The notes under the pieces are model-generated. The model saw nothing but the letters and a program-made list of their open reading frames with translations. It made no database searches and was not told the origin of the DNA. A DNA stretch of 34,267 nucleotides from Candidatus Methylobacter titanis (GTDB lineage: Bacteria; Pseudomonadota; Gammaproteobacteria; Methylococcales; Methylomonadaceae): the NCBI GenBank assembly GCA_029946125.1, contig JAQSDX010000040.1, positions 1-34,267 of the forward strand. The letters are read 5' to 3'. Shown one piece after another: positions 1 to 34,267 of this stretch (within the stretch, counting starts at the first letter, position 1; the number at the start of each line of letters is the position of its first letter). The position numbers and the translations under genes are program-made.

Positions 1-184
1 TACCCAAGCCTGTTCGTGCTGCGGCTGCATAAGCGCCAGTAGTCCGAAAGGTAGAACAGGACTTGGAATAAGAGCATGGACTTGTGCCGAGTGTGGCACT
101 ACGCATGATAGAGATATGAATGCGGCAAAGAACATTCTCGCGCTTGGGCATAAGCGTCTAGCAGTAGGAATCCCCGTCCTTTAG
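1..184 (+). CDS. tnpB: TnpB (IS200/IS605-family RNA-guided nuclease), C-terminal fragment
   Basis: Partial gene cut by the left window edge. The readable frame (codons from base 2, stop TAG at 182-184) encodes about 60 residues. It shows the Cys-rich zinc-finger of TnpB/OrfB (CSCC early and CAEC about 30 residues later), then the DRDMNAAKNIL motif that carries the last RuvC acidic residue. TnpB proteins are transposon-encoded RNA-guided DNA nucleases that help retain IS200/IS605 elements. Only the end is visible, so whether the full gene is intact, and whether a TnpA transposase accompanies it, cannot be judged. The stop codon lies inside the right-end hairpin, as is usual for these elements. 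Confidence 0.93.
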   Translation, partial: TQACSCCGCISASSPKGRTGLGIRAWTCAECGTTHDRDMNAAKNILALGHKRLAVGIPVL

Positions 185-218
185 GTCGGGGAGGATGTCA
201 AGTTAAAAGCCACTTGTT
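60..218 (+). ncRNA. Possible TnpB omega-RNA (reRNA) overlapping tnpB 3' end
   Basis: In characterised TnpB systems the guide RNA is transcribed from the 3' end of tnpB through the element's right end, and its guide is the flanking DNA just outside. Here the scaffold would be the tnpB tail plus the right-end hairpin. The guide would be the roughly 16 bases from about 203. The 5' limit is arbitrary. This rests on family knowledge and geometry; no promoter or processing site was identified. Confidence 0.35.
172..202 (+). mobile_element. Right end of IS200/IS605-type element with subterminal hairpin
   Basis: An imperfect inverted repeat, CCCCGTCC (172-179) and GGTCGGGG (184-191), forms an 8-bp stem with one T-T mismatch around a TTTA loop. 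It is followed by GAGGATGTCAAG, which resembles right termini of the IS605 group. These elements lack terminal inverted repeats and end with subterminal palindromes recognised by TnpA. The element boundary is placed at about 200-202; the exact cleavage base cannot be fixed without an empty site. Confidence 0.75.
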
Positions 219-248
219 TAAATTAAGTCACCTTTCCTTATCACCACC

Positions 249-1457
249 ATGCTCCGATCCTATCTTCGTAAATATCGACACATTGCCCCCAGTCGTTTCC
301 TGTGGATTTTTTTTATGCTTCTGCTTATTGCCGGGATTGTCGGTTACGGCTTACTGCAACCCGAGCAATCGAAAGACGCAAACAAAAATGTCGTCAACGT
401 AACGCTGGGGGACATTGAAGAAAACGTCACCGCCCAAGGCAAACTGGAGCCGAAGGAATTCGTCGATGTCGGCGCTCAGGTTACCGGCCAGTTGCAGAAA
501 ATTTATGTGCAGATCGGCGATAACGTGACTGCCGGGCAATTGCTGGCGCAGATCGATCCCAGAATTTATGCCGCGCGGGTGCAGGCCGACGAGGCCAATA
601 TCAAAAACTTGCAGGCGCAATTGGTCGGTCAACAGGCGCAGGTGGTATTTTCCCGGCAACAGTACGACCGTAATCGCGAATTGCTGAAAAATAAGGGCGT
701 CAGTCAGCAGGATTATCAGAACGCCGAGTTTAACCTTAAGAAAGCCGTATCGACCGCAGCTTCGATCCAGGCGCAAATCGAGCAGGTGCAGTCGACGCTG
801 AGCGGCGATAAAACCAATCTCGGCTATACCAAAATTTATGCGTCGATGGACAGCACGGTCGTCGACCAAAAAGCCCGCGAAGGCCAGACGCTGAACGCCA
901 ACCAATCGACACCGATGATTTTGCAACTGGCCAAACTCGATACCATGACGGTGCGCGCTCAGGTCGCCGAAGCCGATGTGATGCTCTTGCGGCCCGATTT
1001 GCCGGTGTATTTTTCGACGATGGGCTCTGTCGAGCAGCGGCGCTGGCAAGGCAAGGTGCGGCAGATATTGCCGACCCCGGAAGTGATCAACAATGTAGTG
1101 CTGTACAACGTGCTGGTCGATGTCGACAATCATGACCGCCAATTGATGACCGGCATGAGTGCGCAGATGTTTTTCGTATTAGGCAAGGCCGAACAGGTGC
1201 CGCAGATACCGGTTGCCGCCTTGGGAACGAGGCTGCGCAATGAAGACAATCAAAAGGGTGCGGCTTATCGCGTTAAGGAGGTCACCGAACAGGGCGTGGA
1301 GGAAAAGACCATACACGTCGGCCTCCGAACCCGACGCTTTGCGGAAATACGCGATGGCCTGGCTGTCGGCGCACGATTGCAGACCATCGCGCGCGTGGGC
1401 GATAAGGAGCAAAAGAACGATAGCCGCTCCCCTGCTGCGAGAGGGCCGCGCTTATGA
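249..1457 (+). CDS. macA: MacA-like periplasmic adaptor subunit of a tripartite ABC exporter
   Basis: 402 aa membrane-fusion protein. It has one N-terminal membrane anchor (about residues 17-38), a lipoyl/barrel-sandwich half around 55-100, and a long Q-rich alpha-helical hairpin around 108-195. The second lipoyl half follows (YTKIYASMDSTVV, then the EGQTLNANQ motif typical of MacA), then a beta-barrel and a membrane-proximal domain. Such adaptors bridge the inner-membrane ABC pump to a TolC-like duct. The stop codon overlaps the downstream pump gene start (ATGA), so the two are translationally coupled. No good Shine-Dalgarno is seen before ATG 249. Cargo (macrolide, peptide or lipid) cannot be inferred; the symbol reflects family resemblance only. 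Confidence 0.9.
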   Translation: MLRSYLRKYRHIAPSRFLWIFFMLLLIAGIVGYGLLQPEQSKDANKNVVNVTLGDIEENVTAQGKLEPKEFVDVGAQVTGQLQKIYVQIGDNVTAGQLLAQIDPRIYAARVQADEANIKNLQAQLVGQQAQVVFSRQQYDRNRELLKNKGVSQQDYQNAEFNLKKAVSTAASIQAQIEQVQSTLSGDKTNLGYTKIYASMDSTVVDQKAREGQTLNANQSTPMILQLAKLDTMTVRAQVAEADVMLLRPDLPVYFSTMGSVEQRRWQGKVRQILPTPEVINNVVLYNVLVDVDNHDRQLMTGMSAQMFFVLGKAEQVPQIPVAALGTRLRNEDNQKGAAYRVKEVTEQGVEEKTIHVGLRTRRFAEIRDGLAVGARLQTIARVGDKEQKNDSRSPAARGPRL

Positions 1458-3400
1458 GCATTACCGTCGATACGCCGTTACTGGCGCTCAACAACATCCA
1501 GCGCTACTATCCCAACGGCGATACGGTAGTTCGCGCACTGAATGATGTTTCGCTGACCATTTGGCCCGGCGAATTCGTGGCGATTATCGGTCAGTCCGGT
1601 TCCGGCAAGTCGACCTTGATGAATCTGATCGGCTGTCTCGACAAAGCCAATATCGGCAGTTATCGTATTCTGGATCAGGATGTGGCCGGGCTCGATGCCG
1701 ACCAGCTGGCTGCCTTGCGCCGCGAGACTTTCGGTTTTGTGTTTCAACGCTATAACCTGCTCAATAATGCCTCGGCGGCGGAAAATGTCGAAATACCGGC
1801 GCTGTATGCCGGTTTGTCGAAAGCCGAACGCCACAGCCGGGCCATGCACTTGCTGGAGCGGCTGGGACTGGCGAATCGCGGCGATCATAAGCCGATGCAG
1901 ATGTCCGGCGGTCAGCAGCAACGGGTCGCGATCGCCCGCGCCTTGATGAACGATCCGCCGGTGATTTTGGCCGATGAACCGACCGGTGCGCTCGACAGCC
2001 AGAGCGGCAAAGAAGTTATGGCATTGCTCCGCGACCTGCATCAAGAAGGCCGGACCATTTTGCTGATTACCCACGATGAAAAAGTCGCAGCTCATGCCCA
2101 ACGGGTTATTACCCTATGCGACGGCAAAATAGTCAGTGACGACGGCGAAAATCGCGGCGGCTGTCTACAGTCGCTGCCCCAACATCACGACATCGGTGCA
2201 GCCGGACTGGCGGCAGAACTGTTGGAAGCGGCCAAAACTGCGATACGTTCGTTGCATGCCAATCTGTTCCGCACTGCGCTGACCCTGCTCGGCATTGTCA
2301 TCGGCGTCGCCGCCGTAGTGACGATGCTGGCGGTGGGACAAGGCAGCCAGGAAAAAGTGCTGAATCAAATGCGCGCCATGGGCACCAATATCCTGTCGAT
2401 ACGTCCCGGCGCACCCGGCCTGCGCGGCAGTTCCGACGTCGCGACCCTGATTCCGGCCGATGCCGATGCCATCGCCGAGCTGGGCAATGTCGAATGGGTC
2501 TCGCCGGAACGCAATACGCGTCTGACCGTGCGCTACGGCAACATCGATTACGCCACCAGCGTTCAGGGTGTTGCGCCCGGCATGACGGCGGTTCGCGAAT
2601 GGGCGGTTGCCGATGGCGACTTTTTCGACGAACGCGATATGCGCCGCTACGCGCCGGTGATCGTGCTGGGGCAAACGGTCAGACAGATTCTGTTTCCCGA
2701 TGGCGGCGATCCTTTGGGACGCTATGTAATGGTCGGCAATATTCCGTTTGAAGTGGTCGGGGTGATGGCCGCCAAGGGCGCCGATGCCCAGGGTAACGAC
2801 CGTGACGATACGGTATTTGTGCCGCTGACTACCGGATTGATCCGTTTGTTCGGGCAGAATTATCTGGGCGGTATTACCGTGAAGGTGCGCGATGTCGAGC
2901 AGATCGACAGCACCCAGCAGATGATTTCCGATTTGCTGCTCGGCCGCCACCAAGTTGAGGATTTCAGGATACGCAACATGGCCTCGATTCTGGCAACCGC
3001 GGCCGAAACCCAGAATACCTTTACCCTGATGCTGGGCATTGTCGCGGCGATTTCCTTGCTGGTCGGCGGCATCGGCGTGATGAACATCATGCTGGTCAGC
3101 GTAACCGAACGGACCCGGGAAATAGGCATCCGCATGGCCACCGGCGCACGCCGCCGCGACATACTGCTGCAATTTAACACCGAAGCGGCTGTGGTCTGTA
3201 CCCTGGGCGGCTTGATAGGCGTATTGCTGGGTTTTGCGGCGGGAAGCGCGTTGCGCTATTTCGATATGGCCGTGATTTTTTCGCCGCTGCCGGCAATATT
3301 GGCTTTTTCCTGTGCGTTCGCTACCGGCTTATTGTTCGGTTATTTACCAGCCCGCAAGGCTGCCGGACTCGATCCGGTGGTGGCACTGGCTGCGGAATGA
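1454..3400 (+). CDS. macB: MacB-like ABC exporter, fused ATPase and permease
   Basis: 648 aa, the usual MacB length. The N-terminal ATPase has Walker A GQSGSGKST (46-54), the signature SGGQQQR (151-157), Walker B ending in ILADEP (171-176) and an ITHDE switch region. After a linker come a membrane helix near 275-298, a large periplasmic domain, and three helices near the C-terminus (about 525-550, 580-605, 615-635), with the ARKAAGLDPVVAL ending typical of the FtsX/MacB fold. Type VII ABC transporters of this kind act as mechanotransmission pumps that drive substrates from the periplasm through an outer-membrane duct. The start overlaps the adaptor's stop by 4 bases. Confidence 0.93.
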   Translation: MSITVDTPLLALNNIQRYYPNGDTVVRALNDVSLTIWPGEFVAIIGQSGSGKSTLMNLIGCLDKANIGSYRILDQDVAGLDADQLAALRRETFGFVFQRYNLLNNASAAENVEIPALYAGLSKAERHSRAMHLLERLGLANRGDHKPMQMSGGQQQRVAIARALMNDPPVILADEPTGALDSQSGKEVMALLRDLHQEGRTILLITHDEKVAAHAQRVITLCDGKIVSDDGENRGGCLQSLPQHHDIGAAGLAAELLEAAKTAIRSLHANLFRTALTLLGIVIGVAAVVTMLAVGQGSQEKVLNQMRAMGTNILSIRPGAPGLRGSSDVATLIPADADAIAELGNVEWVSPERNTRLTVRYGNIDYATSVQGVAPGMTAVREWAVADGDFFDERDMRRYAPVIVLGQTVRQILFPDGGDPLGRYVMVGNIPFEVVGVMAAKGADAQGNDRDDTVFVPLTTGLIRLFGQNYLGGITVKVRDVEQIDSTQQMISDLLLGRHQVEDFRIRNMASILATAAETQNTFTLMLGIVAAISLLVGGIGVMNIMLVSVTERTREIGIRMATGARRRDILLQFNTEAAVVCTLGGLIGVLLGFAAGSALRYFDMAVIFSPLPAILAFSCAFATGLLFGYLPARKAAGLDPVVALAAE

Positions 3401-3474
3401 AAAACATCACAACAATAGCAAAATCTTCGTGTCCTTCGTGGCCAATCATGTCCCTGTTTTGAAATACGATCTTG

Positions 3475-4827
3475 ATGAAAAGTAAATTATCGATAACTTC
3501 AGTGTTGCTGTTCTTAACGGCCTGCAATCTGGTGCCGAATTTCCAGCGCCCGGACGTGGAAACCCCGGCTCAATGGCATGACGCCAGCCTGACACAGCAA
3601 AAATCCGCCGTCGATCCGCAGTGGTGGCGTAGTTTCGGCAGCGCGGAACTCAATCACCTGATAACGGAGTCGCTGCTTTACAACAACGATCTGGCCGCGG
3701 CCCGGCAGCGTATCGAACAGGCCAGAGCCCAGGCCAAGATTGCCGGGGCTAACTTGTGGCCGTCAATTGGATTACAGGGTGATTTTATCGATACCCGCAA
3801 CAACAGCGGCGACAGTCAAAAAGAAACTGGGCAGTTTAGCGTCGCCTACGAAGTCGATTTGTGGGGTGCCAATCGCGCCCGCCGCGACGCAGGTTCGGCG
3901 CGCTTACTCAGCTCGGTTTTTACCCGCGATGCCTTACAGCTGGTAGTGATGTCCAATGTCGGCCAGGCTTATTTCAACCTGTTGGCACTGGCTGAGCGCA
4001 AGCGCATTGGGACTGAGTTTCTGGAAAACGTCGCTAATGTATTGGCCATTGTCGAAGCCCGTCATCAGGCCGGTGCGGTATCGGCGTTGGATGTCGCGCA
4101 GCAGAAGACCGAGCTGGCAACGGCGCGCGCCAGTCTGGATTTGGCGATCCAGCAATACACCTTGGCGGAGAATGCGTTGGCAATATTACTCGGTCATCCG
4201 CCTCAGACGGCGTCTTTCAATGCCGAGCGTTTTTCCGACATGCTGCTGCCGACGGTTAACGCCCTGCAACCGGCCAGTCTTCTGGAGCGCAGACCGGATG
4301 TCCGGCAGATTGAAATGGAATTGATCGCCGCCAACGCCGATATCGGCGTGGCGCGGGCCGCCTTTTATCCGAAACTGCAATTGAATCTGGATGCCGTTCT
4401 CGCCTCGCCGCAACCGGCGGGCGTGGCGTTGGCGATGGCTTCCAGCCTGGCGCAACCCTTGTTTCAGGGCGGGCGTCTGGAGGGTGGTCTGGAGAATGCG
4501 CAAGCCCGCAACGCCGAATTGGTGGAAACCTATCGGAAAACGATTTTGACGGCATTTAAAGAAGTAGAGGATGCAGCGGCGATACGCAGTAATTCGACCC
4601 GCCGTCTGCAAGCTTTGGCGGATGCGCTAGACATGGCCCGGCTGGCATATCAGCTGTCCCTGGATCGCTACCGGCTGGGCGCAATCGATTATCAAACCCT
4701 GCTTTCAACCCAGCGCAGCCTGCTGAATACTGAAAACAGCCAGGTTCAAGCCCGGCAGGATGTCCTGGTGGCGATGGTGCAGCTTTATCAGGCTTTGGGC
4801 GGCGGCTGGTCGAGCAAGCAACCGTAA
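3475..4827 (+). CDS. TolC-like outer-membrane efflux lipoprotein (NodT family)
   Basis: About 450 aa outer-membrane factor. The N-terminus is a lipoprotein signal with lipobox LTAC (Cys17 counted from ATG 3475). Two repeats of the outer-membrane efflux domain follow: the first with WWRSFGSAELN and NNDLAAARQRIEQARAQ, the second with ERRPDVRQIEMELIAANADIG. ATG 3475 is preferred over the overlapping TTG at 3472 because it directly precedes the Lys-rich signal start. The gene lies 74 bases after the pump, so the three genes encode a complete inner membrane-periplasm-outer membrane exporter. Confidence 0.92.
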   Translation: MKSKLSITSVLLFLTACNLVPNFQRPDVETPAQWHDASLTQQKSAVDPQWWRSFGSAELNHLITESLLYNNDLAAARQRIEQARAQAKIAGANLWPSIGLQGDFIDTRNNSGDSQKETGQFSVAYEVDLWGANRARRDAGSARLLSSVFTRDALQLVVMSNVGQAYFNLLALAERKRIGTEFLENVANVLAIVEARHQAGAVSALDVAQQKTELATARASLDLAIQQYTLAENALAILLGHPPQTASFNAERFSDMLLPTVNALQPASLLERRPDVRQIEMELIAANADIGVARAAFYPKLQLNLDAVLASPQPAGVALAMASSLAQPLFQGGRLEGGLENAQARNAELVETYRKTILTAFKEVEDAAAIRSNSTRRLQALADALDMARLAYQLSLDRYRLGAIDYQTLLSTQRSLLNTENSQVQARQDVLVAMVQLYQALGGGWSSKQP

Positions 4828-5211
4828 AATCATCGCAATCTGATCCCGGCTAAAAACATTTAGCCGGATGGGACAATAACTATTACCTGTACTTCCCCGT
4901 TGTTTGCTTGAGTCCGTCTTTGGATGAATTATCCGATAAATGCATTGCTGCTCTTAGCATCAAGGGCGCAACGCCGCCCTATCCTATTCTTATAGCTTTC
5001 GGCCCTCTGTTTTACATCCTCAAAATGAATATCGGCCTGATCGGCAACGCGCTTGCCGTAGTCGTTATCCGCCTGGCTGCTTAAGAAATAAAAACCCAAT
5101 AACGTCAATAAACGCTACATCGTAGCGACATCAATAGCCGAATTGAACAGACACAATTCGTTTTGGATTGTGCGCAGACATTTTGAGTGTTGTCAGCAAA
5201 AACAACAAGCG
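4828..5211. other. Intergenic stretch, no supported gene; eroded reading frame on the minus strand
   Basis: Beyond the 4846-4867 hairpin I see no credible gene. On the minus strand, 4929-5130 is open from stop to stop. Conceptually it gives a hydrophobic stretch (IDVIGFLFLSS) followed by a charged helix-like segment (DNDYGKRVADQADIHFEDV), which looks like a signal peptide plus a short exported protein. It has no ATG, GTG or TTG start, so it is at most a gene remnant. A small hairpin, CGCTAC-ATC-GTAGCG, lies at 5113-5127. Confidence 0.4.
4846..4867. terminator. Strong hairpin after the exporter operon
   Basis: Perfect 9-bp stem CCGGCTAAA / TTTAGCCGG with an AACA loop, 18 bases after the efflux lipoprotein stop. 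It lacks a following T run, so it may be a stabilising 3' end or a weak terminator rather than a classical intrinsic terminator. Confidence 0.5.
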
Positions 5212-5240
5212 TTGACTTTACAAATGATAATCATTATCAT
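5212..5240 (+). promoter_or_regulatory. Sigma-70-type promoter of hemP-ton operon
   Basis: TTGACT (5212-5217) and TATCAT (5235-5240) are separated by exactly 17 bases, a good sigma-70 match. The whole spacer and -10 lie inside the Fur palindrome, so Fur binding should block polymerase. The predicted transcription start (about 5246-5248) abuts the hemP ATG at 5249. Confidence 0.7.
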
Positions 5241-5246
5241 TTGTAA
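5218..5246. promoter_or_regulatory. Fur box, 29-bp perfect palindrome
   Basis: Perfect inverted repeat centred on base 5232 (arms 5218-5231 and 5233-5246) containing the core TGATAATCATTATCA, which matches the Fur 7-1-7 consensus. It covers the promoter spacer and -10 of hemP and ends two bases before its start codon. This predicts iron repression of hemP and, by read-through, of the TonB-ExbBD genes behind it. Confidence 0.92.
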
Positions 5247-5248
5247 TC

Positions 5249-5446
5249 ATGGGCAAACAATCTAACAGCACTCTCGAACCTCTGGACCTGGCGCTTTCTG
5301 CAAAGCAAGGCATAGCAGCGCCTTTACGACCGCGTTTACACAGCGTAACGCTATTTGGTACGGCGCGTGAGATTGTCATCGAACATGCCGGCGAGGAATA
5401 CCGATTGCGTTTGACACGTCAGGGTAAGTTAATTCTGACCAAGTAA
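5249..5446 (+). CDS. hemP: HemP/HmuP hemin uptake protein
   Basis: 65 aa, the usual size of the HemP family. The conserved C-terminus YRLRLTRQGKLILTK is the family hallmark, with the LFG segment upstream. HemP proteins are small cytoplasmic proteins encoded at the head of heme/siderophore uptake operons; in Burkholderia and relatives HmuP is reported to activate expression of the receptor gene. Here the gene directly follows a Fur box and heads a tonB-exbB-exbD cluster. No Shine-Dalgarno fits before the ATG, because the Fur palindrome occupies that space; see the leaderless-mRNA finding. Confidence 0.9.
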   Translation: MGKQSNSTLEPLDLALSAKQGIAAPLRPRLHSVTLFGTAREIVIEHAGEEYRLRLTRQGKLILTK

Positions 5447-5463
5447 AAAAATAGCCGGCTATT

Positions 5464-5481
5464 CAACACCTTCAGGTGTTG
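5464..5481. terminator. Hairpin after hemP
   Basis: Stem CAACACC / GGTGTTG with TTCA loop, preceded by the palindrome ATAGCCGGCTAT (5450-5461). There is no T tract. It could attenuate or stabilise the hemP message relative to the downstream ton genes. Confidence 0.4.
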
Positions 5482-5572
5482 CTAGCCAGCCAATATCAAC
5501 GACGCGCACTGCTACATCCAGCGCCGTCTAAACGCTGCATAGCAGCTATCTAACAGTTGGAGGGTGAACGCA

Positions 5573-5818
5573 ATGAATTCAAACAAACGTCACAAGAAAG
5601 TGTGTCTTTCCGGTAACGGCGATTGTCGCGTGGTCTTTTGCCCCGGTTGCGGGACCCTAGAGATCAATTTGGGCGCATCAACGATACGCACTGATTATGA
5701 ATCGCTGCACCTACTTAGCTCGGTGCTAAATCACGCCAAAGTGCAGCTTGCCCGGATGCAAAATACGTCACCGGCAAATGGCGATGCTCAGCAAATTAGG
5801 CCTGGCCGTGTTCACTAA
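5573..5818 (+). CDS. Small Cys-containing protein of unknown function (CPGC motif)
   Basis: 81 aa from ATG 5573, chosen because GGAGGG (5559-5564) sits about 8 bases upstream; an in-frame GTG at 5564 overlaps that Shine-Dalgarno. The protein has Cys at VCLS, GDCRV and FCPGCGTLEINLG, suggesting a small metal- or redox-active site, followed by a helical C-terminus. I do not recognise the family. Its position between hemP and tonB, inside a Fur-controlled unit, suggests a role in iron/heme uptake, but that is inference from context only. Confidence 0.7.
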   Translation: MNSNKRHKKVCLSGNGDCRVVFCPGCGTLEINLGASTIRTDYESLHLLSSVLNHAKVQLARMQNTSPANGDAQQIRPGRVH

Positions 5819-5903
5819 AATTTGCTTCCCGGTAGTAGCCAACTGCTATTTTCTGGAAAGCCGTCCAACGCATACTTTGGGAAATATCGGTCACGGTAGA
5901 GTG

Positions 5904-6587
5904 ATGCGTATCAATGCCAGAGCATGGGTTACTCTGAGTCTGGTGCTGTGCGCGCATCTGGCGGTATTTTCTGCGTTGCGCCCACAATCGCAGTGTTTAT
6001 CTGTCGAGACTATCCCTGAACCAATCATGGTAAGCCTATTGAGAACGCCGCAACAGCCGATGGCACCGGTAACGCCGATAGAAAAGATGCAAAAGCCGGT
6101 CAAGAGATCGGTCAAAAAACCGATCAGCAAGCCGGTTGTGCCGCGCATAACAAAAACCGGGATGCCGGTCGCGCCGCCCGCCGCACAAACAACGCCCCCT
6201 GAAGCGGCGACAAGCTCAGCTAGTGCCGAACCGGAGACTCAGTCAACAAACAACAAGCCTGCCCAGAGAACAAACAAAGCGGCGGCAGACGCGCAAACAT
6301 ACCAGTCACCCAGTTTTAACGCTGCCTATTTAAATAACCCGGCACCGCATTACCCCGCAGTCTCGCGGCGACTGGGCGAACAAGGCCTGGTGTTGCTACG
6401 CGTACAAGTGACGGAAGACGGTACCGCCGGTTCCGTAGAGCTGCAAACCGGCAGCGGTTCAAGCCGCCTCGATCAGGCGGCACTGGAAGCAGTCAAGAAG
6501 TGGCAATTCGTTCCGGCCAAACATGGCGAGCAATCGGTCAGCGCATCGGTCGTTGTACCCATCAGATTTTCAATAGAAGAAGGATAA
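5904..6587 (+). CDS. tonB: TonB energy-transducing protein
   Basis: 228 aa from ATG 5904. The start is chosen because it puts the cytoplasmic tip and the single membrane helix (WVTLSLVLCAHLAVFSAL) at the N-terminus, as in all TonB proteins; upstream in-frame starts would add about 50 unlikely residues overlapping the previous gene. A Pro/Lys-rich periplasmic spacer follows. The C-terminal TonB fold contains PHYPAVSRRLGEQGLVLLRV and ends AVKKWQFVPA...VVVPIRF. It transmits proton-motive energy to outer-membrane receptors, plausibly including those at 8326 and 31974. exbB follows 7 bases later. Confidence 0.92.
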   Translation: MRINARAWVTLSLVLCAHLAVFSALRPQSQCLSVETIPEPIMVSLLRTPQQPMAPVTPIEKMQKPVKRSVKKPISKPVVPRITKTGMPVAPPAAQTTPPEAATSSASAEPETQSTNNKPAQRTNKAAADAQTYQSPSFNAAYLNNPAPHYPAVSRRLGEQGLVLLRVQVTEDGTAGSVELQTGSGSSRLDQAALEAVKKWQFVPAKHGEQSVSASVVVPIRFSIEEG

Positions 6588-6594
6588 AATCATC

Positions 6595-7371
6595 ATGCAA
6601 GCAGAATATCTCTTAGACAACCTGAAATTCATCAGCCAAGGCGGAGCGGTATCTATCGCCGTAGCGGCGATGCTGCTGTCCATGTCCATCGGAAGCTGGA
6701 CGTTAATGGTCACAAAAGCCATACAGGGACGGTGTTTAAAAAGCAGCAACATGGTTTTTTTAACGCGCTTTTGGCAAGCCTCGTCGGCAAGTCCATCATC
6801 AATGGCGACCGTCATGGACGAGGACTTGAACAAAGCAGAAAATCCGTTTGCGCGTCTTGCCGCACAAGGCATCAATGCTGCCGAGCATCATAAGCGTTAC
6901 ACCGCTCAACTCTTGGCAAAGCGCTTAGATGCGGCCGCCAAGGATGATGGAAGTAGCGCGTTGCAGGAGCACTCGCGGCACGATGAATTTATTGCCCAAG
7001 CGCTACGTCGCGTTATCAGCCAGGAAGCCATGCAGCTGGAAACAGGTCTCACCTTATTGGCGTCGGTGGGCAGTATCGCCCCGTTCATCGGCCTGTTCGG
7101 TACCGTCTGGGGAATTTATCATGCCCTCGGCAGTATCGCCGTCGGCGGCCAGGCTACCGTAGACAAAGTCGCAGGACCGGTCGGCGAGGCGCTGATCATG
7201 ACCGCATTCGGTCTGGCCGTCGCCATCCCGGCGGTGCTGGCTTATAACTCCCTGGTACGGGGTAACCGCCTGTTAATGGGCGAGATGGAAACTTTCGCCC
7301 ATGATTTGCATACCTACCTGACCACCGGCGTACCGTTGGCAGCTACCATGACGGCGGCGGATTTATCATGA
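6595..7371 (+). CDS. exbB: ExbB proton-channel subunit (MotA/TolQ/ExbB family)
   Basis: 258 aa with three membrane helices: near 17-40, near 143-175 (LLASVGSIAPFIGLFGTVWGIYHAL, a diagnostic segment) and near 188-215 (EALIMTAFGLAVAIPAVLAYN). A large cytoplasmic loop lies between the first two. ExbB forms the pentameric channel of the TonB motor. Its 3' end overlaps the exbD start (ATGA-type overlap at 7368-7371), which supports coupled synthesis of channel and stator. Confidence 0.93.
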   Translation: MQAEYLLDNLKFISQGGAVSIAVAAMLLSMSIGSWTLMVTKAIQGRCLKSSNMVFLTRFWQASSASPSSMATVMDEDLNKAENPFARLAAQGINAAEHHKRYTAQLLAKRLDAAAKDDGSSALQEHSRHDEFIAQALRRVISQEAMQLETGLTLLASVGSIAPFIGLFGTVWGIYHALGSIAVGGQATVDKVAGPVGEALIMTAFGLAVAIPAVLAYNSLVRGNRLLMGEMETFAHDLHTYLTTGVPLAATMTAADLS

Positions 7372-7796
7372 TGAGTTCAGGCGGCTTCGGCGGCGACAAT
7401 CACCATACCCAGCCGATGGCGGAAATCAACACCACGCCGATGGTCGACGTCATGTTGGTATTGCTGGTCATTTTTATCATGACTGCGCCGCTGCTCACCC
7501 ATGCGATCAAAATAGACTTACCCCAGGCCGGAAGCGAGTCCAGCCCGGAAAAACCGGACACCATCACCCTGTCGATAAATGCCGAAGGCAAACTGTTTTG
7601 GAACGATACGCCATTTAAAGAGGTGGAACTTGACTCGCGACTGGCGACAGCTGCACAGAAAAAACCTCAACCCGAATTGCATTTACGCGCCGACAAGAAC
7701 ACCAATTATCAGCAACTAGCCGCCGTGATGTCTGCCGCACAAACCGCGGGCATTGAAAAACTCGGCTTTGTGACTGAGCGCAAGCAACAGGAATAA
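7368..7796 (+). CDS. exbD: ExbD proton-channel stator subunit
   Basis: 142 aa. A short cytoplasmic N-terminus ends in AEINTTPMVDVMLVLLVIF, the single helix with the essential proton-carrying aspartate (Asp27). The periplasmic domain ends with the family's HLRADKN...AAVMSAAQTAGIEKLGFVTE. It works with the adjacent ExbB and TonB. An ATG-ATG double start at 7368/7371 leaves a one-codon ambiguity. Confidence 0.94.
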   Translation: MMSSGGFGGDNHHTQPMAEINTTPMVDVMLVLLVIFIMTAPLLTHAIKIDLPQAGSESSPEKPDTITLSINAEGKLFWNDTPFKEVELDSRLATAAQKKPQPELHLRADKNTNYQQLAAVMSAAQTAGIEKLGFVTERKQQE

Positions 7797-7825
7797 TGTC
7801 ATTCACTTCAATTCAGGAAGCTGCC

Positions 7826-7906
7826 ATGAATAAAGACGAAATACTCAACCGCATCATGGCTGCTGTAACTAACCGTTGTGTTGATTTTATACGTGACTTC
7901 ACATAG
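7826..7906 (+). CDS. Possible 26-residue small protein
   Basis: A short frame starting at ATG 7826 with AGGAAG at 7816-7821 ideally placed upstream. It reads MNKDEILNRIMAAV and then a short Cys-containing tail, stopping at TAG 7906. It lies in the 127-base gap between exbD and the next small gene, which has its own Shine-Dalgarno. It is too short to assign; the ribosome site and spacing are the only support. Confidence 0.4.
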   Translation: MNKDEILNRIMAAVTNRCVDFIRDFT

Positions 7907-7923
7907 ATATCAGGAGAATCATC

Positions 7924-8193
7924 ATGTCTGAAAAAGATCAGCAAGAGACCTTATTAATGGCTATTGAAGATTTAAAAATGCACTATCAAACATTGCAAAA
8001 TCCTTGTATTGCCCTGCTTATTGCCCGGTATTATCGTTTACTTAGCCTGTTGAATATAGCCCAAAACAAGCAGGAAAATTACGCCGCCTATGCAAAAACA
8101 TGGCTGACGCGTCACATCAACAACCCAAGGCATTCGCAAAAAATACAACATCAGCTTAACGATTTTATTCAGCTTTTTGAATTTAACGGATAA
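7924..8193 (+). CDS. Small helical protein of unknown function
   Basis: 89 aa with a strong Shine-Dalgarno (AGGAGA at 7910-7915, about 8 bases before ATG). The sequence is charged and helical with no signal or membrane segment (IEDLKMHYQTLQNP, ALLIARYYRLLSLLN). It probably belongs to the hemP-tonB-exbBD transcription unit, and its size suggests an accessory or regulatory protein. I do not recognise the family. Confidence 0.72.
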   Translation: MSEKDQQETLLMAIEDLKMHYQTLQNPCIALLIARYYRLLSLLNIAQNKQENYAAYAKTWLTRHINNPRHSQKIQHQLNDFIQLFEFNG

Positions 8194-8325
8194 CCGGAAA
8201 ACCGTAGGACAAAGTCAAAATAACCGCGCACCGCTATCTTTGCCCCCAATAAAAAACAGCCAGCCATCGCCTTTTGTGTGACCAGCCAGCCAACAACAAG
8301 CTAACCATAACAAGCAAGGCTATTT

Positions 8326-10467
8326 ATGAAAAATCACAAAAACCGACCGCTAATGCTGGCTATTGCCGCATTATTGAACGCCTCGCATACCGAGGGCGCT
8401 GAGATCGCCAAGCAGGTACTTCCCGAAGTTAAGGTGAAAGCCGCCGCTGAAAAAGAACCCGCCTACAAGGCGGATACCTCCAGCACCGGACTTAAGTTTG
8501 AAACAGCCATCCGCGACATTCCGCAGTCCGTCAGCGTAGTAAAAGAAGAACTGGTCAAGTCGCAAAATGCCTTTAACCTGCGCGATGCGCTCAAGAATGT
8601 CAGCGGGCTTACCATCGCCGCCGGCGAAGGCGGGCGCACCGGCGATTCGATCACTTTGCGCGGATTTTCAGCGAACTCCGACACCTATCTCGACGGTGCC
8701 AAAGAAAACGGCCAATACGCTCGCGACACTTTTTTCCTGGATCGCGTCGAAGTGCTCAAAGGCGCGTCTTCGGTACTGTTCGGGCGGGGATCGACCGGCG
8801 GTGTCATCAATCCGATTGCCAAAAAGCCGGTGATGGGAAAGTCATTTGCCAACGCCGATTTTACTTACGGTAATTACGATTTCAAGCGCACCACGCTGGA
8901 TGCGGGAACCAAACTTACCGATAACGTGGCCGTGCGACTCAACGCCCTCTATCAGGATGCCGATTCTTTCCGCGATTACAATTACACCAACCGCTGGGGC
9001 ATAGCGCCGTCGATTAAAGTCGACTTCACCAAGGATACCGACCTGACCCTGATGCTGATGCATCAGGAAGAAGACAGCGTGTTCGATTATGGCGTGCCGA
9101 TGATCGGCGGAAAACCCGCCAATGTGCCTGTTAACCAATTCTACGGTTTCAAGGATGACCTGCTGCAAACCTATGACACTTCGGTGGTGACCGCGATATT
9201 TAATCACCGCTTTAACTCGGATTTTTCAGTGCGCAATACGGCCCGATACGGCAATTACGACCGTACCTACCGAACTTTGTTATTTTCCGGAACCCCCTCC
9301 GGTACCGGAGCGGCTGCGACGATAGCGCGATCCCAGGCACTGCGCGAAAGTCCGCAAGAGAATTATTACAACCAGACCGATTTCACCTTCAAAAAACCGC
9401 TGTTCGGCTTTAACAACACCTTTCTTTTCGGCGCGGAAGTCGGTTGGGAAGATTATACGTTCCGCTCCAAAAATTCGACCGGCGTCAGCCGGGTTTCGGT
9501 CTATAACCCGATAGGAACGTCAAGCGTCGGTTTAGGACGCGCCAACGATTTTTCCGGCGTACTGGCAACCGACAGGAACACCAAAACCAATACCGTCGCC
9601 GGTTACGTGCTCGATCAGTTCGAGATTACGCCCGAGTGGAAGCTGCTTGCCGGAGGACGTTATGATGTCTTTCAGGCGAAACAAGATGACAATCTTCTTA
9701 ACAGCAATGATTTCGAGCGCACCGATCACCAATGGAACCCGCGTGCCGGACTGGTTTGGCAGCCGAAAGATTGGCAGGCGTACTATTTCAGTTACGGCAC
9801 TTCGTTCAATCCTTCGGCCGAGACTTTTTCCCTTGCCACTAATACCGCCAATCTTAAACCGGAGCAGAGCCAAAATTTGGAAGTCGGTGCGAAAATTGAT
9901 CTTTTTGACGGACGACTCAGCGCGACCGGCGCGTTATTCCGTCTGGAAAAAACCAATGCGCGGACCACCGATCCTACCGACCCGACCCGGAATATCCTGG
10001 CCGGCGAGCAGAGAACCGACGGTTTTGAGTTAGGACTGGCTGGAGATTTACTGCCTGACTGGAGCCTTTCGGCAACTTACGCTTATCTCGATGCCGAAGT
10101 GGTTAAATCGAATAACAGCGCAACAGGCTCGGTAAGCGGTCTATCCAAATCGCTCGAAGGCAAGAACTCGGTGAATGTGCCTGAGAACAGCGGCGTGGTC
10201 TGGACCAGTTACAACATCACTCCCGAATGGGAAGTCGGCGGCGGGGTCTTCATGTCCGGTTCACGCTTTACTGATGCGGTCAATGAAGTGGCTTTGCCCG
10301 GCTATGCGCGCCTCGATGCGACCGTGGCTTATCACCATAAGCACTTCGATATTCAGGCCAATGCCTTCAACCTGCTGGACAAGGTTTATTACGAGTCCGG
10401 ACAAACCAACACAGCCCTGCCGGGAGTACCGCTTTCGGGGCAACTTACCTTACGGGTGAAATATTAA
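8326..10467 (+). CDS. fiu: TonB-dependent siderophore receptor (Fiu-like, catecholate type)
   Basis: 713 aa. A signal peptide (about 1-24) is followed by a TonB-box-like segment (LPEVKV), a plug domain (IRDIPQSVSVV, LKNVSGLT, ITLRGFS, VEVLKGASSVLFGRGSTGGVIN) and a 22-strand barrel ending in an aromatic residue (LRVKY). The plug motifs and the immediate downstream PiuC/YbiX gene match the fiu-ybiX arrangement of enterobacteria and piuA-piuC of Pseudomonas, which import iron-catecholates. Ligand choice is inferred. The receptor is presumably energised by the TonB-ExbBD set just upstream. No separate Fur box was recognised in 8194-8325. Confidence 0.88.
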   Translation: MKNHKNRPLMLAIAALLNASHTEGAEIAKQVLPEVKVKAAAEKEPAYKADTSSTGLKFETAIRDIPQSVSVVKEELVKSQNAFNLRDALKNVSGLTIAAGEGGRTGDSITLRGFSANSDTYLDGAKENGQYARDTFFLDRVEVLKGASSVLFGRGSTGGVINPIAKKPVMGKSFANADFTYGNYDFKRTTLDAGTKLTDNVAVRLNALYQDADSFRDYNYTNRWGIAPSIKVDFTKDTDLTLMLMHQEEDSVFDYGVPMIGGKPANVPVNQFYGFKDDLLQTYDTSVVTAIFNHRFNSDFSVRNTARYGNYDRTYRTLLFSGTPSGTGAAATIARSQALRESPQENYYNQTDFTFKKPLFGFNNTFLFGAEVGWEDYTFRSKNSTGVSRVSVYNPIGTSSVGLGRANDFSGVLATDRNTKTNTVAGYVLDQFEITPEWKLLAGGRYDVFQAKQDDNLLNSNDFERTDHQWNPRAGLVWQPKDWQAYYFSYGTSFNPSAETFSLATNTANLKPEQSQNLEVGAKIDLFDGRLSATGALFRLEKTNARTTDPTDPTRNILAGEQRTDGFELGLAGDLLPDWSLSATYAYLDAEVVKSNNSATGSVSGLSKSLEGKNSVNVPENSGVVWTSYNITPEWEVGGGVFMSGSRFTDAVNEVALPGYARLDATVAYHHKHFDIQANAFNLLDKVYYESGQTNTALPGVPLSGQLTLRVKY

Positions 10468-10512
10468 ATCTTCAGCACCCGACCGCAACCATATCACCTA
10501 TAGAGGCTAACC

Positions 10513-11184
10513 ATGCTACTTGCCATTGAAAATGTTTTAACCGGCGAAGAACTCACTAATGCGCGCGAACTGTTCGCCAAGGCGCAATTTGTGGATGGCC
10601 GGGTTACCGCAGGCCAGCTGGCCGCGAAGGTGAAAAACAACCTGCAACTGGCCGCCAATACGGCGGAGACGCAAGCGCTTACCGGCATCGTTCATGATGC
10701 GTTGCATTGCAATCCGCTGTTTGTTTCCGCCGCGTTGCCAAAGGTTGTCTGCCCGCCGCTGTTTAATCGCTATGTTGCCGGCATGGATTTCGGCATCCAT
10801 GTCGATAATGCTATCCGTGTCGGCGCGACAACCTTTCGCACCGACGTATCGGGAACGCTGTTTTTGTCCGAGCCTGAAGACTATGAAGGCGGGGAATTGA
10901 TCATCGAAGACACTTACGGTGTGCAGGCTATTAAACTGCCTGCCGGAAGTCTGGTGCTTTATCCGTCAAGCAGCTTGCATCGGGTGGAAGCTATCACCGG
11001 CGGCCACCGGGATGTCGCGGTGTTCTGGGTACAGAGCATGATTCGCGATGTCGCCCAGCGCAGCTTGTTATTCCAGCTGGATGCCGGCATTCAAAGCCTG
11101 CGTGCCCGCGCCCCGGAAAGCCCTGAGATTATCCCGCTGGTCGCCACTTATCACAACCTGCTGCGACTGTGGGCGGACATCTAA
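10513..11184 (+). CDS. piuC: PKHD-type Fe(II)/2-oxoglutarate dioxygenase (PiuC/YbiX)
   Basis: 223 aa, the family's usual length. Iron ligands are His96 and Asp98 (FGIHVDNAIR) and distal His156 (SSLHRVEAITGGHRDV), with Arg166 as the likely 2-oxoglutarate anchor. The double-stranded beta-helix core includes DYEGGELIIED. PiuC proteins are encoded beside catechol siderophore receptors and are iron-regulated; their exact substrate is not established. It lies 45 bases after the receptor stop and shares its orientation, so it is almost certainly co-transcribed. Confidence 0.92.
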   Translation: MLLAIENVLTGEELTNARELFAKAQFVDGRVTAGQLAAKVKNNLQLAANTAETQALTGIVHDALHCNPLFVSAALPKVVCPPLFNRYVAGMDFGIHVDNAIRVGATTFRTDVSGTLFLSEPEDYEGGELIIEDTYGVQAIKLPAGSLVLYPSSSLHRVEAITGGHRDVAVFWVQSMIRDVAQRSLLFQLDAGIQSLRARAPESPEIIPLVATYHNLLRLWADI

Positions 11185-11205
11185 CACCAAACGGAAATTA
11201 TCATA

Positions 11206-11862
11206 ATGACCCATGTACAAAACCCGAAAATATTGCACCGGAAACCTAAACGGTTTCAATGGCTCAAATGGCTGCGCCGTACCCATGCCTGGGTCGGGCT
11301 GTGGGGCGCGGCGTTGGGTCTATTGTTCGGCATTAGCGGGATTTTGCTCAATCACCGTATGGTGATGAAAATTCCTGCGGCAAAAATGGAACAGTCGCAC
11401 ATTGAGATAGCCTTACCCGAGCCGCTTCCAGTGGATGCCAACACTTTGGCGAAATGGCTGCAAGCACAGTTAAGTATCGACCGAGAACCGAGTAAAATTT
11501 CTACTGAACCGGCAAAAGCCGTCATCTGGTCAGGTCAAAACCTCCAGCAACCCAGCCAGTGGCGGGTGAGTTTTCACAGTCCGCAACAGTCTGTTAACGC
11601 CGAATACTGGGTAGGTAATGCTTATGTTTCGATAAAGTATCAGGAGGCAAACGTCTTCGCCTTCATCACCCGCTTGCACATGGGTGTCGGTATGGGAACA
11701 GCCTGGGTACTGCTGGCAGATGCATTGGCAGGCGGCTTGGTATTTCTTTCCCTGACCGGCCTGTTGTTATGGACCAAGCTGCACGGATCGCGTCTGCTTA
11801 TGGCAGGGTTGGGGCTGGCGTCGCTGGGACTGGCAGTATTTGTTGTATTGAGCTCACTATAA
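11206..11862 (+). CDS. PepSY-type transmembrane protein of iron-uptake operon
   Basis: 218 aa. The N-terminal helix (HAWVGLWGAALGLLFGISGI, preceded by WLKWLRR) is typical of PepSY-associated membrane proteins. A periplasmic domain of about 100 residues follows, then FITRLHMGVGMGTAWV and two C-terminal helices. It is a short form compared with the 350-500 aa PepSY-TM ferric-siderophore reductase-like proteins. It follows piuC by 21 bases. A role in reductive iron release is possible but not shown by sequence. The conserved His residues in the helices could bind heme, which is speculative. Confidence 0.82.
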   Translation: MTHVQNPKILHRKPKRFQWLKWLRRTHAWVGLWGAALGLLFGISGILLNHRMVMKIPAAKMEQSHIEIALPEPLPVDANTLAKWLQAQLSIDREPSKISTEPAKAVIWSGQNLQQPSQWRVSFHSPQQSVNAEYWVGNAYVSIKYQEANVFAFITRLHMGVGMGTAWVLLADALAGGLVFLSLTGLLLWTKLHGSRLLMAGLGLASLGLAVFVVLSSL

Positions 11863-12143
11863 ATAACATTGCGTTTCGCGATTATAGGTCACATAGTTCC
11901 GTAAACAGCGTATTGTCAATACGCAATCGACACAGCTTGACGTTTCATTTGAATTATAAGCATCATAGTACGCTATTGAAATTGCAGTCCAGAATGGTTC
12001 AATAGCAAAAATTATGGGTTCACTTAATAACTGCTTATAAAAAATAAGGCTCCCCATTCATTACCCTGAATTGAAAGGTGCGATGACACTTTTTAAAAAA
12101 ATAATCAAAGGCGATACTTAACTATGTTAGTAACCGGATAATT
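11863..12143. other. AT-rich intergenic region with two inverted repeats
   Basis: No gene is seen. GCGTATT-GTC-AATACGC at 11908-11924 forms a tight 7-bp hairpin, and GCTATTGAA (11972-11980) pairs with TTCAATAGC (11998-12006) across 17 bases. Either could end the iron-uptake transcript. The following AT-rich 12030-12130 may hold the promoter for the mlaC-like gene, but no convincing -35/-10 pair stands out. Confidence 0.4.
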
Positions 12144-12788
12144 ATGAGAAATCTAACTGATCGACAAGTAATAACAGGTGTACTTTTTGCAATATTCCTC
12201 GGTTTACTATTTTCTACTAAAGCAATAGCAGAAGATTTGCTTCCTCCTCAGCAAGTCATACAAAATGTTTCCTCACAATTACAGCAAAAAATGAAAGACA
12301 AATCCTTTACCAGGGATTTTGCCCAAGTTGTACGGTTCGTTAATGGCGTTATTGACCCGCATATCGCTTTCAATCAAGTTGCCCAGTTAGTGCTGGGAAG
12401 ACACTGGAAAACAGCAACACCCCAGGAACAGGAACGCTTTAAAGATGAATTTCAAACCCTGTTGGTCAGAACCTATTCCAGAGCGTTTGTCGAATATACC
12501 GATTGGTCAATGCGTTTTCGACCCATTCAAGTGCCCAACGCAGCCACAAGAATCATGGTCAGAACAGACATTCTGCAACCCGGTCGCCAAGCTGTTGAGG
12601 TCAATTACCGAATGCTACTGAATAGTGGCGAATGGAAAGTCTACGACATTATGATTGACGGTGTCAGTCTGGTGACCAATTACCGCACAACCTTTAACGA
12701 TGATATTCAAAGAAAAGGCTCATTAAGCATCGTCATTGATGATCTGGCGAAACGGAATACCGAAGCACTATCAGGTAAAAGTTCCTAA
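12144..12788 (+). CDS. MlaC/Ttg2D-like periplasmic phospholipid-binding protein
   Basis: 214 aa. A signal peptide (TGVLFAIFLGLLFSTKAIA, cleaved near residue 29) precedes the MlaC fold, with the family segment FNQVAQLVLGRHWKTATPQEQERF and later EWKVYDIMIDGVSLVTNYR. MlaC shuttles phospholipids between the outer membrane and the MlaFEDB transporter. Here it stands without mlaFEDB genes, so it may be an orphan paralogue; HpnM-type hopanoid proteins share this fold and are an alternative. Its stop overlaps the next start by one base (TAATG). Confidence 0.87.
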   Translation: MRNLTDRQVITGVLFAIFLGLLFSTKAIAEDLLPPQQVIQNVSSQLQQKMKDKSFTRDFAQVVRFVNGVIDPHIAFNQVAQLVLGRHWKTATPQEQERFKDEFQTLLVRTYSRAFVEYTDWSMRFRPIQVPNAATRIMVRTDILQPGRQAVEVNYRMLLNSGEWKVYDIMIDGVSLVTNYRTTFNDDIQRKGSLSIVIDDLAKRNTEALSGKSS

Positions 12789-13711
12789 TGATAGTATTCA
12801 GTCGCAAGCTAAAAAACTTCCTGCATACCCTAGCGCTGTTTCTGTGCATGGGCGCCATTTTTTCCTTAGTCGGTTTTATTCTAGCAGGGGTTGAAGGCAT
12901 TTTATGGGCGACGTTTTTAGGCGTCTTAATACTGGCTATTAGCCCGAACATACCGCCATCTTTGATTTTTTCTATGTATGAGGGCGAATTGCTATCGGCA
13001 AATAATGCCCCCGATCTTTATCAGATAACACAGGAACTGGCCGCCCGCGCAGACTTACCCGCGCCACCCGCGCTTTATTACTTACCCAGTCAACTGATGA
13101 ACGCTTTCTCTGTAGGCACCTCAGAAAATTCGGCCATCGGTCTGAGCGATGCGCTGTTAAATATCCTGAGTATACGTGAACTTATTGCGGTACTGGCACA
13201 TGAAATCAGTCATATCCAGCACAATGATGTACGCGTGATGACGTATGCCGACATTATTAACCGCATCACCAACACCTTGTCTTTAGCCGGTTTTTTTTTG
13301 TTTTTTATAAACTTACCGTTGTATTTTTTAGGGTTGGTGACTATTTCCTGGTTTGCATTAGGCGCACTCATTATGGCGCCAACCTTGATGAGTTTTCTGC
13401 AACTTTCATTATCTCGAATGAGGGAGTTTGATGCTGACCATCAAGCCGTTTTATTAACGGGCGATCCCGAAGGTCTGGTCATGGCGTTAAATAAATTGGA
13501 CACTTATGATACCTCAATTTTAGACGTACTATTCGGCCGCGGCCATAGCTCATCGATTCCATCAATCCTCAGAACGCATCCAGACATCAAAGAAAGAATA
13601 GATCGACTTTTACGTTTTAAAAAACTACCGAATCAAACTCTGACATATTCAAACCATGATCGATTTGCTGTACCGATTCACTATCAAAAGTCAGTCAGAA
13701 AATCACCCTGA
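12788..13711 (+). CDS. M48-family (HtpX-like) membrane zinc protease
   Basis: 307 aa. Two N-terminal membrane helices (about 10-35, 36-58) precede the zinc-binding HEISH (His138, Glu139, His142). Two more helices follow (about 160-200), then the third ligand Glu213 in MREFDADHQAV. HtpX proteases cleave misfolded inner-membrane proteins. The C-terminal THPDIKERIDRL motif is typical. Translational coupling to the mlaC-like gene suggests an envelope maintenance unit. Confidence 0.9.
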   Translation: MIVFSRKLKNFLHTLALFLCMGAIFSLVGFILAGVEGILWATFLGVLILAISPNIPPSLIFSMYEGELLSANNAPDLYQITQELAARADLPAPPALYYLPSQLMNAFSVGTSENSAIGLSDALLNILSIRELIAVLAHEISHIQHNDVRVMTYADIINRITNTLSLAGFFLFFINLPLYFLGLVTISWFALGALIMAPTLMSFLQLSLSRMREFDADHQAVLLTGDPEGLVMALNKLDTYDTSILDVLFGRGHSSSIPSILRTHPDIKERIDRLLRFKKLPNQTLTYSNHDRFAVPIHYQKSVRKSP

Positions 13712-13941
13712 CATTGAGTCGATTTTTGATACTAGAGCATTCAGCGTACCATCCCATTACAATCACCTGTCCTAAGATTGGCCAATAGACTACTGCCCCT
13801 GAGCCAAACAGGATGAGGCAGTCCGATAATACAAGCTTTTTCTTAACGGGAGAGTTTCCGTCGCGCCATTATTTCAACCTTAAATGCCATGAATACCTTT
13901 ACTTAGTACTGCCTGGTCGGCGACGATACCATCAACTCTTG
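13712..13941. pseudogene. Intergenic region with possible transposase remnant on the minus strand
   Basis: Reading the minus strand from ATG 13869 gives MARRKLSR, a stop, then EKACIIGL in the same frame. This resembles the N-terminus of an HTH transposase (IS630/Tc1-like) interrupted by a stop and then losing coherence. ACTGCC (from about 13791) pairs with GGCAGT near 13816-13821, with an inner CCTG/CAGG pair. Read with caution: this is a weak resemblance on a short stretch. Confidence 0.25.
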
Positions 13942-14940
13942 CTATAGCAATCTTTGATAAAGCGCCACTGGATTTCCGTCCAGAACGGTAAGCGCTTGCT
14001 TTAATGCTTCCCGGTCAAACTCCGGCATGTTCTGCGCCGTGCCAGTTTCCGACTGGCCTGCGGCATACACACCATCCCTGGCGATATTGGCTTTTTGGAT
14101 AAGCTTCAACGCTACATCCAGTTTCTGATCCAGTGTTGTTTCCTCACCCTCCAAATCAGGGTGCGCTTCTATGTAGAGGGTATTGTCCAGCCATCCAACC
14201 TTGATGGGTTGTTTAACCATATAGACTGATGTTCCTACCGGAACCGAATGGTACAAGGCTTCAATGTCTTCAGGGTACATGCGTACGCAACCGTGTGTTA
14301 TCTGCATACCTATGCCGTAAATCTTGTCTATATCGGTGCCGTGTATCAGATAGCCACCGGGAACGGCCAGATGCATCTTGTAGGCTCCCAGAGGATTATG
14401 GGGACCAGGTGGAACCACAGCAGGCAACGGATCGCCATTTGCCGCATGTTCGCGCCTTATCGATTCCGGCGGATGCCATGACGGATCTTTAACTTTGCGC
14501 ACTATACTGGTTTTACCCAGAGGTGTTTTCCAGTCTTGTCGACCGATACCATGCGCATAGGACATTACCTGTGGCGCAGTCCCTTTTTGAGTCGGCGGAT
14601 AATAATACATCCGGTATTCGGCGATATTTAAGGTAATTCCTTCGTGCGGCGTATCCGGTAAGATACGCTTATTGGCTAAACGAACAATCTCATCCTTTTT
14701 GACATGCCAGCGATCAACCTCGGGGTTCAACCGCACTATTTCTGTTTGTCCCAGAAGAAAGCGCCTGGCCACATCCGGTAAGGTCTCGCTTTGTTCCGCC
14801 CGCATTAAAGGCACATCGTCAGTGAATTCGGTGATGACGCTATCATTACTGTTCTCCGGCAATGAATAGGTCGTGGCATTGGCTGTGCCGCTGATAGCGG
14901 ACAATAAAATCGAAAAGGCAAATAGCGAACGAACTTTCAT
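13942..14940 (-). CDS. L,D-transpeptidase (ErfK/YbiS/YkuD family)
   Basis: 332 aa. It has a signal peptide (about 1-22), then a LysM-like segment (EQSETLPDVARRFLLGQTEI, LNPEVDRWHV). The YkuD catalytic domain (about 103-237) has His200 (LIHGTD) and the nucleophile Cys218 in THGCVRM. Such enzymes crosslink peptidoglycan stem peptides 3-3 or attach Braun lipoprotein. The size and layout match the E. coli ErfK/YbiS group. It is a single gene convergent with the M48 protease. Confidence 0.93.
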   Translation of the reverse strand: MKVRSLFAFSILLSAISGTANATTYSLPENSNDSVITEFTDDVPLMRAEQSETLPDVARRFLLGQTEIVRLNPEVDRWHVKKDEIVRLANKRILPDTPHEGITLNIAEYRMYYYPPTQKGTAPQVMSYAHGIGRQDWKTPLGKTSIVRKVKDPSWHPPESIRREHAANGDPLPAVVPPGPHNPLGAYKMHLAVPGGYLIHGTDIDKIYGIGMQITHGCVRMYPEDIEALYHSVPVGTSVYMVKQPIKVGWLDNTLYIEAHPDLEGEETTLDQKLDVALKLIQKANIARDGVYAAGQSETGTAQNMPEFDREALKQALTVLDGNPVALYQRLL

Positions 14941-14991
14941 TACGATAATCTTCTCAGGTTTTTTAATAGTAATTTAACAAGGGGACAATCT

Positions 14992-15747
14992 TTAAGCAAA
15001 TAACAGAACAATTCCCCAGGCAAGAAAAGCGACGCCTACAGTTTTACAAATAAGCTTTGATTCGAGTGGCATGGATTTCTCCAATATAACCAACAAGGTG
15101 ATCAAGGCCATTCCCAGCAGGTTCATTACGCCTACGGCAAACATGATCAGCATCTGTGCCCAGCAACAGCCTAAACAGTTTACGCCATGTTTCAGCCCCA
15201 TATTGAATGCGCCTGCTGCGCCATCCTGCCATTCATTTAACAAAAAACCCATTGGGGTTTTGCAGTGTATCAAACAAGCATTTTTTATCGGCATAAACTG
15301 ATAAAAGCCTGCCAAAAATAAAATACCGGCAGCTAATATCGAATTCTGATTCTCCATCATCGGCGATAACCAGGCCAGTCCATGCATTTGCCATTGCAGC
15401 AGCGTTAACGCGCTGCTGAATAACAGCCATATGCCCAGATAGGCCGAAATGAACAGGTAAGTCAGTTTATGGGATATTTTATTTCGTTGTCGGCAAACCC
15501 GGGCAAAGGCCAGAATCATGGGGATTGCTGAAGGCAGCATCATTGCCGCCATCATGACCGCCCACATAAAATAAACCAAAGCGAAATCTGTAAAACGCCA
15601 TGCCAATGGCTCGGAGGGAGGCATCCACATACTCGACATCGGTTGAGATGTCATTTGACCATGCTGATAAAACAGATAGCCCCAGGCAGCAAGAATCCCT
15701 GCCAGTACAACAGCTAATGTAGCCGTCCGGGTTTTAAACCAGCCCAT
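14992..15747 (-). CDS. DUF2182 integral membrane protein (predicted metal-binding)
   Basis: 251 aa with about six to seven membrane helices. Features include WRFTDFALVYFMWAVMMAAM and conserved Cys/His positions in the loop NACLIHCKTPMGF and the segment GVNCLGCCWAQML. DUF2182 is described as a predicted metal-binding membrane family of unknown function. It overlaps the upstream DUF1326 gene by one base (TAATG), a pairing seen in many bacteria, which suggests the two act together, perhaps in metal handling. Confidence 0.88.
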   Translation of the reverse strand: MGWFKTRTATLAVVLAGILAAWGYLFYQHGQMTSQPMSSMWMPPSEPLAWRFTDFALVYFMWAVMMAAMMLPSAIPMILAFARVCRQRNKISHKLTYLFISAYLGIWLLFSSALTLLQWQMHGLAWLSPMMENQNSILAAGILFLAGFYQFMPIKNACLIHCKTPMGFLLNEWQDGAAGAFNMGLKHGVNCLGCCWAQMLIMFAVGVMNLLGMALITLLVILEKSMPLESKLICKTVGVAFLAWGIVLLFA

Positions 15748-16355
15748 TACGGCTGATAAACAAATGCCGAGAAATAACCGTTACACTCGGAAAACTGCCA
15801 GTTTTTATCATAATCCTGATATTGATAATTTTTTGATTTGGCGACAACCGTGGGATGACTTGTTACCACGCACAATGGCGGATTGCTTAGGGTTGCCTGT
15901 CCACCGGTTATGCCCTGGATACTTTCAATATCGGCCTGCGCTATACCGGGAATAGTCATACACCGATTGTTGCCCTGCTCCTGGTAGTCGATTTTTACTT
16001 TTTTTACGCCCAAAACTTCACTGACAAAGCTCATTAAAATAGCTGGATGCCCACCTTGCTGGCCGCTAAAAATTTGCACAATCGCATCAACTTGACTGTC
16101 ATCGGCCCGTTCGTCAATATATAAAGCTGCCTGCCAGTTGCCGTCTATCATGAGTCCAGGGGAGTAACATGCCATGGCAACATTCAAGCCATCCAGTGAT
16201 TGATCACCAAGATGCCCTTGTTCAATATGCCATGCCACCAACAGCTTGCAATCACCTTGTGTCGGCGGTTGCAGCCATACGCAAGGACAGGCGGTTTCGC
16301 AGTTACAGGTTTCAAAATAACTGCCCTGCAAAATCCAGTTTTTGGTTTTCGACAT
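15747..16355 (-). CDS. DUF1326 cysteine-rich protein
   Basis: 202 aa without a signal peptide. The N-terminus carries YFETCNCETACPCVW, the family's conserved Cys cluster, suggesting metal binding or redox activity. The remaining domain is beta-rich (QGDCKLLVAWHIEQG, YIDERADD). Function is unknown. It is co-transcribed with the DUF2182 membrane protein downstream and lies 10 bases after the SDR gene. Confidence 0.88.
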   Translation of the reverse strand: MSKTKNWILQGSYFETCNCETACPCVWLQPPTQGDCKLLVAWHIEQGHLGDQSLDGLNVAMACYSPGLMIDGNWQAALYIDERADDSQVDAIVQIFSGQQGGHPAILMSFVSEVLGVKKVKIDYQEQGNNRCMTIPGIAQADIESIQGITGGQATLSNPPLCVVTSHPTVVAKSKNYQYQDYDKNWQFSECNGYFSAFVYQP

Positions 16356-16365
16356 GCTATCACTC

Positions 16366-17103
16366 CTAAAACGGTTCTTTAAACGGCCTCAAATCCAGTT
16401 CATGAGTCCATGCGCTGGGGTGTTGTTTATGAATGGCCCAATAGGTTTCGGCGATAGCGTCCAGCTGTAACAAACCATCCTTGCCTTTGGCCTTAACATA
16501 GTCGGGAAACTGCTTCTTTGCCCGCTCGCCATCAATCACGCCGTCAATGACAGCGTGAACCACATGTATGCCTTGCGGCGAAAATTCTCTTGCCATGCCT
16601 TGCGCTAATGCCCTTAAACCGGCTTTCGCAGCAGCAAATGCAGTAAACGGCGGCTTTGCTCTTAGTGACGCGGTCGCGCCGGTAAAAATTAGCGTTCCTT
16701 GTTGCTGGCCTTTCATTGCCTTAACCGCTTCCTTGCCGAAAAAGAAGGCACCTAGGCAATTTTGTTGCCAAAGTACGGTAAAGGTTTCCGCATCCGTTTC
16801 CAATAAAGGCGCTGGAATATTGCTGTCTACATTGTAGGCAGCAATATCGAGGCTATAACCATCGAGTTGCGCTATTTTGAATAAATGCGCAACGTCGCGT
16901 TCAACCGTTGCATCGGCGATAACAGCAGTGGCTGAGCCGCCTTTTTGCCTGATTTTTTCTGCTACCTGTTGAAGCTTGTCTTCACTTCGCCCGGCTATAT
17001 AAACATGTAAACCTTTTGTTGCAAAATAGCTGGCGAGTGTCGCGCCCAAGCCCTGCTCCGGACCAACCCCGATGACAACAGCTGAACATTTTTTCTCCAT
17101 CAT
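16366..17103 (-). CDS. SDR-fold oxidoreductase with Phe in place of catalytic Tyr
   Basis: 245 aa Rossmann protein. The dinucleotide loop is VIGVGPEQGLGATLA; the NAG-equivalent segment reads AAYN. The catalytic region has Ser in TGATASLR, but the usual YxxxK is FAAAK. Phe replaces the proton-donating Tyr, a variant that also occurs in an SDR subgroup with the FAxAK...GIHVVHAVIDG ending. It may use a different acid or bind cofactor without classical catalysis. It heads the SDR-DUF1326-DUF2182 operon, with AGGAA just before the ATG ATG start. Confidence 0.85.
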   Translation of the reverse strand: MMEKKCSAVVIGVGPEQGLGATLASYFATKGLHVYIAGRSEDKLQQVAEKIRQKGGSATAVIADATVERDVAHLFKIAQLDGYSLDIAAYNVDSNIPAPLLETDAETFTVLWQQNCLGAFFFGKEAVKAMKGQQQGTLIFTGATASLRAKPPFTAFAAAKAGLRALAQGMAREFSPQGIHVVHAVIDGVIDGERAKKQFPDYVKAKGKDGLLQLDAIAETYWAIHKQHPSAWTHELDLRPFKEPF

Positions 17104-17201
17104 TCATTTCCTAAGTTGAGCATTATTGAACAAGGGCTAAAGGCCTAAAAATTGAAATCCCACTTAACCTTAAATACAAGCTATTCTCGCCCTTCGCCTT
17201 T

Positions 17202-17858
17202 TTAATCCTTTCTGCCGAATATCAGCGAGAAATTATTAGCAGGCATATTGATTTGCTCTTTCAATTCCAAACCATGTCTTTCTGCAGCCTTTTTCAGATC
17301 AGCTACATCTTTTAAACCCCATTCCGAAACACCGGCAGAACTCAATGTCTGATGAAACTCTTTATTGGAATCAGTAGTGAAAGTACCTTCCACCTGAAAA
17401 GGACCATAAATCAGCAAAAAGCCTCCCTTCTGAAGCAGCAGTGATGCACATTCCATCATGCGATCCGCAATCGAAATGGGCGCCACCTGAAAAATGTTAA
17501 TGCAGAATATGGCTGCAAAGGAATCTTCACTGCCCGGATTAAACCAGGTCTCAGGATCGGTCAGATCCAGATGCACAGGATCGGCAATATTATCGTTCTT
17601 ATGATCGATTGACAGTTTCTTGATGTTATCAAAAATGTCTTCATCCTTATCGGAAGGATGAAAATGCAAGTGTTCAAAATACGGTGCAAAATAATTAATG
17701 TGCATGCCGCTGCCGCTGGCGAATTCCAAAACCTTTCCCGGATCTTTAGGCAGTTTTTCTTTTAAAACGCCAAGCAGTGGTTCGCGGTTGCGATTTCCGG
17801 CCCAGGCAACATACTCGCTTAAGGGATGTGGATCTAAAGGCGGTTTATCTTGGTTCAT
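17202..17858 (-). CDS. DUF938 SAM-dependent methyltransferase-like protein
   Basis: 218 aa from ATG 17858, chosen because GAGGA lies 7 bases upstream; an in-frame TTG at 17882 has no such site. The SAM-binding motif I is VLEFASGSGMHINYFAPYF, with post-I acid in FHPSDKDEDIF and motif IV near FAAIFCINIFQVAPI. DUF938 proteins have the class I methyltransferase fold but no known substrate. It is a single gene, divergent from the sigma-54 activator. Confidence 0.85.
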   Translation of the reverse strand: MNQDKPPLDPHPLSEYVAWAGNRNREPLLGVLKEKLPKDPGKVLEFASGSGMHINYFAPYFEHLHFHPSDKDEDIFDNIKKLSIDHKNDNIADPVHLDLTDPETWFNPGSEDSFAAIFCINIFQVAPISIADRMMECASLLLQKGGFLLIYGPFQVEGTFTTDSNKEFHQTLSSAGVSEWGLKDVADLKKAAERHGLELKEQINMPANNFSLIFGRKD

Positions 17859-18189
17859 TATTAAGTCCTCGTTATTAGTCAAGTTAAAGTTTTATTTATC
17901 GTAGGGGCAATCCGGCACAACTGCATGGACAGGAAATGATCCCGTTATTTCTCTGCGTTCCCCACATCCCTGTGGGTCATACAGGAGGTACGACCCCACG
18001 GATGGGGAAGGTAGAATCGCGTCTGGAACAGCGATCGAGAGCAACGTATGGAGCAGTTGCCGAGGTCGCCCTGATTTCAATAAAAGCAACTGTCGTGCCA
18101 GCAATTATTAACGATCTTTCCATTAAATTACAAGGACTTGATTTTTTATCATTGCCAGATAAATGAAGCTGTGCTTCAATTAGAGAAAA
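17859..18189. repeat. Divergent intergenic region with hairpin-bearing repeat
   Basis: No gene is supported. CCCACA-TCCC-TGTGGG at about 17961-17976 and CCCCA-CGGA-TGGGG at 17994-18007 are hairpins. The second is followed by a GTAGA..CGTCTGGAACAGCGATCGAG-like tail to about 18052. The same layout (stem, NGGA loop, stem, GTAGA, GGAG/GGAAC, GAG) recurs at 24448-24493, so this is likely a dispersed repeat. Promoters of the flanking genes must lie here, but none is clear. Confidence 0.5.
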
Positions 18190-19767
18190 TTGACTTCACA
18201 AAACACCATGAAAAACGACTGTCTTTCCGGTTTAACGCCGGTTTTTTTCCTGCAAACTTTCATCCTGGAGCTGATGCATGCCAGCGAACAACAGGGACAA
18301 AAACACTGCGAGCAATTGATCGAACACATTGCCCAAACAGCAGGGGGTTTCTTTGAACAAACCTATCGGGAAGAAACTCACAACAGCGAATTGCTCGACA
18401 AAGAATACTATACCGAACTGATCCTCGGCCTTAAAAACAATATTGGCGGTAAATTTTCCCTGGTTTCCAGTAATCCCGATTGCATTACCGTAACCAACAG
18501 CCGCTGTCCTTTCGGCGACCGGGTGACCAATTTTCCCGAATTGTGCAGAATGACGTCCAGTGTCTTTGGCGGCATTGCCGCCAGAAATTTCGGTTACGCC
18601 AAAGTGGAAATCAAACAAAGCATTGCCCGCCACGACGGTAAGTGTGAAGTGTGTGTCTACACCAATCCAAATGCAGCAAAAGACCGTCCAGGCATGGAAT
18701 ACACCGACACCACACCGGTCAAAGCCATGGAGGATATTAACGAATTGCACTCCCGTATCGAACAGAGCATGCAACAGATTTGGCGGCAACAAAGCAAGCA
18801 ACCGGCAAAAAAACACCAGCCTCCGGCAATTATCGCTAAATCGCCGGCCATGCAGAAAATATTGCAAGCCATCGAAGTGATTGCACCGACGCTGGCAACC
18901 GTGCTGATTCAAGGGCAAACCGGTGTCGGCAAGGAATTGATTGCCCGCGCCATACATGCGATGAGCGACCGCTGCAACAAGCCCTTTATCCCGATTAACT
19001 GCGGCGCCATTCCGGAAAGCTTGATCGAGAGCGCGCTGTTCGGGCATGAAAAAGGCGCATTCACCGGTGCCATCGAAGTGCATCAGGGTTATTTTGAAAG
19101 GGCGGAAGGCGGAACCTTGTTTCTGGATGAAGTCGATTCACTGTCCCCTGCCGCACAAACCCGGCTGCTTCGCGTACTACAAGAAGGCGAACTGGAAAGA
19201 GTCGGCGGTAAGCAAACCTTGTCGGTTGACCTAAGAATAATCTCCGCAACCAATCACAATCTGGAAGAACTGGTTAGGCAAAACCTGTTCCGCAATGACT
19301 TGTATTACCGCATCAACGTGGTTCGCTTAAGCATTCCGCCGCTGGCCGAACGCCCTGAAGATTTGCCGTATCTGGTGCAGTTGATTGTGCAGCGCTTGAG
19401 CAAGAAATATAACAAAGCGGTTGAATCGGTCAGCCGTGAAGTCATGCAAAAAATTCGCGCGTACCCCTGGCCGGGCAATGTCCGTGAACTGGAAAACAGC
19501 CTTGAACGCAGTATTTTATTTGCCACCGGCAAAGAAATGACCGAGTTGGATTTGCCGCTTCAGTCCGAAACAGAAAACAATGCAGAATGGAAAGACATCA
19601 AAGAACGCGTTATTGCCAAAGCTGAACAGGCATTTCTTGACATCGCTCTAAAACAACATCAGGGCGACATCAAAAAAGCAGCAGCAGACATGGGAATCAC
19701 ATCACGTGCTGTTTACACCAAGTTGAAAAAGTATGACATTCATTTAGCGGACTATCGCCGGAGTTAA
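18190..19767 (+). CDS. Sigma-54 activator with N-terminal MetOD1-like Cys sensor domain
   Basis: 525 aa from TTG 18190; ATG 18208 is the alternative start and neither has a strong ribosome site. The N-terminal 160 residues resemble methanogen output domain 1 (MetOD1), with Cys106 (SRCPFGD), Cys119 (PELCRM), and Cys152/Cys155 (GKCEVCVYT), a likely metal or redox site. A helical linker follows, then the AAA+ domain: Walker A GQTGVGKE (242-249), the sigma-54 contact GAFTGA (289-294), Walker B FLDE (311-314). A C-terminal Fis-type HTH (IKKAAADMGITSRAVYTKL) binds DNA. There is no phospho-acceptor receiver, so sensing is probably direct. Confidence 0.88.
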   Translation: MTSQNTMKNDCLSGLTPVFFLQTFILELMHASEQQGQKHCEQLIEHIAQTAGGFFEQTYREETHNSELLDKEYYTELILGLKNNIGGKFSLVSSNPDCITVTNSRCPFGDRVTNFPELCRMTSSVFGGIAARNFGYAKVEIKQSIARHDGKCEVCVYTNPNAAKDRPGMEYTDTTPVKAMEDINELHSRIEQSMQQIWRQQSKQPAKKHQPPAIIAKSPAMQKILQAIEVIAPTLATVLIQGQTGVGKELIARAIHAMSDRCNKPFIPINCGAIPESLIESALFGHEKGAFTGAIEVHQGYFERAEGGTLFLDEVDSLSPAAQTRLLRVLQEGELERVGGKQTLSVDLRIISATNHNLEELVRQNLFRNDLYYRINVVRLSIPPLAERPEDLPYLVQLIVQRLSKKYNKAVESVSREVMQKIRAYPWPGNVRELENSLERSILFATGKEMTELDLPLQSETENNAEWKDIKERVIAKAEQAFLDIALKQHQGDIKKAAADMGITSRAVYTKLKKYDIHLADYRRS

Positions 19768-19848
19768 TCGCTAGGCAATACTTCATTCCATAAAGCTTTT
19801 TCGTACCTGTCGTGGACAGTCAGCATCATCAGTTATAAGGATAAATTT

Positions 19849-20901
19849 ATGCGACAAGACTTGATTATTAGCGGCCAAACTATCCGACCCGGAACGAATC
19901 TAGTCATAGATCTGCCGTTGCCGCCACTTTATACCCATACGCCGATGACCATGCCGGTGCACATTATCCATGGCAGAAAACCCGGTGCGCGATTATTTAT
20001 CAGCGCAGCGATACATGGCGATGAGCTGAATGGTGTCGAAATCATTCGCCGTCTATTAAAAGATCCCGTTTTAAAACGAATAACAGGGACCTTGATCGCC
20101 ATACCCATCGTCAATGTCTACGGCATTATTCATCGCTCCCGCTATTTACCAGATCGGCGCGATTTAAACCGTTCCTTTCCCGGCTCAAAAAAAGGCGCTC
20201 TGGCTTCACGCATAGCGGACCTGTTTATGACGGAAATTGTGGCTAACAGCACCCATGGTATTGATTTGCATACGGGCGCCATACATCGCAGCAACTTGCC
20301 GCAAATACGCGCCAATCTGGATAACGAAGCGACCTTATCCCTGGCTAAGGCTTTTAATGTTCCGGTGTTGATCAATGCCAACGTGCGCGATGGCTCGTTA
20401 AGAGAATCCGCATCAGAGCGAGGCATTCCCATGCTGCTTTATGAGGCTGGCGAAGCCTTACGCTTTGATGAAATAGCCATTCGTGCCGGTGTACGGGGAA
20501 TTATCAATGTAATGCGTCACTTAGGCATGATTGCAAACCGAAAAAAACGCAGTACCTCTTCCAACGAACCCTATATCGCTCGCTACAGTGCCTGGATCAG
20601 ATCGCCGGGCAGCGGTATTTTTCGTACGCTCAAGTCGCTGGGTTGCAGGGTGGCAAAGCATGAATTGCTGGGCATGGTTAGCGACCCGGTTTCCAGTCTT
20701 GAAATTGAAGTCATATCGCCATTCAGCGGCATTATTATAGGCCGCAGTGAAATCCCCCTGGTGTATGAAGGTGAAGCGGTCTACCACATCGCAAGATTTG
20801 AAGACTCCAAGGAAGTTGCCGAATATCTGGGCAACTTTCACGTCGATATTTCGCCGGATATAGGGGACGATGCTAATGACGATGAACTCGCTATTGTTTA
20901 G
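19849..20901 (+). CDS. Succinylglutamate desuccinylase/aspartoacylase-family zinc hydrolase
   Basis: 350 aa M14-like metalloenzyme. Zinc ligands are His56 and Glu59 in IHGDEL and His141 in GIDLHTGAIH, with the substrate-binding RRDLNRSFPG (113-122). The C-terminal beta domain carries SPGSGIFRTLKSLG. Related proteins remove acyl or glutamyl groups, and some members co-occur with RimK-type glutamate ligases. In this neighbourhood rich in ATP-grasp ligases it could trim glutamyl chains, but that is speculation. It is convergent with the MarR gene with only 10 bases between stops. Confidence 0.87.
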   Translation: MRQDLIISGQTIRPGTNLVIDLPLPPLYTHTPMTMPVHIIHGRKPGARLFISAAIHGDELNGVEIIRRLLKDPVLKRITGTLIAIPIVNVYGIIHRSRYLPDRRDLNRSFPGSKKGALASRIADLFMTEIVANSTHGIDLHTGAIHRSNLPQIRANLDNEATLSLAKAFNVPVLINANVRDGSLRESASERGIPMLLYEAGEALRFDEIAIRAGVRGIINVMRHLGMIANRKKRSTSSNEPYIARYSAWIRSPGSGIFRTLKSLGCRVAKHELLGMVSDPVSSLEIEVISPFSGIIIGRSEIPLVYEGEAVYHIARFEDSKEVAEYLGNFHVDISPDIGDDANDDELAIV

Positions 20902-20911
20902 CCGGAAACAA

Positions 20912-21481
20912 TCAAATAACAGTATGCTCCTGGCATATTTTCTCACTATCAATTTGGCTAAGCGATTCTTTGGTTAAGCCGCAAACGAAGCCATCCGCCG
21001 TTGTGGTGAAATATTTACAGGTTTTGCAAAGTCCAAATGATTGGGATTTGTTGGCTTTTTGCAGTGCGGTCAGCGCACTAACAAAAACATTTTCCTGGCT
21101 ATCATTTTCATTAAATATTGCCGAGGCCTGACTGTATAAATCTGTCGGGCGGGCTTTATTCAGGATAGCATCGCCTTCAGCCAAAAGGCAAAGATGCACC
21201 ACACGCCGGTCATTGACATCGGCTGTTTTTTTAATGTAGCCTTTTTTTTCCAGTAACAGCAAGGTTTGGGAAACCGTGCCGCGGGTCATGCCCAAATAAT
21301 TAGTGAGTGCTGCCGGGGTATCGCTATAACGGTTACAGCGATACAAATAATCCATTACCTGCAAATGAACCGGTTGCAAGCCTAATTCTGTGCATTTTTT
21401 ACGTTCTTCAGACCGGATCAGCGCGGACATCCGCTCGATCAGATCAAATACATCAACTTTTTCCATAGAGCCTGTAAACAT
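20912..21481 (-). CDS. MarR-family regulator with Cys-rich C-terminal tail
   Basis: 189 aa; MEK at 21466 is an alternative start, preceded by ACAGG. The winged-helix core (about 20-115) has the recognition helix in NYLGMTRGTVSQTLLLLEKKGYIKK and the wing DVNDRR. Beyond the core, the tail has CKTCKYF, then one Cys 14 residues on and another near the end (KICQEH), suggesting a zinc or redox-sensitive site. It lies just downstream of the C1-cofactor genes on the same strand. A cofactor-related role is possible but unproven. Confidence 0.87.
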   Translation of the reverse strand: MFTGSMEKVDVFDLIERMSALIRSEERKKCTELGLQPVHLQVMDYLYRCNRYSDTPAALTNYLGMTRGTVSQTLLLLEKKGYIKKTADVNDRRVVHLCLLAEGDAILNKARPTDLYSQASAIFNENDSQENVFVSALTALQKANKSQSFGLCKTCKYFTTTADGFVCGLTKESLSQIDSEKICQEHTVI

Positions 21482-21518
21482 TTATTAATGCTGACAAAAA
21501 ACAATATCATACCACATT

Positions 21519-21540
21519 ACATTAGTTGGTATTGAATCGA
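21519..21540 (-). promoter_or_regulatory. Candidate MarR autoregulatory operator/promoter
   Basis: On the minus strand a TATGAT -10-like hexamer follows an inverted repeat TACCA(12 bases)TGGTA that overlaps it, roughly 40 bases upstream of the marR start. Repression by MarR at its own -10 would be typical of the family. The -35 is weak, so confidence is low. Confidence 0.3.
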
Positions 21541-21564
21541 TATTATTATTGCGTGAGAGTTTTT

Positions 21565-22611
21565 TTAACGACCTGCTCTATTCGCTAAATAAGCTATTGC
21601 AGCAGCAGGCGCGCAGTCAGCTGTGGTCATATCGGACAAAATTGCGGCTACCGGGAATAGATCGGAAAAATCCAGATACGGACGCCCTAAATTTAATGCA
21701 ATCTGTTTAACCAGAAAGCGCCCTACTCCGGCACCAATCAATGGGCTGTTTGGCAAAAGCTCGTATTGAGATAACCGAAGCTCACAACCGCGTTGTATTT
21801 GCTGTAGTTGCAGGAGGCGAATATTTTCAGCAAATTGCTGCCAGCGCGGCAGTTCATCGGCATAAAAATCACAACCTATCATCCGCGATAAGCGTCTGGC
21901 ACTGGCAAGGATTGTTTTTTCCGCACCATCTGCCGTGTCGGTTTGATCGTGCATGTCATTGAGTTCACCGGTGACGCGATAGACATCAGCCATGGTCGCA
22001 AAATACTCGGCCATCAAACCGATTTTTTTGCCTTGATCCAGCGCTGTCTGCGTAACGGCCATCACTGCGGTTCTGACGATACCGGTATAAACCAACTCTT
22101 CAGAGAGTAAACGCTGGTAATCGGTATAGCCTTCCGCCAGCACTTGTCCCTTATTAAGCAGCAGTATATCCGTGGTGGTGCTGCCGCAATCAACAAAAAG
22201 CCCGCTGCCGATTTTATGCGCGGCAAAGGTAGCGCTGGCCAGCCAGTTGGCCGAAGCAATGGATGGGTAATGCCGATCTTCAGTCTGCGAGGATTTGACA
22301 AAGCCTTCTAATCCCGCAAAAACCAGCAGTTCAGCTCCCGGCAACAGCTCGGTCATGGTTTGAATGATTTGCCGGACGCCATGCTCCCGATTATCAAACA
22401 AGTCGACCAACTCGCCGGTCATGGTAATCGCATGACGGCAATTTGCACCGGCCAGTTCCTGCATAATGGCGTTTACAGCGCACTGCAGTTGATCGAGTCC
22501 CTTCCATAACGGGCACGGTTGCTGATAAACGGCGATTATACTCCCGGCGCTGATGACCGCCGCCTTGACATGAGCGCCGCCTATATCCCAGCCGATAATA
22601 TTAGTTTGCAT
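21565..22611 (-). CDS. MfnF-like/H4MPT-linked ASKHA protein (hydantoinase A superfamily)
   Basis: 348 aa from ATG 22611, which overlaps the upstream ATP-grasp stop by 11 bases; MFK at 22623 is possible. The ASKHA nucleotide-binding motifs are GWDIGGAHVKAAV (7-19) and DCGSTTTDILLL (141-152). The family is annotated as an H4MPT-linked C1-transfer protein. Its archaeal member MfnF condenses the furan pyrophosphate with tyramine-glutamate in methanofuran synthesis. A matching role in methylofuran synthesis is therefore likely here, by homology from memory rather than a search. Confidence 0.8.
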   Translation of the reverse strand: MQTNIIGWDIGGAHVKAAVISAGSIIAVYQQPCPLWKGLDQLQCAVNAIMQELAGANCRHAITMTGELVDLFDNREHGVRQIIQTMTELLPGAELLVFAGLEGFVKSSQTEDRHYPSIASANWLASATFAAHKIGSGLFVDCGSTTTDILLLNKGQVLAEGYTDYQRLLSEELVYTGIVRTAVMAVTQTALDQGKKIGLMAEYFATMADVYRVTGELNDMHDQTDTADGAEKTILASARRLSRMIGCDFYADELPRWQQFAENIRLLQLQQIQRGCELRLSQYELLPNSPLIGAGVGRFLVKQIALNLGRPYLDFSDLFPVAAILSDMTTADCAPAAAIAYLANRAGR

Positions 22612-23578
22612 AAGTTTGAACATTGATAGCGTTGTTGCAAGTCGGGTTGAGTATCGGCTCGCCATGCAGTAACTGCCAGACGGCTTCGGCAACATTGATG
22701 CCTAAAGCATCGTGTATGCCGACAAATGAACTGGTCAGGCGGGGATTGATTTCAAGCACCCAGGTTTGGTCGGCAGTTTCTATCAGATCGATGCCGGCAT
22801 ACCCCCACAACTCGGGTAATGCCTGGGCTATTTGATCGACCAGTCGCTGATACCGGCCTGGATCTGGATGATGGTTAATCACGATGTCTGTCAAGCGATA
22901 TTGCCGGTTGGTCAGTTCAAAACGCTGCAAATTGACACAGACTAACCAGCCTCGACCCTGCTTGAATAAACATGAAAGACTGGTTGTTGCGCCGTGAAGA
23001 TGCGGCTGGATGATGTATTCACCTTTTCGTGCAGCCATCCGGTCAAAGTCTTGCCGGCTGGAGATCACATGACTGTCGGCACAACCTACGCCATCAACCG
23101 GTTTAACCATCCATTCACCGAGGCAGTAATCATCATCAAACATACGGGTAGGAACGACCGCTATATGATGCCGGTTGAGCAGTTCATACGTCCTGAATTT
23201 ATTACCGGCAATGGCAACCGCTATTGCCGGCGATGTCAGCAATATTTTTCCTGATGATTCGACCCGTTGACATAGGTTTTGTAAAATACCGTCAAATTCC
23301 GGCGCTATCGGCCAGACCAGATCGCATTGCTGGACTAAGCGCGCAAATTCTTCATTCGTATCATGCTCAGGGCCGATGATGACGGTGTTTATGCCGGTCT
23401 TGCCGACTGAATCATTAAGCCGTTCGTCCAGCATGACGGTGATGTCGAGATTGTTGAATCGAACCAGGTTATCGAGCAACGCATTCAGCATCAAACTCCC
23501 TTCTCCAGCCAGGGAATCCGGCAACGCCTGTCTGTTAAAGCCGCCGCCAGTGATATACTCAAACACCAGAATTTTCAC
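22601..23578 (-). CDS. ATP-grasp ligase of the methylofuran/H4MPT cluster (MfnD-like?)
   Basis: 325 aa from GTG 23578, chosen because it yields the family-typical start MKILVFEYITGGGF; upstream in-frame starts would add unlikely residues running into a palindrome. ATP-grasp features: WMVKPVDGVGCADS (Lys for ATP), IIQPHLHGATTSLSCL, and the metal-binding VLEINPRLTSSFVG near the C-terminus. Archaeal MfnD, an ATP-grasp protein, joins tyramine to glutamate. Adjacency to the MfnF-like gene makes a similar or polyglutamylating role plausible. The 3' end overlaps the next gene. Confidence 0.82.
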   Translation of the reverse strand: MKILVFEYITGGGFNRQALPDSLAGEGSLMLNALLDNLVRFNNLDITVMLDERLNDSVGKTGINTVIIGPEHDTNEEFARLVQQCDLVWPIAPEFDGILQNLCQRVESSGKILLTSPAIAVAIAGNKFRTYELLNRHHIAVVPTRMFDDDYCLGEWMVKPVDGVGCADSHVISSRQDFDRMAARKGEYIIQPHLHGATTSLSCLFKQGRGWLVCVNLQRFELTNRQYRLTDIVINHHPDPGRYQRLVDQIAQALPELWGYAGIDLIETADQTWVLEINPRLTSSFVGIHDALGINVAEAVWQLLHGEPILNPTCNNAINVQTYAN

Positions 23579-23624
23579 AATCTTCAATAAACAGTTATCA
23601 ATTAGTATGTAATATTGTATCACC

Positions 23625-23646
23625 AGTTCAAAGCGAGCTTTGAACT
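23625..23646. promoter_or_regulatory. 22-bp palindrome in divergent promoter region
   Basis: AGTTCAAAGC (23625-23634) and GCTTTGAACT (23637-23646) are perfect inverted arms with a GA centre. They sit in the 126-base gap between the ATP-grasp gene (-) and the HisA-like gene (+). No regulator is known for it. It is a candidate shared operator or an RNA hairpin in the leader. Confidence 0.55.
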
Positions 23647-23704
23647 CTGGTATCGGTGTTTTTTGGAGTCCAGACTTCGCTTTAGCCTCAAACCTTGTTT
23701 TTTT

Positions 23705-24448
23705 ATGAAAATAATCCCGGTAATAGATTTAAAAGACGGTGTCGTCGTTCACGCCCGGCAAGGCAATCGTGAGCTTTATCAACCCATTAACACCGGCTTG
23801 TGCAAGTCGTCTGATATTTTTCAGGTTATCGATGCCTTTCTGGGTATTTATGAATTTGACACGTTCTATATTGCAGACCTGAATGCGATTACCGGTCAAG
23901 GCGGCCATAATCCTTTAATAGCCGACGTACTGACTCGTTTTCCGCACATCACCTTCTGGATAGACCAGGGTTGTCAGCCATATGCTCAGCGCGCGCACGG
24001 CAATACCCTGCCTGTTTTGGGCAGTGAATCGTATCGGGATGAATCTATTGCAGAAATTAAAGCTTATAAAAACAACTTTATTCTGTCGCTGGATTATGCA
24101 AATTCGAAGGCTTTGGGTGCGCCTAGCCTTTTTGCTGACCCGTCTTTTTGGCCGGAAAATATTATCATCATGACGTTGGAGCGCGTAGGCAGTAATCGCG
24201 GCCCGGATCTGAACAAGTTAACTGAATTTTGCAGGAAAAATCCCGACAAAAACTTTATTGCCGCAGGCGGCATAAGACATAAACAGGATTTAATGGCTTT
24301 GAGTGAGGCAGGAATTCATCAGGCGCTAGTTGCCAGTGCATTGCATTCCGGCATTATTAAAGCTGAAGATATTAAAATTTTAGGCAAAGTTTCCGCTCCC
24401 AGCTCACGCCCGAACCCTAGGGACGTGGTGAACGCAAATATAGCATAA
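23705..24448 (+). CDS. HisA/HisF-like TIM-barrel protein linked to C1 cofactor synthesis
   Basis: 247 aa from ATG 23705, chosen because it gives the HisA-like start MKIIPVIDLKDGVVVHARQG. The (beta-alpha)8 phosphate-binding half is seen in NFIAAGGIRHKQDL and HQALVASALHSG. It is shorter and divergent from histidine-pathway HisA, and no other his genes are nearby. The HisA/HisF-related family occurs in methanogens and methylotrophs beside H4MPT genes, and its reaction is not established to my knowledge. It is the only gene of the island on the plus strand. A classical HisA is less likely. Confidence 0.78.
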   Translation: MKIIPVIDLKDGVVVHARQGNRELYQPINTGLCKSSDIFQVIDAFLGIYEFDTFYIADLNAITGQGGHNPLIADVLTRFPHITFWIDQGCQPYAQRAHGNTLPVLGSESYRDESIAEIKAYKNNFILSLDYANSKALGAPSLFADPSFWPENIIIMTLERVGSNRGPDLNKLTEFCRKNPDKNFIAAGGIRHKQDLMALSEAGIHQALVASALHSGIIKAEDIKILGKVSAPSSRPNPRDVVNANIA

Positions 24449-24493
24449 CGCCATGGATGGCGTGTAGTAGAGTAATGCAGGAGCCATTACCGA
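24448..24493 (+). repeat. Second copy of hairpin-type dispersed repeat
   Basis: ACGCCA-TGGA-TGGCGT (24448-24463) is a perfect 6-bp hairpin starting at the last base of the HisA-like stop codon. It is followed by a GTAGTAGAGTAATGCAGGAG tail ending in CCGAG. The order of motifs matches 17994-18052, indicating a shared repeat family. Confidence 0.45.
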
Positions 24494-24520
24494 GTGCCTT
24501 GCCTACAATCCTATAGGCAA

Positions 24521-24550
24521 AAAAATACCCCGGTTTAACGGGGTATTTTT
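24521..24550. terminator. Bidirectional intrinsic terminator between HisA-like gene and fae
   Basis: A 12-bp perfect stem, AAAAATACCCCG (24521-24532) and CGGGGTATTTTT (24539-24550), with a 6-base loop. A-tract and T-tract on both sides allow termination of both the plus-strand HisA-like gene and the minus-strand fae. Confidence 0.92.
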
Positions 24551-24575
24551 AACATTCTTGATAACTAAATAAAAC

Positions 24576-25085
24576 TTAGTTAGCAGCGAATGGATGTACA
24601 GCAGTACCTTTAGCAGCAACAACTTCAGCAGCAGTAGGTGAACCAGCAATAGCGCGTTTCAAAGCTTCTTTAGTCGCTTCGTAGTTGTATTGTTGGATTT
24701 TAGCATCGTCTTCTGCAGCCCAGTGAATAAACACACCAACTGATACGAATAAATCATCAGCTTCAGCAGCAGGGATTGTGCCGTCTTCTACACAATCAGC
24801 AACAGCCATAGCAACACCACGTTGTGCTGGGCCAAACATTTGAACAGCTTGTTTTGCGCCTTTGATGGTTACTTTGTTGAACATAACAGTTGCTGGTTTA
24901 ACCATCAAGTTAGGTGCAACAACAGCCAATAAGCTAGAAAAGCCGTCTTTGTTGTTTGTTAAGCAGTTTGCAAATGCTGTTTCAGCAGCTGAACCACGTG
25001 GTCCAACCATTAAATCGATGTGAGCAACTTCGTTGCCTTCGCCAATTAAAGATTCGCCAACGCATAATTTATTGATTTTAGCCAT
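24576..25085 (-). CDS. fae: Formaldehyde-activating enzyme
   Basis: 169 aa from ATG 25085, preceded by AGGGGA; the frame is open further upstream, but family length and this ribosome site settle the start. Fae condenses formaldehyde with H4MPT to methylene-H4MPT in the cytoplasm, the entry step of the formaldehyde oxidation pathway. Family hallmarks: [18 protein letters not shown] with His22, [41 protein letters not shown] and the HPFAAN C-terminus. A strong Shine-Dalgarno, an efficient terminator and its own upstream region suggest high expression from a dedicated promoter. Confidence 0.97.
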
Positions 25086-25204
25086 GCTTAATGTCCCCTG
25101 TGAAGAAAAAAATGAAAAAATTGAATCTACTATCGACACTTTAAATGTCCCCTTATTTGTTTTAAACAAATACTTTTGAAGCCCTATTAGTAACAGTATT
25201 GTTA
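25086..25204 (-). promoter_or_regulatory. fae leader region with two palindromes and a duplicated motif
   Basis: Two perfect palindromes lie here: ATTTGTTT-T-AAACAAAT (25155-25171) and, overlapping the upstream CitG-like stop, ATTAGTAACA-GTAT-TGTTACTAAT (25186-25209). In the minus-strand sense AGGGGACATT occurs twice (25144-25153 and 25090-25099), the second copy providing the Shine-Dalgarno. The arrangement looks like an operator-rich promoter for an independently regulated fae. No clear -35/-10 pair could be chosen. Confidence 0.55.
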
Positions 25205-26053
25205 CTAATTAAGATCCTCTAAAAATGCCGTTAATACTGTCGCCACGATCATGTCAGCTGTAGTACCCGGATTTATACCGTAAAATTTAAGCTCCTGATC
25301 CAAGCAAAAAAGCAACGGCTTTATTTGTTTAGGATTATCAGTTTTAGAAAACTCCTCACTAAGCTGAGCCATTTTCATAGCCACCATCTCAGTGTACTGA
25401 TCTCCATATTTCCTTTCAATATGACTATCTGGAAATTGACTTAGCATATCAGCATATACTGCCGCCGCCGCCCAATTCCTGTCACGCCATTGATTAAAAA
25501 AAATATTATACCTCAAAACCGAGAAATTAAAAATATCGTTATAATCCGTTATGTATTGAAGCGCAATGCGGTCTTTTGCGCTGGCTAATTTCATCGCCTC
25601 AAACAAGGTAACCGAGGCCTGCTCATTGACATCCTGCTGGTCAGAGCGACCCAAGCCACCCGGCGACGCTAAGGTTATGGCTTTGAAAACCCAATCGGCA
25701 TCTTCTATCGTTGCCTCGCTAATGACCTTAGCGACCGCCTGCTTTAAGCTTAAATCCGATTTTTTATAACTGCTTGCCTGAATCAGCGGCGCACAAAGCA
25801 AGATAATACCCAGATTGGTATTGCAACCCACCGCCTCACGCGTGGCCTTGACCGCATAATAGATTTTTTCACCCAGGGAATAATCAAGATTGCAAAGAGG
25901 CCCAGCGCTGACCTCGGCACTGATTCTAAAATCGGCCACGGTCATATCATGCCCATCCGCATAAACACTGACATTGCCGGGCTTAAAGGCCTGCACATCG
26001 ACCTCGCAGGCCTGGCGATAAAGCTCACTGAGCTGCCGGGACGAAATCGTCAT
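25205..26053 (-). CDS. CitG/MdcB-like triphosphoribosyl-dephospho-CoA synthase family protein
   Basis: 282 aa. Family motifs: KPGNVS (24-29) then DGHDMT (33-38), [10 protein letters not shown] (77-86), and [13 protein letters not shown]. Classical CitG/MdcB joins ATP ribose to dephospho-CoA by an alpha-1'',2' linkage, with loss of adenine, to make the prosthetic group of citrate lyase or malonate decarboxylase. No such enzymes are encoded here, and this family has members inside H4MPT islands, so a cofactor-building role is more likely. ATGA overlap with the upstream RimK-like gene indicates coupling. Confidence 0.85.
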
Positions 26054-26961
26054 GCGACTGCAAACAACTCGGTTTTGCCTATCTTGCGGGTGATTAAATC
26101 ATCGACCATCAGCTCGGCAACATTGACATCGCAAACGCTTTCCAGGCCTTTCCATGCCGGTATGCTATTAACTTCAATGACCGTACAGCGCCCTTCCCTA
26201 TCACGAATAATATCGACGCCGGCATAATCCATCGCCAATGCAGTCGTCGCGTTAACGGCCAAATTTACCATTTCCGGCTCTAAATCGATCAGCTCGCAGG
26301 TCGCGCCCCTGGCAACGTTATTCAGCCAGAATTTTCCGCGCCTGCGCATTGCGGCAACCGCCCGGCCGTTAATCACAAAAACGCGATTGTCGGAAAAACC
26401 GACGCCTTCGCATTGAACGAAACGTTGCAGATAATAAACGCCATGACTGCCGGTTAACCAGAACAGGTCGGTCGTTTTTTCAATGCGGCGTATGCCTTCG
26501 CCCTGCGAGCCGAACAGCGGCTTACTGATCAGTAGATTACCCTGCTTTAATTCAGCTTCCGCAATCCTTAACGCTGCTTCCCGGTCACGCAGCACCCAGG
26601 TCATCGGCGTGGGCAATCCCGCATTATGCAGCAGAAAACTGGTCATAGCCTTGTCGACACTGCGCTCTACCGCGTGGCCGTCATTGTAGACAGGAATCCC
26701 CATGGCCTTTAGCGCATGCAGAATATCCAAATACAACACGACCTCTTCAAGCGAACCGCCGGGAACACCGCGGACAAAAACCGCATCGGGAAGCTCGTGC
26801 TCGAAGCCTGGAATCAGGATCGGCAGTTGGCCGGGTTCGATGACAAACCGACATTGAGTCAACGAAACGTAGTCTGCGCTATAACCCCGACTGGCAAAGG
26901 CCAGGCTTAATTGCTTGCCATGCCAGCCGGGATCATCGGTAAAAATCGCTATACGACCCAC
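26050..26961 (-). CDS. RimK-like ATP-grasp ligase of the H4MPT island
   Basis: 303 aa from GTG 26961, two bases after the mch stop. ATP-grasp features: LLISKPLFGSQGEGIRRI (ATP-binding Lys and Gly-rich loop), YYLQRFVQCEG, and the metal-binding IEVNSIPAWKGLE. It resembles RimK and archaeal MptN/CofF alpha- and gamma-glutamyl ligases. It could add glutamate to dephospho-H4MPT or extend methylofuran's polyglutamate chain. The exact substrate is unassigned. Confidence 0.85.
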   Translation of the reverse strand: MGRIAIFTDDPGWHGKQLSLAFASRGYSADYVSLTQCRFVIEPGQLPILIPGFEHELPDAVFVRGVPGGSLEEVVLYLDILHALKAMGIPVYNDGHAVERSVDKAMTSFLLHNAGLPTPMTWVLRDREAALRIAEAELKQGNLLISKPLFGSQGEGIRRIEKTTDLFWLTGSHGVYYLQRFVQCEGVGFSDNRVFVINGRAVAAMRRRGKFWLNNVARGATCELIDLEPEMVNLAVNATTALAMDYAGVDIIRDREGRCTVIEVNSIPAWKGLESVCDVNVAELMVDDLITRKIGKTELFAVA

Positions 26962-26963
26962 GC

Positions 26964-28001
26964 CTACGTTCTCGGCAACTGCTCCTGCGTTGCTCTATCT
27001 CCTGCATCCTTGCAGTCGTACGCCCCAAACGATTGGTCCAGCAAGACATTGTCCAGCCTGCCCGCACGGAAACTTTTTCCGGATTCTACCGCAGTCACAA
27101 TGACGCTGGCAGGACTGAACAACATCGCATCGATTTTAAAGAAGTCGTATTCGTACTGCTTGAAGATTTCCGCAAATGGTTTGCCGTAATCTTTAGAGGT
27201 TGAGCTGGGCAGTTCGTTAGCCAGCTTTTCAGCCGCTTCATCGCTGCCTTTGACAAAAATATGCACCTGTCCGGCGAACAAAATCGCGTCATTAGTACGC
27301 CCCATGGCTTTGACAAAGTTAGGGTGCGGAGGACAGATAGGCGCACTGCCGCTGCCGTCGATAATATTTTCCAACGGAAAATGCAGGGCATGAGCCTTGT
27401 GCATAGCCACTTCAAGCACCCGCGCCACCACTTGCACACCGCCGGCCAGACTGCTGGTCGGCGTCACGATGATAGTCAGCTTGGACGGATCGACCTTGCA
27501 GGCGGCAGCCACTTTTTCGACGATTTCAACCGGCGGCAGCGCATCATTTTCAATCACCAAAACCGTAGAATCATGGCTGTCCTGATAATCCAGCTCTTTG
27601 TACAAGTCTTCAACCGGTTCCTGTTTGCCGTTTTTTAACTTGGTTGCCATAGCCCGCGCAGGACCTGAGCCTAAGGCGTAATATTTCTCATGCGACAAAC
27701 TCCAGCCCGCATATTGACTACCCAAACAACCCAGAACCGGATTGCCGGTGTGCACATTCACCGACAACGGCCAGTTATCGGTATAGGTGCTGTGATTGAT
27801 GGTGACAGTACCCATGCCGCCAAGGCAGATTTCGGCAATAATGCGTCCCGCCTCGATGCCGCCCGGCACTTTAATGCCCGCATCGATAATGGTGCAGCCA
27901 TTGGCTAAGGTTTCCACACCCAAACGCAGTTTGTCGGCATGATCGAGCAAATGCTGCACCAAGGGCTGGGTCAATTTATTAACGCTGGCTGTATATTCCA
28001 T
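26964..28001 (-). CDS. mch: Methenyl-H4MPT cyclohydrolase
   Basis: 345 aa from ATG 28001; an in-frame TTG at 28010 overlaps the upstream stop and is less likely. The enzyme hydrolyses methenyl-H4MPT to 5-formyl-H4MPT in formaldehyde oxidation. Diagnostic segments: [64 protein letters not shown] and [25 protein letters not shown]. It is the central enzyme of the island, flanked tightly by two ATP-grasp genes. The formyltransferase/hydrolase complex and mtdB are outside the window. Confidence 0.97.
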
Positions 28002-28006
28002 GAAGA

Positions 28007-29134
28007 TCAAAACCTTTCTAGTTTATTAAGGATAAGTTGTTGTTTAATCAGCAGCTGTACAGCTGCTGACCGTGAGTGTTTTTGGTGGGCAATAATACTG
28101 CAAATCGGCCGCCTTGTGGGAACAAATGCACCTGGCTTAGGCAAATCCATACACCATTCGGGCCATTCGAAATAATCGGGAATGGTTAAATCATGCGTGG
28201 CATAAACAATTTGACAGGCTGTCTGTGGAGGCGATTGTAGGGGCGACTTTAGTCGCCCAGTTGCCAAAAACAGGGCGACTGAAGTCGCCTCCACAGACAG
28301 ACTCCTACAGGATTGAATATGCCGAGCCAGCAAACCCTGATCATATAACTGCATACTGGCGGAGGGCCGGGGATTAATTTCCAGCACATAACTGCAATCA
28401 TCCGCATGAATAAAATCCAGCGAATTCAAGCCCTTTAGCGCAAACACCTGAACCATTTGTTTTAGCCAAGCCGTTATCACGGCTTTATGCGCATCAGCCA
28501 GATCGCAGCTATTGCTCACGCCTGAAAAAACAAATTCCTGAGCCTTACTTAAACGCACACACCACTGGCTATTAAAGCCGACGACTTGCACCTGTTGCCC
28601 GTCAGCCAGAAACAGTACCGAATGCGGCGTGCCAGCCTGAAACTTTTGCCAGTAAACCGAATTATCGACACCGTCATCAGCCTGATAACGCCTTATCCCG
28701 ACACCGCCCTGCCCTCGCATAGGTTTAAGCAACCAACCCTCTGCGCAATCAGGCGCATCAAAAACAACCTCGGGGTACGGAATGTTTAACTGCTTCAGTG
28801 TCGAAAAAAACGCCTGCTTATCCAGTTGCCTTGCAAAAACATCAGGATCATTGCCCAGCAACATCAAGCGGCTATTCAGGTAATGCAAGCTTTGGGGGAA
28901 ACATTCAAAACCGCTACCGTAAATGACATCGGTGACGGCATAGCGCTCGATAAAATAATCTACGGCAGGAGCCAAGTCTCGCTCGGCCAATGACTTTACC
29001 TGACGGAAATCTTCCGCTAAAGCTTGCGTGTCCAGATCGGCAAACAGGTCAATAACCAGCGGCTTCAAGCCAATATTGGTTGCCGCCTGCGCCAGCATGC
29101 GTCCTGAACTGGCGACAATCAGTATCGTTTCCAT
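28007..29134 (-). CDS. ATP-grasp ligase with in-frame palindromic repeat insertion
   Basis: 375 aa. An N-terminal domain ([19 protein letters not shown]) precedes the ATP-grasp core: [18 protein letters not shown] (Lys plus Gly loop), [27 protein letters not shown] with metal-binding Glu and Asn. Near the C-terminus about 26 codons are made of a repeat (28221-28298), after which family-like sequence resumes. It lies just downstream of mptG and upstream of mch. ATP-grasp proteins at this position are a regular part of bacterial H4MPT islands; the substrate is unknown. Confidence 0.85.
28221..28298. repeat. Palindromic repeat element inside the ATP-grasp gene
   Basis: Outer 14-bp perfect inverted arms, GTCTGTGGAGGCGA (28221-28234) and TCGCCTCCACAGAC (28285-28298), enclose two smaller hairpins: GGGCGACT-TT-AGTCGCCC (28241-28258) and GGCGACT-GA-AGTCGCC (28274-28289, loop 28281-28282). 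This is the structure of a REP/MITE-like mobile repeat. It is read through in the open frame without a stop. Confidence 0.9.
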
Positions 29135-29144
29135 AAGTCAGATG

Positions 29145-30107
29145 CTAACCCACAAAAACATCCCCTCCACTGTTCCGCGCACTGGCAACCACAAAACTCA
29201 AGTTATCGAAATGCGCAAACTCCAGTCTGGCCTGATCGGTGATTGATTCCGCCAACTGCGCCCCATCAATGGCGCAAAACCCGGTCGGCCCCCATGAGGT
29301 TTGACCGATAGCCACCGCACCTTGCTGCTCCAGCCATTGCATGGCGGCCGCAACTTCGGGACTGGTAAAAACGCCGCCCTGAGCCGAGGAAAAATGTTCG
29401 CCAACCGAGCGTTGCAGTTGGCTGATCACATCGCCAAATTGAATAATATCGTTTTCAGCCACCGCAGGCAGACCCTGCATCAGCAATAAATAGCATAAGC
29501 GTGCCGCTTCCTGCCGGGGAAAAGGCGGCAGCTCTTTAAAGGCCTGTATTTCCTGCTGACCGTGCAGACCCTGGCCGCGCTGATCGAACACCAGAATAAA
29601 CCGCCAGTCATCCGGTACATCCATGTGCGCCAGCACCGGCGGGGTGATGGTTTTTTCGCCGCGTCCGCCATCGACAACCAGGCCGCCTTGTTCAAAAACG
29701 CCGATGCCGATGCCGGAACGCAAACCCCGGTCGGTCACGGCGGCGATTTCACGCACAGTAAGCCCCAAACCGTAAAATTCATTCAGCGCCGCGCCGAGTG
29801 CCAGAGACATTTGTGTGCCTGAACCCAGGCCCACATGCTCCGGAATCGCGGATTCAATGGTGATCTTGAGCTTGTCTGATACTTGCAGCGCCTCGCACAA
29901 TAGGGACACACACTTTCTTGCCCGCTGTGCGGCGGGGCCGGTAATGGTCAGTTGCTCGGCGCCGGTTACCGACAGGCTGGTGCTGATTTCATTAAGCGCA
30001 ACACCGATGCTGCCGAAATGTCGGCCTAATGATCCGCTTAAATCGATAAAGCCCATGTGCAATCTGGCCGGGGCAATGACTGAGACTTTAGAATGTTGAA
30101 CTATCAA
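29145..30107 (-). CDS. mptG: Beta-ribofuranosylaminobenzene 5'-phosphate synthase
   Basis: 320 aa GHMP-like enzyme that condenses p-hydroxybenzoate or p-aminobenzoate with PRPP, the first committed step of methanopterin biosynthesis. Start segment VIAPARLHMGFIDLSG, the GHMP motif PEHVGLGSGTQMSLALG (89-105), YGLGLTVREIAAVTDRG, FEQGGLVVDGGRG and a C-terminal GQTSWGPTGFCA. The only suitable start is TTG 30107, with no clear Shine-Dalgarno. Neighbouring H4MPT genes confirm the call over homoserine-kinase-type alternatives. Confidence 0.93.
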   Translation of the reverse strand: MIVQHSKVSVIAPARLHMGFIDLSGSLGRHFGSIGVALNEISTSLSVTGAEQLTITGPAAQRARKCVSLLCEALQVSDKLKITIESAIPEHVGLGSGTQMSLALGAALNEFYGLGLTVREIAAVTDRGLRSGIGIGVFEQGGLVVDGGRGEKTITPPVLAHMDVPDDWRFILVFDQRGQGLHGQQEIQAFKELPPFPRQEAARLCYLLLMQGLPAVAENDIIQFGDVISQLQRSVGEHFSSAQGGVFTSPEVAAAMQWLEQQGAVAIGQTSWGPTGFCAIDGAQLAESITDQARLEFAHFDNLSFVVASARNSGGDVFVG

Positions 30108-30145
30108 GGGTTATGACTGTATTTATGCTGCAAAAAATTGCTGAA

Positions 30146-30151
30146 AGTATA
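30146..30151 (-). promoter_or_regulatory. Possible extended -10 promoter of mptG
   Basis: On the minus strand TGTATACT gives an extended -10 (TATACT) about 38 bases before the mptG start, in the 68-base gap after the HAD gene. The -35 is poor. It would let mptG and downstream genes be expressed apart from the NTase and HAD genes. Confidence 0.35.
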
Positions 30152-30175
30152 CATGATCGGCCTATCGGCTGCGAA

Positions 30176-30838
30176 CTAAGCGCAAATCGCGTTCATCAAT
30201 TGAACTAAATCCTCCATCATCAAATCGCACAGTTCAACCGTCAACGGATCGACCTGCGCTGTCGACGGTATAAACGCCGAAACAGCTCCTGCTCTAAATG
30301 CCGCCACGATACCGGCATGAGAGTCTTCAATCACCAGGCACCGGCTAATATCCACTTGCAATACTTCTGCGGCTTTTAAAAAAATATCCGGCTCCGGCTT
30401 ACCCTGCTGAACGTGATCGCGGCTGATAACGATTGGAAAAACCTCTTTGATTCCGGCCAGCTCAAGGCATTCCAGCGCATTAACGGCCCGACTGTTAGTC
30501 GCCAGACAATAGGGTATTTTTTGCCGGATCAGCATTTCCATCAATCCGCTAAAGCCGTGTTTGATATTGATGCCGTGGACATTGACATGATCACGCCAGC
30601 AATCGCCGCTGAGCCGGTTAAAGCTTTGCAGATCAAATTCGGCCCCACAATAGTCGATCAGTTTCAGCTCTACATCCTGATAATGCAGCCCTGACAACGA
30701 CCGCCAAAAATCTCCGGAAAAATCATAGCCCATAACACTTGCAGCCTGTTTCCAGGCGACAATGTAAGTGCTCTCGGTATCCAAAACCAAACCGTCCATA
30801 TCGAAAATAACCGCAGCAAAATCAGCTAACTTATGCAC
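30176..30838 (-). CDS. HAD-superfamily (subfamily IA) phosphatase
   Basis: 220 aa. Motif I FDMDGLVLDTES places the nucleophile Asp13 and Asp15. A helical cap follows, then motif II CLATNSRAV, motif III Lys in QQGKPEPDIFLKA, and motif IV LVIEDSHAGI. It resembles phosphoglucomutase- or phosphoglycolate-type HAD enzymes. Overlap by 13 bases with the nucleotidyltransferase gene ties it to the island, where it might remove a phosphate from a pterin or furan intermediate. Substrate is unassigned. Confidence 0.9.
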   Translation of the reverse strand: MHKLADFAAVIFDMDGLVLDTESTYIVAWKQAASVMGYDFSGDFWRSLSGLHYQDVELKLIDYCGAEFDLQSFNRLSGDCWRDHVNVHGINIKHGFSGLMEMLIRQKIPYCLATNSRAVNALECLELAGIKEVFPIVISRDHVQQGKPEPDIFLKAAEVLQVDISRCLVIEDSHAGIVAAFRAGAVSAFIPSTAQVDPLTVELCDLMMEDLVQLMNAICA

Positions 30839-31761
30839 TGAATAACCTTGATATATTCCCCGTGCGCTTCACGGCTGGAGCCGACCACGATACGCTGAAC
30901 GCCCTGTTCCGATTGTTCCAGAACGCCCGACACTTCGACCCTTTCGCCGCTGATGGCCTGCCCTGTATAGGTCGCCGTAAAGCTGACGATAGCACTGATC
31001 TGCTGATGATCTATTTTAAATTCAGCCGGATAATCGAATGCGTGACTATCGTCAATCACCCTGCACTGCAAGCTAACCGCACCGTATTTTTGATAACTGA
31101 CAGTCTCAGAACTTGCGCTATCATCGATAAAATTCAAATCGAATTTCCGCCCGTTGATCACGGCCTTGTTGCATTTACGCCGTTCGTGCCAGACATAGTC
31201 ATCGAAACTCAACTCGCATGACCGGCGCGCGTAAGATTGCTGCCAATCCTGCTCATTCAGTTCTTGCAACTTTCCCAATCCAATAAGCTTACGGGTAATG
31301 GCCCGGAATTGGTGAAAAACCTCCCTGCCGTAACAAACCAGATCCATATCCGAAGCTTGGTTTTGAACGCCAACCAATATTGATCCGGTGATTCCGGTTT
31401 GCATTAAATCCAGCCCGTGCTGTTGAAATAACCCGCACAACCGGAACAAATCGCTCTCCACAGCGTCATGCCGCATTGATTGCATCAGCTGTTGCAATCG
31501 GTGTTTGGGTTGATGATGCTTGATGATCCGGTCTACGGCGACCGCATGCAAATGCGCATCCAAGACCGGAGAATAATGCAGATAATCGGGGTGGTTTTGT
31601 TCGAGGAAGTCATTAGCCTCTAAGGTCTGATATTTTTTCCAGCCGCAAAGTTCGCGCACATAACGTAAAAAACACAACACCTTGCCATCTTCCAGGCCCC
31701 GCTCTACCACAGCGAAAATAAGCCCTTCAGCGGTTTCAATGAAATCTTTGGCAAAAAACAT
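30826..31761 (-). CDS. Predicted DNA polymerase beta-type nucleotidyltransferase
   Basis: 311 aa. The nucleotidyltransferase signature GSILVG...SDMDLV gives Gly126-Ser127 and catalytic Asp138/Asp140, followed by FDLNFID as a candidate third acid. The N-terminal domain has ELCGWKKYQ, and the C-terminal about 90 residues look OB-like (GQAISGERVEVSGVLE). It resembles archaeal predicted nucleotidyltransferases (COG1665-like, from memory). It heads the minus-strand island, coupled to the HAD gene. No function is established; cofactor adenylylation or transfer is a hypothesis. Confidence 0.75.
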   Translation of the reverse strand: MFFAKDFIETAEGLIFAVVERGLEDGKVLCFLRYVRELCGWKKYQTLEANDFLEQNHPDYLHYSPVLDAHLHAVAVDRIIKHHQPKHRLQQLMQSMRHDAVESDLFRLCGLFQQHGLDLMQTGITGSILVGVQNQASDMDLVCYGREVFHQFRAITRKLIGLGKLQELNEQDWQQSYARRSCELSFDDYVWHERRKCNKAVINGRKFDLNFIDDSASSETVSYQKYGAVSLQCRVIDDSHAFDYPAEFKIDHQQISAIVSFTATYTGQAISGERVEVSGVLEQSEQGVQRIVVGSSREAHGEYIKVIQCIS

Positions 31762-31884
31762 GATTTGGAAATAAGTGGAAGGAAAGCGTAAATGTAAATT
31801 TTAACCGATGTTGCCTCATCTAAGGAATTTTTACCACGGCGGTCGACTGACTGCATTCCGCTAAGTAAGTATGGCCTGTAAGGG

Positions 31885-31912
31885 CGCAATAGCAGCTTTA
31901 TCGCGTATTGCG
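31885..31912. terminator. Inverted repeat after TonB-receptor gene
   Basis: CGCAATA (31885-31891) pairs with TATTGCG (31906-31912) across 14 bases, within the 212-base gap between the receptor stop and the nucleotidyltransferase start. No T tract, so a terminator role is uncertain. The gap must also hold the island's promoter, which I could not identify. Confidence 0.35.
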
Positions 31913-31973
31913 TCCTATAAATTGCGCCTCACCACGCTGTTGGCCTGTACGAAAGGTTTTGCGTGGTTAAGCC

Positions 31974-34088
31974 TTAAAAATTGACAGTAACAGTCGCTCG
32001 CACCATTCTCGGTTCGACAGGGTGTTTCATGATATCCGTCTGCGGTGTGGCTCCGGCGGGATAGGCATATTGATAAGCGTAGGCAATATCGTTGGCGGTC
32101 GAGTCGAAAATATTGAAAATATCAAACTCCAGCTTATATTTTTTCTGTTTGTAACCCGCCCCCAAATTGACGATGCTGGTAGAGCCGGCCCAATACGTAC
32201 CCGACGAATCCAGCGGCATGTCGCCAAAATGGCGCAAGCGTACCGTGCCGAACAGACCGTTAGGGGCAACCACGGTAGCGCCGGTTGTAATGACCCTGCC
32301 CACCGAGTTGGGCACATAGTTGTTGGCTTCACCCTCAGGAGTCGTCACATAACGCGCCGAAGTCAACGCAAAGTCGGCATCCAGCGTCAACCAATCGGTT
32401 GGCTTGTAGTAATTGGTCCATTCAACGCCGTAACGATGGGACTTTCCATGCACCTCGGTTGTGCCGACATCGCCAGAAAACACCAACTCCTGATTGCTCT
32501 CCAGCCACCATATTGCCAGGGTGCTATTCAAGCCTTTAATAAAGTTGCTGCGAATGCCGGTTTCAGCGCCGCGCGACTGGGCCATAGGCGAGATCTTGGC
32601 GGTACTGCTGTCTAGTGCGGCACCTGTAGCCGGATCAAATTGCAGCGTAGTGCCGCGCGCATCGTTGGAGTGGTAGCCGAAACCGCCATTAACAAAGTAT
32701 TCGGTATTGAACCAGGGACCGATAATCAGGCTTAGCTTCGGACTGACTAGCGCTTGCCCTGCATTGCCTGAATTTGCCGCATTCACCAGAGGATCATGCA
32801 TGGCCGTGTCGAGCACCGTGACATCGTTATGGATAAAATCCCCCCTTAAACCGGCGATGGTGCGCACTTTTTCATGCCAATAGGTCTGGTTTTTCAGATA
32901 AACGCCGGCAGTGGTCTCGCTGACATTGCTGTGGCTGACAACATCTACCAGCTGCCTAGCCTGAGTGCGATCCAGACCCAAGCCCATGATTTCATCGTGA
33001 CGAAACTGAAAACCCACGGTATTGTCCATGTCAAAACCGAACAGCTTGTTATAGCGGGTATGTTCGATATTGCCTCCGGTCTGCACCCGATGTTCAAACT
33101 GGCGTATCTGGTCGCCGTTAACCGGGTTGTCCGCATAACCGGTAGAATTGGAATAGAGGTTTACATCGTAATAAAGCGCATAGATATTGGCGTCATTTTT
33201 CCAGTTATCGCCTTTGTTCCAAAGATTGGTTGAAAAGCTGTAGCGGTTGGTTTTGCCGCCATCCGTAGGATCCATCGTGCCGTAAAGGCCGAGCGTGCCG
33301 TTATCGACCAACGCTTGAGGGATCGGATTGGTTGCGGTCCAGTCGTTGGTATAGCCCTTCCCGTTAACCGACACCCCCCAGTCTTCTTTATCGAGCGTGT
33401 ACCGCAACATGCCGTTGAATTTTTTCGAGTCCTCCGGCTGCTGCCAGACGCCGTCGTAGAAATTAAATTCGCCGGCGTAAAGCAAATCGCCGCTGCCGAC
33501 TTTGTTGGAATTGGCTAGCAGGGTGCGGTAATAACCGAACTCGCCGCCGGTAAACTTCAAAATGCCTTCAGGCAATTTGTCCATCGAGAACATTTTCGAA
33601 TAACCGGCTGATGAAAAATCGCCGACTTCCGCATAATACGGTCCCTTGCCGTATTCAATCTTCTTCACCAGTTCGGGAATGACGCTATTGATGTCCATAT
33701 AGCCCTGACCGTGGGCATGGGTGGGCATGTTCATCGGAATGCCGTCGACGTAAGTCGTAAAGTCGGTGCCGTGGTCGAGGTTAAATCCGCGCAGGAAATA
33801 CTGATTAGCCTTACCGGATCCGCTGTGCTGGGTAGCTACAGCGCCGGGAATAACTTCCAGCAGCTCGCCGTTACGGGAAAGCGGACGGTATTCAAATTGT
33901 GTCTGACTGACTTCGCCCTGAGATGCCGATCCGGTTGTACCGATCAGGTCTTTTTCTCGCCCTGCTTCGACGACCATTTCATCAAGTTCCAAAGGTTGAG
34001 AGTCGGCATTAACCATCGCGCAGTTAAGAGCCAGAAAAACACCGATACCAACGCAGATTGTAGCGTTTTGTTTTTGTTTGACATGCAT
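31974..34088 (-). CDS. TonB-dependent outer-membrane receptor, substrate unknown
   Basis: 704 aa from ATG 34088, selected because AGGA lies about 8 bases upstream and the signal peptide (ATICVGIGVFLALNCAMVNA) then starts properly; the longer frame to 34220 adds an unlikely leader. A TonB-box-like ELDEMVV is followed by the plug (ELLEVIPGAVATQHSGSGKA, FLRGFNLDHGTDF, IPMNMPTHAHGQGYMDIN, IEYGKGPYYAEVGDFSSAG), then a barrel ending in VTVNF. This His-rich plug subtype is widespread, and its ligand (siderophore, vitamin, metal chelate) cannot be told from sequence. Lanthanide or copper complexes are worth testing in a methanotroph. Confidence 0.88.
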   Translation of the reverse strand: MHVKQKQNATICVGIGVFLALNCAMVNADSQPLELDEMVVEAGREKDLIGTTGSASQGEVSQTQFEYRPLSRNGELLEVIPGAVATQHSGSGKANQYFLRGFNLDHGTDFTTYVDGIPMNMPTHAHGQGYMDINSVIPELVKKIEYGKGPYYAEVGDFSSAGYSKMFSMDKLPEGILKFTGGEFGYYRTLLANSNKVGSGDLLYAGEFNFYDGVWQQPEDSKKFNGMLRYTLDKEDWGVSVNGKGYTNDWTATNPIPQALVDNGTLGLYGTMDPTDGGKTNRYSFSTNLWNKGDNWKNDANIYALYYDVNLYSNSTGYADNPVNGDQIRQFEHRVQTGGNIEHTRYNKLFGFDMDNTVGFQFRHDEIMGLGLDRTQARQLVDVVSHSNVSETTAGVYLKNQTYWHEKVRTIAGLRGDFIHNDVTVLDTAMHDPLVNAANSGNAGQALVSPKLSLIIGPWFNTEYFVNGGFGYHSNDARGTTLQFDPATGAALDSSTAKISPMAQSRGAETGIRSNFIKGLNSTLAIWWLESNQELVFSGDVGTTEVHGKSHRYGVEWTNYYKPTDWLTLDADFALTSARYVTTPEGEANNYVPNSVGRVITTGATVVAPNGLFGTVRLRHFGDMPLDSSGTYWAGSTSIVNLGAGYKQKKYKLEFDIFNIFDSTANDIAYAYQYAYPAGATPQTDIMKHPVEPRMVRATVTVNF

Positions 34089-34267
34089 GGCAGATCCTGT
34101 TCCAACTGCCAAGCTGGACATGATAACCCTCATATCGGGAAGATTTTTCGGGGTTTCCTGCGGATGTAACAGGGTATTAAAATCCGTAACTAATAATGGG
34201 TCGAAGATAAAGTTTTGCATGTGTCCTCTCTGCGCCGCCCGCGCATAATGGTTGATTTACACAACAG

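Follow-up and report, generated by a model that had tools for sequence, protein, structure and literature searches.

An archaeal-like C1 gene cluster in Candidatus Methylobacter titanis and a likely pterin-arm role for its CitG-family protein Orf7

Gene content and order of the island

The window, a 34,267-nucleotide stretch of Candidatus Methylobacter titanis (contig JAQSDX010000040.1), contains a C1 gene island in which open reading frames and family profile scores located all eleven genes that a sequence-only reading had named between positions 21,565 and 31,761 (Table 1). For MfnF, MfnD, Orf17, Fae and Mch, the likeliest start was judged to be other than the first ATG, GTG or TTG. The earlier description of the genes as tightly packed held for most junctions: with the likeliest starts, the reading frames of orf7 and myfB overlap by 4 bp, those of the HAD and nucleotidyltransferase (NTase) genes by 13 bp, and those of mfnF and mfnD by 11-23 bp, according to which start is used, and gaps of 2 bp, 5 bp and 10 bp separate myfB from mch, mch from myfA, and myfA from mptG, respectively. 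It did not hold for the wider gaps between mptG and the HAD gene (about 70 bp) and between fae and orf7 (about 120 bp), nor for orf17, which lies on the strand opposite to the rest of the island.

Table 1. Features of the island, in window coordinates
Feature	Position	Strand	Family match or other basis	Reading frame and likely start
Orf9 / MfnF-like ASKHA protein	21565..22611	-	TIGR03123	ORF to 22695; start 22611 or 22623
MfnD-like ATP-grasp (Orf1 of literature)	22601..23578	-	MfnD_Meth	ORF to 23623; GTG 23578
Orf17, HisA-like barrel	23705..24448	+	PF00977	ORF from 23615; ATG 23705
fae, formaldehyde-activating enzyme	24576..25085	-	TIGR03126	ORF to 25169; ATG 25085
Orf7, CitG-like; proposed alpha-ribosyl transferase of (dephospho-)H4MPT arm	25205..26053	-	PF01874	
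MyfB / Orf5, RimK/MptN-like glutamate ligase	26050..26961	-	MptN_Meth, position	
mch, methenyl-H4MPT cyclohydrolase	26964..28001	-	TIGR03120	ORF to 28010; ATG 28001
MyfA / OrfY-type ATP-grasp	28007..29134	-	ATP-grasp_3, MfnD_Meth, position	
mptG, beta-RFAP synthase	29145..30107	-	TIGR00144	
HAD-family phosphatase, NTase partner	30176..30838	-	PF13419 (HAD_2)	
NTase-like protein with flanking beta domains	30826..31761	-	SDxD motif	

The gene order is largely repeated in stretches of about 20 kb from 17 other genomes, and is therefore beyond chance; the mch-myfB-orf7 core was contiguous in 16 of the 17, with myfB lying gap-free between its two neighbours. The island is the published "archaeal-like" C1 cluster of methylotrophs, a known cluster type. 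It shares genes and the order mch-myfB(orf5)-orf7-fae-orf17 with the cluster of Methylorubrum extorquens and Methylosinus trichosporium, as given in the available text of PMC3615186 and PMC8141765, but lacks the mtdB-like gene between mptG and myfA, has a HAD and an NTase gene upstream of mptG, and includes the MfnD-like gene, which is present in three of the 17 other stretches. Elsewhere in this genome, on contig C66, a second group of genes encodes MfnB and DUF447 proteins above the Pfam cut-offs, and AfpA/DmrX-like and TIGR00284 DHPS-like proteins under the NCBIfam cut-offs.

C1 enzymes and coenzyme synthesis genes

Fae (TIGR03126, 245.4 bits) and Mch (TIGR03120, 445.7 bits) are the C1 enzymes of the island. 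Most of the methylofuran assembly line would also lie here, with the MfnD-like and MfnF-like proteins and Orf17 followed by MyfA and MyfB, which would build the polyglutamate tail, while mptG (RFAP synthase) and orf7 would serve dephospho-H4MPT synthesis. The mptG product scored 181.8 bits against TIGR00144, above the subfamily cut-off of 113.5, and was under the cut-off of the equivalog NF040726 (205.3 against 328 bits). The first proposal from the sequence, that the island serves the synthesis of methylofuran and dephospho-H4MPT, was right. The accompanying view that most of the enzymes are unassigned was mistaken: MyfA/OrfY, MyfB/Orf5, Orf9 (MfnF), the MfnD-like Orf1 and Orf17 are in print in the available text of PMC8141765, and the roles of MyfA, MyfB and Orf17 are the published work of others. 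What remains of the supposed gap is Orf7 together with DUF447, elsewhere a neighbour of RFAP synthase or CitG.

Orf9 matched Hydantoinase_A/TIGR03123 ("H4MPT-linked C1 transfer") at 322.7 bits, above the cut-off of 244.1, and fell below the MfnF equivalog NF040623 (143.8 bits, cut-off 520); MfnF (Orf9) is described in the same available text (PMC8141765) as coupling the furan to the tyrosine/tyramine part of methylofuran. Orf1 generated hits on preATP-grasp_3/ATP-grasp_3 and scored 111.9 bits against MfnD_Meth (NF040722), and because it missed the equivalog score of 400 bits it was classed as MfnD-like, a candidate tyramine/tyrosine-glutamate ligase. Orf17 matched His_biosynth (PF00977, 70.8 bits) and TIGR00734 (94.9 bits, under the cut-off), and was under every curated HisA/HisF cut-off in NCBIfam. 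It aligned with HisA (ProFAR isomerase) and HisF at both Asp positions, which we take to be catalytic, and at the C-terminal GG motif, but the N-terminal GG motif of HisA was missing. A homologue of Orf17 is required for methylofuran according to the available text of PMC8141765.

MyfB belongs to the RimK family and scored 205.8 bits against MptN_Meth, under the equivalog cut-off of 350. By analogy with MyfB (Orf5) of M. extorquens, which polyglutamylates methylofuran (PMC8141765, available text), it is taken to be the glutamate ligase that lengthens the methylofuran polyglutamate chain. MyfA, the third ATP-grasp_3-type protein of the island (70 bits), also showed a weak match to MfnD_Meth (23.5 bits, E = 3.2e-5, residues 156-261), and in 14 of the 17 genomes a gene of this type separated mptG from mch. 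The published role of MyfA (OrfY) is a glutamyl step of methylofuran synthesis (PMC8141765, available text), and the window protein, recognised by where it lies and by a weak resemblance to MfnD, is the probable ligase for the second glutamate. The two window proteins resemble the published pair in their ATP-grasp families, in flanking mch and in the MptN likeness of MyfB, and differ from it in being known from sequence.

The HAD-nucleotidyltransferase pair

The HAD and NTase genes had been counted among the enzymes filling gaps in the pathway. The HAD protein matched HAD_2 (PF13419) at 90.1 bits. The NTase gave a weak match to PF01909 (E = 0.031, 15.1 bits, below the cut-off of 21); its tentative assignment as a pol-beta-type nucleotidyltransferase is supported by an invariant S-D-x-D motif and a further invariant Asp, with G126, S127, S137, D138, D140 and D208 unchanged in 22 aligned rows. 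Its AlphaFold model had a pLDDT of 91.2, and its best fold matches, to poly(A) polymerase and OB-containing proteins, had E = 3.5e-3 and TM 0.2.

Co-occurrence of the NTase with RFAP synthase was seen within the window's order, where 60 of 81 genomes carried the NTase and 59 RFAP synthase, with three discordant. In 30 loci from this order, the HAD gene lay inside the 1.5-kb flanks of the NTase gene 25 times, and NTase, HAD and mptG were together 16 times. These patterns would suit a pair dedicated to dephospho-H4MPT synthesis in this lineage, through phosphate removal and nucleotidyl chemistry. Such a role is nonetheless improbable. Beyond the order the co-occurrence failed, neither gene being found in the roughly 20-kb stretches of the 17 other clusters and the NTase in none of 19 further phylum-sample genomes whose RFAP synthase exceeded the cut-off; nine of the 30 loci carried the pair without mptG inside the 1.5-kb flank. 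Distant NTase homologues occurred on Streptomyces plasmids; of 20 such regions three were viewed, and none of the three had a C1 gene annotated nearby. Moreover, since the 20 genomes without both NTase and RFAP synthase belong to just two families, kinship may account for the pattern within the order. The HAD and NTase genes are thus probably a lineage-specific pair, the NTase being no general part of the pathway.

Orf7 and the pterin arm

Orf7 scored 216.6 bits against Pfam CitG (PF01874; gathering score 27 bits) and shares with E. coli CitG the conserved positions KPG, N, G, PG and AD. Public records call such genes triphosphoribosyl-dephospho-CoA synthase, as expected if Orf7 were a true CitG/MdcB that supplied a lyase or decarboxylase with its triphosphoribosyl-dephospho-CoA prosthetic group. 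Several observations speak against this, and we regard it as very unlikely. No NCBIfam model, including CitG/MdcB, matched Orf7 at E <= 1e-3; Orf7 has KPGN, NTNLG and NPGT where CitG/MdcB have KPGL, NTHKG and SPGG; and in the tree CitG/MdcB formed a long branch of their own, apart from the Orf7 type (support 100/100). The window offers no citrate lyase or malonate decarboxylase context, and in the 30 of its proteins scanned with Pfam, neither CitX nor MdcG nor any acyl carrier family turned up. By sequence, then, Orf7 is assigned to a subfamily distinct from the CitG/MdcB of citrate and malonate metabolism. Nine of the 14 Thermoproteota rows in the tree carried KPGN and three were very divergent; L282 and L287 carried KPGL and grouped with the CitG/MdcB side with moderate support. 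The only PDB match to the Orf7 model at E <= 0.001, and also the only sequence match, was the archaeal 3h9p of Archaeoglobus fulgidus, a "putative triphosphoribosyl-dephospho-CoA synthase" with 22% identity to Orf7 (TM 0.64/0.81).

Among 398 genomes of the window's phylum, taken to be Pseudomonadota, RFAP synthase over the cut-off was present in 20 and Orf7 in 18, all 18 being among the 20 (Fisher p = 3e-29, uncorrected for kinship); the two with RFAP synthase and no Orf7 were G015 and G174. The archaeal counts refer to the Pfam CitG family as a whole rather than to the Orf7 subfamily. In 121 genomes of the phylum of genome G433, here called Thermoproteota, the family matched in 51, RFAP synthase at a threshold of 80 bits in 44, and both in 40 (p = 2e-17, uncorrected). 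Wide occurrence of homologues without fae and mch, named beforehand as evidence against a link to the pathway, was found for the archaeal CitG family with respect to Mch, the one of the two searched, as 33 of the 51 matching genomes had no Mch match. However, 32 of these 33 have RFAP synthase at 80 bits or more, and the family therefore tracks coenzyme synthesis, not C1 transfer. Eleven of the 51 lacked RFAP synthase at 80 bits, ten of them having Mch; conversely, CitG was missing from four of the 44 RFAP synthase genomes and nine of the 27 Mch genomes, and from five of the 45 RFAP synthase genomes of another search, four of which also lacked Mch. Of 26 haloarchaea with RFAP synthase, 25 had a CitG-family gene, 25 Mch and none MfnB. 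In 14 control genomes, CitG and RFAP synthase both matched in H. volcanii and S. acidocaldarius, and MfnB in neither.

The neighbourhoods varied among archaea. A CitG-like gene directly adjoined DUF447 in all nine haloarchaeal regions fetched, and CitG was seldom near RFAP synthase in haloarchaea (of 61 loci, only L091 had the two within about 10 kb). In seven Thermoproteota, picked for a short distance between CitG and RFAP synthase, CitG-DUF447 and mptG-mptA-mptE lay within about 8-14 kb, the distance from the CitG-DUF447 pair to mptG-mptA-mptE being at most about 11 kb. DUF447 abutted mptG or lay at most 0.7 kb away in 12 of 19 non-haloarchaeal RFAP synthase loci; beside CitG it was found in none of seven other Thermoproteota regions and none of ten other CitG regions. 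As Orf7 adjoins myfB in all 17 other genomes, it might help to make methylofuran, as the neighbouring MyfB and Orf17 do. We consider this a slim prospect, though not quite as slim as a CitG/MdcB function, given the haloarchaea with CitG and without MfnB, the 32 Thermoproteota with CitG and RFAP synthase in which Mch was the gene searched for and not found, and the proximity to mptG-mptA-mptE. Placement of Orf7 in the pterin arm is well supported, because it co-occurs with RFAP synthase, as its family mostly does in archaea even where the furan enzyme MfnB (haloarchaea, controls) or Mch (Thermoproteota) was not found, and because of the Thermoproteota neighbourhoods.

The CitG reaction uses ATP as donor and forms an alpha-ribosidic bond, and methanopterin contains an alpha-ribosyl group. 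We infer that the most economical role for Orf7 would be that of an ATP-dependent alpha-ribosyl transferase acting on the ribitol side chain of dephospho-H4MPT. By CitG-type chemistry it would transfer ribosyl-5-(tri)phosphate from ATP, with adenine leaving, to the 5-OH of the aminophenyl-deoxyribitol intermediate, and in bacteria the phosphates would then be removed to give dephospho-H4MPT. Work by White reportedly points to PRPP, not ATP, as the phosphoribosyl donor in methanogens. The association evidence alone cannot tell ribosylation from another missing step, and DUF447 has the same co-occurrence and neighbours; Orf7 might thus act elsewhere in the pterin arm, with ribosylation by DUF447 or another protein, a possibility we rate as minor but real. 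The CitG core of Orf7 favours ribosyl transfer, and DUF447, presumably a flavin-binding split barrel, is for that reason better suited to reduction than to ribosylation. A bolder and tentative extension is that Orf7-type CitG proteins are methanopterin ribosyltransferases placing an ATP-made 5-triphosphoribosyl group on the ribitol chain, whose triphosphate archaea would spend, CitX-like, on the phosphodiester to hydroxyglutarate and bacteria would hydrolyse. DUF447, a frequent partner of CitG, would catalyse an adjacent step, perhaps opening the RFAP ribose reductively. If so, a methanopterin-like carrier would be made by haloarchaea and by many Thermoproteota that lack Mch, contrary to the tetrahydrofolate-only view of haloarchaea. 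In the available text of PMC8305020, haloarchaea use tetrahydrofolate and their RFAP synthase homologue is probably not an RFAP synthase.

On balance, we favour the reading of the island as an archaeal-like C1 cluster in which the CitG-family Orf7 acts in the pterin arm, with ribosyl transfer as its likeliest reaction, and the HAD and NTase genes are neighbours particular to this lineage. Those two genes are accordingly no longer likely candidates for enzymes of the general pathway. H4MPT is the C1 carrier of methanogenesis and bacterial methylotrophy. Surveying two Methanothermobacter genomes, a 2011 study still estimated seven unknown H4MPT-synthesis proteins (PMC3087415, available text). 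Mislabelled or unlabelled families ("triphosphoribosyl-dephospho-CoA synthase", DUF447) become named candidates for this synthesis, with solved structures (3h9p for the CitG-like protein; 3b5m, 2iml, 2nr4 and 2ptf, deposited as uncharacterised, for DUF447) and tractable hosts. Orf7 goes with the methanopterin branch of coenzyme synthesis in bacterial and archaeal genomes alike, and makes a good candidate for a missing sugar-adding step.

Gene content and order of the cofactor island

The island encodes 11 proteins, all from the minus strand except the HisA-like one, whose gene lies on the plus strand. Profile searches confirmed the gene classes named in the sequence-only reading (MfnF-like, three ATP-grasp, HisA-like, Fae, CitG-like, Mch, MptG and HAD), the nucleotidyltransferase-type (NTase) protein being recovered weakly. 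The tight packing described in that reading held for many of the genes, which overlap by 4 to ~20 bases or are separated by 2-10 bases, and did not hold at mptG/HAD and fae/orf7, where the gaps are ~70 and ~120 bases, respectively. The tRNA and Rfam scans over the window generated no matches, and the promoter and terminator scans of the window yielded no more than the shuffled-sequence level. The palindrome GGCGACTnnAGTCGCC, present in two exact copies within a REP-like element, forms a pair that is not expected by shuffling and that was found among 310 fetched loci only in L004, which represents the same place. The genome assembly containing the window is 3.5 Mb, and its gene content suggests a gammaproteobacterial methylotroph.

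Features of the window and their positions
Feature	Position	Strand	Remark
PpoB2 copper chaperone family protein, DUF1326, SDR	14992-17103		genes in a row
Sigma-54 activator with MetOD1 (methanogen output) domain	18190-19767		few kb from the island
MarR-family regulator	20912-21481	same as mfnF end	next to the island, downstream of its mfnF end
Island	21565-31761
ATP-grasp protein	22601-23623	-	111.9 bits to MfnD
Orf7 (CitG-like)	25205-26053	-
MyfA/OrfY ATP-grasp frame	28007-29134	-
REP-like element	28216-28312		within the MyfA/OrfY frame
GGCGACTnnAGTCGCC, first copy	28242-28257
GGCGACTnnAGTCGCC, second copy	28274-28289
HAD	30176-30838	-
NTase	30826-31761	-

For 17 further genomes from the window's phylum, the island proteins were mapped onto ~20 kb stretches around RFAP synthase (RFAPS, the mptG product) and Orf7. 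orf7 adjoins myfB in all 17, and mch-myfB-orf7 is contiguous in 16, the exception being L053 with ~7 kb between. fae lies no more than 0.4 kb after orf7 in 14 stretches, and myfA is located between mptG and mch in 14 (it was not detected in the L058 and L059 stretches). The cluster is divided between two contigs in genome G369, and mptG is located elsewhere in G187. Orf17 (the HisA-like protein), MfnF and the MfnD-like protein were detected in 12, 11 and 3 of the 17 stretches, respectively. The gene between mptG and myfA in other genomes resembles mtdB, with 6 of 10 loci showing a plausible frame; an Azospirillum plasmid carries the mtdB annotation. The order mch-orf5-orf7-fae-orf17 of the island is also that described for Methylosinus trichosporium (PMC3615186); orf1 has been named mfnD (PMC5020050). 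A second group of genes in the window's own genome, on contig C66, comprises DHPS, an AfpA/DmrX-like flavoprotein, a TIGR00284-like DHPS-like protein, DUF447 and MfnB, of which the flavoprotein and the TIGR00284-like protein score below the NCBIfam cut-offs. The island is an ordinary archaeal-like C1 cluster, correctly seen in the sequence-only reading and already explained for the most part.

Methylofuran genes and the HAD-NTase pair

Deletion and LC-MS showed that OrfY/MyfA is needed for methylofuran in M. flagellatus, and Orf5/MyfB and Orf17 in M. extorquens; in addition, MyfB synthesizes polyglutamate in vitro, Orf9 is the MfnF homologue, and a second protein with more likeness to MfnD is present in six strains (PMC8141765). 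The scores of the ATP-grasp proteins in the window fit this picture: alongside the protein scored in the table, the one before mch reached 23.5 bits to MfnD, and the RimK-like one 205.8 bits to MptN. Given these published roles and this fit, the glutamyl part of the gap to which the unassigned enzymes had been ascribed is largely filled. Alignment of Orf17 with E. coli HisA and HisF showed that the two aspartates that are catalytic in HisA/HisF and the C-terminal GG motif are kept and the N-terminal GG is not; from this pattern, a reasonable guess for Orf17 would be an isomerase whose substrate bears a single phosphate.

The HAD and NTase genes had also been counted among the pathway genes. 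As general pathway genes they were set aside, since neither was found in any of the 17 other ~20 kb stretches and the window's own NTase was the only strong match in 398 genomes of the phylum (one other match was at E 8.6e-4). Among 81 genomes of the window's order, NTase was present in 60 and RFAPS in 59, with NTase alone in G458 and G488, RFAPS alone in G519, and the 20 genomes carrying neither belonging to two families. Of 30 NTase loci, 25 had the HAD gene in the 1.5 kb on either side, and 16 had mptG there too. The NTase alignment contained 21 of these 30 loci and the window's own protein, leaving out L215, L220, L223 and L224, as well as L207, L208, L211 and L227, whose matched stretches contain a stop. 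Distant NTase homologues (24-26% identity, 20 records) reside on Streptomyces plasmids, and the three such regions viewed had phosphotransferase and histidine phosphatase genes nearby. The confident predicted model of NTase (pLDDT 91.2) had no PDB match at E<=0.001. Taken together, the counts in the order, the phylum search and the Streptomyces plasmid homologues indicate that the HAD-NTase pair is an addition in the window's lineage; a role in the pathway is possible within that lineage and has no support elsewhere.

Co-occurrence of the Orf7/CitG family with RFAP synthase

In the 398 genomes, RFAPS (TIGR00144) exceeded the cut-off in 20, a count that leaves out weak below-cut-off matches in G027 and G380, and Orf7 was present in 18, all within those 20. 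The remaining two, G015 and G174, were over the cut-off and kept as RFAPS-positive and Orf7-negative; their RFAPS-family proteins match the model up to position 296 only, and the 20 kb stretch of G015 contained no other island gene. Five further RFAPS-family proteins among the database matches (H69-H73) are divergent, with 24-25% identity, and no C1 gene is annotated around H69 (L064). The divergent proteins (L064/H69, H70-H73, G015 and G174) are perhaps other C-glycoside synthases like ForT (PDB 6yqq). The phylum labels Pseudomonadota and Thermoproteota are our own assignment for the two samples, the second being the phylum of G433, which is recorded as 'Thermoprotei archaeon'.

As co-occurrence in bacteria cannot separate the pterin arm from the furan arm, archaea were examined. 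From 80 archaeal RFAPS loci, 46 were chosen and 45 genomes searched (L074 was left out), 26 from haloarchaea and 19 from others. The CitG family, counted in archaea as the whole Pfam family, was found in 40 of the 45 and Mch in 41, while MfnB, the furan-ring enzyme, was found in none of the 26 haloarchaea and in 11 of the 19 others. Because haloarchaea hold the CitG-like gene without MfnB, a methylofuran role for Orf7 was set aside. Among 14 named control genomes, M. jannaschii and M. acetivorans had matches to the CitG family, RFAPS, Mch and MfnB; H. volcanii had the first three of these, S. acidocaldarius the CitG family and RFAPS, and E. coli the CitG family alone. No other control genome matched any of the four.

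In 121 Thermoproteota genomes, the CitG family was present in 51, RFAPS in 44 and both in 40, at an RFAPS threshold of >=80 bits that is below the curated 113.5 and was picked after the scores were seen; the curated cut-off gave RFAPS in 33 of 121. Fisher co-occurrence values for both phyla ignore kinship. A Mch match was absent in 32 of the 40 genomes with both. Eleven genomes had CitG without RFAPS, 10 of them with Mch, four had RFAPS without CitG, and CitG was absent from 9 of the 27 Mch genomes. G530, G533, G557, G562, G570, G622 and G628 matched Mch and had neither RFAPS at 80 bits nor the CitG family; the Mch match in G530 contains several stops.

Proposed chemistry and neighbourhoods of Orf7

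Orf7 had no match to NCBIfam models at E<=1e-3, and its identity as a citrate/malonate CitG was set aside on models, motifs and tree. In a 41-row tree, in which the deep forks are weak and some rows long, a separate long branch (100/100) unites the CitG proteins of E. coli and Azospirillum with two MdcB, a CitX-CitG fusion and one of two Synergistaceae proteins. The second Synergistaceae protein falls in another group (99/95), with Orf7 and rows from Acidobacteria and Gemmatimonadota. The CitG/MdcB motifs are KPGL, NTHKG or similar, and SPGG. KPGN is present in the Orf7 rows, in 9 of the 14 Thermoproteota rows and in the nine rows from other archaea, most of these also carrying NPGT or similar; the Thermoproteota rows L282 and L287 (KPGL) fall on the CitG/MdcB side. 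The predicted model of Orf7 (pLDDT 94.0) had A. fulgidus 3h9p as its sole PDB match at E<=0.001. The positions common to Orf7 and CitG (KPG, N, G, PG and AD) suggest the same kind of reaction on a different acceptor. CitG attaches the ATP-derived triphosphoribosyl group to a hydroxyl through an alpha bond, and the ribitol of methanopterin bears an alpha-ribosyl group. On this basis, Orf7 would carry out alpha-ribosyl transfer onto the ribitol chain of the H4MPT-type coenzyme. For methanogens the reported donor is PRPP, a point against ATP as the donor in this proposal.

Nine CitG regions were fetched from the 25 haloarchaea with a CitG-family gene, and all nine (L183-L191) contained a row of CofD, an MJ0144/Dus-like TIM-barrel protein, which may be one more coenzyme gene, CitG-like and DUF447. 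CitG was within ~10 kb of RFAPS in one of 61 haloarchaeal RFAPS loci (L091). DUF447 sits between Mer and RFAPS on a Halobellus limi plasmid (L063); a second haloarchaeal arrangement, Mer-DUF447-RFAPS-MetE, occurs there and in L122, whose genome (G419) gave no match to the CitG family or to Mch. DUF447 abuts mptG or lies <=0.7 kb away in 12 of 19 non-haloarchaeal archaeal RFAPS loci, as detected with a profile built on some of the loci where DUF447 was then found.

Seven Thermoproteota regions, picked for a CitG-RFAPS distance of <=11 kb (7 of the 40 genomes that have the two genes, and of the 21 that have them on a single contig) and possibly from close kin, carry a CitG-DUF447 pair and an mptG-mptA-mptE trio, all within ~8-14 kb; none belongs to the 27 Mch genomes. 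Pfam names mptA and mptE as GTP cyclohydrolase and MptE-like. As MptA and MptE make the pterin precursor, CitG-DUF447 is here in direct company with methanopterin synthesis. DUF447 was absent beside CitG in seven additional regions from Thermoproteota, as well as in 10 other CitG regions (L192-L199, L201 and L202). These neighbourhoods do not fit the guess in PMC13140500 that DUF447 proteins form cannulae. No link of CitG-like or DUF447 proteins to methanopterin appeared in search listings of openly licensed papers.

A contrary view of the haloarchaea is given in PMC8305020, according to which they use tetrahydrofolate and lack the enzymes specific to methanopterin, and the RFAPS homologue HVO_2628 is unlikely to make RFAP; neither DUF447 nor triphosphoribosyl occurs in its main text. 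If this view is right, the haloarchaeal data would mean that the CitG-like protein, DUF447 and the RFAPS homologue go together in another pathway, and nothing more, and the Thermoproteota and bacterial evidence would still stand. One core gene of the cluster (orf7) and DUF447 come out as candidates, open to testing, for steps missing from H4MPT synthesis.
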